Source of the DNA: Siminovitchia fordii DSM 16014 = CIP 108821
GTDB taxonomy: Bacteria > Bacillota > Bacilli > Bacillales > Bacillaceae_C
Reading direction: 5' to 3'
DNA length: 64,000 bases
Assembly: GCF_000374565.1 (NCBI RefSeq)
Contig: NZ_KB894685.1
Location: 658,221-722,220 of the forward strand
Positions 1 to 64,000 of this stretch are shown piece after piece; the stretch's first letter is position 1, and each line of letters opens with the position of its first letter. Both the position numbers and the translations under genes were made by a program. The notes under the pieces are model-generated. The model had not been told where the DNA came from and did not search any database. It saw nothing but the letters and a program-made list of their open reading frames with translations.

Positions 1-8
1 GGTTTGTC

Positions 9-197
9 TTAACTTCCGGTTTCCCTTATCTGCTTTCTCCTCTCCTTTTCTTCCTCCATCCTCTCAATATAGACTTCTCCCTCCTTTTCAATCCATTCCT
101 TTTCAAACTCACGGTCTTCACGTGCAGTTTTGATAGCCATGAACGCACTGACGAATACTCCTGCAATGACGAAATACAACCAAATCGGCAAGGCCAT
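9..197 (-). CDS. yhaL: YhaL-like sporulation membrane protein
   Basis: This is a 62-residue protein with one N-terminal membrane helix (about residues 3-22) followed by a highly charged Glu/Lys/Arg tail, so the tail probably lies in the cytoplasm with the helix in the membrane. Length, architecture and position next to yhaM match B. subtilis YhaL, a small sporulation protein of unknown mechanism. A frame-matched ATG lies six codons upstream, but the codons between contain AAAGGAG, an ideal ribosome binding site for the ATG at 197, so the shorter start is chosen. The gene is on the minus strand and its stop lies at the window edge. Confidence 0.72.
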   Translation of the reverse strand: MALPIWLYFVIAGVFVSAFMAIKTAREDREFEKEWIEKEGEVYIERMEEEKERRKQIRETGS

Positions 198-255
198 TTT
201 CTTTTCTCCTTTCATTGGCTAGTCCATATATTGTAATAATATGAGAGAACGCCAA

Positions 256-283
256 AAAAATGCCTCTGAAGACAGAGGCATTA
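256..283 (-). terminator. Intrinsic terminator of yhaM
   Basis: A perfect 10-bp stem (259-268 with 273-282) with a 4-nt loop is followed on the minus strand by a run of T. It overlaps the yhaM stop codon and separates yhaM from yhaL. Confidence 0.85.
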
Positions 284-1225
284 AGAATGGAATGTTGGTT
301 TATAAAATGAGCGGTTATCAAGCGGAAAGATCTTTTCGGAAAACTCACCCGGTTTAACGTGTTTCAATGCACGATCCAGCATATTCATTTTTGCATCCAT
401 ATTGTCGATCAAGAACAGGATTTCAGCTTCTTTGATCATTGGCTGCTTCGGGCTCCCCCACTCCAGTTTTCCATGATGGCTTAAAACTAGATGCTGCAGG
501 ACGACCACTTCTTCTCCCTCGATTCCCAACTCTTCGGCAGCTTTTCCAATCTCATTGACAATGATCGTTATATGACCAAGTAAGTTTCCTTCAATCGTAT
601 AAGCGGCTGCTACAGGACCCGACAATTCAATAACTTTGCCTAGGTCATGAAGAATGATGCCGGCAAACAGCAAATCACGGTCAAGGGAAGGGTACAGTTC
701 AGCCACAGATTTAGCTAAATCCAACATCGATACTACGTGATAGCCAAGACCCGATACAAACTCATGGTGATTTTTTGTTGCTGCAGGATATTCAAGGAAC
801 GGCTCATGATATTTGCGAAGCAAATGCCTTGTAATCCGTTGAATATTCGGGTTCTTCATTTCAAATATATATTGTGTCACTTTACTAGAAATCTCATCTT
901 TGGATATAGGAGCTTTTTCCAGCAAATCTCCGACACTAATGTTGTCCTGAGGATTAGAACGCCTGATTTTTTTTATCTTCAACTGCATTCTTCCCCTATA
1001 ATTGTGGACTTCTCCGGCAACACGGACAATCGTCCCCTGCTGATAAGCTTTCACTTCACTATCAGAAGCATCCCAAAGCTTCGCTTCAATATCTCCAGAA
1101 CGATCTTGTAAAATAAGAGTCAGAAATGGTTTTCCGTTGCTTGCCACTCCCCTGAAAGCACTTTTTACAAGGAGAAATAAGTCCACCTGCTCCCCTACTT
1201 CGTGTTCCATCAATTCTTTTAACAT
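281..1225 (-). CDS. yhaM: 3'-5' exoribonuclease YhaM
   Basis: The 314-residue product has the same length and architecture as B. subtilis YhaM, a 3'-to-5' exoribonuclease that also acts on single-stranded DNA. An OB-fold nucleic-acid-binding region occupies about residues 12-90. An HD phosphohydrolase domain follows at about 150-290, with metal ligands visible as His153-His154, the His193-Asp194 pair in ILHDLGK, and His250-His251 in LSHHGK. The start ATG has a GGGAGG site upstream. It lies just downstream of yhaN on the same strand, as in B. subtilis, and ends in its own terminator. Role in RNA turnover is inferred from family identity, which is very clear here. Confidence 0.95.
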
Positions 1226-1277
1226 CCAAACGCCTGCCTCCCTTTGTTCTCCTAAAAAAATTATAACATAATCCCCG

Positions 1278-4259
1278 TTATCCGCTTAGATTTGTCTGAG
1301 GCAGCCTCTGCTGAAGCTGGATGACCCGGTCTTCAGAAAACTGCCGTGCAATATGCGGATGGCATGTAAAGAGTAAAACCTGTGTATCAGGGCTAATTGT
1401 TTGTATCAACTCAAGCATCCGGTTTGTCCTCTTTTCGTCAAAATTAACGAATCCGTCATCAATAATAACAGGAAAAGGGTATTCTTTCTTCAAAACATGA
1501 ACAAGCCCAAGTCGAATGGCGATATATAGTTGCTCCCCAGTCCCTTTGCTCAATTCTTCAGGAGCAAACAAAATCCTGTCTTTTCTTTCAACTGCCAGAT
1601 CACCATCCGCCTTGACATGAATCTGTTTATATTCATAATCAGTCAGAAATGAAAAATAGTCGGCAGCTTTACGGATAACCTGTGGAAAACGGCCTTCTTT
1701 GTATTTTTGCATTACCTTTTCGAGCAAGCATTCAGCAACTGCCAACTCAACCCAGTCCCGGGCTTCATCATTGAAAGATGAACGCATTTGCCGGAAGAGA
1801 TGCAATTGTTCGGTATAGGTGCCTCCTTCTTCAAGAAAGGAAATTTTCTGTCTCAAAGATGCCAATCTATTCCTGTCCTCTTCCAAGAGTTGAGACTGCT
1901 TTTCGATGACTTCGTTCAAATGCTTGAATTCATTCTTTATTTCTTCCTCGCTTTTGAAGTGAACGGTTTCTTCTTCTCCCAACTGCACTTCCAGTAAACT
2001 TAAACGTTCCTTCAGTAAAGTTTTTTCTTCGAAAAGCTTGGCTTTTATTCGATAATCCTCTTCGTGTTCCACATTGGCAGCTTCAAAAAGCTCTTTCAGA
2101 CTCGATTGGATTACAGACTTTTCGTTTTTAATCTGAATAATATCCACATTCAGTTCAGACAATTTTTTCCGGAGCTCTTTAAGGACAAACTTCTTCTCCC
2201 GTTCTTTTTTCAACGTCTCCTGCAAAAAAAATACAGCCTTGGAAGGCTCATGAACGGCCGCGTCAATGTTACTCAGAAATTGAAAGAGGTTATCGGACCA
2301 TTCTTCCAGTTTTTTTTGGAGCTTCCTTTTTTGTGCCATTGCAACGCTTAACTGGCTACGGGTCTGCTGAAGATTTTTAAGCATAGAAAATGCATCCTCG
2401 ATTTTCATGTGGGAAATATCTTCAGCCAGGCCGAGCTCGGCTTTAATTCCATTAAGCTTCCTTTCCTCGGCATCAACATTTTTACTCATTTTTCGAAACA
2501 GATTCTCGCTCTCTTCCAGTATCTGCTTTTGTTCCTCTAGCCGTGAATAATGCTGCTTCCATTTTTCACGGAGCTGAACCTGCTCTTTATACTGAAATGC
2601 GATATGGACATCACCGACTGCCGTTTTCAGTTGTTCTTTCAATTTTCTCAATCGGTCACGCTTTTCATCAAGGCTTTCCTTTATAAAGTCAATGCTGTTT
2701 CCTTCCACTTTTCTGACCTGTAAATAAGCGGCACATCCGATTGCCAATATGGGGGCCAAAGTCAGCGGCCATTGTTTATTTGTAAAGCTCCAAATCAGTA
2801 CACCCGTAAAGATAAAAAGAAAGGAGAGTGAAATGATCTGAGCCTGCCTTCTCTTTTTGTGCAGTTTACTTTCTTCATGCTTCTTTCTTTTTTCAAGGTT
2901 CTCAATTTCCCTTTCAAGGTGCTTTTTTTCGTCTTCAAGGCCTGATGCTGACGCATGTCCGTCATAATGGCTTTTCCACTCTTTAAATGTACCTTCATTC
3001 ACCAATTGCTTTTCTATTTCTTCACATTTGTTTTCCAGTCCAATTACCGATTTTCTATCTTCTTCAAGCCGATCTGCCAGATCCTTAAGCCGGCCTTCAT
3101 ACCTGATATACTGCTGAAGGGTTTCTTTTACCCTGGCTTTCATGTCCATTCCCAAATTCAAGCTTTCTATTTCCCCGGCTTTTTCGGCTGGATAATGAAG
3201 CTCGGTCAGGAAGGAATCATACTTTTTTCGGTCTTCGGCAATGGTATATTCCAGACTGGACAATTCTCTAATGCTTTGTTGCAATTCCGGCCAATCATGA
3301 ACAAACTTTTCCGCTTTCTGCGGATCAAATCCCTTTAAAAGGGTATTCTCCTTCATTTCCTCTTCGGTGGACTGAATACGGTGCTGAACAGTCTTTAACG
3401 CAATGGACAGCTCCAGTAACCTGTCATTGTATTTTTCAAGCCTTATTAATCCATCGGCAGGAAATTCAACAGACTCCAGTTCAACAAGGCGCTTCTTGAT
3501 TTGGTCTTTTTCCAATATGAGCGGCCATTTATTAAGCAGCTCATTTACACCATCAAGCGCCGCTTTTTTATGTTTGAGGAACTTTTTCGCTTTTTCCACT
3601 CTGCCGATGATCTCCCTCATTTCAGACTGAAATGATTCGTATAATGAGTTTTCATACTTTGCCTTTTTAACCTTCTGCTCCTGCAAGCGGAGGTTCCTTA
3701 AGAAATCATTAAGCAACGGCTTTCGGCCTCCAGGTTTAAAAAGCTCTTGGAGTTCCTTATGTAATTGCTGCTCAACCTGTAGAATGCCATCTGTTCCGAT
3801 GGAGCCGGCGGCAATCAAATATTTTCCGATTTCCTCCTCTTTAAGGCGCTGAATCTCCTGTAGATCTTGAAGATCAAAGGAAAATATACTCCGGTACATT
3901 TTTTTATCCGTCCCGTTCAGCAGCTTGGAGAGAAATTCCTCCGCTTCTACAGGTCCATCTTTGAGCAGAACCATGACGTCACCTGCCGCCTTACCTTTTA
4001 CCCGCTCAATGACCACCTCCCCAAACTTTTCCGTATCAAAAACGAGCTTACCGCCGTATGAAGAGTGGGTTTTAGGTTCGTACCTCAATTCGGATTGCTG
4101 AGAGGTGGGAAAGCCAAAAAGGATGCTGTGGATGAAAGACATGATTGTAGATTTTCCCGCTTCGTTTTCTCCATAGAACAACTGCAAGTCTGAGAGATCA
4201 TCCACCTTGAAATCATTGAGCCTGCCATAGCCGTATATATGCAATTGTTTTAGTTTCAA
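1278..4259 (-). CDS. yhaN: YhaN, Rad50/SbcC-like ATPase
   Basis: This is a 993-residue SMC/Rad50-like ATPase. Walker A (GENEAGKST) lies at residues 30-38, long heptad coiled-coil arms fill the middle, and the C-terminal head carries a signature-like LSKGTGEQ and a Walker B-like [12 protein letters not shown]. Near the middle, between the coils, there are two adjacent hydrophobic helices (around 480-525), as in the YhaN family, suggesting the hinge is membrane-associated. The start is a TTG with GGGGGAG upstream; the frame is open 66 codons further back, but that part overlaps yhaO. It sits 16 bp after yhaO and presumably works with it as an SbcCD/Mre11-Rad50-like nuclease complex; that partnership is inferred from the pairing. 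Confidence 0.9.
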
Positions 4260-4275
4260 GAGTTCTCCCCCACTT

Positions 4276-5514
4276 TCAGTCTTTTTCAGACAATCGGCCA
4301 AGCACCTGTTTCTTTGCGGAATGCAGCAATTCCTCTCTTTGCCGCTTGTCCAATACATCGAGATATCTGCTTGCATAAGTATGCTCATATAAATCAGATA
4401 TCGCTTGATCAAAGGAATCTGAGTTCTCCAGTTCTTTGGCCGCCTCTTCAAGTACATTCAAAAAAGCATCATCAGAAATGAAGCTATGCTCGTTCACAAA
4501 AGTCTCTTCAAATTTTATTTGATACGGCCAGACAAACTCACTTCCAAGGAAAGACTCCTCCTGCAGCATTTCAATGAACTCTCCATTGTCAATTGTCTTT
4601 AATACTTTTTTGGAAAGATGCCGTGAATTGGATAGGATTATTTGGCAGAGGATGCTTTGCTTCCTATTCCCAAAAGATTCCAATGCTGCCGTACATGAAG
4701 TATAAAGATCTGTCATTCCTGCTTCTTTCCTAAAATCGATTCGAACCGTTTCCCAACATACATCAGCTGTCTCAATAAATTCCAGCTCCGTTTGGCCTTC
4801 CTTACTCATTTTGACAAAATAGCATCCTTTTTCTCCTTCTTCCTTCCTGTGCCGTCCCTGTGTATTACCCGGGTATACAATATAAGGGTCCACATGCAAT
4901 ATCCTGCGCTTGTGAATATGGCCAAGGGCCCAATAGTCCATATCTTTATAAAGAAGCTCACGGATGGTAAACGGTGCATATGGCTGATGGGCACCTGATT
5001 GGCCCTCTTCGCTTCCGTGAAGCATCGCAATGTGCAAATCCGCCCCCGGTACCTTTTCAAACTCCGCTATTTTTCTTGTCAATACATGCCGCTCAGGATA
5101 ACTGAAACCGTATATGTGAACCGTCATACCATTTCTAGCTGAAAAAAAATACGGTTCGATATTTTCATTGAATATATGTACATTTTCCGGCATATCCAGC
5201 CTGACCCAGTCACCTGCCAGGTGATCGTGATTGCCATGCGTAATAAAAACAAATATGCCTTTTTCCCCAAGACGCTGCAGTTGTCTTCTCAGACGTGCCT
5301 GCGCCTTGATGCTGCGGTCCTCTCCATCAAACAAGTCGCCTGCGACCAAAACAAAATCGACATCCTTTTTAATGGCCGCATCCACAACTCGTTCAAATGC
5401 GGTAAATGTACTTTCCTGCAAGCGCCGGAACAGCTTTTCAGGCAATTGATTCAAACCAAGAAAAGGACTGTCCAAATGTAGGTCTGCCGTATGGATAAAG
5501 CGAATTTCGTCCAA
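4276..5514 (-). CDS. yhaO: YhaO, Mre11/SbcD-like metallophosphoesterase
   Basis: The 412-residue protein carries all calcineurin-like phosphoesterase motifs of Mre11/SbcD nucleases: DLHLD near the N-terminus, GDLFD, GNHDH, a His in LHGSEEG, and GHIHK. The C-terminal third is the accessory or capping region. A TTG start at 5514 is preferred because the GAGGTGAT site lies at the right distance for it, while the ATG two codons earlier (5520) is inside that site. The gene directly precedes yhaN, so the two probably form a nuclease/ATPase complex for DNA end processing. It diverges from yhzD across about 130 bp. Confidence 0.9.
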   Translation of the reverse strand: MDEIRFIHTADLHLDSPFLGLNQLPEKLFRRLQESTFTAFERVVDAAIKKDVDFVLVAGDLFDGEDRSIKAQARLRRQLQRLGEKGIFVFITHGNHDHLAGDWVRLDMPENVHIFNENIEPYFFSARNGMTVHIYGFSYPERHVLTRKIAEFEKVPGADLHIAMLHGSEEGQSGAHQPYAPFTIRELLYKDMDYWALGHIHKRRILHVDPYIVYPGNTQGRHRKEEGEKGCYFVKMSKEGQTELEFIETADVCWETVRIDFRKEAGMTDLYTSCTAALESFGNRKQSILCQIILSNSRHLSKKVLKTIDNGEFIEMLQEESFLGSEFVWPYQIKFEETFVNEHSFISDDAFLNVLEEAAKELENSDSFDQAISDLYEHTYASRYLDVLDKRQREELLHSAKKQVLGRLSEKD

Positions 5515-5644
5515 AATCATCACCTCGAGCGAATGTACGTTCCTATCATTATACATGAAAATAGAAATAGCTTCCATATCTCTTTTCATTCCTCTTTTCG
5601 ACTAATGAAGAATATGTAACAATAGATACAAAGGAGGCTGAAAA

Positions 5645-5830
5645 ATGGGAATTTATAAACTTACGGCTTTCCAACCAACAGGGGAAAAACTTTTGGATGA
5701 AGGCTTTGAGGCTGTGGATGATAGGGAAGCGAAAGAAAAGGGAACATCAATTTTATCCGAGAAAGACTTGCTCAACAGAACACACCGCTGCACATCGCCT
5801 TTAGGGAAACTAATCCTTTTCCATCGTTGA
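5645..5830 (+). CDS. yhzD: YhzD family small protein
   Basis: This is a 61-residue soluble protein with the YhzD pattern: IYKLTAF at the start, a D-E-G-F core, and a THR...S..GKLILFHR ending. Its function is unknown. It has a strong AAAGGAGG site eight bases before the ATG, lies divergent from yhaO, and ends in a strong bidirectional terminator shared with yhaX. The position between yhaO and yhaX agrees with the B. subtilis gene order. Confidence 0.75.
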   Translation: MGIYKLTAFQPTGEKLLDEGFEAVDDREAKEKGTSILSEKDLLNRTHRCTSPLGKLILFHR

Positions 5831-5834
5831 TGTA

Positions 5835-5878
5835 ATGAAGGGAAGACTGCTTGAATAAAAGCAGTCTTCCCTTCATTT
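5835..5878. terminator. Bidirectional terminator between yhzD and yhaX
   Basis: A 16-bp perfect stem (5835-5850 with 5861-5876) with flanking A/T runs lies between two convergent genes. Confidence 0.9.
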
Positions 5879-6803
5879 ATTTAAAATTATTTTTTTCTAT
5901 ATTCATCATAAAGTGTTTTTCAGGCCCTTCCTCAATCAGATCCGTCCTTTTTAGGTTATTCAAGAACCCGAGGCGATACTGTTTCCTGAAATGCTCTTTA
6001 ACCATATACGCCACGCCGTTCTCATTATTTGTCCTTGTGATCCAATCTGCGGCATCATGTACTTCTTTGGGCGCATTTCCCATGGCAACACCTAGTCCGG
6101 ACCATTGCATGAGTGGGAGGTCATCCAAGCCCGCGCCAATTGAAACAACTTCATGCTTTTTAATGCCATATTGGCTACATACGAACTTTACCCCTTCCAA
6201 CTTGGAGACCCCTGCCGGTACAATGACCATTTTCAAAGGTTCAATCGGAATACAGACGACCTCATCATACATTTCTTTAATCGCCATCATGGAATCGGCC
6301 ATCTCTTTTTCATCAAAAAATACCACTTCGAAGTTAGGCGGAGAAACCGGCTGATCGAGCAGCTTCTCACTGATTGAGTCAACATACCGTTCCTGGTACA
6401 CAAAGCGGTTGGCAGATTGGAAAACAACCCTTGTCATCATATTGGTTGGGAGTTTGACTTTATTACTGATTAAAAATTTTTCATTGACAAGCCTGATTTG
6501 GCATGGAAAGGATTCCAAAAACGCTGTAATTTCACTTGCCACTCGCTCATGGACTCTTTGAACATAGACAGGTTTGTTAATATCTTTTGCAATAAAAGCT
6601 CCTTGATGGGCAATGATGTAATCTTTCAGCTTCAATGATTTTGCTGTTCGTTTTGCTGCAGGAAAATTCCTGGTTGTTGCCAAGATTATGTGAATCCCTT
6701 TTTGAAGAGCGAACTCTATCGCTTCCCGGGTTTGCTTATGAATGCGGCCGTTGTCTTGCAGTAACGTTCCATCAATGTTCAAAACAAGCATTTTATAGGT
6801 CAT
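5877..6803 (-). CDS. yhaX: YhaX-like HAD-superfamily protein with altered nucleophile motif
   Basis: The 308-residue protein is a Cof-type (IIB cap) HAD phosphatase homologue. Motif I reads LNIDGTLL, so the Asp that normally forms the phospho-enzyme is Asn9, while the second Asp (Asp11) is kept. Motif II is seen as ILATTRN, motif III as a Lys in SKLEGVKF, and motif IV as GAGLDDLPL. AGGGGGAG precedes the ATG. Position matches B. subtilis yhaX, a stress- and sporulation-associated gene. If Asn9 is real, hydrolysis would be absent or use another residue, so a binding or regulatory role is possible. Apart from an intrinsic terminator, the 300-bp intergenic stretch upstream (6804-7101) holds nothing I can assign. 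Confidence 0.82.
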   Translation of the reverse strand: MTYKMLVLNIDGTLLQDNGRIHKQTREAIEFALQKGIHIILATTRNFPAAKRTAKSLKLKDYIIAHQGAFIAKDINKPVYVQRVHERVASEITAFLESFPCQIRLVNEKFLISNKVKLPTNMMTRVVFQSANRFVYQERYVDSISEKLLDQPVSPPNFEVVFFDEKEMADSMMAIKEMYDEVVCIPIEPLKMVIVPAGVSKLEGVKFVCSQYGIKKHEVVSIGAGLDDLPLMQWSGLGVAMGNAPKEVHDAADWITRTNNENGVAYMVKEHFRKQYRLGFLNNLKRTDLIEEGPEKHFMMNIEKNNFK

Positions 6804-7075
6804 GATGCTCCCCCTTTGCGCAATCTCTGCCTATTTTTATTTATACGAGACACGCCTTTTTTATAGAACTGAAAAAAGAGGACATTTGCTCTGACGAGCT
6901 TTTCAATGTTTCCCCTTCATCTAAAAGGGGAATCGCGTTTGACTACAATATTTTGGGAAATTGCCTGCTGCTTCAGGAGGTATCCGGCCGCTCTTCGTTA
7001 CAATTGTTTTTCTCATCGCGTCCAGGAGGCACGCACCATTTTCATGCATACCGATAATATTCCTCCCCAAATAAA

Positions 7076-7100
7076 TAAAGCTCCTCAAAGAGGAGCCTTT
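7076..7100 (-). terminator. Intrinsic terminator of yheA
   Basis: A GCTCCTC/GAGGAGC stem (7080-7086 with 7090-7096) is followed on the minus strand by TTTATTTATT, just after the yheA stop. Confidence 0.85.
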
Positions 7101-7101
7101 C

Positions 7102-7452
7102 TTAAGACATAGAGCTGTATAATTCATCCAACGGTTTCATGATAATTTTATTCAGTTCGGTAATAGTCATGCTCATTTGTTGTTCAGCTTCCATGAGTTT
7201 TGTCACTTTCTCATTTTGCTGGACTCTGTTGGCTATCTCCTGAGCCCTCATAACCTCTTCTTCGGATATGTCACGGCCCTCCATCTGCTTTTGCTGCAGC
7301 TGCATCTGGATATTGCGGAACTCGTCAAACATTCTGCTTGCTTCACTGTCATCGGTAACAGCTCTATACATCTCTTTCAAATGCTTGAATTCGCCACTGT
7401 TTCGCATCGCTTTTTCAAGGTCGTACGCATAATCATGCAGGTTTGTGTTCAT
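7102..7452 (-). CDS. yheA: YheA, YlbF/YmcA family protein
   Basis: This 116-residue, mostly alpha-helical, Gln/Glu/Met-rich protein belongs to the YlbF/YmcA (DUF964) family. Members are small helical proteins; YlbF and YmcA act in the B. subtilis Y-complex that affects RNase Y and development, but YheA itself has no assigned function. Length matches B. subtilis YheA (about 117). The start has AGGAGGGA just upstream. It lies 30 bp downstream of yheB on the same strand, so the two are probably one transcription unit ending in the terminator at 7080-7096. Confidence 0.9.
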   Translation of the reverse strand: MNTNLHDYAYDLEKAMRNSGEFKHLKEMYRAVTDDSEASRMFDEFRNIQMQLQQKQMEGRDISEEEVMRAQEIANRVQQNEKVTKLMEAEQQMSMTITELNKIIMKPLDELYSSMS

Positions 7453-7482
7453 TTAAATCCCTCCTTACCCAAGTGTAACATA

Positions 7483-8622
7483 CTATGAAGTGACCATTAC
7501 AATGATTCCTTGGATAATTCCGATCAAGCCCCCTAACAGCGCGCCCAAGTAAGTGATCATCACAAGCTCTTTTTTAGCAACGGATATGACTAATTCTTCC
7601 AAACGTTCAAGCGAAAGGGACTCAATTTCTTTACGAACAATATCCTCCACTTGAAAGCGTTCAAGGATTTCACCCGATTGTTTGGTCAGATATTCGCCTG
7701 CTCCTGCAAGCAGGCGGGGGACAGCCTTATCTAACAGTTTGATTCTATAGGGTTCAATCAAATCTTTAACAGGTTTTTGCAAATACCCTTCCAATGAAAA
7801 AAGATCCGAAGCCCCCTTCTTTAAAAACTGCAGGATCTTTTCCTCATTAGCATCGGAGTAAAATTCCCCTAGCGTTCTTTGTTCGAGCTTACGCGCCTCT
7901 TCATCCAACACGGATATAAGAAGATCTCTAGTACCTTCATTATGAAGGAATTTCATAATTTCGGGCTGCACTTTATCCGCCAGCTGATCTTCGCCAATAA
8001 ACATTTGGACTAAATTCCAAAGCTTTCCCCTGTTCTTTAAAAAATTCTCAATCATGACCCTGATTTTTTCTTTCCCTTCCTCACTGGAAAAATAATCTGC
8101 ACCTTTTTGAATGATGTGGTCGGCCATACCGGGAATTTTATTATAAATCGACTCTGTAAGCTGTCCAGGAAGAATATCACCAACCGACTTGTTCAAATAC
8201 TTACTTTTAAGGGATTCATATTTTTTTTCAATCGTTTTTTGAATAACTGAATCCATTTTCTCCGCAGGACGGTCAATTCCTAACTGGTTCAGTATTTCTT
8301 CTGGTGTCAGACCTTTTTCCAGCCAGCTGTTCAATTTGGCATTGATCCATTCCTCTGTCTCTCTCTTGAATGTATCATCAGTCAGTTTTTTATAAATGCT
8401 TTCAGGTGTCACCAAATAGCCTACAACCAGTTTCCCGATTTGAGCGGCCAATTCTCCCTGTCTCTTCGGAATGAGTCCTGGTGTAAACGGCACACGCCAT
8501 TTGCCAATATAGAGCGTACGGTGTGGTCTAAACAGCATACGAATTGCCAAAAAGTTGGTGAATCCTCCTATTGCAGCTCCGATAATAACCATGAAAGGTA
8601 TGATTGTAAACCAGCTAGACAT
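7483..8622 (-). CDS. yheB: YheB, DUF445 membrane protein
   Basis: The 379-residue DUF445 (UPF0754) protein has a membrane helix at each end: about residues 5-27 with the glycine-rich IIGAAIGGFTNFLAIRMLF motif, and about 353-377 with GALLGGLIGIIQGIIVMV. Between them lies a long, charged, helical region with repeated P..I...I-type segments, suggesting an extended extracytoplasmic or cytoplasmic domain anchored at both ends. Function in Bacillus is unknown. The ATG at 8622 has an AAGGAG site (AAAAGGAGTGGAATACAT). It is probably cotranscribed with yheA. Confidence 0.88.
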   Translation of the reverse strand: MSSWFTIIPFMVIIGAAIGGFTNFLAIRMLFRPHRTLYIGKWRVPFTPGLIPKRQGELAAQIGKLVVGYLVTPESIYKKLTDDTFKRETEEWINAKLNSWLEKGLTPEEILNQLGIDRPAEKMDSVIQKTIEKKYESLKSKYLNKSVGDILPGQLTESIYNKIPGMADHIIQKGADYFSSEEGKEKIRVMIENFLKNRGKLWNLVQMFIGEDQLADKVQPEIMKFLHNEGTRDLLISVLDEEARKLEQRTLGEFYSDANEEKILQFLKKGASDLFSLEGYLQKPVKDLIEPYRIKLLDKAVPRLLAGAGEYLTKQSGEILERFQVEDIVRKEIESLSLERLEELVISVAKKELVMITYLGALLGGLIGIIQGIIVMVTS

Positions 8623-9043
8623 GTATGTATTCCACTCCTTTTAGAAAAACGTAAGCGCCAAAAATAGCTCGACAAGCTGAATCCGAGTCTCATTTATCAG
8701 CAAGTGGCTGACTTTTCAACCCATGAGAAGATTTTGCGACGAAGTATAACACAGTAAAAATGGCCAGGCAGCCTCTCTCCCTTGAGAATAGGCGCTGGGG
8801 CCACCTCATGCACCACGTTCTGTAACGCTAGTGGCATCTGTCAGAGCAGGAAAAACATAGAAAAATAGGGTGAATTTTTTCCTTACAACCGTTTTAGAAC
8901 ATGGACAACTGCTCTTTCATACGATATGGGGAATGCGCCCAGTTCTTTTGTTTGGCCTATTTACCATGCACGGTCTGAACTGATTATAAATAATAAGGGT
9001 GCACTAGGGCAAATATGGACACCTTTCGAAGGAGGCCTTTATT
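8623..9043. other. Intergenic region yheB-yheD
   Basis: This 421-bp gap lies between divergent genes. No open frame with a ribosome binding site is seen. The middle (about 8760-8850) is more G+C-rich than its flanks, with short imperfect inverted repeats. The strong GAAGGAGG site of yheD is at the right end. The promoters of yheB and yheD must lie here, but I could not pick a convincing -35/-10 pair. Confidence 0.5.
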
Positions 9044-10408
9044 ATGAGTGTTCGGTATAAATGCGAGTTTTTCGACAGTGATGACATCAAGTTGTATTAT
9101 CCTAGGGAATTTCAGCCTAAAGGGGAGCATCAAATCATCTCGTTCGGGTCCAATGCTGCAGAAGCTGAATGTTGCCGACATCCAAATGGAAGAAATGTCA
9201 TATCCATCAGTTCAAGCTTGGCTAAAATTCTGGGAATCCCTGAATTCGTTTCATCGCTTTGTCTCTTTGATGACGATGAGACGTTATATCTCGGCCCCCT
9301 TGTGGGCATTTTCACATCAGGTTTTACACCTTTTCAATTATTGCCAGTTGGAGAAAGGACCAAAAATTTCGCTAAGCAAATGTCCGTGCAGACATCCGTT
9401 GGGGCAGTCCCTTTTTTATTCGGTGAAAAACATATAGATTGGGAAAAAGGTGTGATCCTTGGTTTTTTCTATCACGAGCATAGCTGGAAGAAAAGGATTG
9501 TCCCCCTTCCAAATGTCGTATATGACCGGCTCCCAAACCGCTCGAGCGAAAGCCAACCCTCTTTCAAAAAAGTGAAAGAGAAAATGGAGAACGACTATTT
9601 GATCCCTTGGTATAATCCAGGTTTTTTTAATAAGTTGGAGCTTCATGAGAGATTATACAATGATCCTCGTGCCGAAAATTATTTACCCGAAACGCATCCT
9701 TTCAGGTCATTTTCAGATATTGAACCAATGGTTGCGACCTATGGACACGTATATTTGAAGCAAGCGGACGGCAGCAACGGAGATAAAATTCGGCAGGTTC
9801 TTTACGATTCGGAAAAAAATGATTACTATTGCCGTTTTTTCGATAATAAAAACCGACTATATAAATATGACTCCATTGAAAGCCTGATCAATCATCTGTA
9901 TAAAAGGAAAGAATCTGAGAAATTGATTATCCAGCAGGGCATCCGCCTGCAGCGAATCGATAAAAAGCCGATGGACTTTCGAGTCCATGTAAACAAAGAT
10001 GAAAGTGGACATTGGAATGTCAGTGCGATAGCCGCTAAGATTGCCGGAGAAGGAAGCCCTACCACACATACCAGGTTTGGAGGGATTGTACGTTCCCTTG
10101 AAGAAGCTTTTACGGAAGAGGAAGAAAGGGAAACGTACCGTAATAAACTTCATAAGGCCGCATTGGATCTGGCTGCTGCCATTGAAGACAATATAGGCGG
10201 AATTGTTGCGGAAATCGGATTTGATCTTGGAATAGACCGTAATGGGAAGGTTTGGATGTTCGAGGCCAACTCAAAACCTGGCCGTCATATATTTTCCCAT
10301 CCCGGCCTCAAAGAGTCCGATACACTGACTAACAAGCTCGCCCTTGCTTTCGCCATTCATTTGACAGAAAAAACAATACATTCTCCTCAGTTACTTTGGG
10401 AGGGATAA
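9044..10408 (+). CDS. yheD: YheC/YheD family spore-coat-associated ATP-grasp protein
   Basis: The 454-residue protein matches the YheC/YheD family in full. The N-terminal 190 residues form the family-specific domain; the C-terminal half is an ATP-grasp fold, with the KQADGSNGDKI glycine-rich stretch, the DFRVHV strand and the metal-ligand motif FEANSKPGRH close to the end. In B. subtilis, YheC and YheD are tandem paralogues linked to the spore coat; here only one is present and its length fits YheD (453). GAAGGAGG precedes the ATG. The ATP-dependent ligation reaction and substrate are unknown. Confidence 0.88.
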   Translation: MSVRYKCEFFDSDDIKLYYPREFQPKGEHQIISFGSNAAEAECCRHPNGRNVISISSSLAKILGIPEFVSSLCLFDDDETLYLGPLVGIFTSGFTPFQLLPVGERTKNFAKQMSVQTSVGAVPFLFGEKHIDWEKGVILGFFYHEHSWKKRIVPLPNVVYDRLPNRSSESQPSFKKVKEKMENDYLIPWYNPGFFNKLELHERLYNDPRAENYLPETHPFRSFSDIEPMVATYGHVYLKQADGSNGDKIRQVLYDSEKNDYYCRFFDNKNRLYKYDSIESLINHLYKRKESEKLIIQQGIRLQRIDKKPMDFRVHVNKDESGHWNVSAIAAKIAGEGSPTTHTRFGGIVRSLEEAFTEEEERETYRNKLHKAALDLAAAIEDNIGGIVAEIGFDLGIDRNGKVWMFEANSKPGRHIFSHPGLKESDTLTNKLALAFAIHLTEKTIHSPQLLWEG

Positions 10409-10696
10409 ACTTAGCAAATTATCCAAAGGGTTGATAGAATGTTGCTAAGTAATACACAAAACGAAAGCAGCCTCAGGTAAGCCAAGTGGAACTTCGAATG
10501 TGGCAGTTCCTCTGCTCTTGCGCTTACGTCCTTAAGACAAATTGCAAGCGGTACGTCTGTACACTATCAGCGGGGGCAGGCTGCGACGTCCTGTCGTCTT
10601 CACCTCCAGTTGGACTTTCGCCGGAGCCGGACATTCCACATCTTGTACTAATAGAAAAACGAACCCTTTACTTTTTTAAAGAACGAGGTGATCCAT
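10409..10696. other. G+C-rich intergenic segment before yheE
   Basis: About 290 bp with no supported gene. The stretch 10460-10660 is distinctly more G+C-rich than both neighbours and has short palindromes such as GACGTC and clustered CGxxG words, resembling the non-coding intergenic elements common in Bacillaceae. I assign no function. Confidence 0.35.
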
Positions 10697-10915
10697 TTGT
10701 TGCAGCACTTCCAATACCAACCATTATACAGAGATGAACGAATTCCCGGTTGGACATTTTCGTTTTACTTTTCCGGGATAAGGATGAACGGTATCTATCA
10801 ACAGGATGGAAAAATTGAATGGACATCCGGAAAACCGGACAGAGAAATAGAGAATATCTTGGAAAAGCAGGTTCACGATTTAATGATTTTTCATGTTTAC
10901 GATCTGAAACGTTAA
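10697..10915 (+). CDS. yheE: YheE family protein
   Basis: This is a 72-residue protein like B. subtilis YheE (72 aa): HFQYQPLY near the start, a PGW.FSFYF strand, a DG.IEW turn and the terminal HDLM.FHVYDL. It has no membrane helix or signal. The GAGGTGAT site at 10685-10692 places the start at the TTG at 10697; the in-frame GTG at 10688 lies inside that site. Its position after yheD and before the SASP gene agrees with B. subtilis order. Function is unknown. Confidence 0.8.
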   Translation: MLQHFQYQPLYRDERIPGWTFSFYFSGIRMNGIYQQDGKIEWTSGKPDREIENILEKQVHDLMIFHVYDLKR

Positions 10916-10988
10916 TTTTTACCAACTTTTTATATGCATGGCCAAACGTATCGGCAGCCCAAACTATCCTTAAGGAGGGCTGAAAACT

Positions 10989-11183
10989 TTGGAGAAAAAA
11001 AAGCTGAAAGATCAATTTCTGCCCGATTCGGATCATGAAGGCCGGGACAGATATTTCATGGATGTAGACAGAATGGAAAATGAGGGCTTGTCAGGAGGCT
11101 CTGTTTTTAAAAGAGAAGATTCAACAAACATAGAGCAATCCACTGATTTTTTTCCTGAAGACCCGCCACAAGGAAATATGTAA
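10989..11183 (+). CDS. Small acidic hypothetical protein
   Basis: This 64-residue hydrophilic, acidic protein rich in Asp, Glu and Ser has no hydrophobic segment and is probably disordered. I do not recognise a family. It is supported by a strong AAGGAGGG site nine bases upstream of a TTG start, by following yheE on the same strand with a short gap, and by a terminator immediately after the stop. A structural or spore-related role would be a guess based only on neighbours. Confidence 0.6.
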   Translation: MEKKKLKDQFLPDSDHEGRDRYFMDVDRMENEGLSGGSVFKREDSTNIEQSTDFFPEDPPQGNM

Positions 11184-11186
11184 AGG

Positions 11187-11216
11187 AAAAGGGACTCGGT
11201 AGCGGGCCCCTTTTTT
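11187..11216. terminator. Terminator after the small acidic protein gene
   Basis: AAAAGGG/CCCTTTT arms with an inner CxCG/CGxG stem (11187-11214) are followed by a T run. It lies between convergent genes and may serve both strands. Confidence 0.75.
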
Positions 11217-11219
11217 ATA

Positions 11220-11468
11220 TTAAGGTCCATAAAAAATTTTCAATTCCTGCTGCGTCCCACACACTTTACAGACAAACAAGTGGACACACTCCGGCTTTCG
11301 CGTACTCTTCGGATCCCCATCGACCAATTTATTCAAATCAATCTCCATATAAGGTGAATAATCATCATAAAAATCATATATTTTCCCTTGATCCTTCAAG
11401 GTTCCCATGCATATGTAACAAGCCCAATTCTCAACCGATATTCCGTTGCATAACCTGCAGTAATCCAT
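11220..11468 (-). CDS. Small Cys-rich putative zinc-binding protein
   Basis: This is an 82-residue protein with cysteines spaced as two zinc-ribbon-like knuckles: YCRLC and WACYIC near the N-terminus, and C-x5-C-x2-C (VCKVCG) near the C-terminus. Between them is an acidic Tyr/Asp-rich segment. Zinc binding is inferred from the spacing; I do not recognise the family or a function. The start at 11468 is chosen because GAGGAGG lies eight bases before it; the frame runs 19 codons further upstream without a site. It is transcribed away from the SASP gene and shares a roughly 240-bp upstream region with it. Confidence 0.65.
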   Translation of the reverse strand: MDYCRLCNGISVENWACYICMGTLKDQGKIYDFYDDYSPYMEIDLNKLVDGDPKSTRKPECVHLFVCKVCGTQQELKIFYGP

Positions 11469-11564
11469 ACGCAATCCTCCTCTTACTCTTATCTTTTGTG
11501 AAATCAGAGAATACATGTATGACACTCAGCTGTAAAATAAGGTAAAAACTCCCTCTTCTCATCC

Positions 11565-11594
11565 TGTATATTTTCATCTTTAAATAACATACTA
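11565..11594 (+). promoter_or_regulatory. Predicted SigG promoter of the SASP gene
   Basis: TGTATA (11565-11570), a 17-bp spacer and CATACTA (11588-11594) fit forespore SigG promoters, the class known to transcribe SASP genes. Transcription would begin near 11601, giving a leader of about 108 nt that includes the tRNA-like fold. Confidence 0.75.
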
Positions 11595-11616
11595 AAAACA
11601 TAAATGATACAAACAG

Positions 11617-11678
11617 TGGGTTACACCTAAAGATGGTCACATGCATGTGAGTCGGTGCAAATCCGACTAACCCAGCCA
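11617..11678 (+). ncRNA. tRNA-like structure in the SASP mRNA leader
   Basis: Seen directly: a perfect 7-bp acceptor-like stem (11617-11623 with 11668-11674), a perfect 5-bp T-arm-like stem (11651-11655 with 11663-11667) closing a 7-nt loop TGCAAAT, then a single G and CCA (11676-11678). The loop keeps T54, C56, A58 and the G53-C61 closing pair of real T-arms; only position 55 (G for T) differs. Between the arms there is a 5-bp hairpin TCACA/TGTGA with a 4-nt loop where the anticodon arm would be, and a weak ACC/GGT pairing in place of the D-arm. It has no 7-nt anticodon loop, so it cannot decode. At 62 nt it is shorter than any standard tRNA. Confidence 0.6.
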
Positions 11679-11708
11679 ATCTTATTACTACAATAAGGAG
11701 ATGACAAA

Positions 11709-11912
11709 ATGGCTAACAACAATTCAAACCAAATTTTAGTAGCTGGTGCCGAGCAGGCAATCGACCAAATGAAGCTTGAAATTGCACAGGAGTTTGGCGT
11801 GAATCTTGGTGCAGACACCACATCCCGTGCAAACGGATCTGTCGGTGGAGAAATTACCAAACGCCTGGTTTCAATGGCACAACAACAGCTTGGCGGATTC
11901 TCCCAACAATAA
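11709..11912 (+). CDS. sspB: Alpha/beta-type small acid-soluble spore protein
   Basis: The 67-residue protein is a textbook alpha/beta SASP, nearly identical to B. subtilis SspB in length and core. It shows the [10 protein letters not shown] segment that includes the GPR protease cleavage site, the [23 protein letters not shown]-binding core and a Gln-rich C-terminus. In the forespore it coats DNA, forcing an A-like form and protecting it from UV and heat, and is degraded for amino acids in germination. AAGGAG lies eight bases before the ATG. It is monocistronic, with a SigG promoter and a strong terminator. Its neighbourhood with yheD/yheE agrees with sspB rather than sspA. Confidence 0.96.
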
Positions 11913-11930
11913 CTAAATATAAACATGGCA

Positions 11931-11962
11931 AAAGGCCCCCGGATTTTCGGGGGCCTTTCAAT
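11931..11962. terminator. Terminator of the SASP gene
   Basis: An 11-bp G+C-rich stem (11931-11941 with 11948-11958) with A/T flanks lies between convergent sspB and fumC, and could stop both. Confidence 0.9.
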
Positions 11963-12006
11963 TTATTTATTGCTCAGTGACATTAAACGGAGAATTTCGC
12001 TTTTCT

Positions 12007-13386
12007 TTATAAGTGGACCATTTTCTTCGGATCTATCCACTCGTCATATTGCTCTTCCGTCAAATAACCTGTTTTGATTGCCGCTTCTTTCAGTGTTGTT
12101 CCCTCTTTGAAAGCAAGTTTTGCGATCTCGGCTGCCTTTTCATATCCGATATGAGGGTTCAAAGCTGTAACCAGCATAAGGGAACGATTGACATTTTCCT
12201 CGATTACTTCAACGTTCGCTTCTAGACCTTTCATACATTTTTCATTGAATGAGATCATTGCATCAGCAAGCAGATGCACCGACTGAAGGAAATTATAGAT
12301 AATAACAGGTTTATAGACGTTTAGTTCAAAGTTTCCTTGGCTTGCTGCAAAACCAATGGCCGCATCGTTACCGAATACTTGGACACCAACCATAGTAAGC
12401 GCCTCGCTCTGTGTTGGGTTCACTTTTCCCGGCATGATGGAGCTTCCCGGCTCATTGGCAGGAATTGTAATTTCTCCAATTCCACTACGTGGACCACTTG
12501 CAAGCCAACGTACATCATTTGCAATTTTTGTCAAATCAGCAGCAAGTCCCTTGAGTGCTCCGTGAACGAAAACAATTTCGTCATGACTTGTAAGTGCGTG
12601 GAACTTATTATCCGATGAATTAAAAGAGTAACCAGTTTGTCTGCTCAATTGTTCAGCCACTTTATCTCCAAATTCCGGTTCAGCATTGATGCCCGTGCCT
12701 ACAGCCGTTCCACCAATAGCCAGATTAAGGAGATGCTCAGCACCTTGTTTAATCATTCTCTCACTTTTTTCTACCATTGCCCTCCAGCCACTGATTTCCT
12801 GGCCAAGCGTGAGCGGAGTGGCATCCTGCAAGTGTGTACGGCCAATTTTGATAATATTCATATTGGCTTTTTCTTTTTCAAGAAGAGTTTGATTCAACTG
12901 ACCCAATGCAGGAATCAATTCATGGTAAATTGCGTGATATGCTGCAATATGCATTGCTGTCGGAAATGTATCGTTGGAGCTCTGTGACATATTGATATCG
13001 TCGTTCGGATGAACTTTCTCACCAGAGTTCTCTTTTAATAATTCATTGGCCCTTCGGGCAATAACTTCATTCACATTCATGTTGGACTGTGTGCCGCTTC
13101 CTGTCTGCCAAACGACAAGTGGAAAGTGTTCATCAAATTTGCCATCCAGCACTTCATCGCACGCTTGAACAATCGCTTCTTTCTTGGCATCAGATAATTT
13201 GCCAAGTCCATTATTTGTAATTGCGGCAGCTTTTTTCAATTGCGCAAAAGCCTTAATGACTTCCAAAGGCATTTTTTCATTTCCGATTTTAAAATTCTGC
13301 TTACTCCGCTGAGTTTGTGCGCCCCAGTATTTATCTGCAGGCACCTTAATTTCACCAATTGTATCCCGTTCAATCCGGAATTCCAT
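12007..13386 (-). CDS. fumC: Class II fumarate hydratase
   Basis: The 459-residue protein is a class II fumarase, a homotetrameric, iron-free TCA-cycle enzyme that hydrates fumarate to L-malate. It shows the superfamily signature [11 protein letters not shown] at about residue 317-327, which carries the catalytic serine loop, plus [13 protein letters not shown] and [14 protein letters not shown], which build the shared active site. Length equals that of bacterial FumC/CitG. AGAGGAGG precedes the ATG. It is transcribed alone and convergent with sspB. In B. subtilis the equivalent (citG) sits next to gerA, so this location differs. Confidence 0.97.
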
Positions 13387-13485
13387 TCTTACATGCCTCC
13401 TCTAAGTTTTAACCATACGTATTCTCTCATATATCGACAAAAATTTCATCTAACGTGTCATAATTCATAAAAAAATTTCCTATAG

Positions 13486-15567
13486 CTACTCATTTTGAAA
13501 TCGCCTATACGTTTCCTTTAACTTTTCCTCAAATTTTTTCAAATTGCCTTTACCGTTTTCTAATTTATCTTTCCATTTTTTGGCTTCATCAATCATCTTA
13601 TCATCAAAATTTTTAAGTTGTCCTTTAAGAGAATTCTCTTCTTTTTTACGTTCTTCTTCGAGCTCTTCATTGATGGATGTCGTTTCAAATTCATCTTTTT
13701 TAACATGCGGAAGTGTCTGTTCCATCATCGAACGGAAAATAGGTACAACGGTATCACTGCTTGACCCACTTAAATAATGGTTTCTATCGGTCAAGTCATA
13801 CCCAAGCCAAACAGCTCCAACGAGATTCGGGGTGTACCCGACAAACCATTGATCTTTTGTCCCTTCCGTTATTTCAGGAAAGGGAAGCTGGGTTGAGCCG
13901 GTTTTTCCGGCGATATCGTAGCCTTCAACTTTTGCGTTCCGCCCCGTCCCAGTCTCTACCACATTAAGTAGAATGGATGTCATCTTTTCTGCTGTTTTAC
14001 GGCTAGTAACCCGAGTGGTTTTCGGTTTGAATTCACCTTCTACATTCCCAGTGGGACCGACAATTTTTGTGATGATATGGCTTTTTGCCCTTTTACCATC
14101 ATTTGCAAAAACAGAATAGGCTTCGGCCATTTGCTGAGGCGAATACCCTGTGGTCGTTCCGCCCAAAGCCAGGCTGAGATTTTCGTCTTTCTTTTGGATC
14201 GGCAGTCCGAATTTCTTTGCAGATGCGATACCCTTATCCAAACCAATTTCATTTAAAAGCCATACTGCTGGAACATTCAATGATTGCTCAACAGCAGTAT
14301 ATAATGGCACTTCACCTGCATATTGTCCGTTGAAGTTCTTTGGTGTATAGCCTGAAAATGTCATTCCTTCTTCGTCTTTTAAAGTTGATTGGGCCGTGTA
14401 GCCCTCTTCAAGTGCCGGGTTGTAAACGACAAGGGGCTTGATGGCCGAGCCAGGCTGTGCCTTCAGCTGTGTCGCCCTGTTATATGCGCGGAATGTATGC
14501 TCTCCCCTTCCGCCTATAAGCCCTCGTATTCCTCCTGTCTTTGGATCAAGCATGATCGCACCGCTTTGAGCAAGTGTTCCATCTGAACTTACAGGAAAAA
14601 GGGAGTTATTTTGATATACTTTCTCCAAACCTGCCTGAACATTTTGATCCATCTCAGTATATATTTTATACCCACGAGTCAATATTTCTTCCTGGGTCAA
14701 CCCATAATGGTTAATAGCCTCGTTTAATACGGCATCCACATAATAAGGATATTTTCCTTTCAGCGGATCCGCGCCCTTGTCTTCAAGCACAATTCTTTCA
14801 TTGACGGCTTCTTCATATTCGGGTTTGCTTATCATGTCATAATTCAGCATTTGTTTTAAGACGAGATTCCGGCGTTCGATTGACGCATCATAATTCTTAT
14901 ATGGATCGAGGGCGGTCGGCCGATTCACAATTCCTGCCAGCATTGCTGCCTCACTTAGTGTGATTTCACCTACATCCTTGCCAAAAAATTTTTTGGATGC
15001 GTTTTGAACTCCCCAACCACCGCTTCCGAAGTAAACCTGGTTTAAATACATTTCAAGAATTTCATCTTTAGTGAACTTCTTCTCTATTTCAATTGCCAGA
15101 AATACTTCCTCAAGTTTCCGTTTATATGTCCGCTCTGGAGATAAGAGGGCATTTTTGGTCAACTGCTGCGTCAGTGTACTACCTCCGGCCGTGATTCTTC
15201 CAGCGAACAGATTTTTAAAAAAAGCTCGGGAAATTCCGTAAAGATCGAAGCCTCTATGTTTATAGAAACGGTGATCTTCAATTGCTACTATTGCATTCTT
15301 CATATTCTCAGGAACTTCAGTGATTGGAACACCTTCCATCCTGTTGGCGGAAATCTTGCTTGCTTCATCTCCATCCTTATCATAAATCACAGTTGCCTGC
15401 GCCAAACCTTGTTTCAGAGATTCGACATTCGCAGCACTTGCCAAGTAGGCAAAATATGAAAGGCCGATCAAAATGATTAACGAGATGATCAGCAATAATA
15501 TCTGATTCAGATGGGCTTTTTTCCAAAACCTCCAAATACTATCCTTTATTTTATATAACAGGTCCAT
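13486..15567 (-). CDS. Class A (PBP1A-type) penicillin-binding protein
   Basis: This is a 693-residue bifunctional peptidoglycan synthase. After a short cytoplasmic tail it has a membrane anchor (about 22-45), then a GT51 glycosyltransferase domain with EDHRFYKHRG (catalytic Glu97) and GGSTLTQQL, then a transpeptidase with SxxK at Ser374 (GSAIKP), SLN at 429-431 and KTGST at 555-559. A Lys/Glu-rich helical tail of about 70 residues ends the protein. The pattern resembles the sporulation-type class A enzymes PbpF/PbpG in size, but I cannot assign it to either. It catalyses glycan polymerisation and peptide cross-linking outside the membrane. GAGGAAAAGGT precedes the ATG. It follows fumC's promoter region on the same strand. 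Confidence 0.93.
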   Translation of the reverse strand: MDLLYKIKDSIWRFWKKAHLNQILLLIISLIILIGLSYFAYLASAANVESLKQGLAQATVIYDKDGDEASKISANRMEGVPITEVPENMKNAIVAIEDHRFYKHRGFDLYGISRAFFKNLFAGRITAGGSTLTQQLTKNALLSPERTYKRKLEEVFLAIEIEKKFTKDEILEMYLNQVYFGSGGWGVQNASKKFFGKDVGEITLSEAAMLAGIVNRPTALDPYKNYDASIERRNLVLKQMLNYDMISKPEYEEAVNERIVLEDKGADPLKGKYPYYVDAVLNEAINHYGLTQEEILTRGYKIYTEMDQNVQAGLEKVYQNNSLFPVSSDGTLAQSGAIMLDPKTGGIRGLIGGRGEHTFRAYNRATQLKAQPGSAIKPLVVYNPALEEGYTAQSTLKDEEGMTFSGYTPKNFNGQYAGEVPLYTAVEQSLNVPAVWLLNEIGLDKGIASAKKFGLPIQKKDENLSLALGGTTTGYSPQQMAEAYSVFANDGKRAKSHIITKIVGPTGNVEGEFKPKTTRVTSRKTAEKMTSILLNVVETGTGRNAKVEGYDIAGKTGSTQLPFPEITEGTKDQWFVGYTPNLVGAVWLGYDLTDRNHYLSGSSSDTVVPIFRSMMEQTLPHVKKDEFETTSINEELEEERKKEENSLKGQLKNFDDKMIDEAKKWKDKLENGKGNLKKFEEKLKETYRRFQNE

Positions 15568-15729
15568 ACCTTTTCCTCGCTTTCAATTGCGCTGGCACCA
15601 TACTCATTTGGAAACCAATTATAATATAATGTTTTTTTCGTCGAAAAGCTACAAGAAAAGTGGAAGGCGACGTTTAGCGACGTACAGACTGGACGAATCC
15701 TGACGAAATAAAGGAAAAAGAAAAGCGGA

Positions 15730-15828
15730 GAGTGCCTGCTTATCGGCGACAAGCATAAGATGAACGCAGAAGAAGGCGTAGGTTGCCTTCAACAGCGTTT
15801 GGCTTATGACCTCGAGCCGATGGCACTC
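15730..15828. repeat. Palindromic intergenic repeat element
   Basis: A 99-nt imperfect hairpin is built from nested arms: GAGTGCC/GGCACTC (15730/15822), ATCGGC/GCCGAT (15742/15816), CATAAG/CTTATG (15754/15803), AACGC/GCGTT (15763/15795) and GAAGGC/GCCTTC (15772/15785) around a 7-nt loop. It lies in the otherwise empty 427-bp gap between the PBP gene and the small protein gene at 15995. It looks like one copy of the interspersed palindromic elements seen between genes in Bacillaceae; copy number cannot be judged from this window. Confidence 0.65.
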
Positions 15829-15956
15829 GCAGCTGGACAACACGGCGATGCCGCAAGCGTGCCGATGTTGACTTATCGTAGGAAGGAGGAGGAAGTCTTG
15901 GCTAAAAATATCATACGTTGTCGTAGTTTGGTCCATAATTAACCATTTTTAACAAC

Positions 15957-15987
15957 AAAAAAACAACCGGTTTATCCGATTGTTTGG
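15957..15987 (-). terminator. Terminator of the 59-residue protein gene
   Basis: A 10-bp stem (15961-15970 with 15976-15985) with one mismatch is followed on the minus strand by TTTTTTT. Confidence 0.8.
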
Positions 15988-15994
15988 GCTCAAA

Positions 15995-16174
15995 TTAAAA
16001 GGATTGGTGGTCCAGCTCTTTTGCTTTCATCTTGGTCAACTCATCTTCCAAAGTTTTCATGTACATATACACTATTTGCCTTGTTTTATCATCTGCTCCA
16101 ATAACTTCCAAATGCTTCATGCATTTGTTTATCACTGGATTCTTTGATCTGCTTTTTTCTTCTACATTTTTCAT
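15995..16174 (-). CDS. Small hypothetical protein
   Basis: This 59-residue, Lys-rich, probably helical cytosolic protein ends in a charged segment (LEDELTKMKAKELDHQSF). I do not recognise the family. The start at 16174 is chosen for the AGGAGTGGG site upstream; 21 more in-frame codons upstream have no site. The gene is divergent from a sporulation-type histidine kinase across a very A+T-rich 400-bp region and has its own terminator. A Spo0E-like phosphatase was considered because of size and location, but its SQELD motif is absent. Confidence 0.55.
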   Translation of the reverse strand: MKNVEEKSRSKNPVINKCMKHLEVIGADDKTRQIVYMYMKTLEDELTKMKAKELDHQSF

Positions 16175-16237
16175 ACTACCCACTCCTGTCTGCAAGATTT
16201 CACTTGCCAAAAATTTTAATGATGGAAAAATCGTCAT

Positions 16238-16542
16238 TTTACACCAAATACAATGGGTAGATATCTACTAAATTATATTTATTATATATAGGAATTTTTA
16301 AAAAGTATATAGGTACATTTTATCAACTTTTCAGAAAAATAACCCGTTACCGTGAAATACAAATCTTTTTTAAAAACTATATAGTCCGTGTTATATATTT
16401 TTTGTATGATAAACTGACTTAAAAATTTGATGTAATTTGTTCCATTTAGTCATATCCTATAAAATGCGTCATATACCTATCTATAAAGCTTCTAAATAAA
16501 ATGTATAAAATTAATTTTTAAAGAGTCTTTTTGCGCTTCAAC
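16238..16542. other. A+T-rich divergent intergenic region
   Basis: About 300 bp between the small protein gene and the kinase gene, extremely rich in A and T with several runs of A or T in near-helical phase. It should hold the promoters of both genes and possibly sites for a global regulator such as AbrB or Spo0A, but no exact Spo0A box was found. Confidence 0.4.
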
Positions 16543-16551
16543 TGCTATAAT
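16543..16551 (+). promoter_or_regulatory. Extended -10 SigA promoter of the kinase gene
   Basis: TGCTATAAT is a perfect extended -10 element; the -35 position has no good match, which is usual for this class. Transcription would start near 16558, only about 15 nt before the ATG at 16573, which rules out the longer in-frame start at 16531. Confidence 0.65.
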
Positions 16552-16572
16552 GGAAAAGAGGTGAGTGCGGGT

Positions 16573-17712
16573 ATGGACCATCTTACGGACGAGGTTATAT
16601 CTTTTCTTCAACAAAAAGGACCAAATTTCCTCAAAAAATGGAAAGAAAAAGCGATGCTCCCCCCTGATTTAACGCAATTTCACAGAGAAAAGCTGGAAAG
16701 CAAAGGGGAATTCATATACGAGGTTGCTTTAAAAGCACTTTCATTACCTAACGTGGATTTGCAAACTTATTTACAGGCCAGTGCCCATCAATTGGCACAA
16801 ATGAAAATAAGGGAAAACTCAGAAATTGAACTTTTAGTTTATAATCTGAATATGGCAAAAAACATCCTATGCGAAGAAATGTATAATTTTCAAGCAGAAC
16901 CGCAAACTTTAAGTAAAATTTTCAAGCAATTATCTTATATTTTTGATCATTTTTTATATCATTCTATTATGCATTATGATAGGCTGAAACAACAATTGAA
17001 TGAACAGGAAACCCGGCATATTCATTCGAGTCATGAAGATCGTCTTACTCTGCTTGGTCAAATGACATCCAGCTTTGTCCATGAATTTAGAAACCCTTTG
17101 ACTACAGTTCAAGGATTTGTTCAGCTCCTGCGTGCAGAGTATCCTGATCTGCCATACATGGATATCATATCTTCGGAACTGGATCAGCTAAAATTCAGGA
17201 TCACGCAATTTTTAATGCTTTCCAAAAAACAGGAAGTAAATCAGGAAAAAGTCATTTTTTCTTTGAATGAGCTTGTTGAACAAGTAGCTTCATTCGTTTA
17301 TCCCCGTCTGCTTGAATTGAAGGTGTCGCTTCAACAGGAAATGGAAGATGGACTGTTTGTAAAGGGAATCCAGGAAGAAGTGCGACAGGTAATTATTAAT
17401 ATCATTTTTAATGCGATTGAAGTTATGGTTTCCACTGACACAGAATCTGAAATACATATAAAAGGTTACCGGAAAGGAGACTCGATTTATCTTGAAGCTT
17501 CCAATACCGGACCAAAAATTCCTGATTCTTTGATCAAGGATATCTTCGAACCCTTTGTAACAACCAAGAAAACCGGGACTGGTTTGGGACTTTATGTGTC
17601 TAGGCAAATCATAGAAAAGCACCGGGGGCAGTTATTATGCAGATCCAATGAGGAATGGACGACTTTTACAATTATCCTTCCAGCACCGGATCAAAAAGGA
17701 TCATCAAAATAA
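16573..17712 (+). CDS. Cytosolic sporulation-type sensor histidine kinase
   Basis: This is a 379-residue histidine kinase without any membrane segment. The first about 150 residues form an all-helical input domain like the HisK_N domain of Bacillus sporulation kinases. The phospho-acceptor is His170 in SSFVHEFRNPLTT. The ATPase part shows an N-box (NIIFNAIEV), an F-box (IFEPFVTTKK) and a G2-box (GTGLGL). No response regulator is adjacent, typical of orphan kinases that feed the Spo0F/Spo0A phosphorelay; that target is inferred. The start is fixed by GAGGTGA and by the promoter lying inside the longer frame. It ends in a shared terminator. Confidence 0.88.
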   Translation: MDHLTDEVISFLQQKGPNFLKKWKEKAMLPPDLTQFHREKLESKGEFIYEVALKALSLPNVDLQTYLQASAHQLAQMKIRENSEIELLVYNLNMAKNILCEEMYNFQAEPQTLSKIFKQLSYIFDHFLYHSIMHYDRLKQQLNEQETRHIHSSHEDRLTLLGQMTSSFVHEFRNPLTTVQGFVQLLRAEYPDLPYMDIISSELDQLKFRITQFLMLSKKQEVNQEKVIFSLNELVEQVASFVYPRLLELKVSLQQEMEDGLFVKGIQEEVRQVIINIIFNAIEVMVSTDTESEIHIKGYRKGDSIYLEASNTGPKIPDSLIKDIFEPFVTTKKTGTGLGLYVSRQIIEKHRGQLLCRSNEEWTTFTIILPAPDQKGSSK

Positions 17713-17754
17713 TACATTTACCCTGCCCACTATTCCTGGAAAAATTATATTGAA

Positions 17755-17783
17755 AAAAAGAGCGGAAAATTCCGCTCTTTTCT
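17755..17783. terminator. Bidirectional terminator
   Basis: AAAAGAGCGGAA/TTCCGCTCTTTT (17756-17767 with 17770-17781) is a perfect 12-bp stem between the convergent kinase and YjcZ-like genes. Confidence 0.9.
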
Positions 17784-17789
17784 AATCGA

Positions 17790-17924
17790 TTACCACCAGG
17801 CTGCGCCAACAATGATTAACAGAATAAATAATACTACTATCAACGCAAAGCCTCCGCCGTAGCCACCACCGTAGCCGTAGCCTCCGTAGCCGCCACAACC
17901 GAAGCCACATCCGCCCCAAAACAT
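17790..17924 (-). CDS. YjcZ family Gly/Tyr-rich spore peptide
   Basis: This 44-residue peptide is too short for ordinary gene callers. It starts [12 protein letters not shown], continues with GGY/GYG repeats, and ends in one hydrophobic helix ([18 protein letters not shown]). This Gly/Tyr head followed by a membrane tail is the YjcZ-family sporulation layout. GGGAGGTGAA lies seven bases before the ATG, and a strong terminator follows the stop. Probable spore-membrane or coat location is inferred from the family. Open frames overlapping it in other registers are artefacts of the repetitive glycine codons. Confidence 0.85.
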
Positions 17925-18094
17925 TAGCGTTCACCTCCCGTTTGTGTATAAGGAAGATTCCCCACACCATAAATTATTCAGTTTGGCAGTATATGTTTGG
18001 GCTTGCGCCACATACGACCAATCATTTTTTGGTTTTTTACACATTCCGCTATGTTATGATATACAGTAGAAGCAGTATGAAGGGAGTCAAGCAA

Positions 18095-20185
18095 TTGAAA
18101 TCATTAGTACTGGCTGAAAAACCCAGTGTTGCCAGGGATCTGGCACGGGTTCTCGCCTGCACGGATAAAAAGAAGCACTATATCGAAGGCCCGAAATACA
18201 TTATTACATGGGCTTTGGGACATTTGATAGAACTAAAAATGCCCGAAGACTATGATCAAAAGTATAAGACGTGGAAATTGGAAGACTTGCCTATCATCCC
18301 CCAAAAAATGGATTTAAAAGTGATCAAGCAAACTTTTCCACAATATAAAGGAATAGAACAGCTTGCCAAAAGAAAAGACATTAAAGATTTAATCATCGCG
18401 ACTGATGCAGGACGTGAAGGTGAACTGGTTGCCCGCTGGATCATTAAAAAGATCCGGTGGAAGAAGCCGGTGAAACGCCTCTGGATCTCTTCATATACTG
18501 ATCGTGCAATCAAGGAAGGGTTCCGGCAATTAAAACCGGCGAAACAATATGATGCTTTATTTGAATCTGCCGTTTGCAGAGCTGAAGCCGACTGGCTTAT
18601 CGGATTGAATGTGACAAGAGCATTGACAACAAAATTCGATGATCCCCTTTCAGCGGGACGTGTACAGACCCCGACACTCGGAATGATTATAAACCAAGAA
18701 AAAGAAATACAGTCCTTTGTTCCGAAAGAATATTGGACAGTTCATGTACAATCTGGGAGCCTTGAAGCCGTGTGGGAACACCAAGGAGAAAAAAGAATCT
18801 TTTCAAAACAGAAGGCAAATGCCATTCTGGCCAAAGTAACGAACCAAAAAGCGGTAGTTAACACAGTCGACCGTAAAGAGAAATCGGAGCAGCAGCCTCT
18901 CCCCTATGATTTGACCGAATTGCAGAGAGATGCAAACCGCCGGTTCGGGTTTTCGGCCAAAAAAACTTCGAACGTTTTGCAAGGTCTATACGAAAACCAT
19001 AAAATCGTTACGTATCCAAGAACGGACTCAAGGTATTTGACAACTGACCTGGCTTCTACGATGGCAGACCGGCTCGAAGCCCTTCGCCCAGCATACAAGG
19101 ATGATATACAGCCTATTTTGAAGCAAAAGGCAAAGGTGCTCGCGCCTCGTGTTTTTAACAACCAAAAAGTCACGGATCATCACGCCATTATACCAACAGA
19201 GCAGCCGATAAGATTAGGAGACTTATCCCAGGATGAAAGAAAGCTGTTTGATTTGATCGCCAAACGCTTTCTGGCACTTTTTTACCCGGCATATAAGTAT
19301 GAGATTGTCCGTGTGACCTTTGAAGTGAATGGAGAAACGTTCCTGTCTAAAGAAACAACTGTGATTGACGAAGGGTTCAAGGTTTTAACAAAACAGCAGG
19401 ATGGTGAAAAGCATCTGAAGTCCCTTCAACATTTAAAGCAGGGGCAAACTTTGACAATCGCTAACAGCCGTCTGCAGGAACATCTGACGGAAGCACCGCC
19501 GAGGTTTACAGAGTCCGACCTGTTGGCAAGGATGGAGAAATATGGACTTGGAACTCCTGCTACACGTGCCGATATTATCGAAAAGCTTCTCAGTTCACAG
19601 GTCATCGATCGCTCAAACAATCGCCTATTCCCTACTCCAAAAGGGAAGCAGTTGATCGAGCTTGTAAACAATGAGCTGAAATCTCCTGAACTCACTGCCA
19701 AATGGGAAGCTGAGCTTGAGGCAATCGCTCGTCAAAAAGGTGATTCTGAGCAGTTTTTACAAAATATCAGAAAGCAGACGAAACGACTTGTGACTGAAGT
19801 CAAACAAAGCGACAAGTCGTACAAAGCCCACAATATTACCGGTACGAAATGTCCGGAATGCAGCTCTCTGATGAAGGAAATAAAAGGAAAAGACGGACGT
19901 ATCCTTGTTTGCTCAAACAGGGAGTGTAACTTCCGTAAAAGGAAAGATCCGAAACTGTCCAACCGCCGCTGTCCGCAATGCCATAAGAAAATGGAAATCC
20001 ATAAGGGGAAGTCGGGAATGTATTTCCAATGCCGGCCATGCAACCTTGTGGAAAAAGCCGAAAATCGGAAAAAGACAGTCACCAAACGGGAAGAGCGCCA
20101 GCTTCTGAAAAAATACTCCAATGATGACGGCTTTGGAAACAGTTTGGCTGACGCATTGAAAGCAGCTTTGGAGGATAAAGAGTAA
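18095..20185 (+). CDS. topB: DNA topoisomerase III
   Basis: The 696-residue type IA topoisomerase relaxes negative supercoils and decatenates DNA through single-strand passage. It has a Toprim domain with Glu8 (LVLAEKPSVA) and DAGREGE at 104-110, and the catalytic Tyr307 in VTYPRTDSRYL. The C-terminus has two zinc-ribbon-like knuckles (CPEC...CSNREC and CPQC...CRPC). The start is the TTG at 18095 with AAGGGAG seven bases upstream; the frame extends 51 codons further but without a site. It is slightly shorter than B. subtilis TopB (727). It is monocistronic, with an extended -10-like TGTTATGAT just upstream, and a long terminator hairpin. Confidence 0.95.
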   Translation: MKSLVLAEKPSVARDLARVLACTDKKKHYIEGPKYIITWALGHLIELKMPEDYDQKYKTWKLEDLPIIPQKMDLKVIKQTFPQYKGIEQLAKRKDIKDLIIATDAGREGELVARWIIKKIRWKKPVKRLWISSYTDRAIKEGFRQLKPAKQYDALFESAVCRAEADWLIGLNVTRALTTKFDDPLSAGRVQTPTLGMIINQEKEIQSFVPKEYWTVHVQSGSLEAVWEHQGEKRIFSKQKANAILAKVTNQKAVVNTVDRKEKSEQQPLPYDLTELQRDANRRFGFSAKKTSNVLQGLYENHKIVTYPRTDSRYLTTDLASTMADRLEALRPAYKDDIQPILKQKAKVLAPRVFNNQKVTDHHAIIPTEQPIRLGDLSQDERKLFDLIAKRFLALFYPAYKYEIVRVTFEVNGETFLSKETTVIDEGFKVLTKQQDGEKHLKSLQHLKQGQTLTIANSRLQEHLTEAPPRFTESDLLARMEKYGLGTPATRADIIEKLLSSQVIDRSNNRLFPTPKGKQLIELVNNELKSPELTAKWEAELEAIARQKGDSEQFLQNIRKQTKRLVTEVKQSDKSYKAHNITGTKCPECSSLMKEIKGKDGRILVCSNRECNFRKRKDPKLSNRRCPQCHKKMEIHKGKSGMYFQCRPCNLVEKAENRKKTVTKREERQLLKKYSNDDGFGNSLADALKAALEDKE

Positions 20186-20194
20186 TAAAAAAAC

Positions 20195-20240
20195 GGCAGT
20201 CCGAAAGTCAAATGCAAAGTGACTTTCTGGACTGCCTTTA
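20195..20240. terminator. Terminator of topB
   Basis: A long hairpin (20195-20210 with 20220-20236, one bulge) is flanked by A7 upstream and TTTATTT downstream. Confidence 0.85.
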
Positions 20241-20444
20241 TTTGGAAAATATGCTGTAGCCCATAAAAAGGAACGAAGTTTAGTCAAGAAATAGGGAAAT
20301 AGGAACACATTCTTTTTCTTTACCTTCTTTGATATCCATTATGGGCAACTTTTCATGATGGCGGGAATCACACATCTAAAAAGACTGGTCGTGCTTATCA
20401 TATCCTGAAGGACTTCCCTCGCTCTGATTGTCGTTGGGCTTTCA

Positions 20445-20915
20445 TTAAACATCCATTGATTTGTATAAATTGGCCATTTCTATGGCTCCTACTGCTGAAT
20501 CCCAGCCCTTGTTCCCAGCTTTTGTTCCAGCCCGCTCAATTGCCTGCTCAATCGTGTCTGTTGTCAAAATGCCGAATATGACAGGTATTCCCGATTGAAG
20601 AGCCACGTTTGCCGCCCCTTTGGCTGCTTCACTGCAAACATAATCAAAGTGCGGAGTCGCTCCACGTATAACTGTTCCTAAAGTGATAATGGCATTATAT
20701 TTATTCGTTTCTGCCATCTTCTTTGCCGTCAAAGGTATTTCAAATGCACCTGGGACCCAAGCAACCTCAACATCATCCTCGGATACGCCATGGCGTTTTA
20801 ATGCATCCATCGCTCCAGAAAGCAGTTTTCCGGTAATGAATTCATTGAATCTCCCAACTACAATTCCGATTTTCAACCCTGTGCCTACTAAATTACCTTC
20901 AAAAGTCTTACCCAT
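20445..20915 (-). CDS. ribH: 6,7-dimethyl-8-ribityllumazine synthase
   Basis: The 156-residue lumazine synthase condenses 5-amino-6-ribitylamino-uracil with 3,4-dihydroxy-2-butanone 4-phosphate, the penultimate riboflavin step. It has the family hallmarks GRFNEFIT near the N-terminus, VPGAFEIPL, the catalytic loop [15 protein letters not shown] (active-site His), and FGILTTDT. Members usually form a 60-subunit capsid around riboflavin synthase. It is the last gene of the ribD-ribE-ribBA-ribH operon, 20 bp after ribBA, with GGAGG before its ATG. The 250 bp between it and topB hold only the topB terminator. Confidence 0.97.
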
Positions 20916-20935
20916 ATTTTTTCTCCTCCCAATGA

Positions 20936-22129
20936 TTAAAATGTCAGCAAATGTCCAAGCTTTTCCGCTTTGGTTTTCAAGTATTTTTCGTTTTCACTTT
21001 TAAAAGGAAGCTGAATCGGCAGCCTCTCAGTCACTTCAAATCCGAAATCTGAAAGACTGGAAACTTTACTTGGATTGTTTGTCAACAGCCTCACCTTTTT
21101 AACTCCAAGTTCCCTTAACATTTGAGCACCGATATTAAAATCGCGCAAATCAGCAGGAAATCCGAGTTTTTCATTGGCTTCCACTGTGTCCAATCCTTCT
21201 TCCTGAAGCTTATATGCTTTTAACTTATTGATGAGCCCGATACCTCGGCCTTCTTGGCGCAAATAAAGAATGATTCCAGTCCCCTCTTCTTCAATCCGCC
21301 TCAAAGCAGCCTGCAGCTGTGGCCCACAATCACATCTGCATGAGCCGAACACGTCCCCTGTCAAGCATTCGGAATGCATCCGTACAATTACAGGCGTATC
21401 CGGTTCAATATTGCCCTTGACAATGGCCAGATGTTCTTTATCATCCAGCTGATTAGAGTAGGCGATCACCCTGAAATCCCCGAATTCAGTCGGTAAAGAA
21501 GCTTCCGCTTCTCTTTTGACAAGTGCCTCATTTGTGCTCCTGTATAAAATCAAGTCTTTGATTGTAATCATTGACAACCCTAATTTATCCGCCATTTGCC
21601 TTAAATCCGGAGTCCGGGCCATTGTACCGTCTTCTTTCATAATTTCGCAAATGACTCCGGCAGGCTTTGCCCCGCAAAGTTCTGCAAGATCAACAGCTGC
21701 TTCTGTATGACCAGGCCTTTTTAAAACTCCTCCTTCTTTTGCAATGAGAGGAAAAATGTGACCAGGCCTTTTAAAATCTTCCGGCTTTGCGCCGTCTTCC
21801 AGCATTTTCAAAATAGTTTCCGATCTCTCAAACGCGCTGATGCCAGTCTGGGAATCAATAAAATCAACACTTACGGTAAACGCTGTCCCCAAAGGATCGG
21901 TGTTCCGATCGGCCATCTTGGGCAACTCCAAATTCTTCGCTTTTTGTTCTGTTATCGGCATGCAAATGAGGCCTCTTCCTTCTCTCGCCATGAAATTAAT
22001 CACTTCAGGAGTCGCCTTTTCTGCAAGCGCAACAAAGTCCCCTTCATTTTCCCTGTCTTCATCATCTATTACGATAATGACCTTCCCATTTTTTAAATCT
22101 TCGAGTGCCTTTTCAATTGGATCGAACAT
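20936..22129 (-). CDS. ribBA: Bifunctional DHBP synthase / GTP cyclohydrolase II
   Basis: This is a 397-residue fusion. Residues 1-200 are 3,4-dihydroxy-2-butanone-4-phosphate synthase ([11 protein letters not shown] acidic loop and the GHTEAAVDL active-site motif). Residues 205-397 are GTP cyclohydrolase II, with the zinc cysteines in [15 protein letters not shown] and the RQEGRGIGL loop. It therefore makes both precursors of riboflavin, from ribulose 5-phosphate and from GTP. The fusion and length equal B. subtilis RibA. It lies 18 bp after ribE with GGGAGG before the ATG. Confidence 0.97.
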
Positions 22130-22147
22130 GGTGTCACGCCTCCCTTC

Positions 22148-22795
22148 TTAATCGACGAAGCCATTTTCTATCAGCTTATCCATTGTGATTTCTGCTTTTG
22201 TTTCCTTACGCCTATCCATCATGTGATAGATATATTTTGCAAGCATATCAAATTCAACGTTTACAAGATCGCCGATGCTTTTTCCCGCAAGTATTGTTTG
22301 TTGTTGGGTATGAGGAACAAGAGAAATCGTGATAATATCATCTTCTGTTTCAAAAATTGTCAGTGATGTTCCGTCTATTGCAATCGATCCTTTTTCCATG
22401 ACAAATACTTTGAATTGCTCAGGTATTCGGATGCTCATGTAAAGTGCATTTTCGAGTCTTTTTTTACTTAATAGGATACCAGTCCCATCCACATGGCCAC
22501 TGACAAAATGCCCTCCGAATCTGCCGTTGGCAGACATGGCCCTTTCCAAGTTCACCTTTGAACCCGGTGAAAGAATGCCAAGTGATGTGGCTCTGAATGT
22601 TTCGGGCATTACATCAGCTTGAAAGGAGGTACGGGTCAATTCTGTTACAGTGAGGCAAACACCGTTTACCGCAATACTGTCGCCCAGCTGGACGTCTTCC
22701 AGGATCTTTTTCGCCTGGAGATGTATAGTGAAGGATTCCGCCTTTCGGTCAATTCGCATAACAGTACCTGTTTCTTCTACAATCCCCGTAAACAT
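22148..22795 (-). CDS. ribE: Riboflavin synthase alpha chain
   Basis: This 215-residue protein starts with the family motif MFTGIVEE and contains two homologous lumazine-binding barrels (about 1-95 and 96-190), each with GDSIAVNG- or GSIAIDG-type loops, and the GHFVSGHVDG motif. It dismutates two molecules of 6,7-dimethyl-8-ribityllumazine to riboflavin. Its ATG directly follows the ribD stop codon, so the two are translationally coupled; AAAGGGGAG forms the site. Confidence 0.96.
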   Translation of the reverse strand: MFTGIVEETGTVMRIDRKAESFTIHLQAKKILEDVQLGDSIAVNGVCLTVTELTRTSFQADVMPETFRATSLGILSPGSKVNLERAMSANGRFGGHFVSGHVDGTGILLSKKRLENALYMSIRIPEQFKVFVMEKGSIAIDGTSLTIFETEDDIITISLVPHTQQQTILAGKSIGDLVNVEFDMLAKYIYHMMDRRKETKAEITMDKLIENGFVD

Positions 22796-23893
22796 TTACT
22801 CTCCCCTTTCCGTTGGTTCAGCAATTAGCTTTATATCCTGACCGATCCTCTCGACTGATTTAAATGCCAAGTGGATACTGTCAGTAATCAATCGTTTCGG
22901 GAGGCCGGCAAATGCAGGCATTCCTTCCCTGTCATTCAGTAATTTCGGAGCCATGTACATAACTATTTCCTGAAAAAGTCCGGAATCAATGAATGATGAG
23001 TGGACGGTGCTGCCGCCTTCGACAAAAACAGAAAGTATTTTTTCCGTTCCAAGCCAATTCAGCAGCGATTCGATTTCAATTTCTTCTGTAGGCATCTTTT
23101 TTACTTTGACACCTTTCTCTTCAATGGAAATACGCTTTTTTTCATTTGCATGCTTCCCACAAACAATGATTGTTGGGGCTGCATTGTCATTTAAAAGATT
23201 GGATTCTATAGGAATTTTCAAATAAGTGTCTAAAACAATTCGAATGGGATTTTTTCCACCCTGGGGCAATCGGGTTGTAAGATGGGGATTGTCCTGAATC
23301 ACAGTCGTGATGCCAACCAATATTGCATCATGGCGATGCCTGTATCGATGGACATCATACCTTGCATCACTAGAAGTGATCCATTTGCTGTCTCCGCTGG
23401 ATGCCGCTGTCTTTCCGTCAAAAGTTACAGCGGTTTTTAATGTGATGAATGGTTTCCTTGTCTTCATAAAATGAAAATAAAATTTGTTCAGCTCTTCAGC
23501 TTGTTTCTCACACAGTCCATATTCTACTGAAATGCCGGCATCCCGAAGCTTTGCCACTCCATTTCCGGTAACAATGGGGTTCGGATCAAGACCAGCTATA
23601 AAAACGCGACTGATTTTTTTCTCAATAATCAAATCAGCACATGGCGGCGTCCTTCCTGTATGTGAACATGGCTCAAGAGTCACATAAAGATCGGCTCCCT
23701 CCGCCTTTTCGCCAGCCTGCTTCAAGGCATTGACTTCAGCGTGCGGCTCGCCAGCTTTCAGATGTGCGCCCATGCCGAGAATCTGACCGTTTTTAACAAC
23801 TACACAGCCGACCGCAGGATTCGGACTCGTCTGCCCGATAACGGATTCCGCTAACTGTATTGCCAAATCCATATAAAATTTGTGATCTCCCAT
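22796..23893 (-). CDS. ribD: Bifunctional riboflavin deaminase/reductase
   Basis: This is a 365-residue fusion. The N-terminal pyrimidine deaminase has zinc ligands in PHAEVNAL and PCSHTGRTPPC; the C-terminal domain is the NADPH-dependent ribosylamino-uracil reductase (from about 145). It performs the second and third steps from GTP. The start at 23893 is set by AAAGGAGG; a longer in-frame start 18 codons upstream would lie in the riboswitch expression platform. It is the first gene of the rib operon, controlled by the FMN riboswitch and terminator upstream. Confidence 0.96.
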   Translation of the reverse strand: MGDHKFYMDLAIQLAESVIGQTSPNPAVGCVVVKNGQILGMGAHLKAGEPHAEVNALKQAGEKAEGADLYVTLEPCSHTGRTPPCADLIIEKKISRVFIAGLDPNPIVTGNGVAKLRDAGISVEYGLCEKQAEELNKFYFHFMKTRKPFITLKTAVTFDGKTAASSGDSKWITSSDARYDVHRYRHRHDAILVGITTVIQDNPHLTTRLPQGGKNPIRIVLDTYLKIPIESNLLNDNAAPTIIVCGKHANEKKRISIEEKGVKVKKMPTEEIEIESLLNWLGTEKILSVFVEGGSTVHSSFIDSGLFQEIVMYMAPKLLNDREGMPAFAGLPKRLITDSIHLAFKSVERIGQDIKLIAEPTERGE

Positions 23894-23928
23894 ATTTCCT
23901 CCTTTCATAAAAAAACAACTTAATGACG

Positions 23929-23957
23929 GAAAAAGCCCCGAAACCATGTTTCGGGGC
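23929..23957 (-). terminator. Riboswitch-controlled terminator of the rib operon
   Basis: A perfect 10-bp stem (23935-23944 with 23948-23957) with a 3-nt loop is followed on the minus strand by TTTTT. It lies between the FMN aptamer and ribD and would form when FMN is bound. Confidence 0.9.
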
Positions 23958-24064
23958 GCAAAAACAGCAAATTTAAATAAACGTCATGCAGCTTTTCCAA
24001 AAATTTTAGCAAAGCTCAAAATAAACATGCCTTTCCCTAAGAAAGCATGAAAATTGACGCCTTT

Positions 24065-24202
24065 TTCCTTCTCCCATCCAGACTTTCACTGTCGGCTTTG
24101 GAGTTTCACCAAATCCACCGACTCATTACTGAGCCGGGTCACGGACTAAGAGACATTTGTCTCATCACCGCCGGTCGGGATTTTCACCCTGCCCCGAAGG
24201 AA
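24065..24202 (-). promoter_or_regulatory. FMN riboswitch (RFN element)
   Basis: Read on the minus strand, the highly conserved RFN blocks appear in order: TTCGGGGCAGGGTGAAA, ATCCCGACCGGCGGTGATGA, the variable hairpin, AGTCCGTGACCCG, GGTGGATTTGGTGAAACTC, and AAGCCGACAGTGAAAGTC, closed by a CCTTC/GAAGG P1 stem. It senses flavin mononucleotide and, with the terminator at 23935-23957, would attenuate transcription of ribDE-ribBA-ribH when FMN is plentiful. Confidence 0.97.
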
Positions 24203-24223
24203 AATGTATTCGAATGTATTCCT

Positions 24224-24253
24224 ATTATCTCTATTTTATTGTGACAATGTCAA
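24224..24253 (-). promoter_or_regulatory. SigA promoter of the rib operon
   Basis: On the minus strand, TTGACA (24253-24248) is followed after 18 bp by GATAAT (24229-24224), placing the start about 15 nt ahead of the FMN aptamer. Confidence 0.85.
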
Positions 24254-24295
24254 GCTTTGCATTTTATCAATGTGATTGATTCTAATAAAAAATGA

Positions 24296-24324
24296 GCGTT
24301 GTTGACGGCTTTGGTCAACAACGC
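24296..24324. other. Perfect hairpin in the rib-upstream gap
   Basis: An 11-bp perfect inverted repeat (24296-24306 with 24314-24324) has A-rich flanks on the left and an A5 run on the right. It could terminate minus-strand transcripts entering from the right. The rest of 24330-24540 holds nothing I can support. Confidence 0.5.
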
Positions 24325-24542
24325 CCAAAAAGGAGAAATTGAATGTAGATGCAGCTCACTGTAATCTGTTTTCTTCCAAATGCCGTAAAACCATACAACT
24401 TTACAAAGATTATCTCTACATGTCTGATTGACCGGATGATCGATAAATCAAACAAACTATCCATTTGATAAGTAGCTCAATCCTCATTATCTGAATCTTT
24501 CTTGCTTTAAACAGATATAATTCGGTACACCTCCCAACAAAG

Positions 24543-24571
24543 AAAAGGACTCCCGTAGAGGAAGTCCTTGA
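24543..24571 (-). terminator. Terminator downstream of the broken membrane-protein gene
   Basis: AAGGACT/AGTCCTT arms (24545-24551 with 24563-24569), extended by CC/GG, are followed on the minus strand by TTTTC. Confidence 0.65.
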
Positions 24572-24691
24572 AAAAAAATTCTGCATAGGATTTAGAGAGG
24601 GGGCCTATTGAACCCTATATGAACAATATACCACTTATTTTAACTGTATAAGTACGCAAAAAGTATGCAAAAAGTCCACCAAACTGCAACT

Positions 24692-25116
24692 TTATTTATT
24701 AAACAACTTTTTTCTAAATAGATTTTCTGTAATTACGTTTGAAACGAAGAAAGTTAATGAACCAACGACGCTGAGAATAATAAAAGCCAAGATGTTGCTC
24801 ATATCACTTGTAGTTAAAGAACGGCCCTGGGTTAAATAAAGCAAAGCACTAACCAATATACCATATACTAACCCAAGAATTAAAAGCGAGAACAATCGCC
24901 GTTTAGTTGTATTTAAAAAAGATATTTTCAAAACAAGTTCTCCAATAACCACCCCTACAAAAGCCAGTAATACAATAATCGGAATATAAATAACTAAAAA
25001 AAATTAAAGTACTCATTAAAACTGTAATCATTGACCTGAGAACCTATAAAAATGGCTAGTACATTTAACAAAAAGAAAAAAAATAAGGTAAGAATATAAG
25101 ATATTAAAAATCTCAT
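24692..25116 (-). pseudogene. Frameshifted small multi-pass membrane protein
   Basis: Two overlapping minus-strand frames together encode one plausible protein of about 140 residues with four membrane helices. The 5' part runs from the ATG at 25116 (MRFLISYILTLFFFFLLN) to a stop just after a run of eight A (plus strand, 24996-25003). The 3' part, in another frame, continues with IPIIVLLAFVGVVIGELVL and ends at 24692. Adding one base to the run joins them seamlessly. The good GGAGGTG site near 25140 precedes an ATG whose frame ends after six codons exactly at the 25116 ATG, suggesting a second shift or coupling. Family not recognised. Confidence 0.6.
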
Positions 25117-25196
25117 CTGAGTTTAAACCCCATTCTTACACCTCCGAAAAATTTCTAACTATTCCATCCTTAAAAAAACTGTCAAGGATTGATAAA

Positions 25197-25290
25197 ATGC
25201 TTCAAGTTATTATTAGAATCGTTTTAATATCAGCATCAGCACTTAGCTTGATGTTCATTCCTAAAAAGTCACGGCTACACGCATCTTTAC
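25197..25290 (+). pseudogene. Possible N-terminal remnant of a membrane protein gene
   Basis: An ATG with AAGGA upstream opens a frame beginning MLQVIIRIVLISASALSLMF followed by PKKS, which looks like the first membrane helix and turn of a small integral membrane protein. The frame then runs into the aceA terminator and stops near 25354 without further helices. This suggests a gene truncated by a rearrangement. Evidence is limited to one hydrophobic stretch. Confidence 0.3.
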
Positions 25291-25296
25291 CTCAAA

Positions 25297-25333
25297 AAGC
25301 CCCCTTGAGAGTACCACTTTCAAGGGGGCCATC
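25297..25333 (-). terminator. Terminator of aceA
   Basis: A 10-bp GCCCCCTTGA/TCAAGGGGGC stem (25299-25308 with 25320-25329) is followed on the minus strand by TTTTTGAG. Confidence 0.88.
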
Positions 25334-25342
25334 CTGTTATTG

Positions 25343-26623
25343 TCAAGATTGCTGAAACTGTGCTTCCTCGGTTGATCCGGCCAATGCCGTTGTGGAAGAA
25401 GTTCCTCCGGAAATGACCATTGACACTTCATCAAAGTAACCAGTACCCACTTCACGCTGATGTCGTGTAGCTGTGTACCCTTCCGGTTCGGAAGCGAACT
25501 CTGCCTGCTGCAGCTTGGAATAGGCAGCCATGCCGGTTTCATTATAGCCTCTGGCCAACTCGAACATGCTGTGATTGAGTGAATGGAAGCCCGCAAGTGT
25601 AACGAATTGGAATTTGTATCCCATTTTTCCTAACTCTTGTTGGAAGCTAGCAATCTCTTCATCGCTTAGCTTGCTTTTCCAATTAAAGGAGGGTGAGCAG
25701 TTATAGGCAAGCAATTTACCAGGGAATTTTTCGTGAATTGCCTCGGCAAAGCGCCGGGCTTCCTCAATATCCGGTTCAGCCGTTTCACACCAGATGAGAT
25801 CTGCGTATGGCGCATAGGCAAGCCCTCTTGCAATTGCTTGGTCAAGCCCCGGATTTGTGTAGTAAAACCCTTCCGGACTTCTTTCACCCGTCAGGAACTG
25901 GCGGTCATATGGATCAACATCGCTTGTAATCAGGTTAGCTGCATTCGCATCCGTCCTTGCAATAATAACAGTAGGCACATCCATGACGTCTGCAGCCAGC
26001 CTCGCCGCAATCAAGTGTCGCACAGCCGTTTGTGTCGGCTGAAGAACTTTACCGCCCAAATGTCCGCATTTTTTCTCTGAAGCCAATTGGTCCTCAAGGT
26101 GGACTCCGCCTGTTCCAGCCTCAATCATGGATTTTGTCAGTTCGAATACATTGAGAGGACCACCAAATCCAGCCTCCATATCTGCAACAATCGGAGCAAA
26201 CCAATAAGTATCTCCTTCTCCCTCTGCCTGCTGGATTTGATCCGCACGCTGAAGTGTTTGATTGATTCGCTTGACGACCTGCGGAACACTGTTGGCTGGA
26301 TATAAGCTTTGATCCGGATACATCTGTCCCGCAAGATTCGCATCTGCTGCAACCTGCCAACCACTCAGATAAATTGCCTTAAGGCCTGCTTTTACCTGCT
26401 GCATTGCCTGGTTTCCTGTCAAAGCACCCAACGCATTTATATAATCTTCCGTATTGATCAATTTCCAAAGCCTTTCCGCTCCCATCCGCGCCAATGTTTG
26501 TTCAATGACGACCGATCCGCGCAGCTTCACTACATCTTCAGCAGAATATGGCCTCTCTATCCCTTTCCAGCGGTCAGTTTTCCAGCTTTCTTCAACTTGG
26601 CGGATCTGTGCTTCTCTTGTCAT
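25343..26623 (-). CDS. aceA: Isocitrate lyase
   Basis: The 426-residue enzyme splits isocitrate into glyoxylate and succinate, the first glyoxylate-bypass step. The signature KKCGHLGGK with catalytic Cys186 is intact, and magnesium and substrate residues are visible in ADMEAGFGG and the VHLEDQ segment. Length fits the bacterial single-domain form. GGGAG precedes the ATG. The gene ends in a strong terminator and is the downstream member of a block with a small Cys-containing protein and malate synthase, all on the minus strand. B. subtilis lacks this enzyme. Confidence 0.97.
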
Positions 26624-26662
26624 GGCAAATCTCTCCCATTCTATGTTTTTATATTTTATGAA

Positions 26663-26683
26663 TAGATTGATTCAAGCAATCTA
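26663..26683. promoter_or_regulatory. Inverted repeat in the aceA leader
   Basis: TAGATTG-N7-CAATCTA is a perfect 7-bp inverted repeat about 40 bp upstream of the aceA start. It could be a regulator operator or a small leader hairpin. No known consensus was recognised. Confidence 0.4.
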
Positions 26684-26721
26684 TCATCCCCTGTAACACA
26701 CCTGTTTTATCGTTTTTCTAT

Positions 26722-26735
26722 GTTATATAACAGGT
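26722..26735 (-). promoter_or_regulatory. Shared glyoxylate-region promoter motif, aceA copy
   Basis: The minus strand reads ACCTGTTATATAACA. The core TGTTATATAACA (26721-26732) is a perfect 12-bp palindrome, and an inverted second arm ACCTGTT lies at 26700-26706. The same 10-mer CTGTTATATA occurs in front of the 95-residue protein gene and glcB. Confidence 0.5.
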
Positions 26736-26747
26736 AGATCAAAAAAA

Positions 26748-27035
26748 TTATTCAACATCCTCACAGCATTGAATTACTTCTTTAAATGTTTGATGCTCCA
26801 TTCCGCATTTATTACATATGTTCTCCATGTCCATCTCCTCTCGGATAACGACCACTTCTTTCGCTGGCAACGGCTCAACATCAAACGAACCTTCAGCATT
26901 TCTTTTTAAAGTGAGCAATTCCTTTCCATAGACAAAAGTTGTACCATTCATTTCTTCAACAGTTTTGCCCTTTATCAACTCTTCCAAAATCCACGCTTCG
27001 ATCAAGTCTTTTTCCGCTGTTTGTTTCGTTTGCAT
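26748..27035 (-). CDS. Small protein with C-terminal cysteine cluster
   Basis: This is a 95-residue cytosolic protein. The first about 75 residues are mixed alpha/beta and acidic; the end carries CNKCG and CC (ICNKCGMEHQTFKEVIQCCEDVE pattern, given here only by its key residues Cys-x2-Cys-x12-Cys-Cys), which could bind a metal. I do not recognise the family. The start at 27035 has AAGGTGGGG upstream; an earlier GTG lies inside that site. It sits between glcB and aceA on the same strand with its own promoter, so a role tied to the glyoxylate bypass is a reasonable but unproven inference. Confidence 0.65.
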   Translation of the reverse strand: MQTKQTAEKDLIEAWILEELIKGKTVEEMNGTTFVYGKELLTLKRNAEGSFDVEPLPAKEVVVIREEMDMENICNKCGMEHQTFKEVIQCCEDVE

Positions 27036-27074
27036 GTTCCCCACCTTCTTTTACTTTATTATTGGATTGTCACT

Positions 27075-27103
27075 AATATATAACAGATAAACAATTTAGT
27101 CAA
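27075..27103 (-). promoter_or_regulatory. SigA promoter with shared motif, 95-residue protein gene
   Basis: On the minus strand TTGACT (27103-27098), a 17-bp spacer and TATATT (27080-27075) form a good SigA promoter. The shared 10-mer CTGTTATATA (27086-27077) overlaps the -10. Confidence 0.7.
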
Positions 27104-27163
27104 TTGTTATAATACAATATTTTTAAATTTTTTATTTATTCTTTCTACAAAGTCTTTAAATAT

Positions 27164-27191
27164 CTTCAAGGCCGTAGAACCGGCCTTGAAG
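27164..27191 (-). terminator. Terminator of glcB
   Basis: A 10-bp stem TTCAAGGCCG/CGGCCTTGAA (27164-27173 with 27180-27189) lies just after the glcB stop. The following T-tract is weak. Confidence 0.7.
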
Positions 27192-27199
27192 CCACCATT

Positions 27200-29383
27200 T
27201 TATACCTGTTTTATTGATACTTTCTGTTTGAATTCCAAGCGGCGGCGATGAAGGATCGGTTCTGTATATCCATTCGGCTGTTCTCTTCCATGAAATACAA
27301 GATCGCATGCAGCTTGGAAAGCGACAGACTCCTCGAAATTATCCGACATCGGTTTGTAAAGCGGATCCCCGGCGTTCTGTTTATCGACAACTGCTGCCAT
27401 GCGCTTCATCGTTTCGAGCACTTGCTCCTTTGTGCAAATTCCATGATGAAGCCAGTTAGCCATATGCTGGCTGGAAATTCTCAGTGTTGCACGGTCTTCC
27501 ATTAAACCAACGTCATGGATATCCGGAACTTTTGAGCAACCCACTCCTTGCTCTATCCACCTGACAACATACCCCAGTATCCCTTGGGCATTGTTGTCTA
27601 GTTCCTCCTGGATCTCTTCATTTGTAAAATTAGGATTGGCCGCAAGAGGAATATCCAATATTTCATCCTGTGCATCTTTGATTGATTTGGACAGTCTGTG
27701 CTGGATTTCCCACACATTTTTCTTGTGATAATGTAAGGCGTGTAACGTTGCAGCAGTCGGTGAAGGAACCCACGCTGTATTTGCACCGGCTTCTACATGA
27801 CCGATTTTTTGCTCAACCATTGCCTTCATCTGATCAGGCATGGCCCACATTCCCTTCCCAATCTGTGCACGGCCTGGGAGCCCTGTCTCAAGCCCTGAGT
27901 AAACATTCGACTGTTCGTATGCCTTGAGCCATCTGGACGCCTTCATGTCGTTTTTTCTAATCATCGGTCCCGCTTCCATGGACGTGTGGATTTCATCTCC
28001 TGTACGGTCAAGGAAACCTGTATTAATAAAGACAATACGGTCTTTGGCTTCTTTGATACAAGCTTTCAAATTCAATGAAGTCCGGCGTTCTTCATCCATT
28101 ACTCCCATTTTCAGCGTATTTCGTTCTAGACCGATCATGTCTTCGACACGGTCAAATAGTTCATTGGCAAATGCCACTTCTTCAGAACCGTGCATTTTGG
28201 GCTTAACAATATAAACAGATCCTTTTTCAGAGTTTTTCCGCGTTGTATTTCCAAGAAGATCATGTTTGGCGATTAAACTTGTGATAACTGCATCAACAAT
28301 CCCTTCAGGGACTTCTTCCCCGGATTGATCCAAAATGGCTGGTGTCGTCATCAGATGCCCTACATTCCGAACAAGCTGGAGTGATCGGCCCCTAAGGGAG
28401 AATTCAGTTCCATCAGTCGTTAGATATCTCCGGTCTTCATTCATTACACGGATAATTGTTTTTCCGTTTTTTTCAAACACGGAGCTGATGGATCCCTTCA
28501 TCAATCCGAGCCAATTTCTATAAACAAGTACTTTGTCCTCCGCATCTACTGCTGCAACCGAATCTTCACAATCCATAATGGTAGAAAGAGCCGATTCTAT
28601 GAGCAGGTCTTTTATGCCAGCAGAATCAGTCCGGCCGATCGGATCTTTCGAATCAATTTGTATTTCAACATGAAGGCCATTGTTTTTAAGTAAAATGGCA
28701 CTCGGGTTATCCTCTTTCCCTTGAAAACCGACCAACTTCTGCTGATCCTGGAGTTTCACGTTTTTGCCATTGCGCAGCTCTACCGTCAATTGGCCATCGG
28801 ATATGGTGTATCTGACAGAATCATGATGGGACCCTTCATGAAGTGGTGCAATCTGATCTAAAAAACTTCTTCCGTAATCAATTACTTTCTGACCCCTTAT
28901 CGGATTATACCCACCTTTCAGCTCTGCTCCGCCCGTTTCATCGATCACATCTGTCCCATAAAGTGCGTCATATAAGCTGCCCCACCTTGCATTGGCGGCA
29001 TTTATGGCATATCTTGCATTATTTACAGGAACGACAAGCTGCGGGCCTGCCTGGGCAGTAATTTCTTCATCGACATCTTTTGTTGTGATTGTAATGTCTC
29101 CGACCGGCTGTTCGAGATAACCGATTTCTTTAAGAAATGATTTGTATTTTTTTAAATCAATGGGTCCTTTGTTTTCTTGATGCCACTGATTAATTTGTTT
29201 CTGCATTCTTTGCCTTGTTTGTAATAATTGTTTGTTTTTAGGTACAAGATCTTTAATGATACCGCTAAATCCTTGCCAAAAGCTTTCACTATCCACCCCG
29301 GTATCAGGCAATGCCTCCTTTTCAATAAATTCATGTAAGATGGACGCCACTTTCAGCCCATTCACATCTAAGTAGTTCTCCAT
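27200..29383 (-). CDS. glcB: Malate synthase G
   Basis: The 727-residue, single-chain enzyme condenses glyoxylate and acetyl-CoA to malate. Length and long N-terminal insertion identify the G isoform. The C-terminal region has [20 protein letters not shown] with the catalytic Asp-type segment, and the barrel has MNCED-like [12 protein letters not shown], the acidic metal-binding stretch. AGGAGGAGAG precedes the ATG. It is upstream of the 95-residue protein and aceA, completing the glyoxylate bypass. Bacilli more often use malate synthase A next to aceA, so pairing with the G form is notable. Confidence 0.96.
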
Positions 29384-29451
29384 TCCTCTCTCCTCCTCTT
29401 TACTTAGCAGAACAACATCGTGTTATACACCAGTGTATTTTTACTGAAATT

Positions 29452-29463
29452 ATTATATAACAG
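29452..29463 (-). promoter_or_regulatory. glcB promoter -10 with shared motif
   Basis: The minus strand reads CTGTTATATAAT, containing a consensus TATAAT (29457-29452). The -35 (TTTTAT, 29480-29475) is poor. The 10-mer CTGTTATATA has the same offset to the -10 as in the 95-residue protein gene. Confidence 0.6.
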
Positions 29464-29479
29464 AATAAACAAAAATAAA

Positions 29480-29831
29480 AGGTATTTTCCTATTAATCTT
29501 TCATTAATGAATTTTCGAATAATATAAACTATCCTTTCAATGTTGTTACTAAACAGGCATTAATAAGTGGCCCCTTATTACATTTTTTCAATTTCTCCTC
29601 ATCCTGAACCAAAATCCTTTTAGCTTTTGCCAGAAAAATTATTTCAGCCGCTTATTCCATACAAGATCTTTTGTCAGATCGCTTGTCGTTTAGTACGTTT
29701 CAGGCCGGTTGCACCCTCTGTTAACAAAAGCGATCAAAGATACTCTTCGTGTGAATTCCACTTTTATTCCTTACTTAAAATCAACAGATTGAAGGTCAAT
29801 TAGTCCGCAAAAAATTATTTTCAAAAAATGT
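29480..29831. other. Intergenic region glcB-nhaC
   Basis: About 350 bp between divergent genes. It holds the upstream part of both promoter regions and no supported reading frame. Confidence 0.4.
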
Positions 29832-29860
29832 TTGACTATTTATATTGTTCTATGTAAGAT
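29832..29860 (+). promoter_or_regulatory. SigA promoter of nhaC
   Basis: TTGACT (29832-29837), a 17-bp spacer and TAAGAT (29855-29860) give a start near 29867 and a leader of about 55 nt. Confidence 0.7.
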
Positions 29861-29921
29861 TTCTTTAAATAGGCGTCTATTATGCGACAACCATTCTAAA
29901 ATCAAAAGGAGGGAAATTGTA

Positions 29922-31364
29922 TTGGAGAAAATGAAGGGAAAGAATGAGAGGGAAATACCTTTCTGGGCTGCTATTATTCCTTTAATAGTCATGATTATCT
30001 CCATCGGTTTCGCCGTCATTGCGTTTGGACAAGATCCGCATATTCCCATTTTAATAGCTGCAATTGCAGCAGGGATTGTTGCATATTTTTATGGATTTAA
30101 CTGGAAAGAGATTGAGGAATCAGTCTATAACGGGATCAGGCTTGTGTTACCCGGCGTTGCAATCATCATGCTTGTAGGTGTGGTTATTGGGGCGTGGATC
30201 GGCGGCGGAGTTGTTGCAACAATGGTTTACTATGGCCTTAAGCTGATTTCTCCATCATGGTTCCTTGTTTCCATCACACTTATTTGCATTATCGTCTCCC
30301 TGTCAATCGGGAGTTCCTGGTCAACGATGGGAACTGTCGGTGTCGCGGGCATGGGGATTGGTATGAGCATGGGTCTTCCTCCCCCAATGGTAGCAGGTGC
30401 GATCATATCCGGTTCCTATTTTGGCGATAAAATGTCACCGCTTTCAGACACGACTATCATGGCATCCGGATTAACGAAAACCGATATCGTTGAACACATT
30501 AAGCATATGTTCTACACCACAGTCCCTGGATTGATGATCGCTTTAATCGTCTACTTTTTCCTTGGCCGAAACACCGCAAAAACAGGAGTGAATTCAAGCG
30601 GTATTCAGGAAACACTCCGCTCCTTGCAGGATAACTTTGTTATTTCGCCATTTTTACTTATCGTCCCATTGATTGTTATCATCATGGTGGCCAGAAAGGT
30701 GCCTGCCATTCCGGCAATCATTGTCGGTATTTTTCTTGGATTCCTATGTCAGGTCTTTGTCCAGGGGGACAGTACAGGCAACGCCTTCTCAGCATTGTAT
30801 GGAGGATATGTGATCGAATCGGGGAATGAACTGGTAGATGAATTGTTCAACAGAGGCGGCCTTGAGTCAATGATGTTCACTGTGTCCTTGGTACTGGTTG
30901 CCATGGCTTTTGGGGGTATCCTTGAAAATACTGGCATGCTCCAATCGATCTTGAATCAAATTCTGAAGGTTGCTAAAACAACAAAAAGCATCATTACGGC
31001 AACGATATTATCCTGCTTCACCATGAATGTGACATGTGCAGACCAATACATTTCAGTCGTTGTTCCATCTCGTATGTATGCAAAATTGTACAGGGATAAA
31101 AGGCTGCATACTAAAAACTTATCCCGTGCACTTGAAGACGGCGGTACATTGACATCCGTTTTCGTTCCTTGGAATTCTTGTGCCCTATTCATATTCGGTG
31201 CACTTGGTGTAAGCGCTTTCCAATATGCGCCTTATGCCGTTCTGAATTTCATTGTTCCAATCATTTCAATCATTTACGCTTTCACCGGGTTTACGATTGA
31301 AAAAATTTCGGATACAGAGGCACTCGCTTTAGAAAAGGAAGAAAAAGCGGCAATGAATACGTGA
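29922..31364 (+). CDS. nhaC: NhaC-family Na+/H+ antiporter
   Basis: This 480-residue integral membrane protein has about 11-12 hydrophobic helices and conserved NhaC features: SSWSTMGTVGVAG, SGSYFGDKMSPLSDTT with charged residues within the membrane, and CADQYISVV. It exchanges sodium for protons; members can also exchange malate and lactate (MleN), and sequence alone does not separate these. The TTG start at 29922 follows AAGGAGGG; the promoter overlaps the more upstream in-frame codons, ruling them out. B. subtilis also has nhaC in the yhe region. Confidence 0.9.
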   Translation: MEKMKGKNEREIPFWAAIIPLIVMIISIGFAVIAFGQDPHIPILIAAIAAGIVAYFYGFNWKEIEESVYNGIRLVLPGVAIIMLVGVVIGAWIGGGVVATMVYYGLKLISPSWFLVSITLICIIVSLSIGSSWSTMGTVGVAGMGIGMSMGLPPPMVAGAIISGSYFGDKMSPLSDTTIMASGLTKTDIVEHIKHMFYTTVPGLMIALIVYFFLGRNTAKTGVNSSGIQETLRSLQDNFVISPFLLIVPLIVIIMVARKVPAIPAIIVGIFLGFLCQVFVQGDSTGNAFSALYGGYVIESGNELVDELFNRGGLESMMFTVSLVLVAMAFGGILENTGMLQSILNQILKVAKTTKSIITATILSCFTMNVTCADQYISVVVPSRMYAKLYRDKRLHTKNLSRALEDGGTLTSVFVPWNSCALFIFGALGVSAFQYAPYAVLNFIVPIISIIYAFTGFTIEKISDTEALALEKEEKAAMNT

Positions 31365-31448
31365 AAAAAAGAACTGCCGCTTGTTCCCCGGTACAAAAGG
31401 CACTATAGCTGGACAAAGACATGATACTCAGAAAATGATACATAGATG

Positions 31449-31812
31449 GTTCTTACGGAAAGCTCTGTTTACGGGCACTTTTAGCCTCTATTAGTGACCG
31501 GTTCTCTCGACAAACTCTATTTGCGGGCACTTTTAGCCTCTATTAGTGACCGGCTCTCTCGACAAACTCTATTTGCGGGCACTTTTAGCCCCTATTAGTG
31601 ACCGATTCTCTCGACAAACGCTAGTTGCGGGCACTTTTAGCCTCTATTAGTGACCGGTTCTTGCGGAAAGCTCTGTTTACGGGCACTTTTATCTTCTATT
31701 GGTGGCCGGTTCTTGTGAAAAGCGCTTGTTTCGGGCACTTTTATCTTCTATTAGTGACCGGTTCTCTCGACAAACTCTATTTGCGGGCACTTTTAGCCCC
31801 TATTAGTGACTT
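31449..31812 (+). repeat. 52-bp tandem repeat array 1 (7 units)
   Basis: Seven tandem units are anchored by the word ATTAGTGACCG (one ATTGGTGGCCG; the last ends ATTAGTGAC), at 31490, 31542, 31594, 31646, 31698, 31750 and 31802: exactly 52 bp each time. The conserved core is CGGGCACTTTTA followed by ATTAGTGACCG. Two subtypes of the remaining part alternate (TCTCTCGACAAACTCTATTTG and a CGGAAAGCTCTG form). It lies between the convergent nhaC and regulator genes. Since 52 is not a multiple of three, it is not coding. Confidence 0.95.
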
Positions 31813-31826
31813 TTTATGAAGCAACG

Positions 31827-31857
31827 AAAAAGAAAGTCCATCACGGACTTTCTTTTC
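31827..31857 (-). terminator. Terminator of the regulator gene
   Basis: A perfect 12-bp stem (31828-31839 with 31845-31856) overlaps the last codons of the gene and is followed on the minus strand by TTTTCG. Confidence 0.85.
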
Positions 31858-33112
31858 CATAGTTATAAACTGGAATGTCAAGTTCATACAAAGAACGGGG
31901 ACGCCCTTGTGTATAGGTCATTTCCTCACCGACAACTTTTATCGATCCGTGATCGACCAATTTTTTGATCATACGCTCAGCGGACCTCCGCGTCACTTGC
32001 ATGTATGCGGATAAATCCGCCGCGGTAAAATGATGGGTTTGCCGGTTTTGGGAAAACTGAATGATTTTTGATAAATTTGCAGGGCTGATTTTTATCGCTT
32101 TGGCCAACTTGACAAGCTCCGGATGGACATTTACCAAGCTTTGAAACTTTACATCGTCAGGATAAGGGCCGTACAACTCTTTCATTTCTGTCAAAATATA
32201 GGCGCAGCTTGTTTTTTCATGATCTGCAAACCGCTGTGCAATTATTGCATGCTCCTCAGCATCTGAGACTGTCTCTCCATAACCGAATCCAATTGCGGCA
32301 TGCCCTTCCCAACTTTGCAGGAATAGCCGGAATCCGTGTGTATTGATGATGTTTTCAATATCTCCGCGGGTACAGAAAAGCGAAACAGCGGAATCACCTC
32401 TTCGCTGCACGGAGGCTTGGATTGATTTAGCTAAACTCTCCACCTTTGGATCGGAATATTTTAATGACATATGGCAAACGGCAATCGTTGCAGCATGCTT
32501 TTTCATCATTTCGGCTTCCGCTTTTGCCTCAAGAAGTCCCCGTATCAGCGCCTTGGAAGGATCAATCATCCGTTGTGCAGGAACGCCGAGTTCAACCAAC
32601 TTGTCATACACGGAATAAATGCTGGTAAGAGCCATTTTGGTTTGTCCAGACTCGTAAAGGTCCTGATGGAATTGGACAATTTTACGTATATCAAAATCTG
32701 CTGGCAGCATGCTGACAAAATCAATAACATGATGTTTTGCCTCTGGAGCGCCAATGTTTTTCAGGACATTCGAGAAAAAACAGGCATCTAATACATCAAC
32801 AGACAGATGTTCCAGGGGGATTTTTTTATTATGGACAACGGAAAGCAGAGAAACTGCAATCATCATTTCGTCCTGTTCCATATAAAGGGAAGGGATCGTC
32901 AACCGCTTCCTGGCTCCCGCTGAAAAATAGTACGGTAACCCGCCTGAGTAAAATACGACATCACATGGTTTTAAGTTCCTTGTTATGGAATCTGACTCTT
33001 CCGGCTGAGAATATATATACGGCACAATTTCTACATTCTTGATTTGTTCGGCCAAAAGAGTTATATTATGCATGAAATCAGCTGGTCCTATTACCGCAAT
33101 TTTTGTAGCCAT
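31841..33112 (-). CDS. Transcriptional regulator with C-terminal HTH
   Basis: The 423-residue protein begins with an alpha/beta sensor-like region (KIAVIGPADF, then a CDVVFYSGGLPYYF strand-loop), followed by a helical linker and a middle domain (about 200-300: AVCHMSLKYSD...GFGYGETVSDAEEHA) resembling a nucleotide-cyclase-like or GGDEF-like fold without catalytic residues. The C-terminal 90 residues form a winged helix: FTAADLSAYMQVTRRSAERM, then GRPRSLYELD. It is divergent from the dipeptide epimerase gene, so it probably controls that gene in response to a small ligand. Family name not recognised. Confidence 0.7.
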   Translation of the reverse strand: MATKIAVIGPADFMHNITLLAEQIKNVEIVPYIYSQPEESDSITRNLKPCDVVFYSGGLPYYFSAGARKRLTIPSLYMEQDEMMIAVSLLSVVHNKKIPLEHLSVDVLDACFFSNVLKNIGAPEAKHHVIDFVSMLPADFDIRKIVQFHQDLYESGQTKMALTSIYSVYDKLVELGVPAQRMIDPSKALIRGLLEAKAEAEMMKKHAATIAVCHMSLKYSDPKVESLAKSIQASVQRRGDSAVSLFCTRGDIENIINTHGFRLFLQSWEGHAAIGFGYGETVSDAEEHAIIAQRFADHEKTSCAYILTEMKELYGPYPDDVKFQSLVNVHPELVKLAKAIKISPANLSKIIQFSQNRQTHHFTAADLSAYMQVTRRSAERMIKKLVDHGSIKVVGEEMTYTQGRPRSLYELDIPVYNYGKESP

Positions 33113-33195
33113 TCTGTTTGCTCCTTATTTAACGACTATTTAGCGACCATTCTATCAAAAATTCGATATTTGTAAAGTGAAAGGATTGATCCGAC

Positions 33196-34305
33196 TTGAA
33201 AATTGAAGCTATACACATTCATGCTGTCCATTTGCCATTGTACAGCCCTTTTATTGTTAGCTATGGTACATACCACCATATGCCCACCATTATCGTAAAA
33301 ATAGATACAGATGAAGGCATTACAGGCTACGGGGAAGCTTTGCCGGACGAATACGTGACCGGCGAGTCCTTTGAAAGCACGTTCTACCTTTTAAAACATA
33401 CACTCGCCCCCCTGTTGATCGGTGAAAATCCAATGGAATTTGAAAAGATACACGATCTGATGAACCGGACTGTCTACGGTGTGCCCGCTGCGAAAGCCGC
33501 ACTGGATATAGCCTGTTTTGATGCTGCCGGCAAAAAGCTCGGACAGCCAATCTATCAGCTGATCGGCGGACGCTATCACGAAAAGTTCCCGATTACCCAT
33601 GTACTGAGTATCAAAGAACCGCAAGAAATGGCTGAAGAAGCAGCAACCATGATAGAGAAGGGCTATAACTCTTTTAAAATGAAAGTTGGTACTGCAGTAC
33701 AGATGGATGTCGAAAGGATTCAAGCCGTTAGAGAAAGAGTAGGAAAAGATATTGCTATCCGTGTCGATGTCAATCAGGGTTGGAAAAACAGCGCGGCCTC
33801 CCTTGTTGCCATGCGTTCATTAAAAGACTTGAATATCGATTGGGTTGAACAGCCTGTGATGGCCGATGATATCGACAGCATGGTTGAAATCAAATCAAAG
33901 ACCGATATTCCAGTCATGATCGATGAAGGGATGAAGGGTCCCCGTGAACTGCTGGAAATTATCCAAAAGCGGGCAGCTGATAAAGTAAATATAAAGCTGA
34001 TGAAATGCGGAGGCATTCTTCCGGCAGTGAAGCTTGCGTACCAAGCCGAAATGGCGGGCATTGAATGCCAGGTCGGATCAATGGTAGAATCATCCATCGG
34101 GTCAGCCGCCGGTTTCCATGTCGCTTTTTCCAAGAAAAACATTACGAGCGTCGAACTGACCGGTCCATTGAAGTTTTCGCGGGACATCGGAAACCTCAGA
34201 TATGACGTACCTTTCATCCAGCTTAATGAAGAGCCCGGGCTTGGTGTGGAAGTCGACCAGGAAACATTGGAGGAATTGACACAGTACAAAGATATTGTCC
34301 GTTAA
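33196..34305 (+). CDS. L-Ala-D/L-Glu (dipeptide) epimerase
   Basis: This 369-residue enolase-superfamily enzyme has all dipeptide epimerase residues: the KxK pair Lys161/Lys163 (SFKMKVGT), metal ligands Asp191 (RVDVNQGW), Glu218 (WVEQP) and Asp243 (MIDEG), and the opposite-face Lys267 (NIKLMKCGG). It interconverts L-Ala-D-Glu and L-Ala-L-Glu, used to salvage murein peptides; B. subtilis YkfB is the model. The exact dipeptide specificity cannot be read from sequence. The start is a TTG at 33196 with a modest AAAGGA site. It is followed by an acetyltransferase gene 11 bp later. Confidence 0.9.
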   Translation: MKIEAIHIHAVHLPLYSPFIVSYGTYHHMPTIIVKIDTDEGITGYGEALPDEYVTGESFESTFYLLKHTLAPLLIGENPMEFEKIHDLMNRTVYGVPAAKAALDIACFDAAGKKLGQPIYQLIGGRYHEKFPITHVLSIKEPQEMAEEAATMIEKGYNSFKMKVGTAVQMDVERIQAVRERVGKDIAIRVDVNQGWKNSAASLVAMRSLKDLNIDWVEQPVMADDIDSMVEIKSKTDIPVMIDEGMKGPRELLEIIQKRAADKVNIKLMKCGGILPAVKLAYQAEMAGIECQVGSMVESSIGSAAGFHVAFSKKNITSVELTGPLKFSRDIGNLRYDVPFIQLNEEPGLGVEVDQETLEELTQYKDIVR

Positions 34306-34316
34306 GAGGTGATGTC

Positions 34317-35012
34317 ATGACCTATTTCTTTGAAGGGGTTTTAAAAAACAACCATCCCTACAGAGTACGAAGGATGGCAGCGGAAGATATTACCGAGGCC
34401 CTCTCCCTTCAGGATATTGTTGTTCAAACACTGGAAAATAAAGATATATTGCAGCCGCTGTCTTATGAAGAGTTTCGATATATAACCGATGGCAATGGAA
34501 TTCTCATCGGTGCCTTTGCGGATCAAAAATTAATTGCTTTTCGGGCTCTATTGATTCCCCCTGTTGATGAAGAAGAACATTTAGGGCTCGATATAGGTTT
34601 GCGGGATGTTGAGCTTCAAGATGTCATCTATCAGGAAATATCGAATGTACATCCGGGTTACCGTGGAAACCGGCTACAGCAGCAACTCGCAAAACTGATC
34701 ATGCAGGAACTTAAACAACAGGATCAATCTTTCAAATATGTCTGTGCAACCGTCATGCCATTCAATATACCAAGTTTGAAGGATAAGCTGGGTCAAGGCA
34801 TGTTGATCACTGCACTAAAAGAAAAATATGAAGGACGTCTGCGTTATGTTTTTTACAAAAGGCTCGGATTTGACCATTCTTACGATTGGAGCCAAACAAA
34901 AGAACTTCCAATGGGTGATATCAAAGGGCAGCAAGACTTGCTGCAAAAAGGATGGCGCGGATTCAAAATGGAGAAGCGCGGCGAGGAATATATCGTGATC
35001 TTTGGTAAATGA
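34317..35012 (+). CDS. GNAT-family acetyltransferase
   Basis: This 231-residue protein has a GNAT core: YRVRRMAAEDI at the first strand, an acetyl-CoA loop region HPGYRGNRLQQQL (Q/R-x-x-G-x-G/A-like motif) and a terminal FYKRLGF strand and helix, which is typical. It lies 11 bp after the epimerase with GAGGTGATG as site, so the two are one operon ending in a strong terminator. A role in acetylating the peptide or amino-acid product is only inference. No close named homologue recognised. Confidence 0.8.
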   Translation: MTYFFEGVLKNNHPYRVRRMAAEDITEALSLQDIVVQTLENKDILQPLSYEEFRYITDGNGILIGAFADQKLIAFRALLIPPVDEEEHLGLDIGLRDVELQDVIYQEISNVHPGYRGNRLQQQLAKLIMQELKQQDQSFKYVCATVMPFNIPSLKDKLGQGMLITALKEKYEGRLRYVFYKRLGFDHSYDWSQTKELPMGDIKGQQDLLQKGWRGFKMEKRGEEYIVIFGK

Positions 35013-35017
35013 AAGAT

Positions 35018-35056
35018 AGCTCCAGGAAGGCTGACGGTCTTCCTGGAGCTCTTTTC
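35018..35056 (+). terminator. Terminator of the epimerase operon
   Basis: AGCTCCAGGAAG/CTTCCTGGAGCT (35018-35029 with 35039-35050) is followed by CTTTTC. Confidence 0.88.
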
Positions 35057-35084
35057 ATAAATAACTATTGGACGAGTTTTGGAC

Positions 35085-35921
35085 TCATTCAGTAGTAACG
35101 GCTTCAGCCTGTTGAGCCGCCATCTGCCTTGCTTGCATCCTTTTTACAATATAGATGCTTGCTTCATACAGCAGTACCATTGGAATCAACACCATCAACT
35201 GGCTTATAAAGTCAGGCGGGGTAATTAGAGCGGATAAGACCGCTATGACCAAGTAAGACCACTTTCTCGCCTTTTTCATCGTTTCTGAGCTCAGTACTCC
35301 GATATTTGCCAAGAACATAGCGACGATGGGCAGTTCAAATAACAAGCCGAGCGGAATCGTCGTCATGATCAGGAAATGAACATATTCCTGCGCTGACACA
35401 ATCACATTGAAGTTCATTGCACCAAAGTTCATCAAAAAATGGTAACTTAAAGGATTTACAACAAAATAGCCGAACGCGACACCCACAATAAACAACAGAA
35501 ACATCGCCGGTGAGTAAAATCCCAGAAAACGAATCTCATTAGAGTTCAAACCGGGCTTAACAAATTGCCACATAAAATGGACGAGGAATGGCAACGACAA
35601 CCCAAGCGCAAGCGTCACACAAATGGAAGTGTAGAACTTGACGATTTGGAAAGGTCCAAATACAACGAGATCATTCCCCTTCGTCACATAAGGAAACCAG
35701 TAATTCATCGTTGTAAAAACGAGAACCAGGAATAGGGCAAATACGATCAAACTTTTGATCAACTGCTTGCGAAGATCTGCCAAATGTTCAACCAAAGCTT
35801 CCCCGTTTGTTTCTGACCCTTGCTTTTCCACTCTGTTATAGGGGCGGTCCATCCTTCGGTCTTCAGGCTTTTTGTCCAAGGGACTGAGAATCTTTCTGTT
35901 TTGTTTGGTAACTTGTCCCAT
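35085..35921 (-). CDS. tatC: Sec-independent protein translocase TatC
   Basis: The 278-residue protein has six membrane helices and TatC landmarks: EHLADLRKQL just before helix 1, FYTSICVTLALGLSLPFLVHFMWQF cut here to the conserved F-x-x-x-x-x-x-P turn, FVKPGL, and the terminal helices with ITPPDFISQ. It has an unusually long N-terminal cytoplasmic stretch of about 40 charged residues. TatC recognises twin-arginine signals. The start at 35921 has GAGGGTG at the right distance; an earlier GTG is inside the site. It lies 17 bp after tatA and ends the dehydrogenase operon. Confidence 0.94.
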   Translation of the reverse strand: MGQVTKQNRKILSPLDKKPEDRRMDRPYNRVEKQGSETNGEALVEHLADLRKQLIKSLIVFALFLVLVFTTMNYWFPYVTKGNDLVVFGPFQIVKFYTSICVTLALGLSLPFLVHFMWQFVKPGLNSNEIRFLGFYSPAMFLLFIVGVAFGYFVVNPLSYHFLMNFGAMNFNVIVSAQEYVHFLIMTTIPLGLLFELPIVAMFLANIGVLSSETMKKARKWSYLVIAVLSALITPPDFISQLMVLIPMVLLYEASIYIVKRMQARQMAAQQAEAVTTE

Positions 35922-35938
35922 CAAAAACACCCTCTAGT

Positions 35939-36130
35939 TCAAATCTCTTTTTTATCCTGCTGTTTTGTGGTTTCGCCGTCATCCATGATTTCCCTAGTGG
36001 ACTTTTTGAATTCGGATAGTGTCTTTCCCATGGCCCCTCCGATTTCCGGAAGCTTTTTCGGTCCAAAAATAATCAATACGATGACCAGAATAATAATCAG
36101 GCCTGGTATACCTATTTGTGAAATCCCCAT
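35939..36130 (-). CDS. tatA: Sec-independent protein translocase TatA
   Basis: This 63-residue protein has the TatA layout: a short N-terminal membrane helix ([18 protein letters not shown]), the conserved [10 protein letters not shown] hinge, an amphipathic helix ([14 protein letters not shown]) and a charged tail. It forms the translocation pore of Gram-positive TatAC systems. AAGGAGG precedes the ATG. It lies 21 bp after the GMC oxidoreductase gene and 17 bp before tatC, giving the operon its own minimal Tat machine. Confidence 0.95.
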
Positions 36131-36151
36131 CTTTGCCAGCCTCCTTTTTGA

Positions 36152-37861
36152 TTAGACTAAGCTTCCGCCATTCTTACTGTATTTAATGATTCCTTCCGCA
36201 CATCTGTAGGCCAATGCACCAACAGTGCCGGTCGGGTTATAGCCACTGTTGTGAGGAAAGTTTCCGGCTCCGACAACGAATAAATTATCCGCATCCCAAT
36301 GCTGCAAATAGTTGTTGACAACACTTGTTCCGGGATCGTCCCCCATTGTAGTTCCGCCAGTATTATGAGTTGTCTGGTAAGGGACAATATCATAGTCTGT
36401 CAACACGTTATCAGGGACTACCTCTTTTGCTCCCATATCTTTCATAATTTCCGCAGATCTTTCCGTCGCAAATTTATGCAGTGCACGATCCTGATCGGTA
36501 AAGTTATAGGTCATCTGCAGCAGCGGCAATCCGTATGCATCTTTATATGTTGGATCGAGCGACAAATAATTTTCCTTATATGGGAGTGATGCTCCCTGAC
36601 CTCCCACAAACAGTGTCCGTGTGTAATAATGAATGGAAGCTTTCTTGAACTCCTCGCCCCACAGCGGGACATCCGGCGGGACTGGATTGCTTGCAATCGG
36701 CCTCGACCCTGACTGAGTAATCCATAGTCCGGCACCATGAAGAAAATCTTCTTTTTTATGATCGAAATTATCTCCATTGAAATCATCCATATACATACCA
36801 AGTGCTCCAGCACCCATGAATGTATTCATCTGATCATCAAAGAATCCTGTTGCACCGGCGTTCATTTGGTAGCAATAATTTCTGCCCAATGTCCCTCTTC
36901 CTGTATCCGGATCATACTGCTCTCCAATATCGGAAACCATAAGCAGTTTTGCATTGTTCAGCACGTAGCTTGTCAACACTACTACATCTGCAGGCTGAAT
37001 ATATTCTTTCCTTGTGACTGTGTCCACATATCTCACACCAGTGACCTTGTCGCCTTTTTTCAAAATCTCGACGACATTGGCGTTTGTCCGTACTTCAAAT
37101 TTTCCGGTCTTTTCTGCAGTAGGAATAACTGTTATTTCCGGAGAAGACTTAGCACCGTATTCACAGCCAAACCTTTCACAAAATCCACAATATTGGCAGG
37201 CAAAAATTTTCTGCCCATCAGGATTTTCATAGGTTTCGGATAAATTTGCCGAAGGCATCATATATGGATGATATCCCCTATCTTTTGCGGCCTTTTCAAA
37301 CATTTGCAATATAGGAGTCTTTTTCATCGGTGGAGTCGGATAATCATTGGCCCTTTTCCCTCCAAGCGGGTTCGTCTCTCCAGAAATCCCCGCCGTTTTT
37401 TCAAATTTATCGAAGTAAGGCTCCATTTCATCGTATGTAATACCCCAATCTCGCAGCAAGAAGCCATCGGGAATTTTTTCTTTGCCATATTTCTTTTCCG
37501 TCATACTTCTAATTTCGAAATCATATGGCAAAAACCTGAACGTCCACCCGTTCCAGTGGGTCCCCGAACCTCCGAGACCCTCACCCAATAGAAATGAGCC
37601 CATCTGTCTCATGGGGAGTGCTTTTTCCTTACGTGTATTTCTGAACGTGATTGTCTCTTTGGACAAGTCTTGCATCAAATCATAACGGATAGCATACCTA
37701 TATTCATCATGGATTCGCTGATAGTCCTGGGTTCCCCTTCTTTCTCCTCGTTCCAGTCCTACCACTTTCAACCCTTCCTTTGCACACTCGGCTGCTACAA
37801 TACCGCCAGTCCAACCTACCCCAACGGTTACAACATCTACCTTATCTAAAGTTTTTGCCAT
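36152..37861 (-). CDS. GMC-family oxidoreductase (gluconate 2-dehydrogenase-like flavoprotein)
   Basis: The 569-residue flavoprotein starts with the FAD-binding VTVGVGWTGG (GxGxxG) strand-loop, has a GSGTHWNGW substrate-site stretch, a Cys cluster (CQYCGFCERFGCEYG) that is typical of the gluconate 2-dehydrogenase large subunit group and could hold an iron-sulfur or structural site, and the C-terminal GMC motif with HNTGGTTMG and NPTGTVGALAYR. It has no export signal, so it is probably carried out by the subunit-3 protein encoded just before it (14 bp). Substrate is unknown: gluconate or another sugar acid or alcohol. Confidence 0.88.
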   Translation of the reverse strand: MAKTLDKVDVVTVGVGWTGGIVAAECAKEGLKVVGLERGERRGTQDYQRIHDEYRYAIRYDLMQDLSKETITFRNTRKEKALPMRQMGSFLLGEGLGGSGTHWNGWTFRFLPYDFEIRSMTEKKYGKEKIPDGFLLRDWGITYDEMEPYFDKFEKTAGISGETNPLGGKRANDYPTPPMKKTPILQMFEKAAKDRGYHPYMMPSANLSETYENPDGQKIFACQYCGFCERFGCEYGAKSSPEITVIPTAEKTGKFEVRTNANVVEILKKGDKVTGVRYVDTVTRKEYIQPADVVVLTSYVLNNAKLLMVSDIGEQYDPDTGRGTLGRNYCYQMNAGATGFFDDQMNTFMGAGALGMYMDDFNGDNFDHKKEDFLHGAGLWITQSGSRPIASNPVPPDVPLWGEEFKKASIHYYTRTLFVGGQGASLPYKENYLSLDPTYKDAYGLPLLQMTYNFTDQDRALHKFATERSAEIMKDMGAKEVVPDNVLTDYDIVPYQTTHNTGGTTMGDDPGTSVVNNYLQHWDADNLFVVGAGNFPHNSGYNPTGTVGALAYRCAEGIIKYSKNGGSLV

Positions 37862-37874
37862 GTTCTCAACTCCT

Positions 37875-38621
37875 TTAATGATCCATACTAGCCAGAGACT
37901 GCGGTTTTAATTTCTGAAATTCCTTGCTGTCTACAATGTTTATATATGCTGCCTGATGGCCCGGGAAGTTTTTCATTTTCCAGCCATCCATATTATTATT
38001 ACCGCCATATATTGGATCTGCATATGCACCTTCCAGCGTTGCTGATCTAAGCAGTGTAAAAAAGAAGTCGGAAGTGATCCCATCCATTTTCACTTTGCCT
38101 TTTTGGAAGTCTGTCAAAATTTTATCCATCTGATCGCCTTCCAGATTGGCAAACCCTTTTTTAAAACGATTCTGCGCTTCTTTTTCCAATGTTCTTACTC
38201 CAAGTAAAAAGGCCTCCTGACGGTTCATCGGTGTTTGATAACCCTGTGTGATTTTCCCAATATCAAATGGCCCCTGCATATACTCCCTTGCATTCAGGCC
38301 GTAACTTCCGGCAAGTTGATTATCGATGAAATAGGGGACACCAAGCTCGATAGCACCAGGGCCCAGATCATCCTTTGGAAAAATGCGTTCGGTTGCCTGT
38401 GATAAAACTTCAAAGTCATTATAATTTTTGAAGAATTGCAATCCTTTTGGACTGGACTTGTCTTTGCCAGTTCCCTGATCCTTTGTGGCAGTATCATTAT
38501 CCTTATTAGCGTTATATCCGATCAATCCGCCCAGCAGGCCGCCACCAATCAAGGTTCCTGTCGCAATTCCGGAAGTTTTCAAAAAGTCACGGCGAGTTAA
38601 ACCATTATCTTTTTCCGACAT
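37875..38621 (-). CDS. Gluconate 2-dehydrogenase subunit 3-like protein with Tat signal
   Basis: This is a 248-residue protein. Residues 5-40 are a classical Tat signal: LTRRDFLKTSG followed by a Gly-rich hydrophobic stretch (GTLIGGGLLGGLIG). The mature part matches the gluconate 2-dehydrogenase subunit 3 family, with EVLSQATERIFPKDD, GVPYFIDNQL and DGITSDFFFTLLR. Subunit 3 acts as the export escort and partner of the flavoprotein encoded next. It is the first gene of the subunit3-GMC-tatA-tatC operon; AAGGAGG precedes the ATG. No cytochrome c subunit gene is present. Confidence 0.9.
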   Translation of the reverse strand: MSEKDNGLTRRDFLKTSGIATGTLIGGGLLGGLIGYNANKDNDTATKDQGTGKDKSSPKGLQFFKNYNDFEVLSQATERIFPKDDLGPGAIELGVPYFIDNQLAGSYGLNAREYMQGPFDIGKITQGYQTPMNRQEAFLLGVRTLEKEAQNRFKKGFANLEGDQMDKILTDFQKGKVKMDGITSDFFFTLLRSATLEGAYADPIYGGNNNMDGWKMKNFPGHQAAYINIVDSKEFQKLKPQSLASMDH

Positions 38622-38666
38622 TTAAACAGCCTCCTTATCTTTCCATTAGAATAGCAAGCGGAAAAT

Positions 38667-38710
38667 AAAAAAACCGCTATAGCACTTGTATTGCCCAACG
38701 CGGTTTTTTT
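38667..38710 (-). terminator. Terminator of the dipeptidase gene
   Basis: AAAAAAACCGC/GCGGTTTTTTT (38667-38677 with 38700-38710) with a 22-nt loop lies between the dipeptidase stop and the Tat operon start. Confidence 0.8.
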
Positions 38711-38787
38711 AAAACTATATTCATATTTTTTTTTAAGGTTTTTTCATAATAATCCAGGTTCAAATGTTTCAAGTACTTTATTGCTGA

Positions 38788-39729
38788 TTAAATTTCCCAA
38801 TTTGACAACGTTTCCAAAAAGTTTTGACCAGCGAATCCTCTTACCTGTTCCTCGGAATAATACTTTAAAAGCTCGTTGATCAGATTGGGATATTTTGATG
38901 CATTTTCCAACCCGGAAATATGTTTATCAATCCCGTCAAAATCAGAGCCGAATCCAATATGGCTAACTCCTCCGAGCGAACTGAAATGATCAATATGTCT
39001 GATAAGATCCGAAACTGTCACAACGTCTTTCTCATCGGTGAATTCTGGATAAAAGACAACATGAATCATTCCATTTTTCTCGAAAAGGGCTTTAGCCTGC
39101 TTATCTGTCAAATTTCTTGGATGATCACATATTGACTTTGCATTTGAATGGCTTGCAATCGGAAAATGCGCTAGATCAATCACATCCCAAAAGGCCCTTT
39201 CACTTAAATGTGATACATCAGTCAGAAGACTGTTGTCATTATTATAGAGTACCACTTTTTTCCCATATTCTGTAAGGCCTGCACCGCGAAATTCTTGTGC
39301 TCCATCTGCAGCCAGGTTTCCATAATTCCAAGTAAGTCCGACAGAAAGGACGCCCATGTGTTTTAATATACTCAACTTTTGAATGTCATTACCAATACAG
39401 TCAATACCTTCGAGCGTAAGCACAGCCCCTGTTTGGTCTGGTTTTAACTTCAGAACATCCTTCCAGCTTTTGATCTGTATCATATCGTGGTTTGCTTCAA
39501 GGATTTCCGTATAGAAATAATTAACCTGTTCAAGCGCGGCCTGAAATTGTTCAGTTGTCTTAAGTTCTGGAGGAATGAAAACAGCGAAGCACTGTACCTT
39601 CACATTTCCTTTATTCAGACGTTCCTTGTTTGCATCAAGTTCCGGGGAATCACTAAAACTGATCTTCCCTTTGCTTTCCCACAGTTTCCATAAAACATCA
39701 CAATGAAGGTCAATAATATTCACACGCAT
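38788..39729 (-). CDS. M19-family (membrane/renal-type) dipeptidase
   Basis: The 313-residue zinc dipeptidase has the DLHCDVL (His-x-Asp) motif at residues 7-13, the bridging Glu in TLEGID, a SHSNAKSICDHPRNL segment with metal His, and FGSDFDGID near the end. The family cleaves dipeptides, including those with a C-terminal D-residue. No signal peptide or membrane helix is visible, so it is probably cytosolic despite the family name. The start may be the GTG two codons in (39723) because GGTGGG precedes it better. It is 14 bp after an SDR-like gene on the same strand. Confidence 0.9.
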   Translation of the reverse strand: MRVNIIDLHCDVLWKLWESKGKISFSDSPELDANKERLNKGNVKVQCFAVFIPPELKTTEQFQAALEQVNYFYTEILEANHDMIQIKSWKDVLKLKPDQTGAVLTLEGIDCIGNDIQKLSILKHMGVLSVGLTWNYGNLAADGAQEFRGAGLTEYGKKVVLYNNDNSLLTDVSHLSERAFWDVIDLAHFPIASHSNAKSICDHPRNLTDKQAKALFEKNGMIHVVFYPEFTDEKDVVTVSDLIRHIDHFSSLGGVSHIGFGSDFDGIDKHISGLENASKYPNLINELLKYYSEEQVRGFAGQNFLETLSNWEI

Positions 39730-39743
39730 CCCACCAATTCTGT

Positions 39744-40388
39744 TTAGATTCTTTGTAATGCTTCTTGAATAGGTGTGCCGCCTGAAACTAGATCGAACGA
39801 TTTATTGTAAGTATGTTCTTCTTTTAAACATTCAACAACCGTCCTGGCAACATCTGCACGTGGAATTACACCTCGTTCAATTATTTCACCAGCGTTTATA
39901 TTACCAGTTCCGGCCTCGTTCACGAGACCGCCGGGCCGCACGATCGTATAGTTCAAACTGCTCTGCAATAGAGCTTTGTCAGCATAATGTTTGGCTGCAT
40001 AGTAGTGTTTGATTTTTTCATTCCAGTTTTCACGGTTGTTTGCCTGTAAGGCACTGACCATAATAAAACGGTTAACCTTTGCCAATTCCGCTGCTTCAAT
40101 AGTTTTGACTGCTCCATCCAGGTCGATAAGCAACGTTTTGTCTGCCCCTGTATGACCTCCCGAACCGGCTGTAAAAATGACGGCATCGCAGCCTTCCATA
40201 GCTTCTGTCAATTCATCGACACTACCTTCCAGGTCTGCCAATACCGCTTCTACCCCTTTCTCCCTAAAGGCAGCTGCCTGTTCTTCGTTTCTAACCATCG
40301 CAATCCCAGTAAAATCGTTCTTGCCTTTCAACAATTCCACAATATGACGGCCGATTTGGCCATTTGCACCTACCACGAGAACTTTCAC
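39744..40388 (-). CDS. NAD(P)-binding SDR-like oxidoreductase
   Basis: This is a 214-residue atypical short-chain dehydrogenase/NmrA-like protein. It starts with the Rossmann motif VLVVGANGQIGRH and has the NADP strand ADLEGSVDEL, AVIFTAGSGGHTGADKT, and the HYYAAKHYADKAL (Y-x-x-x-K-like) helix. It is close to the B. subtilis YhfK type in size. The start is a GTG at 40388, nine bases after AAGGAG; the GTG three codons before overlaps that site. Substrate unknown. It is likely cotranscribed with the dipeptidase and its upstream region abuts the second 52-bp repeat array. Confidence 0.85.
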   Translation of the reverse strand: MKVLVVGANGQIGRHIVELLKGKNDFTGIAMVRNEEQAAAFREKGVEAVLADLEGSVDELTEAMEGCDAVIFTAGSGGHTGADKTLLIDLDGAVKTIEAAELAKVNRFIMVSALQANNRENWNEKIKHYYAAKHYADKALLQSSLNYTIVRPGGLVNEAGTGNINAGEIIERGVIPRADVARTVVECLKEEHTYNKSFDLVSGGTPIQEALQRI

Positions 40389-40508
40389 GTTGATCACACT
40401 CCTTGAGTTTTGTGGATTGGTCGGAAATAGGGGCTCAACTGCTGCCCATAGTTGAATTCTAACTTAAGAAATAAGCTTTTGCCAGATTCCATTCTTCGAC
40501 AGGCAAGT

Positions 40509-41250
40509 TGGTTACCGTAAATATGAGAACCTTTAACTGCGATTAATGACCGATCTGCGGGATTTACCGTAATTTCGGGAACCTTTACTGCCATTAGTGA
40601 CCGATATGCCGGATTTACCTTAAATACAGGAACCTTTAAATGACATTAGTGACCGATATGCCGGATTTACCTTAAATACGGGTACCTTTAACTGCTATTA
40701 GTGACCGTTATCCGGGGTTTTTCCTAAATACGGGTACCTTTTACTGCTATTAGTGACCGTTTATCCGGGAATTTCCTAAATACGGGTACCTTTTACTGAC
40801 ATTAGTGACCGTTTATCCGGGAAATTCCTAAATACGGGTACCTTTTACTGCTATTAGTGACCGATTTTCGGCATTTATCGTAAATACGGGTACCTTTTAC
40901 GGACATTAGTGACCGATCTTCGAGATTTTCCCTAAATACGGGTACCTTTAACTGACATTAGTGACCGTTTATCCGGGAATTTCCTAAATACGGGTACCTT
41001 TAAATGCTATTAGTGACCGTTATCCGGGGTTTTTCCTATATATGGGTACCTTTAACTGCTATTAGTGACCGTTATTCGGGATTTTCCCTAAATACGGGTA
41101 CCTTTTACTGCTATTAGTGACCGTTATCCGGGGTTTTTCCTAAATACGGGTACCTTTTACTGACATTAGTGACCGTTATTCGGCATTTACCGTCAATACG
41201 GGTACCTTTTACTGCCATTAATGACCGCTGTCCCGGATTCATCGTAAATT
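40509..41250 (+). repeat. 52-bp tandem repeat array 2 (about 14 units)
   Basis: ATTAGTGACCG anchors lie at 40593, 40645, 40697, 40749, 40801, 40853, 40905, 40957, 41009, 41061, 41113 and 41165 (ATTAATGACCG at 40542 and 41217): every step is exactly 52 bp except the first (51). The core is AAATACGGGTACCTTT..ACTGC.ATTAGTGACCG, with a freer 17-19-bp part (patterns such as TTATCCGGGGTTTTTCC). Substitutions are common but indels are absent. The array fills the space between the SDR gene and the end of a decayed membrane-protein gene, and shares its core and orientation with array 1. Confidence 0.95.
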
Positions 41251-41680
41251 GATAAAATAATTTCCAATTAAAAAGATAATTGCTAAAAAACCGATGTACC
41301 CTCTTGCTGTGACGGCATAGGTTTCCCATCTGATATCGTTGTTTTTTCTTAAAAAGAATTAGAGACCCAAAGGTCATCAAGTACCCATTGAAAGACAGAC
41401 TTCGATTATATGAAAAATCCGGATGGCATGTTTCCCCTCTTATTTGAGCTTCAAATTTGATTTCACTCGAAGGATAAAAATATTGATGAGTCGCAAATAC
41501 TTTCTGGTAAAATTGCAGTCGCCAGTCGTCATGTTCCAGTTGAATTTTAAACTTTAAAACAGGATCTCTACAAAAACAAGCAAAGCCTCAGTTCATCAAT
41601 TGACCGAAAAAATGAGTGGACCGCTTTCTATCACAATTGGCTCAAGTTCATGATACCCGGCCATCCCTTAGCTGTGAACT
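41239..41680 (-). pseudogene. Decayed membrane-protein gene
   Basis: Reading the minus strand in three alternating frames recovers a protein-like chain of about 140 residues: ESGPLIFSVN, then a stop and shift, then DPVLKFKIQLEHDDWRLQFY, HQYFYPSSEIKFEAQIRG, SFNGYLMTFGSLILFKK, then a shift at an A-run, and a last helix ETYAVTARGYIGFLAIIFLI ending at the TGA at 41239-41241. At least three frameshifts or stops are needed, so it is a pseudogene, possibly of an immunity-type or YfhO-type small membrane protein, though no family was recognised. The repeat array begins exactly at its 3' end. Confidence 0.5.
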
Positions 41681-41716
41681 CATACTTTTCAAAGGTATTT
41701 GATCTTTTAATCTAAT

Positions 41717-41746
41717 AAAATAACCCCCTGAAAAGGAGGTTATTCT
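41717..41746 (-). terminator. Terminator of copZ
   Basis: AATAACCcCCT/AGGaGGTTATT (41719-41729 with 41734-41744) lies just after copZ; on the minus strand TTTTATT follows. Confidence 0.85.
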
Positions 41747-41752
41747 AACATA

Positions 41753-41962
41753 CTATTCGCCCACATCATATCCTTGATCTTCTACGGCTTCTTTCATTTT
41801 CCGCGTATCCGTTTTGGATGGATCAAACAAAACCTTTACGTTTCCCTGAGCCAGGTCCGCCTCTGCTTTTTTAATACCTGTAAGGGCTGTTAATGCTTTT
41901 TCGACAGATTGTTTACAATGTCCGCAAGTCATACCCTCCACTTTTAAAACTGTTTCTTGCAT
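41753..41962 (-). CDS. copZ: Copper chaperone CopZ
   Basis: This is a 69-residue single heavy-metal-associated domain with the copper site GMTCGHC at residues 10-16 and the ferredoxin-like beta-alpha-beta pattern ending QGYDVGE. It carries Cu(I) in the cytosol and hands it to CopA. AGGAGG precedes the ATG. It follows copA by about 20 bp, so the pair is one operon ended by the terminator at 41719-41744. The order copA-copZ is reversed relative to B. subtilis copZA. Confidence 0.95.
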   Translation of the reverse strand: MQETVLKVEGMTCGHCKQSVEKALTALTGIKKAEADLAQGNVKVLFDPSKTDTRKMKEAVEDQGYDVGE

Positions 41963-41983
41963 ATTAATCTCCTCCTAATCGAT

Positions 41984-44374
41984 CTATAATTTAACTCTTT
42001 TTAATCGCAATGAATTAGTGACAACCGATACCGAGCTGAAGGCCATGGCAGCACCAGCAACCCAAGGAGCCAGTAGCCCAGCGGCCGCAATCGGAATTCC
42101 AGCTGCATTATAAGCAAGCGCCCAGAAAAAGTTTTGATGGATATTTCTCATAACTGCATGGCTCAGTCGAAAAGCCTTCGGAATGAGCTGCAAATCTCCT
42201 CCGAGGATGGTCACATCGGCAGCTTCAATGGCGACGTCTGTCCCAGTTCCAATGGCAATCCCTACATCAGAGAGTGCAAGGGCTGGCGCATCATTGATTC
42301 CATCTCCCACCATCGCTACCACTTTACCCGCGGCTTTCAACTCTTTTACTTTTTCAGCTTTATTCTCAGGCAACACTTCAGCAAACACCTGATCAATTCC
42401 AACTTGATGAGCAATCGCCTTTGCAGTTCTTTCATTATCTCCTGTCAGCATAAGGACTTCAATGCCTTCTTCCTTCAAACGGGTGACAGCCTCTTTCGCA
42501 TGGTTTTTAACGGTATCCGCAACCGCCACTATTCCTGACAACCTTCCATCCACGGCAATAAACATGACTGTTTTTCCTTGGCTTTCAAGTTCTTCAGTCT
42601 TTATGACTTTTTCTTGGTATAAAACAAGATTGGCGCTCATCAGCTTTCTCGTTCCGATCAATATATGGTGACCATCAATTACGGCTTTGACCCCGTGCCC
42701 TGAAATTGCCTGAAAATCGGTCACCTGCTTCATTTCGACGCCACGCTCTTGTCCATATCTGACAACCGCATCTGCCAACGGGTGCTCAGAAGCATTCTCA
42801 ACCGAAACAAGATAAGAAAGAGCCTCTTCACCATCCAGGTCAATATCCGTAACGGAAGGTTTCCCCACTGTAATTGTTCCCGTCTTATCCAAAATGACTG
42901 CATTCACTTTATGGGCCATTTCCAGGTACTCCCCACCTTTAAACAAGATGCCAGTTTCCGCGCCCTTCCCTGAGCCTACCATGATGGAAGTTGGGGTAGC
43001 CAGCCCAAGGGCACACGGACAGGCGATGACAAGAACAGTGATCGCTGATTCCAGTGCTTTAGCAACATTTCCGGGATCGGCAATTAAGAACCATATTAAA
43101 AAGGTAATAATGGCTATACCTACAACAATCGGCACAAATATCCCGGAAATTTTGTCTGCGATCCTCTGGATAGGAGCCTTGCTTCCCTGTGCCGCCTCAA
43201 CGATTTTAATAATCCCGGCGAGGGCCGTATCTTTCCCTACTTTCGTTGCTCTTACCCGGATCATTCCATGCTTATTGATCGTTGCGCCGATAACCTGTTG
43301 ACCAGGCCGTTTTTCTACCGGTATTGACTCGCCGGTAATCATCGATTCATCTATTGCCGTTTCACCAAAGATCAATTCGCCGTCTACAGGAATTTTTTCA
43401 CCTGGCCGGACAACGATAATGTCTCCTGCTTTCACCTCTTCTACCGGTATTTGCTGTTCTTTTTCTTCACTCAGAACACTTGCATTTTTTGCCTGCAGAC
43501 TTACTAACTGGGACAAGGCTTCAGTTGTTTTGCCTTTTGCCCGAGTTTCAAAAAGTTTGCCTAGGAGAATCAGCGTAATCAATACCGCACTTGTTTCGAA
43601 GTACAGATGCGGTTCGTATCCAGGATGGATCCATGAACGGATTCCTTCCAGAATACTGTAAAAGAAAGCAGCTGATGTACCGAGCGCTACAAGAACATCC
43701 ATATTCGCACTCTTATTTTTTAATGATTTATAAGCACCCTTGTAAAATTGTCCTCCGAAATAAAATTGGACCGGTGCTGCCAAAAGAAACTGAAGCCAGG
43801 AATTCATTAAAATAGCAGGAACCGGAAAAGCCAATTTGTCAGGCAAATGTCCCAGCATTGTATAAAGCAATGGCAAGGAAAAGAAAGCAGAAAGGATAAA
43901 TTTCTTTTTTTGTTTTTTATATTCCTTCGACTTGATATCATCTTTATCCGACTTTGTCGTCTTCACTTTGGCATCGTATCCGAGTGCTTGGATTTTTCCT
44001 ATGACATCCGAAGCGGACACTCCCTGCTCAAGCTCCACGGCTGCCATCTCAGCCGCAAGATTGACTGTTGCCGATTGGATACCTTCCATTTTATTAAGGA
44101 CCTTTTCAATTCTTACGGAACAGGCCGAACACGTCATTCCGTATATATCTAAATCAATTTGTTCGGCTTTTACACCGTAACCAAGATCTTCTATTTTTTT
44201 CGTAATGTCTCGAGATGAAATTTGCTCATTGGTAATCGTAACAGATGCCCGTTCTAAAGCAAGATTGACATTCGCTTCAACTCCCGGCATCTTGTTCAAT
44301 ACCTTTTCAATCCGGTTCGAACAGGCAGCACACGTCATGCCTTCTATTGGTATATCCATTTTTCTGTTGGGCAC
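41984..44374 (-). CDS. copA: Copper-exporting P1B-type ATPase CopA
   Basis: The 796-residue ATPase has two N-terminal metal-binding domains (GMTCAAC at about 12-18 and GMTCSAC at about 80-86), eight membrane helices, the TGESIP actuator loop, the intramembrane CPC site ([11 protein letters not shown]), DKTGT phosphorylation site and [10 protein letters not shown] hinge. CPC plus two CxxC domains points to Cu(I) export. The start is a GTG at 44374 with GGAGG eight bases upstream. A csoR-type regulator gene is not adjacent, so control must come from elsewhere. Confidence 0.96.
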
Positions 44375-45100
44375 CTTAAAGTCCTCCCTCCCTTACAGAA
44401 TTGAGTTCAGATCATGTCTTTATCGATCAATTGATTGATTCAATTGTATCATCGCCTTATCCTGATTTAATAGAATCGGCAATCAAGTGATGCGTTTGTT
44501 CCTCAAGAAGCACTAAGCTGACCTATTCCAAAGAGCGGCTGGCAGTCAATTAAATAGTGTATCTACACCGTTTCTAGCTTCCTCCACCATTTTATCGAAA
44601 CCCGCGTATCTGACCTAATTTCTATGTACTTGCCGGATGTATTCGCTTATAAGCTCCAACAGTTTCATGTCTTTCATTTACTATACCAATAAATCAAGTT
44701 TTTTCCCTTAATTTCTTCGATAATTTGTCTCAAATGTACGTAATGAATCTAAAAAAGCCAGTGCTGATCCTGCGGCAAAAGTGACTGAAAATGTGTCCTA
44801 GTATTGATATTCTGTTTGTTCACCTTAGCTAGACAACTTTGGTGCGTAATGTGCAAATAACGGCAAACAGCGTCAGTTACAGTACTTCATTTTTGATGGA
44901 GAGGTACGAATTGGGGATGGAAAAAGTGTAAGCTAATAGGATTAGTACCTGTGGTAACTGAAGCAATCAGATCGTAAGATTCTGCTTCCGGTTCCACCTT
45001 TCCCATTCCAGCCGTTGCCAATGTTGGGTTTGGGGATGTTAAGGAAACGCAGCAGTTGGCGTTTATTCATCATGAAAAACTCCATGCAGGCACATAGAGA
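44375..45100. other. Long intergenic region upstream of copA
   Basis: About 730 bp without a supported gene. The copA promoter must lie within the first 100 bp, but I found no clear CsoR or CueR operator. A few short frames elsewhere here (for example near 44745-44800 on the minus strand) are hydrophobic but lack a start and a site, and look like decayed sequence. Confidence 0.4.
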
Positions 45101-45146
45101 AAAAATAGGCCAGGTGCTTGAAAAATCATGCACCCAGCCTATTTTT
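45101..45146. terminator. Strong hairpin terminator
   Basis: Near-perfect 17-bp arms (45101-45117 with 45130-45146, two mismatches) with A5 and T5 ends lie right after the stop of the 114-residue protein gene. Confidence 0.88.
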
Positions 45147-45489
45147 ATGAATGAAAACCGATCAATTTGGCTTCTTTCCCGGCTCCAAGCATTTCATCAG
45201 CAGGGAAAACGATGACAGAGTCAATATAATCCCATTTGATTAATATATGTGTAGGGCAGCTCTCTGTAAACTGTTCAGAGGCAGGAATATCACTCCCGTC
45301 ATCTTCCTTTATTTTCGTCCTTTCATAACAGGGATTTTCAACCCAGATTCCCATTGATTCCGTATAAATCAATTTTGCTATACACCACTTGTCCGGATGA
45401 TAAATTCCTGTTACAGCCCCTGATAGGGATTCAGGTAAGTTTTTAAACTTGATTTGAACCTTTTGATTTACATAACTGTCTAAAAACAT
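45145..45489 (-). CDS. Hypothetical protein, probable all-beta fold
   Basis: This 114-residue soluble protein is rich in beta-type residues, with segments VNQKVQIKFKN, GAVTGIYHPDKWCIAKLIY and a C-terminal WDYIDSVIVFP. The N-terminal pattern of a short strand, a G-x-V-x-G-I-x turn and further strands resembles small-barrel RNA- or ligand-binding folds, but no family was recognised. A good AGGAGGAGGG site precedes the ATG and a strong terminator follows. It is monocistronic. Its neighbours (copA and spoVR) do not suggest a role. Confidence 0.65.
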   Translation of the reverse strand: MFLDSYVNQKVQIKFKNLPESLSGAVTGIYHPDKWCIAKLIYTESMGIWVENPCYERTKIKEDDGSDIPASEQFTESCPTHILIKWDYIDSVIVFPADEMLGAGKEAKLIGFHS

Positions 45490-45571
45490 GATATAAGTCC
45501 CTCCTCCTAATAGTCTGGCGGGAATTCCTTATACCGTAATAATTCCTCAATTATCACTTCTTAAACACAAA

Positions 45572-45597
45572 AAACACACCTGTAATGGTGTGCTTTT
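45572..45597 (-). terminator. Terminator of spoVR
   Basis: CACACC/GGTGTG arms (45575-45580 with 45587-45592) are followed on the minus strand by TTTTTTGTG. Confidence 0.7.
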
Positions 45598-45654
45598 ACA
45601 ACCTTATGTTCGGGTTGACCTTATTCGAAGTTGTTCCAACGTAAGTTTATCACT

Positions 45655-47064
45655 TTATAAAAATTTCCTTTGAATGTTCTTCCCATCATAGCTGAAAATC
45701 ATTGGGCGGTTCTCCACAACACTCTCTAAATGAATTGACCTCCCCCAAAGCTGGTAAATGTACGGCAGCACTTTCTCCAAATATTTTAAATCCAATTCAA
45801 CCCCTTCATAGGAATGCTTAATGTATAATTCCCCATTTTTCATATAATCCCCATCATTGACGGTCAAATATGGAAAGCCGCCGTTGACCCTCATATTGAC
45901 AAGCTGGTCCCTTACTTCTTTCCAGTCCTTATCGACAATTTTATAATCCCGGCCCTGTTTCTGAAACAGATACATGTCTTCCCTTGTAACAAGGTCTTTT
46001 GTTAAATAATTTCGTAGAAAAGAGATGTCTGAATCAAGCTCTCTTACTTCGAACATTTTCTCTCTCCCTGAGCCCGGTTCGACTCCCTGCTTTTTCAACT
46101 CCTCATCCGGATTATCCCAGCGTTCTTCGATATCTTCGAATATTTTCAAACCCAAGTAATAAGGGTTAATGCTTGTTTTTGACGGTTGAATGACTCCAGC
46201 ATTCAGTTTGGCGAATTCAATCGCTTCATCGCTGGATAAATCCATTTCCCTGATAATTCTTTGATGCCAATAGGAGGCCCAGCCCTCATTCATGATTTTC
46301 GTTTCAAGCTGCGGCCAAAAGTAAAGCATTTCCTCCCGTACCATTGTCATAATATCCCGCTGCCAATCGGAAAGCTCCCTGCTGTACTGTTCGATAAAAA
46401 GCAGCAGGTCTTTTTCAGGCTGTGGCGGAAACTTTTTCTTACGCTTTTTCCTTTCTTTCTTTGGCTGCTGTTCATCCAGATCCCAGAGATCGTCAAATTC
46501 CGATACTGATTTTCCTTCCTCTTCCTCCCATTCTTCCTCATCCTCTTTCCAATCAAGTGAGGGTCGGAGCAATGAAGGGTCAATATGTTCTTCTATCGAA
46601 AGGACGGCGTCCAAGAACTCCTCGACTTCCCGCCTTCCGTATTCAATTTCGTATTGCCTGATTCTCTCCGCTGTTGCAGCCATACTTTCAACCATATCCC
46701 GTTTCGTATTTCTAAAGCGTACATTATTTTTGAAGAAATCGCAGTGGGCAAGTACATGGGCTACAATCAACTTATTTTGAATAAGTGAGTTCGAATCAAG
46801 AAGGAAAGCATAACAAGGATCTGAATTGATAACAAGTTCATATATCTTGCTTAACCCGAAGTCATAATGCAGCTTCATTTTAAAAAATTGTTTTCCAAAG
46901 CTCCAGTGGGAAAAACGAGTCGGCATTCCGTAAGCTCCAAATGTATAAATGATATCTGCAGGGCAAATTTCATAACGCATAGGATAAAAATCAAGGCCGA
47001 ACCCGCTGGCAATTTCTGTAATTTCATTTATGGCATATTCCAATGCTTTCGCATCCGCACTCAT
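45655..47064 (-). CDS. spoVR: Stage V sporulation protein R
   Basis: The 469-codon gene encodes a 468-residue SpoVR family protein, with the family hallmarks [44 protein letters not shown] (a conserved His/Asp cluster), and the [12 protein letters not shown] motif. SpoVR is needed for spore cortex formation in B. subtilis; biochemical function is unsettled. The start at 47064 follows AAGGAGGGG; the frame continues upstream but those codons overlap a SigE-type promoter. A highly acidic linker ([13 protein letters not shown]) is found near residue 190. Confidence 0.95.
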
Positions 47065-47088
47065 TGGGAATTCCCCTCCTTTATCCAC

Positions 47089-47117
47089 AATGTATGAATA
47101 AAAAAGGGCAATCATGA
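47089..47117 (-). promoter_or_regulatory. Predicted SigE promoter of spoVR
   Basis: The minus strand has TCATGAT (47117-47111), a 14-bp spacer and CATACATT (47096-47089), close to the mother-cell SigE consensus. The start would fall about 20 nt upstream of the ATG, leaving room for the AAGGAGG site. Confidence 0.7.
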
Positions 47118-47270
47118 AGGAGTAAAATCTTTTTATTTTCCCTCAGCAGCCAGTTTATATACGTATCATCAATTGACATGTCACAGCTATCCCAATGTCA
47201 ACATTTACACCAAAGGCATGGATCAATTCAGTCAATAATAAAAGTAACTCCTAAAAAGGAGGGAGTTCAT

Positions 47271-47522
47271 TTGCTGGATTATGACCGTGCGCTATATTAT
47301 ACACACAGATCTGAATGGGATAATTTAATCGTCCTGATGGTCAGAACAAAAGACGATATGCTGTCAAAGAGAATTGAACGCTTTTTGCACGCATATTATT
47401 TTTCCAGAGATTATTCACTTATTGAACGCCAGCTATTCTCGCTGCTCCGCTTTTTGGAGCATGCTGCGACAACTACAGACAATAGGGACATTTTTGAGCA
47501 ATCCCCCCTAATCCCCATATAA
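47271..47522 (+). CDS. yhdB: YhdB family protein
   Basis: This is an 83-residue soluble helical protein. Its LDYDRALYYTHRSEWDNL opening and SKRIERFLHAYYFSRDY core match the B. subtilis YhdB family, which also lies beside spoVR. Function is unknown. The TTG start at 47271 has AAGGAGGG nine bases upstream; the longer frame to 47178 has no site. It is divergent from spoVR and ends in a strong hairpin terminator. Confidence 0.82.
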   Translation: MLDYDRALYYTHRSEWDNLIVLMVRTKDDMLSKRIERFLHAYYFSRDYSLIERQLFSLLRFLEHAATTTDNRDIFEQSPLIPI

Positions 47523-47527
47523 ATATT

Positions 47528-47560
47528 AATGGCTGTCGGAAATCCGGCAGCCATTTATTT
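47528..47560 (+). terminator. Terminator of yhdB
   Basis: AATGGCTG/CAGCCATT arms (47528-47535 with 47548-47555), extended by inner CGG/CCG, are followed by TATTTATC. Confidence 0.85.
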
Positions 47561-47668
47561 ATCTAAAGTTTAACAATCCTGTTACAAGCTGCTCATATTT
47601 TTTACATTCATAAGAGATTAATACTATAATCAAGATAAATTCTTATTGAAAAAAACTAAAGGCAGTTG

Positions 47669-48118
47669 ATGCAAATGAAGTCAAAATCAGAAAAAAATCA
47701 GGAAAATATGCTTTTTTTGGCATGGGCGGTCTCCGTTATTGCGACACTGGGGAGTTTATATTTTTCCGAAATAAAGCAATTTGAACCTTGTGAGCTTTGT
47801 TGGTACCAAAGGATTTTAATGTACCCTTTAACCATCCTCCTTGGGATTGCTTCGGTTAAAAAACATTACGGCATCGCCTTATATTCGGCTGTCTTTTCCG
47901 GAGTTGGACTTTGCCTTTCCCTTTATCACTATTTAATCCAGAAGGTACCTTTTTTCACTTCCGGAGCTCCGGCGTGCGGCCGTGTTCCATGCACAGGACA
48001 ATACATAAACTGGTTTGGCTTTATCACAATTCCTTTTCTTGCCCTTATTGCTTTTATCCTGATTTTCACTATCAGTTTGCTGTTGTTGAGAATGAACAAG
48101 GGAGTGGACCATAAATGA
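47669..48118 (+). CDS. bdbC: Disulfide bond formation protein BdbC (DsbB-like)
   Basis: The 149-residue membrane protein has four helices and the two DsbB cysteine pairs: CELC in FEPCELCWYQR (quinone-linked pair) and the loop pair in ACGRVPCTG. It re-oxidises an extracellular thiol-disulfide partner and passes electrons to quinone. The ATG at 47669 fits AAAGG six bases upstream better than the neighbouring TTG and ATG codons. Its stop overlaps the start of the following thioredoxin-like gene (ATGA), so the pair is coupled. Confidence 0.93.
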   Translation: MQMKSKSEKNQENMLFLAWAVSVIATLGSLYFSEIKQFEPCELCWYQRILMYPLTILLGIASVKKHYGIALYSAVFSGVGLCLSLYHYLIQKVPFFTSGAPACGRVPCTGQYINWFGFITIPFLALIAFILIFTISLLLLRMNKGVDHK

Positions 48119-48582
48119 AAAAGTTAATAATTTTTTTAATTGTCATCATTGCTTTATTTGCTGCCATCGGAGGATTGACCAAATGGCAACAGGCGAAAAA
48201 ATCTGAAGGGAATGTTTATCAGAAGGAGGACCTCAAGTCCTCAACCGTAGCCTTGCTGGACGATCCTTTATATCAGAACATCATTCTGCCTGACGAGTTG
48301 AAAAAAAAGCTGAAAGACAAGGAAGATGTAACAGTTTATTTCTTCAGCCCTGAATGCTCGCACTGTATGAATACAACTCCGAGATTAATTCCTGCTGCGG
48401 AAAAGACGGACGTAAATGTTTACAAATTCAATCTTCTTGAGTTCGAGGATGGATGGAATCAGTACAGGGTCAAATACACCCCTACCCTGATGCATTTCAA
48501 GGATGGAGAAGAAGATGCAAGGCTCGTAGGTGAACATTCTCAGGAGGAAATAGAAGCTTGGTTAAAGGAGAACGTGAAATAG
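48115..48582 (+). CDS. Membrane-anchored thioredoxin-like protein
   Basis: This 155-residue protein has an N-terminal anchor (residues 4-22, KLIIFLIVIIALFAAIGGL, no lipobox Cys) and a thioredoxin fold facing outward, with the CSHC active site in FFSPECSHCMNT and cis-Pro in YTPTLMHF. It overlaps bdbC by 4 bp and is presumably the BdbC partner oxidant, though it is shorter than the DsbA-like BdbD and closer to thioredoxins with the small CxxC. Disulfide formation outside the membrane is the likely role. A strong terminator follows. Confidence 0.88.
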   Translation: MKKLIIFLIVIIALFAAIGGLTKWQQAKKSEGNVYQKEDLKSSTVALLDDPLYQNIILPDELKKKLKDKEDVTVYFFSPECSHCMNTTPRLIPAAEKTDVNVYKFNLLEFEDGWNQYRVKYTPTLMHFKDGEEDARLVGEHSQEEIEAWLKENVK

Positions 48583-48608
48583 GATCGGCTTTTTAGCCGA
48601 TCCTTTTG
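48582..48608 (+). terminator. Terminator of the bdbC operon
   Basis: GGATCGGCT/AGCCGATCC (48582-48590 with 48595-48603) with a T4 loop is followed by TTTTG. Confidence 0.88.
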
Positions 48609-48806
48609 TCAAATAGTACAGATTAGATATGTGGTATGTCCGGATTAAAAGCCATAAGCACATGACTCGTTTGAAGCATGCCGCAGGATGAATGTGCTTG
48701 TGCAGCATGCTTCTGGGATCACATAGCAAAAGCTCCAAAGAATACCCACGGATGTTTACATGATTTGTGATTAAAAATAAGCTGCAAAACTGCCACCTAT
48801 ATTTCC

Positions 48807-49211
48807 TTATATCAAATATTCATTGGCGGCCCTGGAAAACATCCCAAATGCCATATCATGTCTATGAAGTGAAGAAAATTGACAATATGTAAAGGGAAAA
48901 GAAATATGATAACGTTCCAAAATCCATTTGTTTTGAGTGAAAATTCTTTGATACTCGGGATGATTAACAGGAAGGGAATCCAACTCAAGTAAAGAAATCA
49001 GTACCTGGAGTGAAGCTATGATATGAAATGCATCACTTGCCGTTTCCAGCCATTCTTCCTCTTCCTCAGGAGTTTTCAAAACCTCCCAGCGAATGAAATC
49101 CTTTATTTCCCCTTCTTCAAAGTATAAAGGAAATACGGAATGATAAAGATGGTCAATCAAATCGCTGATCATCTTTTTCTGTTCCAAGCTTGCCGCAAAA
49201 ACCACTCTCAT
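48807..49211 (-). CDS. yhcU: YhcU family protein (DUF5365)
   Basis: This is a 134-residue cytosolic helical protein. The pattern of YHSVFPLYFEE, WEVLKTPEEEEE, HIIASLQVLISLLE and YHISFPFTYCQF agrees with the YhcU (DUF5365) family of Bacillus, about 131 residues long, function unknown. A weak GGTCAGG site precedes the ATG. It is transcribed alone on the minus strand, convergent with the bdbC operon. The family call rests on remembered segments, so it is moderate. Confidence 0.62.
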   Translation of the reverse strand: MRVVFAASLEQKKMISDLIDHLYHSVFPLYFEEGEIKDFIRWEVLKTPEEEEEWLETASDAFHIIASLQVLISLLELDSLPVNHPEYQRIFTQNKWILERYHISFPFTYCQFSSLHRHDMAFGMFSRAANEYLI

Positions 49212-49317
49212 TACCTGACCCTGCCTTTAGTATTCATAATGGTCTTTTAAGGATAACATACGTTGAATTTCTCTATTCATGGGAATGGTAGGAAATTAAA
49301 TGGAGTTTTTTTCAAAT

Positions 49318-49344
49318 AAAAAAAGGAGGCCTCTTTGCCCCCAC
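49318..49344 (-). terminator. Terminator of the aldo-keto reductase gene
   Basis: GGGGGC/GCCTCC arms (with one G-U pair) around 49324-49342 are followed on the minus strand by TTTTTTTATTTG. Confidence 0.7.
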
Positions 49345-49346
49345 TC

Positions 49347-50180
49347 TTATTTAAAACCAAAGTTATCCGGATCAGGACCGAATCTCTCATTCATGTTCAA
49401 TGCGTTAATTTCATTCATTTCACTCATTGTTAATTCAAATTCAAATAAATCAGCATTTTCTCGGATTCTTTCTTCGCGTACTGATTTCGGAATAATGATG
49501 TGGCCGTTTTGTAAATGCCAGCGCAATATGATTTGAGCCGTAGTTTTTCCATGTTTGTCCGCAAGATGTTTCAATGTCGGCTCTTCCAGAAGACGGCCTC
49601 GCGCAATCGGTGACCATGCTTCAACAGCTATGTCATGCTGCTCGCAATACTCACGCAATGGTTCCTGTGTTAAGCGTGGATGCAGTTCCACCTGATTGAC
49701 AACGGGCTTTTCATTGCTGTTGGCCGCCAGGTCTTCCAGATGGTGGATTTGGAAGTTGCATACTCCGATGGCCTTTACCACTTTTTCATCATAAAGCCTT
49801 TCAAGTGCACGCCAAGTATCCTTGTACTTGTCTTTTACAGCCCAATGGATAAGATAAAGGTCTAGATATTCCATATCCAATTTTTCCATGCTTTGTTCAA
49901 ATGCTGTTAGTGTCGAATCATACCCCTGGTCAGTATTCCAAACTTTTGTTGTAATAAAAAGTTCCTCCCTCGGAACTCCGGACTCCTTGATCGCTTTTCC
50001 GACAGTCTGTTCATTTCCATAAATATGAGCTGTATCAATGGACCTGTAACCGTGCTCAATTGCATATTTTATCGCAGCCGCAGCTTCATCTTCCTCTTTC
50101 ATCAGATAAACCCCGAGTCCTATGTACGGCATTTCCGTCCCGTTATGCAATTTTTTTACATCCTGCAAATTTTTGATCAT
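49347..50180 (-). CDS. yvgN: Aldo/keto reductase (glyoxal/methylglyoxal reductase type)
   Basis: The 277-residue AKR barrel has the catalytic tetrad in DTAHIYGNE (Asp/Tyr), TTKVWNTD (Lys) and LYLIHW (His), and the NADPH-binding IPKSVREERIRENADLF. It is very close to B. subtilis YvgN, which reduces glyoxal and methylglyoxal with NADPH. GGAGGG precedes the ATG. It is transcribed alone and ends in its own terminator. Another AKR subfamily member is possible, but the reaction class is firm. Confidence 0.88.
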   Translation of the reverse strand: MIKNLQDVKKLHNGTEMPYIGLGVYLMKEEDEAAAAIKYAIEHGYRSIDTAHIYGNEQTVGKAIKESGVPREELFITTKVWNTDQGYDSTLTAFEQSMEKLDMEYLDLYLIHWAVKDKYKDTWRALERLYDEKVVKAIGVCNFQIHHLEDLAANSNEKPVVNQVELHPRLTQEPLREYCEQHDIAVEAWSPIARGRLLEEPTLKHLADKHGKTTAQIILRWHLQNGHIIIPKSVREERIRENADLFEFELTMSEMNEINALNMNERFGPDPDNFGFK

Positions 50181-50343
50181 ACACAGTCCCTCCTCTATTT
50201 TCTCTCATTGTATCCGTTATCGGGCATGAAGACGAATAATTTGTTCACAATATTTATTCGACAGAAACTTTTAACTTTCTTCAATATGAGCTAAAATAAA
50301 ATCGTTTGGTATAATAACCTTGGAAAAGGGTGGGAATTTAAAA

Positions 50344-50964
50344 ATGGTCTTTAACAGGAAAAAAGACAAGTTTGCCACATTATTGGAGAAAATTGCGGGA
50401 AACTTGAAAGTAAGTGCTGATTATTTTGCCGATTATAAACTTGGCAATGCAGATGATACAAAAATTTTCGCGGAAAAAATGAAGGAATACGAAAACATCG
50501 GAGATTCACTTGTTCATGAAATGATCACAGAATTGAACAATTCCTTCATAACCCCGATAGAACGTGAAGATCTTTGGGATCTTTCCATGATCATGGATGA
50601 TGTACTTGACGGCATGGAGCATACAGCCGGGCTATTTGAAATGTACCACATCGTAAAAGCTGATGAATATATGGTCGATTTTGTGGAAACTATTCGCAAA
50701 TGTGCAATTGAAATTGAGATTTCCATCGGTTTAATATTCAGTAAAAAGCTTCCGGAAATCCGTCCGCACGCCATCAAAATAAAAGACTACGAATCCAAAT
50801 GCGACGATGTCTTGCGCGAGTCCATGAAAAATCTTTTTGCAACAGAACAAGACCCTATTCAGTTAATCAAATATAAAGAAGTGTACGAGCACATGGAACA
50901 AATCGCTGACGATTGCCAAAGTGTTGCCAATACACTTGAAAGCATTGTAATGAAAAACGCTTAA
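50344..50964 (+). CDS. ykaA: DUF47 phosphate-transport accessory protein YkaA
   Basis: This 206-residue helical PhoU-like (DUF47) protein has two symmetrical helix-bundle halves, each with E-x-x-D metal-binding patterns (EKMKEYENIGD and KIKDYESKCDD), and the family's SFITPIEREDLWDL segment. Members regulate the adjacent low-affinity phosphate transporter. The start at 50344 has AAGGGTGGG upstream; an in-frame TTG eight codons earlier lies in front of that site. It is followed by pit 14 bp later, as in B. subtilis ykaA-pit. Confidence 0.93.
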   Translation: MVFNRKKDKFATLLEKIAGNLKVSADYFADYKLGNADDTKIFAEKMKEYENIGDSLVHEMITELNNSFITPIEREDLWDLSMIMDDVLDGMEHTAGLFEMYHIVKADEYMVDFVETIRKCAIEIEISIGLIFSKKLPEIRPHAIKIKDYESKCDDVLRESMKNLFATEQDPIQLIKYKEVYEHMEQIADDCQSVANTLESIVMKNA

Positions 50965-50978
50965 GGGAGTCTTCGTTA

Positions 50979-51977
50979 ATGGATTCATTATTATTGATCA
51001 CCATATTGATCGTTATTCTCGCTCTTGCTTTTGACTTTATCAATGGGTTTCATGATACAGCCAACGCAATTGCCACAGCTGTTTCAACTAAAGCACTAAG
51101 ACCGCGGGTTGCCATTATTCTAGCGGCTACAATGAACTTTCTGGGGGCAATGACATTTACTGGGGTTGCCCAGACTATCACAAAAGATATAGTGGACCCT
51201 TTTACTTTGCAGAATGGGTCAATCGTTATCATGGCTGCTTTGATTTCGGCCATTGCCTGGAACTTGATTACCTGGTATTTTGGAATTCCAAGCAGTTCTT
51301 CGCATGCTCTGATTGGTTCCATTGCCGGTGCAGCGATTGCATCCGCAGGTGTTGCATCAATTAACTTTAAAGGTTTTATCAAAATTATCGAGGCACTGAT
51401 TTTTTCGCCTATTATTGCATTCGTAGTAGGCTTTATCATTTATTCCATTTTTAAAACCAGTTTCAAAAATTTAAATCTGGCAAAAACCAATAAACGTTTC
51501 CGTTATTTTCAAGTATTCACTGCTTCATTGCAGGCATATACCCATGGAATGAATGATGCCCAAAAAGCGATGGGGATCATAACAATGGCCCTTATTGCCA
51601 ATAACCTTCATACAACGACTGACATCCCGGCATGGGTACAGTTATCCTGTGCAACAGCAATGGGATTGGGTACCTCTGTTGGCGGTTGGAAAATCATAAA
51701 AACCGTTGGAGGTAAAATCATGAAGATACGGCCGGTGAATGGCGTTGCCGCCGACCTTAGCTCAGCATTAATCATATTTGGAGCTACATACATTCATTTA
51801 CCGGTTAGTACCACCCATGTCATTTCGTCGTCCATTCTCGGAGTCGGTACATCCCACCGGGTAAGAGGGGTTAAATGGGATACAGCCAAGACTATGATAG
51901 TTACGTGGTTTATCACACTGCCGATTACAATTTTGCTGTCAGCACTTATATATTACCTTTTAAATATTTTTGTATAA
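50979..51977 (+). CDS. pit: Low-affinity inorganic phosphate transporter
   Basis: The 332-residue PiT-family permease has about ten helices and both inverted signature repeats: GFHDTANAIATAVSTKAL in the first half and MNDAQKAMGIITMAL in the second, plus the PSSSSHALIG and PVSTTHVISSSI re-entrant loops. It takes up phosphate as a metal complex with protons or sodium. Located after ykaA with GGGAG before its ATG. A G+C-rich hairpin (51983-51993 with 51998-52008) without a T-tract separates it from the purine permease gene. Confidence 0.95.
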   Translation: MDSLLLITILIVILALAFDFINGFHDTANAIATAVSTKALRPRVAIILAATMNFLGAMTFTGVAQTITKDIVDPFTLQNGSIVIMAALISAIAWNLITWYFGIPSSSSHALIGSIAGAAIASAGVASINFKGFIKIIEALIFSPIIAFVVGFIIYSIFKTSFKNLNLAKTNKRFRYFQVFTASLQAYTHGMNDAQKAMGIITMALIANNLHTTTDIPAWVQLSCATAMGLGTSVGGWKIIKTVGGKIMKIRPVNGVAADLSSALIIFGATYIHLPVSTTHVISSSILGVGTSHRVRGVKWDTAKTMIVTWFITLPITILLSALIYYLLNIFV

Positions 51978-52040
51978 ATGCCGGGCAATCCTGTTTCCAG
52001 GATTGCCCTTGACAGTTAACCCTTAACCGGAGGTACCGAC

Positions 52041-53339
52041 ATGTTCAAACTAAAAGAAAATCAAACAGATGTTAAAACAGAAATTCTGGCAGGTATCACA
52101 ACTTTTTTGACAATGGTTTATGTTGTGGTTGTCAACCCGATGATTTTAAGGGATGCGGGCGTCTCTTTTGAACAGGTTTTTACGGCAACCATCATTGCAA
52201 CGGTTGTCGGGACATTGTGGATGGCACTTGCTGCCAATTACCCGATTGCTATTGGGCCGGGGATGGGATTGAATGCGTATTTCGCCTACTCTGTTGTCGG
52301 GTCTCATAATATATCCTATACAATTGCGTTTGCAGCCGTATTTGTCGCTGGTGTCATTTTTATCCTTTTATCCTTGACACCTTTTCGCAAAATATTGATT
52401 GAAGCGATACCAGCCAATTTGAAACACGGAATTACAGCGGGTATCGGGTTGTTCATCGCATTTATCGGAATGAGGTTGACAGGGATCATTGTAGCTCATC
52501 CGTCTAATCTTGTAGCTTTGGGTGATCTTCACTCCCCAGGTGTTTTACTTGCCCTGCTCGGGCTTGCAGTTACACTTGTTTTGATGGCGCTTAATGTCCA
52601 TGGAGCTTTATTTATTGGAATGATTATAACGGCACTTGTCGCCTTTTTTACGGGCCACTTGTCATTCGACCATGGGTTTGTACAGAAGCCGTCTCTGCCG
52701 GAAGGTCTTCTTGTCACAAATCCAATTACAGCGTTCGGGGATGTTTTCCAGCATTTTCTTTTTGCCGTCGTCTTTTCATTCCTTCTGGTCACAATTTTTG
52801 ATACAACCGGAACGATGATCGGTGTTGCTCAGCAGGCGGGACTGATGAAAGGCAACTCATTTCCGCGGGCTCGACAGGCTCTTCTGGCTGACTCAGTGGC
52901 AACAACAGTGGGTGCCATGTTCGGGACAAGCCCCACAAGCGCTTATATCGAATCTTCATCTGGTGTGGCTGCTGGTGGCCGGACTGGACTAACAACAGTC
53001 ACCGTTGCAGTCCTATTTATCATCGCTGCATTTTTCGGTCCGCTTGTCAGTGCGGTTTCAGGACTGTCCGCCATTACAGCTCCTGCCCTCATCATTGTCG
53101 GCAGTTTGATGATAGGTGCCGTCTCTGAAATTAATTGGAAAGAGATAGATGAAGGCTTCCCTGCATTTTTAATCATATTGAGCATGCCGTTGACATCAAG
53201 CATTGCTACAGGCATTGCTCTTGGATTCATTTCTTACCCATTAATGAAAATCGTCAAGGGGAAATGGCGTGAGGTACATCCGCTTTTATACATTTTTGCA
53301 GTCTTGTTTTTCTATCAATTGGCATTCATGCCACACTAG
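52041..53339 (+). CDS. NCS2/AzgA-type purine permease
   Basis: This 432-residue transporter of the AzgA branch of NCS2 has about 12-14 helices and the family segments TEILAGITTFLTMVYVVVVNP, given here only by its TFLTMVY core, GPGMGLNAYFAYSVVG, GTSPTSAYIESSSGVAAGG and FPAFLIILSMPLTSSIA. Members import hypoxanthine, guanine or adenine by proton symport; it is close to PbuG/PbuO in size. GGAGG precedes the ATG. No purine riboswitch is visible in the short 63-bp leader, so it may be partly read through from pit. Confidence 0.9.
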   Translation: MFKLKENQTDVKTEILAGITTFLTMVYVVVVNPMILRDAGVSFEQVFTATIIATVVGTLWMALAANYPIAIGPGMGLNAYFAYSVVGSHNISYTIAFAAVFVAGVIFILLSLTPFRKILIEAIPANLKHGITAGIGLFIAFIGMRLTGIIVAHPSNLVALGDLHSPGVLLALLGLAVTLVLMALNVHGALFIGMIITALVAFFTGHLSFDHGFVQKPSLPEGLLVTNPITAFGDVFQHFLFAVVFSFLLVTIFDTTGTMIGVAQQAGLMKGNSFPRARQALLADSVATTVGAMFGTSPTSAYIESSSGVAAGGRTGLTTVTVAVLFIIAAFFGPLVSAVSGLSAITAPALIIVGSLMIGAVSEINWKEIDEGFPAFLIILSMPLTSSIATGIALGFISYPLMKIVKGKWREVHPLLYIFAVLFFYQLAFMPH

Positions 53340-53360
53340 TAAAAGAAATCAAGTATATTA

Positions 53361-53395
53361 AAACGATCATCACCAGGTTGATGATCGTTTTTTCA
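53361..53395 (+). terminator. Terminator of the purine permease gene
   Basis: AAACGATCATCA/TGATGATCGTTT (53361-53372 with 53379-53390) is followed by TTTTCATT. Confidence 0.9.
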
Positions 53396-53527
53396 TTGTG
53401 CTCATTTTTACAGGCCTTGGTGGCCAGTTTAAGAGGCTTGGCGTTAGGGGGCCAGTATTCGATTTCGGGGAAATTTCTTTTCTGGTCTTTGGAGACAATG
53501 ACTGCTTTGTTTAGAAAAACTGCATAC

Positions 53528-53561
53528 AAAAAGTCTAATCCTCAGTGATTAGACTTTTTCA
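53528..53561. terminator. Terminator of the E1 alpha-beta operon
   Basis: A 13-bp perfect stem (53528-53540 with 53547-53559) has A5 and T5 ends and lies just after the E1 beta stop. Confidence 0.92.
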
Positions 53562-53573
53562 CCCAGTTCTTAT

Positions 53574-54572
53574 TTAAAAATTGACTGTCTTTTCGATTGC
53601 TTTCGCAACACGGTCCGTTGTCGGCAAATAATGCTGTTCCAATGAATAGAACGGGACCGGAACATCGAAGCCAGTGATCCTTTCAACCGGCGATTTTAAA
53701 TAGAGAAAAGAGGTATCATTGATTAGTGCTATGATTTCCGTTCCCAATCCGCTTGTTGCATGGGCTTCATGAACAATAACCGCTCTTCCGGTTTTTTGAA
53801 CCGATTCTGCAATCATGTCACGGTCAAGCGGGTACAGTGTCCGCAAATCCAACACATCACAGTGGACCCCTTTTCCTTTCATTTTTTCTGCTGCCTGGGC
53901 TGCAATTGGAACCATTGCTCCCCAGGCGATCACAGTAACATCATCCCCGGACATTAGTTTTTTTGCTTTACCAATTTCCACTTTATACTTCTCTTTAGGC
54001 ACATCTTCCCGGAATGCGCGATATGTTCTCATTGACTCAAGAAAAAGAACGGGGTCGGGATCTTCTATGCTGGCAATGAGCAATCCTTTTGCATCATATG
54101 GATTGGCTGGACAGACGACTTTAATTCCCGGCATATGAGTGAATAATGCTTCGACACTATCAGAATGGATTTCCGGTGCCCGAATACCTGCTCCATAGGG
54201 TGCACGTATGACAAGTGGAACATGAAAATGCCCTTTCGTCCTCATTCTGACTCTCGTGGCATGTGTCATGATCTGTTCAAAAGCTGGGTAAATGAATCCG
54301 AGAAATTGCATCTCTATCACCGGAATCAGCCCGTTGACTGCCATTCCAATGGCTGTTCCAGCAATTCCGGCTTCACTTATGGGCGTATCTATGACTCGGT
54401 GTTCCCCGAATTCTTGGATCAAACCATCGGTTGCCCGGAACACTCCACCATTGATACCAATATCTTCTCCCATCAAGATGATTTCTTCCTGTTCCTTCAT
54501 CATCGTTCTTAATCCGTCAGTCACCGCCTGGACCAAGGTCATTTTTTGATAAGCAGGTGCTGAAATGCTCAT
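53574..54572 (-). CDS. 2-oxoacid dehydrogenase E1 component, beta subunit
   Basis: This 332-residue subunit of a thiamine-diphosphate 2-oxoacid dehydrogenase has MGEDIGINGGVFRATDGL, the conserved Glu region FLGFIYPAFEQ, and RAPYGAGIRAPE..HSDS, the substrate and cofactor loop with its His. The C-terminal transketolase-like domain ends VPFYSLEQHYLP. With the alpha subunit it decarboxylates a 2-oxoacid and would pass the acyl group to an E2 lipoyl protein. Its ATG overlaps the alpha stop by 4 bp (ATGA), with GAGGTG as site. Homologous to PdhB, BkdAB and AcoB; substrate not decided. Genes for E2 and E3 are not adjacent. Confidence 0.9.
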   Translation of the reverse strand: MSISAPAYQKMTLVQAVTDGLRTMMKEQEEIILMGEDIGINGGVFRATDGLIQEFGEHRVIDTPISEAGIAGTAIGMAVNGLIPVIEMQFLGFIYPAFEQIMTHATRVRMRTKGHFHVPLVIRAPYGAGIRAPEIHSDSVEALFTHMPGIKVVCPANPYDAKGLLIASIEDPDPVLFLESMRTYRAFREDVPKEKYKVEIGKAKKLMSGDDVTVIAWGAMVPIAAQAAEKMKGKGVHCDVLDLRTLYPLDRDMIAESVQKTGRAVIVHEAHATSGLGTEIIALINDTSFLYLKSPVERITGFDVPVPFYSLEQHYLPTTDRVAKAIEKTVNF

Positions 54573-55639
54573 GATTGGACACCTCGCAAATAATCCAAAT
54601 ATTGGTCTTTCTGCTCCTGGATCGTCCACGTTTTTTCTTCAAATACATGATCAAACAAATCATGTGGATCTGCTTCCGGATAGGCCTCCATCATCTTGAC
54701 TGCCTCTTCAACTGTCTGAGATGCCTCTTCCCAAACAGATTCACTCCAAGCCTCTTCCCATATGCCTTCAATTTTCATAAATCTTTCCAACCGTAAAATC
54801 GGATCCCCAGCTTCCCGTTTTTTCTCGCTCAATGATTGATCCCGATATTTGGTCGGGTCATCTGCCGTAGTATGGGCACCATATCTCCATGTAACGGCTT
54901 CAATAAGTGTCGGGCCTTCTCCTGCTCGCGCCCTTTCCAAAGCCTTCTTCGTCGCAAAATAAGCAGCAAACACATCGTTACCATCAATCCTCACACCTGG
55001 TATATCATAAGCAACAGCTTTTTGAGCAATTGTCCTGGAATTCATCTGACGTTCAATCGGGACTGAAATAGCAAATTTATTGTTTTGGTTAAAAAAGACG
55101 ACCGGAGCTTTAAAGATGCTTGCAAAATTCATCCCTTCATGGAAATCTCCTTCAGATGTGGAACCGTCACCAAAGTAAACAATTACCGCATTGTCTGTAC
55201 CTTTGTATTGTTCTGCCATAGCGGCTCCTGCTGCATGCGGAAGTTGAGTGGCAAGAGGGACAGCCGGCGGAAAGATTCTTTTATCTTCAGGCGGAATGCA
55301 TCCTTCCGATCTTCCGTTCCAGTATAGCAGCACCGTATCCATGGGCATTCCGAATGTCATCGTAGCAGCATGGTCCCTATAGGTCGGAAATATCCAATCA
55401 TCCTGCCTGAGCGCATACGCACTTCCGACCTGTGCTGCTTCCTGCCCTTCAAAAGGAGCATAAGTTCCAAGCCTCCCCTGGCGCTGCATATTGATTGCTT
55501 TCCTGTCAAATGTCCTCATCAGAACCATCTGTCGATAAAAATTTTTTACTAGATCCTCTGTCCATTCATTTTTCAGTTCCTCGTTCACCAGATTTCCATC
55601 TCCGTCTACATAAACGACCATAGCAAATTTCCCGCCCAT
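54569..55639 (-). CDS. 2-oxoacid dehydrogenase E1 component, alpha subunit
   Basis: The 356-residue alpha subunit has the thiamine-diphosphate/magnesium motif GDGSTSEGDFHEGMNFA ending NQNN, the phosphorylation-loop equivalent RYGAHTTADDPTKYR with the active-site His, and the RTFDRKAINMQRQGRLGTY start. This resembles the branched-chain/pyruvate E1 group. AAGGAGG precedes the ATG. It heads an E1 alpha-beta operon. The lack of E2 and E3 means it must share these with another complex. Near phenylacetate genes it may act on aromatic 2-oxoacids, but that is inference. Confidence 0.9.
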   Translation of the reverse strand: MGGKFAMVVYVDGDGNLVNEELKNEWTEDLVKNFYRQMVLMRTFDRKAINMQRQGRLGTYAPFEGQEAAQVGSAYALRQDDWIFPTYRDHAATMTFGMPMDTVLLYWNGRSEGCIPPEDKRIFPPAVPLATQLPHAAGAAMAEQYKGTDNAVIVYFGDGSTSEGDFHEGMNFASIFKAPVVFFNQNNKFAISVPIERQMNSRTIAQKAVAYDIPGVRIDGNDVFAAYFATKKALERARAGEGPTLIEAVTWRYGAHTTADDPTKYRDQSLSEKKREAGDPILRLERFMKIEGIWEEAWSESVWEEASQTVEEAVKMMEAYPEADPHDLFDHVFEEKTWTIQEQKDQYLDYLRGVQS

Positions 55640-56330
55640 GCTACTCCTCCTTTGGGTAGATGATCACAAGGATTGTCATGCCTTCTGCCATTTCGTCGGG
55701 ATGTTTCTTGTAATAACTGTTTCTTTTCAGAATAGAAGGGTTAGTCGGATCCGCAGCAGCGAGTCATAGAGTTGTCATAACAAGCTGGTAGTCGTCTCCA
55801 TACCATCATGCGTTAGCTGTATCCATTTGCCGGTACTGAAAGTTGCAAATGAAAGAGCAAAGACCATTCCTTTTCTTAAGGCACGCTGTAATGTCGTTAT
55901 CTGTCAATTTTTGGAAGATCCACAACAGTCTTCCCTTTCATCATTCAGTACATCACTGGTTTGCCATGGCATAAAAACTTCTACGTCATCCAACCTTGGC
56001 AGATGTATTCCTAGACCTATCCTTCATTAGCCTCTTCGGCTCGGTCGGTCAACCGGCGCTCACCTAAAACTGCATTGAAGCCGACCCTACACAGAACTTG
56101 AGGCGCATACGTTCCTCTCCATTGTAAACGCTTACACAATGCTAAACAACCTTAATGCCTTGGGTGTTACTTTGTGTCGTTGAGGAGGATGAATTTCCTC
56201 TAATTCCATATTGCTTGGATGGCCCGATAAAGCAATGGCTCTATTTTCCTAGTTAGATGTTGTTATCCAATTCTGCGGCTGTCAAGAAATGCAGTGGTGA
56301 TTAAACAAGTTGGCCGATAGGACGGAGTAG
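55640..56330. other. Long non-coding or decayed gap upstream of E1 alpha
   Basis: About 700 bp with only short, interrupted frames on the minus strand. A protein-like piece (ALRKGMVFALSFATF) is present near 55850-55900, and the start MRLKFCVGSASMQF with a GGAGAGG site follows a cre-like site near 56123. It looks like a degraded gene. The E1 operon promoter must also lie here. Confidence 0.45.
56123..56136. promoter_or_regulatory. CcpA cre-like site
   Basis: TGTAAACGCTTACA matches the catabolite-responsive element consensus TGWAANCGNTNWCA at every position and lies in a wider palindrome (CATTGT...ACAATG). It could bring glucose repression to this region. Confidence 0.6.
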
Positions 56331-56333
56331 TTC

Positions 56334-56365
56334 CGGGGATTAACTTTTTTATTCAAATCCCCGAT
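56334..56365 (-). terminator. Terminator after the short reading frame at 56368
   Basis: CGGGGATT/AATCCCCG arms (56334-56341 with 56356-56363) form a small stem, with a T-poor tail on the minus strand. Confidence 0.45.
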
Positions 56366-56367
56366 AT

Positions 56368-56550
56368 TTATTGATTACTTCCGCCAAAGACCGCATCTAC
56401 CACCTTATATTTGACGTCTTTCCTTCTGGATTGCCAGAACATCTTCCAATGAATCTTCACATGCGGTAATGTAAAATGACCAATTAACGTATTCTGGATG
56501 ACAATGAATACTTTTAGCCCTGTATCCAGTTCAGGGACCCTCCTTTTCAA
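56368..56550 (-). CDS. Possible short or truncated protein
   Basis: A 60-codon frame reads through a hydrophobic or beta-type stretch (KVFIVIQNTLIGHF) and a basic end (WQSRRKDVKYKVVDAVFGG). It overlaps an AAGGAGGG site, but no ATG, GTG or TTG lies at the right distance after it; only a CTG does. It may be the remainder of a longer gene. Function unknown. Confidence 0.25.
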   Translation of the reverse strand: MKRRVPELDTGLKVFIVIQNTLIGHFTLPHVKIHWKMFWQSRRKDVKYKVVDAVFGGSNQ

Positions 56551-56754
56551 GTTCTTGATTTTGCAAAAAAACTCTTAGGCTTCTCCCGAAGGCTGTTATT
56601 TTTAAAAAAAGGAGTTCCGTTTACTCAAAACTCCCGTGAAATACTATTATTTTTTTTGCATAGATGTATTCTTTCACATTAAGGTTTACAAGGGAATGAT
56701 AGTCCGCAGGACTTTTCAGTACGGCCTTTCAAAAATATACAATGAAATAAACTA

Positions 56755-57552
56755 TCAGCTAGATAATAGTGCTTTATCACTTGCAAACTGTTCGCCGCGA
56801 ATTCTTTGGAACTCAGCAAGCAGTTTCTCAATAGTCAATTCCTTCTTTTTGTCTTCGTCCACTTCAAGGATGATTTGGCCTTTGTCCATCATGATGAGCC
56901 TGTTTCCAAGATCAAGTGCCTGCTGCATATTATGTGTAACCATCAGTGTTGTCAAGTTATCTTTTTCCACAAGCTCTTTGGTCAGGTTCGTAATTAATTC
57001 AGCTCTTGCCGGGTCAAGTGCAGCTGTATGCTCATCAAGCAGTAAAATGGAAGGTTGGGTAAAAGTGGCCATCAATAATGACAATGCCTGCCTTTCTCCT
57101 CCGGACAGCAATCCCACTTTGGCATTTAAGCGGTTTTCCAAGTTCAAATGAAGGGTTTCCAAAGAAGTTCGGAAAAAATCCTTTCTTTTCCTGTCCACTC
57201 CTTTTTTCAAGGTGCGCTTCTTATTCCTGGAATAAGCCATTGCCAAGTTTTCTTCAATCGTCATGGTAGGCGCAGTTCCTGCCATCGGATCCTGAAACAC
57301 TCTCCCTATAAAATGGGAACGTCTATATTCAGGGAGCTTTGTCACATTTTTAGAATCTATTTCAACTGTCCCGACATCCGGGGTAAGAACACCTGATATC
57401 ATATTCATCAAAGTGGATTTTCCAGCACCGTTACTGCCGATCACTGTGACGAAGTCGCCTTCTTTTAAAGAATAGCTTACTCGATCCAGGGCTATTTTCT
57501 CATCAGGTGTGCCTTCATTGAAGATTTTGCTAATCTGTTCGAGCTTCAGCAA
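56755..57552 (-). CDS. ABC transporter ATP-binding protein (TrpXYZ-type)
   Basis: This 265-residue ATPase has Walker A GSNGAGKST (about 39-47), signature LSGGERQALSLL, Walker B SILLLDEHTAALDP and the H-loop in MVTHNMQQAL. It energises import by the permease and binding protein encoded just upstream. The start is TTG with AAGGAGGTAG nine bases before it, and overlaps the permease gene by 23 bp. It is the last gene of the unit. Similar systems take up tryptophan in Gram-positives or unidentified solutes. Confidence 0.9.
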   Translation of the reverse strand: MLKLEQISKIFNEGTPDEKIALDRVSYSLKEGDFVTVIGSNGAGKSTLMNMISGVLTPDVGTVEIDSKNVTKLPEYRRSHFIGRVFQDPMAGTAPTMTIEENLAMAYSRNKKRTLKKGVDRKRKDFFRTSLETLHLNLENRLNAKVGLLSGGERQALSLLMATFTQPSILLLDEHTAALDPARAELITNLTKELVEKDNLTTLMVTHNMQQALDLGNRLIMMDKGQIILEVDEDKKKELTIEKLLAEFQRIRGEQFASDKALLSS

Positions 57553-58579
57553 CGGTTTCTACCTCCTTGTTTTTGGACGCTTCCAAAGCCGCCATTCTTT
57601 CGGCATGCCACTTGACTTTTCTTCTGTTTTCTCTTCTTTTTTCAATGAATTGAGGCATGACTAGCGCAGCAATGACAATGACGGCCGTAATTAGTTTCAT
57701 GTCTCCAGTATCAAGTAATTTTATTCTCAAGGCTAATCCAAGGACAATTCGGTAAATGATTGCACCGGCTACTACAGCAAGTGTTGTCCTCACAATCGTC
57801 TTTGTACCAAAAATAGCTTCACCAATAATGACGGATGCAAGACCGATGATGATCATCCCGATCCCCATACCGATATCCGAGAATTTCGCATATTGGGCAA
57901 TCAATGCTCCTGATAAAGCTACCATTGCGTTTGAAATTCCTAGTCCTATGATTACTAGATTATCAGTATTTGCTGAAAAACTTCTAATCATCCGTTTATT
58001 GTCGCCGGTTGCCCTGATGGCAAGACCCACTTCTGTCTGCAAGAACCAATCGGCTGCAAATTTAATGACCAAAGTCAAAACTGCCATAAGAATCAGCGTA
58101 CCCCATGTGGATGGAAGATGCTGTATGCCGATTGCTCCCAACATATTGTTCAATGCCGCATCAATCCCAAGATTCCCCCAGAACGCTTGGAATTTCGAGA
58201 ATATTGTTTCAGCATTCAACAGCGGGATATTCGGTCTCCCGACAGAACTATCGGAAGTCATTCCCATTATCCGTAAATTTATAGAATATAGGGCAATCAT
58301 CATTAATATACCGGATAAAAGGGGGTTGATTTTACCCTTCGTATGCAATAATCCTGTAATACAGCCAGCAAGAAATCCAACGACCAGTGCAACAGCCGTA
58401 GCTGCCGCCGGATGATATCCGAAGAATATCATCGTGGCGGCAACCGCAGCACCTGTTACAAAACTTCCATCGACGGTAAGATCCGGAAAATCAAGAACCC
58501 GGAAAGAAAGGTACACGCCAAGGGCCATAATCGCATAGATGATTCCTTGCTCAACGGAGCCAAACAAAGCTGCAAACAT
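57530..58579 (-). CDS. ABC transporter permease (TrpXYZ-type)
   Basis: The 349-residue permease has about nine membrane helices and the characteristic beginning GIIYAIMALGVYLSFRVLDFPDLTVDGSF, cited here only by its FPDLTVDGSF motif, which marks this permease group. Charged cytoplasmic tail KVKWHAERMAALEASKNKEV at the end. GGAG precedes the ATG. It overlaps the ATPase gene by 23 bp and follows the binding protein by 14 bp, so the order is binding protein-permease-ATPase. Confidence 0.9.
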   Translation of the reverse strand: MFAALFGSVEQGIIYAIMALGVYLSFRVLDFPDLTVDGSFVTGAAVAATMIFFGYHPAAATAVALVVGFLAGCITGLLHTKGKINPLLSGILMMIALYSINLRIMGMTSDSSVGRPNIPLLNAETIFSKFQAFWGNLGIDAALNNMLGAIGIQHLPSTWGTLILMAVLTLVIKFAADWFLQTEVGLAIRATGDNKRMIRSFSANTDNLVIIGLGISNAMVALSGALIAQYAKFSDIGMGIGMIIIGLASVIIGEAIFGTKTIVRTTLAVVAGAIIYRIVLGLALRIKLLDTGDMKLITAVIVIAALVMPQFIEKRRENRRKVKWHAERMAALEASKNKEVETVAEARTD

Positions 58580-58593
58580 GTAGAATCATCTCC

Positions 58594-59625
58594 TTATTTT
58601 TCAAGATCTTTAACGTCTTCCGCGTTCCAATCATCTTTAATGTCTAATTTTATAGCTTCAGCAGTATCCTTATTAATGACAAATTTCAGATTTTGAGGAT
58701 ATTGGACCGGCATTTCCGCAGGTTCGCCTTCACCTTTTAGAATTTTTACAGCCATTTCACCAGCTTCATAACCAATATCATAATATTCAAATCCATATGC
58801 GCCAAGTCCGCCTCTTCCAACAGAGTCAAATTCGCCAACCATCATCGGAAGCTTATTGTCATTTGCGACAGATACTACAGATTCGAGCGCGGAAACCACA
58901 GTGTTATCTGTAATTGTATACATCGAATCCACCTTGCCGACTAGAGATTCAGCGGCTTGTTTTACATCAGCGGATGTTGCCACAGAAGCTTCTACAATTT
59001 CCAGGCCCAATCCCTCATCTTCAATCAGCTTTTTAATGGAGTCTACTTGTGCACGCGAGTTTTGCTCACCAGAATTGAAGACCATGCCAACTTTTTTGGC
59101 ATTCAGTTCATCCTTCAAAAATTTCAATGTGCTTGGAATAGCATCCGGATGCGTATCAACTGTACCGGTTACATTTCCACCCGGTTTTTCATTTGAATCT
59201 ACCAATTCCGCTCCTACTGCATCAGTAACGGAAGTGAACACAATCGGAATGTCGCTAGTTGCGCTGGCCGCTGCCTGGGCACTCGGTGTAGAGTTGGCGA
59301 AAATAAGATCCACTCCGCCACTTACGAGATTATTCGCAATAGACGTGTTTGCACTGTTGTCACCTTGTGCAATTTGCTTATCATATTCAGCATTGATCCC
59401 CGCATCCTTAAGTGCCGCTTCAAAACCATCAAACGCCGCATTCAATGATGGATGCTCTACTATTTGAGTCACTCCGATTTTGTAAGTCTTGGATTCTTCC
59501 TGCTTTGCTGTCTCATCCGACTTCTCCTCTTTTTCCGGTGCAGCAGTATTATTTCCGCAGGCCGCGAGCATTAACACTGCACCGCTGAATAAAGCCATTG
59601 CACTTCTTTTCCACCTTAATTTCAT
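58594..59625 (-). CDS. ABC transporter substrate-binding lipoprotein (TrpX-like)
   Basis: This 343-residue lipoprotein has a signal with lipobox LMLAACG (Cys at about residue 23), an acidic Glu/Lys linker, then the two-lobe periplasmic binding fold of the family seen in TrpX (KIGVTQIVEHPSLNAAFDG, IPIVFTSVTDAVGA, VGEFDSVGRGGLGAYGFEYY). The ligand is predicted to be an amino acid or aromatic compound, from the family only. It is the first gene of the three-gene transporter and lies about 120 bp downstream of the paaG-like gene. Confidence 0.9.
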   Translation of the reverse strand: MKLRWKRSAMALFSGAVLMLAACGNNTAAPEKEEKSDETAKQEESKTYKIGVTQIVEHPSLNAAFDGFEAALKDAGINAEYDKQIAQGDNSANTSIANNLVSGGVDLIFANSTPSAQAAASATSDIPIVFTSVTDAVGAELVDSNEKPGGNVTGTVDTHPDAIPSTLKFLKDELNAKKVGMVFNSGEQNSRAQVDSIKKLIEDEGLGLEIVEASVATSADVKQAAESLVGKVDSMYTITDNTVVSALESVVSVANDNKLPMMVGEFDSVGRGGLGAYGFEYYDIGYEAGEMAVKILKGEGEPAEMPVQYPQNLKFVINKDTAEAIKLDIKDDWNAEDVKDLEK

Positions 59626-59747
59626 TTATTTTCCCCCTATTCTTACTATTTTATTGCCTAGTTTTAAAGGACAATAATTAACGTAATGGTACAATGGTTG
59701 GACTTGTTAGTCAATAAGTTTAGAAGGTTGCCCGGAAGAATTGCCTA

Positions 59748-60521
59748 TCAATCTCCATTAAACAGAGGCTTCCTCTTTTCCAAAAAGGCTTGGACCCCTT
59801 CCATATGGTCACTGGTAGTACCAGCAAGCCCTTGTGCATGAGCTTCTCCCTCAAGAACCTCCCCCAAGGTAGAATCCCATGATTTCAATAGACCCTCTTT
59901 GATCAGAGCAATGGCTTTTGTCGGCATGGATGCAAGTCTGCCGGCAAACATTGATACCTCACTTTTCCAATTCTCCGGGGATATGACTTTTGTCGCAAGT
60001 CCAAGTCTCAATGCTTCCTCGGCAACCACCTTTTCCCCAAGAACCATGAGTTCAAGAGCTTTTGAATGACCTACTATTCTCGGCAAATAGTAGGTATTGC
60101 CGGAGTCAGGCACAAGTCCAATATGGATGAACGCATTTAAAAAACTTGCTTTTTCAGATACAAGTCGGAAATCAGCCGCCAATGCCAGGCTGAATCCCGC
60201 CCCGGCAGCCGTACCGTTTACTGCGGCGATGATTGGCTTCCCGATATTAGCCATTTTATGAATAATTGGATTATACCGGTTTCTCAACAGTTCACTGTAA
60301 TCTATCGAATTGTCCACCTCAGACAAATCCTGTCCTGCAGAGAATGCCCTGCCTGCTCCCGTTAACACAATCGCCCTGACGGTTTTGTCATTCTCCGCGT
60401 CTTGAAGCGCTTTCAGTAAGTCGGAATGCATTGCCTTATTAAAGGCATTCAGCTTATCGGGACGATTTAAAGTGATCCAAGCAGTGGAATTTTTTACTTC
60501 ATATAATATTGTATCAGACAT
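59748..60521 (-). CDS. paaG: Enoyl-CoA hydratase/isomerase, PaaG-like
   Basis: This 257-residue crotonase-fold protein has FSAGQDLSEV (oxyanion-hole helix), NGTAAGAGFSLALAADFRL and GLVPDSGNTYYLPRIVG. The DSG in place of the hydratase Glu-containing motif fits PaaG-type isomerases that convert ring-1,2-epoxyphenylacetyl-CoA to an oxepin. Similar to B. subtilis YhaR. AAAGGAGGGG precedes the ATG. It is 12 bp after the PaaF-like gene in the same operon. Confidence 0.85.
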   Translation of the reverse strand: MSDTILYEVKNSTAWITLNRPDKLNAFNKAMHSDLLKALQDAENDKTVRAIVLTGAGRAFSAGQDLSEVDNSIDYSELLRNRYNPIIHKMANIGKPIIAAVNGTAAGAGFSLALAADFRLVSEKASFLNAFIHIGLVPDSGNTYYLPRIVGHSKALELMVLGEKVVAEEALRLGLATKVISPENWKSEVSMFAGRLASMPTKAIALIKEGLLKSWDSTLGEVLEGEAHAQGLAGTTSDHMEGVQAFLEKRKPLFNGD

Positions 60522-60533
60522 GTAACCCCTCCT

Positions 60534-61310
60534 TTAACGTCCCTTGAAATCTGGCTTTCTTTTTTCAATAAATGCTTTCATGCCCTCTTTTTGATCTTCC
60601 GAAGAAAATAACAGGTAAAAATTCTTTCTCTCAAAAAACATTCCCTCCTGCAGCGGATAATCCACCGCTTTGTTGACAGCCTCTTTAATCAGGCGGACTG
60701 CAAGCGGGGGCTTTTCAGCCAACTCCTTTGCATATGCGAGAGCTTCTTCTATCAGGTTTTCTTTCGGATATAACTTGTTGACAATCCCTAATTCATGGGC
60801 TTCTTCCGCAGGGTGCATGTCTCCGCCCCAAATCCATTCAAGTGCTTTTGTCTTTCCGATCAACTTGGTCAACCTTTGGGTTCCACCGGCTCCAGGCATA
60901 ACAGCAAGATTGATTTCCGGAAAAGCGAATTTAGTATCTTCTGCTGCAAACAATAGATCACAAACAAGCGCCAGCTCAAATCCACCACCAAGACAAAAAC
61001 CGTGTACTGCCCCAATTACCGGTTTTTTTACAAGGCTTAATCGATCCCAGTCGGCAAACTGGTTCAACAGCTCCATGGATATAGAATCATCTTCGGACAT
61101 TTCATCAATATCTGCTCCTGCCGCAAAAGCTCTTCCCTTTCCGCCGAGAAATATTACACGAATGTCATCATTGCGGTCATATTCTTCAAAGACTTCGAGA
61201 ATTTCATGTACCATGGTCCGGTTTAATGCATTCAAAACATCCGGCCTGTTCAGCCAAACAATACCGACTCGGCCATCGACCTCCGTCTGAATAAACCGGT
61301 AATCACTCAT
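60534..61310 (-). CDS. paaF: Enoyl-CoA hydratase, PaaF-like
   Basis: This 258-residue crotonase has both catalytic glutamates: CLGGGFELALVCD and FPEINLAVMPGAGGTQRL. It can thus hydrate enoyl-CoA, the PaaF-like step of the lower phenylacetate pathway; other substrates are possible. Its start overlaps the EthD-family gene by eight bases (ATGAGTGA), so translation is coupled. It carries FAAGADIDEM, as expected of the CoA-binding site. Confidence 0.85.
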   Translation of the reverse strand: MSDYRFIQTEVDGRVGIVWLNRPDVLNALNRTMVHEILEVFEEYDRNDDIRVIFLGGKGRAFAAGADIDEMSEDDSISMELLNQFADWDRLSLVKKPVIGAVHGFCLGGGFELALVCDLLFAAEDTKFAFPEINLAVMPGAGGTQRLTKLIGKTKALEWIWGGDMHPAEEAHELGIVNKLYPKENLIEEALAYAKELAEKPPLAVRLIKEAVNKAVDYPLQEGMFFERKNFYLLFSSEDQKEGMKAFIEKRKPDFKGR

Positions 61311-61608
61311 TTACTTTCTCACCAAACATAAATGTGACAACATCGCCCGCAAATTTCATGACATCTTTTCCTGAAGCTTTGGACTCCTCCGTTTTTGAAG
61401 CTTCTTTGAAGGCTTCAAAGCTGTCATAGTACATTTCGCACATCAAATAGTAGGGACTTTCGCCCATTGGAGACCCTGTGAATTTTGTGATTTCCACTTT
61501 CCGAAGCCCCGGGATTTTTTCTGTCAGCGGGATATGTGTCTCAAAGTAATATTTGTCAAATTCCTCTGTGTTTTCAGGTTTCTTGAATAACGCGATCATT
61601 TTAAACAT
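61303..61608 (-). CDS. EthD-family protein
   Basis: This 101-residue ferredoxin-like dimeric alpha-beta barrel of the EthD family has KMIALFKKPENTEEFDKYYFETH with HIPL, and MFGEKVNE end. Members occur with degradative oxygenases but their reaction is unknown. AAGGAG precedes the ATG. It sits where paaC would be expected between paaB and the hydratase genes, and is coupled to the PaaF-like gene. It is not a PaaC remnant, since PaaC is a ferritin-like helical protein. Confidence 0.85.
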   Translation of the reverse strand: MFKMIALFKKPENTEEFDKYYFETHIPLTEKIPGLRKVEITKFTGSPMGESPYYLMCEMYYDSFEAFKEASKTEESKASGKDVMKFAGDVVTFMFGEKVNE

Positions 61609-61684
61609 CTTTCAATCTCCTTTTCTCTATAAAATGATGAATACAAATATTGCTAAAAAAATGAAGACGTATGACGTGGAGAAC

Positions 61685-62056
61685 TTAACGCGTCGTTTTC
61701 GGTGTCTTGCCGTCATCCCCCCAGGACAGGATCTCCTTTTCGTCCAACATTTTCTGCTCATATTGACGCCATTTCTTGCGCAGGTATCCGTAACCTTTTG
61801 TCAAACGGTAATCTTTGTTATCAAGCCGATTGACCATTTGCCGTTCTTCGGGCTGCATCATTCGAATATCATCCCGTTTCACTACCCAAATATCAACAAC
61901 CGGTTCCCTGCGCATGAAATTCTCTTGGGCCATGACAAATGCCATTTCCTTGTTTGGGGCCAGCAAGCTGAATTGATGCTGAAAATCCCCTTTGTGACTT
62001 CTCTTGCTGAACACCTCATATATTTGATGAAATCCATCCGTTTTTTCATTGCCCAT
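61685..62056 (-). CDS. paaB: Phenylacetyl-CoA epoxidase subunit PaaB
   Basis: This 123-residue PaaB-family protein has YEVFSKRSHKGDFQHQFSLLAPN, cut here to the FSKRSHKG core, FVMAQENFMRREPVVDIWVV and a basic YGYLRKKWRQYE end. PaaB is a small structural subunit of the phenylacetyl-CoA 1,2-epoxidase. GGAAGG precedes the ATG. It follows paaA by 41 bp. It is directly followed by the EthD gene rather than by paaC. Confidence 0.92.
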   Translation of the reverse strand: MGNEKTDGFHQIYEVFSKRSHKGDFQHQFSLLAPNKEMAFVMAQENFMRREPVVDIWVVKRDDIRMMQPEERQMVNRLDNKDYRLTKGYGYLRKKWRQYEQKMLDEKEILSWGDDGKTPKTTR

Positions 62057-62097
62057 TCGCTACCTTCCTTCCTCCTTCCCGATATTAAATAGCTTTT

Positions 62098-63039
62098 TTA
62101 GCCAAGAGCCCTTCTGACCCATTCATGTTCCTTGAAGGCCGTCCTTCTTAACTGGAGCCTGCTTTCGGATTTGGGCCCTTTATTAGAAATGATCTTCTTG
62201 AACTCACTCCAATCGGGCTGCTTATAGATCCACTGCTGTTTGTCCTCGTCAAACCTCAAAGTTTCATCCGGGATTGTAAGGCCGAGCGATAGGACCCTCG
62301 GAATATATTTCGAAAGAAAATCCTGTCGCAGCTGTTCATTGGTTTTAGTCCTGATTTTATATTTGATTGTTATATCTTGTTTAGTCGAGCCGGTTGTTGC
62401 AGCTGAAGCGGGGCCGAAAAACATAAGTAGCGACGGCCACCACCTGTTGATTGCATCTTGGATCATGTCCTTTTGTTCCTGCGAGCCTTCCGCTAGTGCC
62501 AAAATGATGGATTCGCCATGCTGGGCATGAAATACCTCTTCCGCGCAAATTCTTTGGAGAGCTCGCGCATAAGGACCATAAGAGGCACCGAGCATATTTG
62601 TCTGCGTGATGATAGCTGCTCCATCAACCAGCCAGCCAATCAATCCGGCATCTGCCCATGTTGGAGCTTCCATATGGAAAACATTATGAAACTTCAAATC
62701 TCCATTCAGAAGATCATTCATAATATCTTCCCTCCCTTTGCCAAGCGGCGCCAATAAATCCTCGACTACACGCAAAAGAAGCTGGCCGTGTCCCATTTCA
62801 TCCTGCACTTTCGCCATGATCCCCAGCTTTCTGCGAAGTGATGGGGCCTTCGGCACCCATTCCTTTTCCGGTAGGGCTCCCATGATTTCACTGATACCAT
62901 GCATGGAAATCAACTTAATCAATGTCAGCCGGTAATCATCCGGCATCCAGTCATTCGCCTCAATTTTTTCTCCATCATTTATTCTCTTCAAAAAACGATC
63001 CAGCTTTTCTTCGTAAGATACCCCTGCTGCCACATCCAT
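62098..63039 (-). CDS. paaA: Phenylacetyl-CoA epoxidase catalytic subunit PaaA
   Basis: The 313-residue ferritin-like diiron oxygenase catalytic subunit has IMAKVQDEMGHGQ (Glu and His ligands plus the conserved Lys) and ICAEEVFHAQHGE (second Glu/Glu/His set), the SYGPYARALQRIC helix and GWLVDGAAII. It epoxidises the aromatic ring of phenylacetyl-CoA using oxygen. The start at 63039 is fixed by GAAAGGAG; the frame extends eight more codons upstream over the site. It is the first gene of the operon, behind an inverted repeat likely to be the operator. Confidence 0.95.
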   Translation of the reverse strand: MDVAAGVSYEEKLDRFLKRINDGEKIEANDWMPDDYRLTLIKLISMHGISEIMGALPEKEWVPKAPSLRRKLGIMAKVQDEMGHGQLLLRVVEDLLAPLGKGREDIMNDLLNGDLKFHNVFHMEAPTWADAGLIGWLVDGAAIITQTNMLGASYGPYARALQRICAEEVFHAQHGESIILALAEGSQEQKDMIQDAINRWWPSLLMFFGPASAATTGSTKQDITIKYKIRTKTNEQLRQDFLSKYIPRVLSLGLTIPDETLRFDEDKQQWIYKQPDWSEFKKIISNKGPKSESRLQLRRTAFKEHEWVRRALG

Positions 63040-63096
63040 CAAACGCACTCCTTTCAAAAGCAACGTTTTTTGTAGGCGCTTTCATCCAGATTTTTC

Positions 63097-63139
63097 AATA
63101 TAACGAAAAATTGTCCAATTGAGTAATTTCCGTTATATT
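63097..63139. promoter_or_regulatory. Inverted repeat operator candidate upstream of paaA
   Basis: AATATAACG (63097-63105) and CGTTATATT (63131-63139) are perfect 9-bp inverted arms, with inner AAA/TTT pairs, 58 bp before paaA. The arms contain -10-like TATATT. It fits an operator for a PaaR/PaaX-type repressor. The rest of the 380-bp gap (63140-63390) shows nothing assignable. Confidence 0.55.
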
Positions 63140-63390
63140 TATCTAAAGAATACTTTTAATTTGTTATGCTGTCAACTATAAAATCAGAAAATTATTTCAA
63201 AGAAAAGGATACCTCCCATTCTATTTATATGAAAATTATGAAAAATCCATTTCTTATCCAACCAGCTTTCTGAAATGTTAATGCAAAATTACTTTCTTGA
63301 AGCTTCAGGAGGAATAAAATCCATTTGAAAAACTTTTGAGCAGAAGGAGTTCTTTTTAGCAAACTTGTGAGGTCGGATAATATAAAAATG

Positions 63391-63432
63391 GCAGGAGGTT
63401 TCGCTCTTGCATAGAGCTCTCCTCCTGCATTT
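63391..63432 (-). terminator. Terminator of yhbH
   Basis: GCAGGAGG/CCTCCTGC arms (63391-63398 with 63421-63428) are followed on the minus strand by CATTTTTATAT. Confidence 0.8.
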
Positions 63433-63444
63433 TTTGCCGGTAGA

Positions 63445-64000
63445 TCATGCCATCTTTGCTTCAGCTTCCTTTTTAAAAAAGCTCTTCATGGCATGATATA
63501 CATCGGCCTTCTGCTTTAAAATATAATAGTGGAACTTCTCATCTTTAATATTTTTATAAGCTGACATCAAAGTGGAATTTCTCTGGTATTGATTGACCTC
63601 ACCATATCCGAACATGTTCGATTTTTCCATCAGCTCGCCTACAAGTTTGATGCATCTGGCGTTGTCTGAAGTGAGATTATCCCCATCAGAAAAATGAAAC
63701 GGATAAATATTGTAACGGGAGGGATCATATTTGTCCCCGATGACTTCCAACGCTTTCCTATAAACCGAAGAACAGATTGTTCCGCCGCTTTCTCCTTTTG
63801 AAAAAAAATCCTCTTCCGATACGACTTTCGCTTCCGTATGATGAGCTATGAATTCGATGACAACTTTCTCATATTTTGTCCGTAAAAACCGGGTCATCCA
63901 GAAGAAGAAACTTCGTGCCATATACTTTTCCCAGACACCCATTGAACCGCTTGTATCCATCATCGCGATGACAACCGCATTCGATTCAGGCTTTTGGACT
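63445..64000 (-). CDS. yhbH: YhbH, DUF444 sporulation protein (partial)
   Basis: This is the C-terminal about 185 residues of a DUF444 protein; the frame stays open to the window edge, so the 5' end is missing (the family is about 390 residues). A von Willebrand A-type MIDAS motif, [10 protein letters not shown], is followed by [35 protein letters not shown] and [15 protein letters not shown] (metal-site Asp), all typical of YhbH. B. subtilis YhbH is SigE-controlled and affects sporulation. It probably acts with the PrkA/SpoVR group seen together in many genomes; spoVR is in this window. Confidence 0.93.

Follow-up and report, generated by a model that had tools for sequence, protein, structure and literature searches.

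We analysed a 64,000-nt stretch of DNA from Siminovitchia fordii (hereafter, the window), in which an alpha/beta-type SASP gene at the sspB locus is preceded by a promoter, a tRNA-like element and a Shine-Dalgarno (SD) sequence and is followed by a terminator-like hairpin. SASPs are spore DNA-protecting proteins, and sspB-type SASP genes are textbook sporulation genes. The features of the locus are listed here with the evidence for each.

11566-11594, + strand: SigG-type promoter, with GTATA at 11566-11570, a 17-nt spacer and CATACTA at 11588-11594 (sequence)
11617-11678, + strand: whole tRNA-like element, comprising acceptor, D-like hairpin, variable hairpin, T-arm, discriminator and CCA (sequence, fold, model, covariation)
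11617-11623, + strand: acceptor-type stem, 5' strand TGGGTTA (pairs with 11668-11674)
11625-11637, + strand: D-like hairpin ACC/GGT, at most 3 bp in the window (fold)
11637-11650, + strand: variable hairpin TCACA-TGCA-TGTGA with the 4-nt loop TGCA, replacing the anticodon arm (sequence, fold, covariation)
11651-11667, + strand: T-arm, with GTCGG at 11651-11655, loop TGCAAAT at 11656-11662 and CCGAC at 11663-11667 (sequence, covariation)
11668-11674, + strand: acceptor-type stem, 3' strand TAACCCA (sequence, covariation)
11675-11678, + strand: discriminator G at 11675 and encoded CCA at 11676-11678 (sequence)
11695-11700, + strand: Shine-Dalgarno sequence AAGGAG (sequence)
11709-11912, + strand: alpha/beta-type SASP gene (sspB locus), 67 aa, ATG at 11709 (ORF; Pfam PF00269, E 1.2e-21)
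11931-11958, + strand: terminator-like hairpin 3' of the SASP gene

The GTATA and CATACTA boxes ahead of the element are SigG-like by comparison with the SigG consensus, and transcription is expected to start at about 11601, leaving about 15 nt between the start and the element in the window genome. Reading of the sequence showed that all seven pairs of the acceptor are Watson-Crick, and that the 7-nt T-loop retains T54, C56, A57, A58 and a pyrimidine at position 60, while position 55 is G. The coordinates and parts given in a preliminary description of this DNA (acceptor, T-arm, discriminator G, CCA and the 4-nt-loop hairpin) were confirmed by this reading. Its statement that the D-arm is nearly absent holds for the window genome but fails for many relatives, in which a D-like hairpin is clear.

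Minimum-energy folding of the element gave the same domains at -19.4 kcal/mol (z -2.23), with 7 of 200 shuffled sequences folding equally well, a comparison that would lend modest support if taken by itself. For a pattern scan, we specified a 7-bp acceptor, a 5-bp T-stem, the loop TNYRANY and a terminal RCCA, with G-U pairs permitted. The element was the sole match on the + strand of the window, both with G-U pairs and with Watson-Crick pairs only, and 60 simulated 64-kb strands yielded no match. On the - strand, one G-U-containing match at 61214-61299, located within the coding ORF 60534-61310, is a chance occurrence. The element was called neither by ARAGORN nor by Rfam at gathering scores, and the tRNA model of Rfam (RF00005) gave no match there even at E<=10. 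Elsewhere in the window, an FMN riboswitch lies at 24062-24205 (- strand, 121.6 bits), and the element model described below has a weak match at 24827-24879 (+ strand, 14.2 bits, E 0.16) that is probably due to chance.

The model used for the comparative work, R2, was built from 36 relatives (alignment A1). It scored 61.9 bits at the window element, and its next three matches in the window genome, at 36.7, 34.1 and 21.6 bits, were tRNA-Gln genes. From model searches of the window genome and of the whole order, we fetched 130 loci representing 121 distinct sequences at 129 places, L143 and L245 being the same one; among the fetched matches, at least 129 genomes carry the element. The order-wide search returned matches at E<=0.01 in 338 of 397 genomes, which is no count of elements because the model also matches tRNA-Gln genes. 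Matches of 75-76 nt in this search were set aside as tRNAs, save those among 11 tRNA loci that were checked, all of which proved to be tRNA-Gln without a SASP gene nearby. An omitted match of this length could be an element, because ARAGORN calls the 77-nt element L385 a tRNA-Gln.

The link to SASP genes was no part of the search model, yet each of the 130 fetched loci, found with this same model, has an alpha/beta SASP gene in the same orientation as the element, 82-175 nt from the element start. Two further 77-nt matches, L386 and L387, also adjoin an alpha/beta SASP gene. The distance from the CCA to the SD sequence was 10-23 nt in 110 of the 121 distinct elements and 67-94 nt in 10, in most of which a second element sits between. 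The spacing to sspB is thus conserved, and loss of the element was seen in more distant lineages. A -10 sequence of the CATNNTA type was found 3-67 nt upstream of 84 of the 121 distinct elements.

For covariation, we assembled 96 diverse members, namely 85 cluster representatives of the 130 loci and 11 other loci. Their alignment (A3) was made with R2, and pair counts hence lean towards the R2 structure; read in this way, 97.0% of the cells of the acceptor helix and 97.3% of those of the T-helix were paired. Compensatory changes in the stems were abundant, with two-sided changes at 6 of 7 acceptor pairs, 3 of 5 T-stem pairs and 4 of 4 variable-arm pairs, and the covariation score was 0.341, whereas shuffles gave 0.142 (none of the 500 reached 0.341) and slid partners 0.070 at most. 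Support for the D-like helix was weak in the A3 alignment, with 68.9% of its cells paired and a two-sided change at one of its two pairs. Loop sequences varied among relatives while the structure stayed. The T-loop fits TNYRANY in 95 of the 96 members, RCCA comes after the acceptor in 90, and the T-stem lies 7 nt from the acceptor end in 93. Pair 1-72 is U1-A72 in 88 members, A-U in 4 and C-G in 1, and the discriminator is A in 84, compared with G in the tRNA-Gln of the window genome. At N-1 any base preference was weak (A 38, T 29, C 24, G 5).

Since pairs change on both sides while the T-loop, the RCCA and the 7-nt ruler are conserved, the fold is under selection, as is the CCA, even though the latter is internal to the transcript. 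We consider it almost certain, with a probability of about 0.97 on the comparative evidence, that the element is a cis-acting tRNA-like RNA in the sspB mRNA leader, selected for its fold. The core claim of the preliminary description, that a SASP leader contains a CCA-ended tRNA-like structure, is in this way strongly supported by covariation, spacing and the SASP partner. Its two stated grounds for refutation both failed.

The elbow of tRNA, formed between D-loop and T-loop, can be recognised across members from an association of bases. GG occurs in the D-loop of 12 of 16 members with U55 but in 1 of 80 with G55 (Fisher 3.6e-11, uncorrected for descent), as expected if G18-G19 dock on U55-C56. 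The window element belongs to the G55 type and has no D-loop GG. An anticodon arm with a 7-nt loop is absent; the corresponding loop in the window has 4 nt, and a 7-nt second loop was present in only 2 of the 86 members that have two hairpins.

To place the element among tRNAs, we used a comparison set of 109 tRNA genes covering 20 isotypes, with 10 Gln genes among them, taken from 10 fetched loci; these loci were chosen via a model match to tRNA-Gln, yet contain 99 other tRNAs. The best-scoring tRNA was tRNA-Gln for 113 of the 121 distinct elements, and for 82 of the 121 when acceptor and tail were left out. Likewise, the tRNA genes matched by the element model in the checked loci were tRNA-Gln only (3/3 and 8/8). 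The element has the UGGG..CCCA acceptor, the T-arm and the CCA in common with tRNA-Gln(UUG) of Bacillales, from which it differs in lacking a 7-nt anticodon loop in the usual place, in its shortened D-arm, in its location within an mRNA leader behind a SigG-type promoter and, in the window, in drawing no ARAGORN call. It folds like a glutamine tRNA, with the ability to decode lost. The comparison shows the element to be, as far as sequence tells, derived from or modelled on tRNA-Gln(UUG), and the simplest history would be that a tRNA-Gln gene was captured at the sspB locus. A divergent member, L175, scored 29.1 bits with Rfam RF00005, whose cut-off is 29, and ARAGORN calls L383 601-676 (- strand) tRNA-Arg(tcg) and L385 602-677 (+ strand) tRNA-Gln(ttg), both with an alpha/beta SASP gene downstream. 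Genome annotations may accordingly list leader elements of the sspB type as tRNA genes.

Many relatives of Bacillus keep the element. A class-level sample gave matches at E<=1e-5 in 24 of 398 genomes, and the two matches outside the order were tRNA-Gln genes. Within the genus of genome G243, 42 of 44 genomes matched at E<=1e-4; all 42 matches were inspected and each adjoins an alpha/beta SASP gene (that of G169 is L244), and the other two genomes hold weaker copies of 31.9 and 30.5 bits, so that the element is kept in 44 of 44. Two loci of this genus that carry the element, L360 and L363, encode an SspB that is presumably identical to the B. subtilis protein. The element is linked to a single locus: of 47 loci bearing it, 42 have one or more neighbour genes in common with the window, compared with 7 of 37 SASP loci counted element-free. 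None of the four other SASP-family loci of the window genome has it, and the leader of a second SASP gene of this genome (G000:C25, L247/L333), 95% identical over the aligned part, is without it. Nor was it present in any of the six phage (SPBc2, SPO1L4) and plasmid (four) SASP genes fetched. Among 24 SASP loci from seven genomes, picked chiefly because these genomes had shown no strong element, one has the element, and 17 of the 30 SASP loci nearest SspB have a match at E<=1e-3. Certain more distant lineages retain the SASP locus without the element, which was lost or eroded there.

Two types of element can be distinguished by the CCA. Tandem elements occur at nine loci of one genus (L141, L143, L146, L148, L149, L150, L152, L163 and L189) and at L220, with the CCA type first and a CCA-less type second; these second copies mostly have UUC in the T-loop and GG in the D-loop. 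The CCA-less type stands without a partner element in L048, L050 and L052. An AAAA tail takes the place of the CCA in L183, L239 and L243, which belong to the CCA-type set, and also in L287, and the CCA is missing as well in three named Bacillus/Neobacillus loci. A divergent element at L346 1730-1791 (- strand, 25.4 bits) has the acceptor GGGGTTA/TAACCCC and ACCA but has lost the T-loop. In the SASP leader of L258 (also L297 and L302), which gave no model match, a GGGCT/AGCCC helix closes a hairpin that is followed by ACCA, possibly a minimal relative of the element.

The preliminary description proposed that the leader could be cut by RNase P, be protected at its end or sequester a factor, consequences that we, too, can only infer from the structure, and its interpretation as a whole is partly supported. 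RNase P uses the acceptor, the T-arm and RCCA but not the anticodon, and CCA is a known anti-determinant for RNase Z. On this basis we tentatively propose, at somewhat less than even odds, that RNase P cutting of the sspB leader is the mechanism in which the element serves. RNase P would read the acceptor/T-arm stack and RCCA, and a cut at 11616/11617 would remove the 5' end of about 15 nt. The CCA would hold off RNase Z and so keep the tRNA-like domain joined to the message. The cut mRNA would then start with a blunt tRNA-shaped cap, a poor entry point for 5' exonucleases and other RNA-degrading enzymes, and this cap would help the sspB mRNA to last long and be translated efficiently in the forespore. 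What is selected under this proposal would be the 12 bp of stacked acceptor and T-stem, the tRNA-type elbow and R-CCA, whereas the D-arm and the anticodon arm would be free to vary because they are unread. It counts for the proposal that the element retains the parts used by RNase P, with a stacked acceptor/T-stem of about 12 bp (93/96) and a 3' RCCA (90/96), and that the part lost is the anticodon. In the abstract of PMC12710915, cleavage of a non-tRNA substrate by the RNase P RNA of bacteria is reported to depend on RCCA. On the other hand, the CCA is lost in some members (those with AAAA tails, the three Bacillus/Neobacillus loci and the tandem second copies), the SASP locus lacks the element in some lineages, the preference at N-1 is weak, and plain use by RNase P leaves the retention of U1-A72 unexplained. 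Older primer extension, moreover, reportedly mapped the in vivo 5' ends of sspB to SigG start sites, which would argue against efficient cutting. A fuller scenario, in which a tRNA-Gln gene captured in an ancestor of the Bacillales became a 5' cap, tRNA maturation enzymes came to form the 5' end of an mRNA, and the tandem arrangement is a processing switch, strikes us as doubtful. At the tandem loci, the CCA-less and more tRNA-like second copy would add a possible RNase Z cut point, and the pair could therefore act as a switch that sets the lifetime of the spore message.

The preference for tRNA-Gln and the retention of U1-A72, a GatCAB identity pair, would fit a tRNA-reading protein (GatCAB, a synthetase, EF-Tu or a T-loop enzyme) that binds the element, reports the state of translation or of glutamine and tunes sspB translation. 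We regard this as unlikely: pair 1-72 is A-U or C-G in five members, the discriminator is mostly A and not the G of the window genome's tRNA-Gln, synthetases need the anticodon that is absent here, charging could not occur without a 3' cut because the CCA is internal, and G55, present in 80 of the 96 members, rules out a pseudouridine-55 site. Other 5' stem-loops slow mRNA decay in Bacillus, and the tRNA-shaped domain might remain uncut and slow decay simply through its stable fold close to the 5' end. Conservation of structure over variable loops and the short stretch between expected start and element in the window genome are consistent with such a passive clamp; a simple hairpin would suffice for it, however, leaving RCCA, T-loop and elbow pairing unexplained, and we find it fairly improbable. 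That a separate tRNA-like small RNA is released, with the downstream mRNA as its by-product, seems to us more improbable again. The tRNA ends are complete including CCA, and CCA-less members could be RNase Z substrates, but the CCA of most members should block this enzyme, and the fixed distance to the SD sequence together with the constant SASP partner points to a role in cis.

Operation of the element as a switch by a ligand or RNA, masking or freeing the ribosome site, for example as a shrunken relative of a T-loop riboswitch, is very improbable. The T-loop UGCAAAU does resemble loop L4 of the cobalamin riboswitches; searches at E<=10 of 10 loci and the window element gave no match to these or any other riboswitch, and kinship with the cobalamin class was rejected. 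In 110 leaders, the total pairing of the SD sequence with regions of the element itself averaged about 0.05, forcing the acceptor left SD freedom unchanged (0.445 to 0.448), and no terminator lies between element and gene. The SD sequence is free only to about 0.45 on average, its partners being the flanks and the coding sequence; because it is unpaired with the element in these leaders, switching through masking was rejected as an explanation of the element. Finally, loss or erosion in some lineages might suggest chance or a decaying tRNA relic. We give this reading next to no weight; it is refuted by the covariation, with two-sided pair changes far above controls, and the element is kept in every genome of the G243 genus.

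Several known systems invite comparison. Bacillus cereus tRNA-Other is an odd tRNA-like RNA of Bacillus, for which we know of no link to SASP genes. The mascRNA/MALAT1 element, thought of as an RNase P substrate, is like the leader element a small cloverleaf in a longer transcript, but it is eukaryotic, lies at a 3' end and is released, whereas the sspB element would stay as the 5' end of its mRNA. The E. coli thrS leader is likewise a case of tRNA mimicry in a bacterial mRNA leader; it mimics an anticodon arm for synthetase binding, while the sspB element keeps the acceptor side and loses the anticodon side. tmRNA resembles the sspB leader in combining an upper tRNA half with mRNA in one molecule, and the abstract of PMC3985003 describes processing of its 5' end by RNase P. 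Unlike tmRNA, the sspB element has no SsrA parts and is a cis element of one gene. In scans of the window element and the relatives' loci, no Rfam family described the element. A search of the open-access journal literature found no paper on it, and passages of PMC4634765 and PMC4342826 make no mention of such an element.

tRNA-like structures are known as a kind; the form described here, retained with its CCA in the leader of a developmental mRNA in bacteria, is to our knowledge new. Its significance lies in a tRNA shape heading one bacterial mRNA and in a CCA that, though internal, persists in 90 of the 96 members. If our reading is true, tRNA-processing enzymes or tRNA-reading proteins would be used to control a developmental message.
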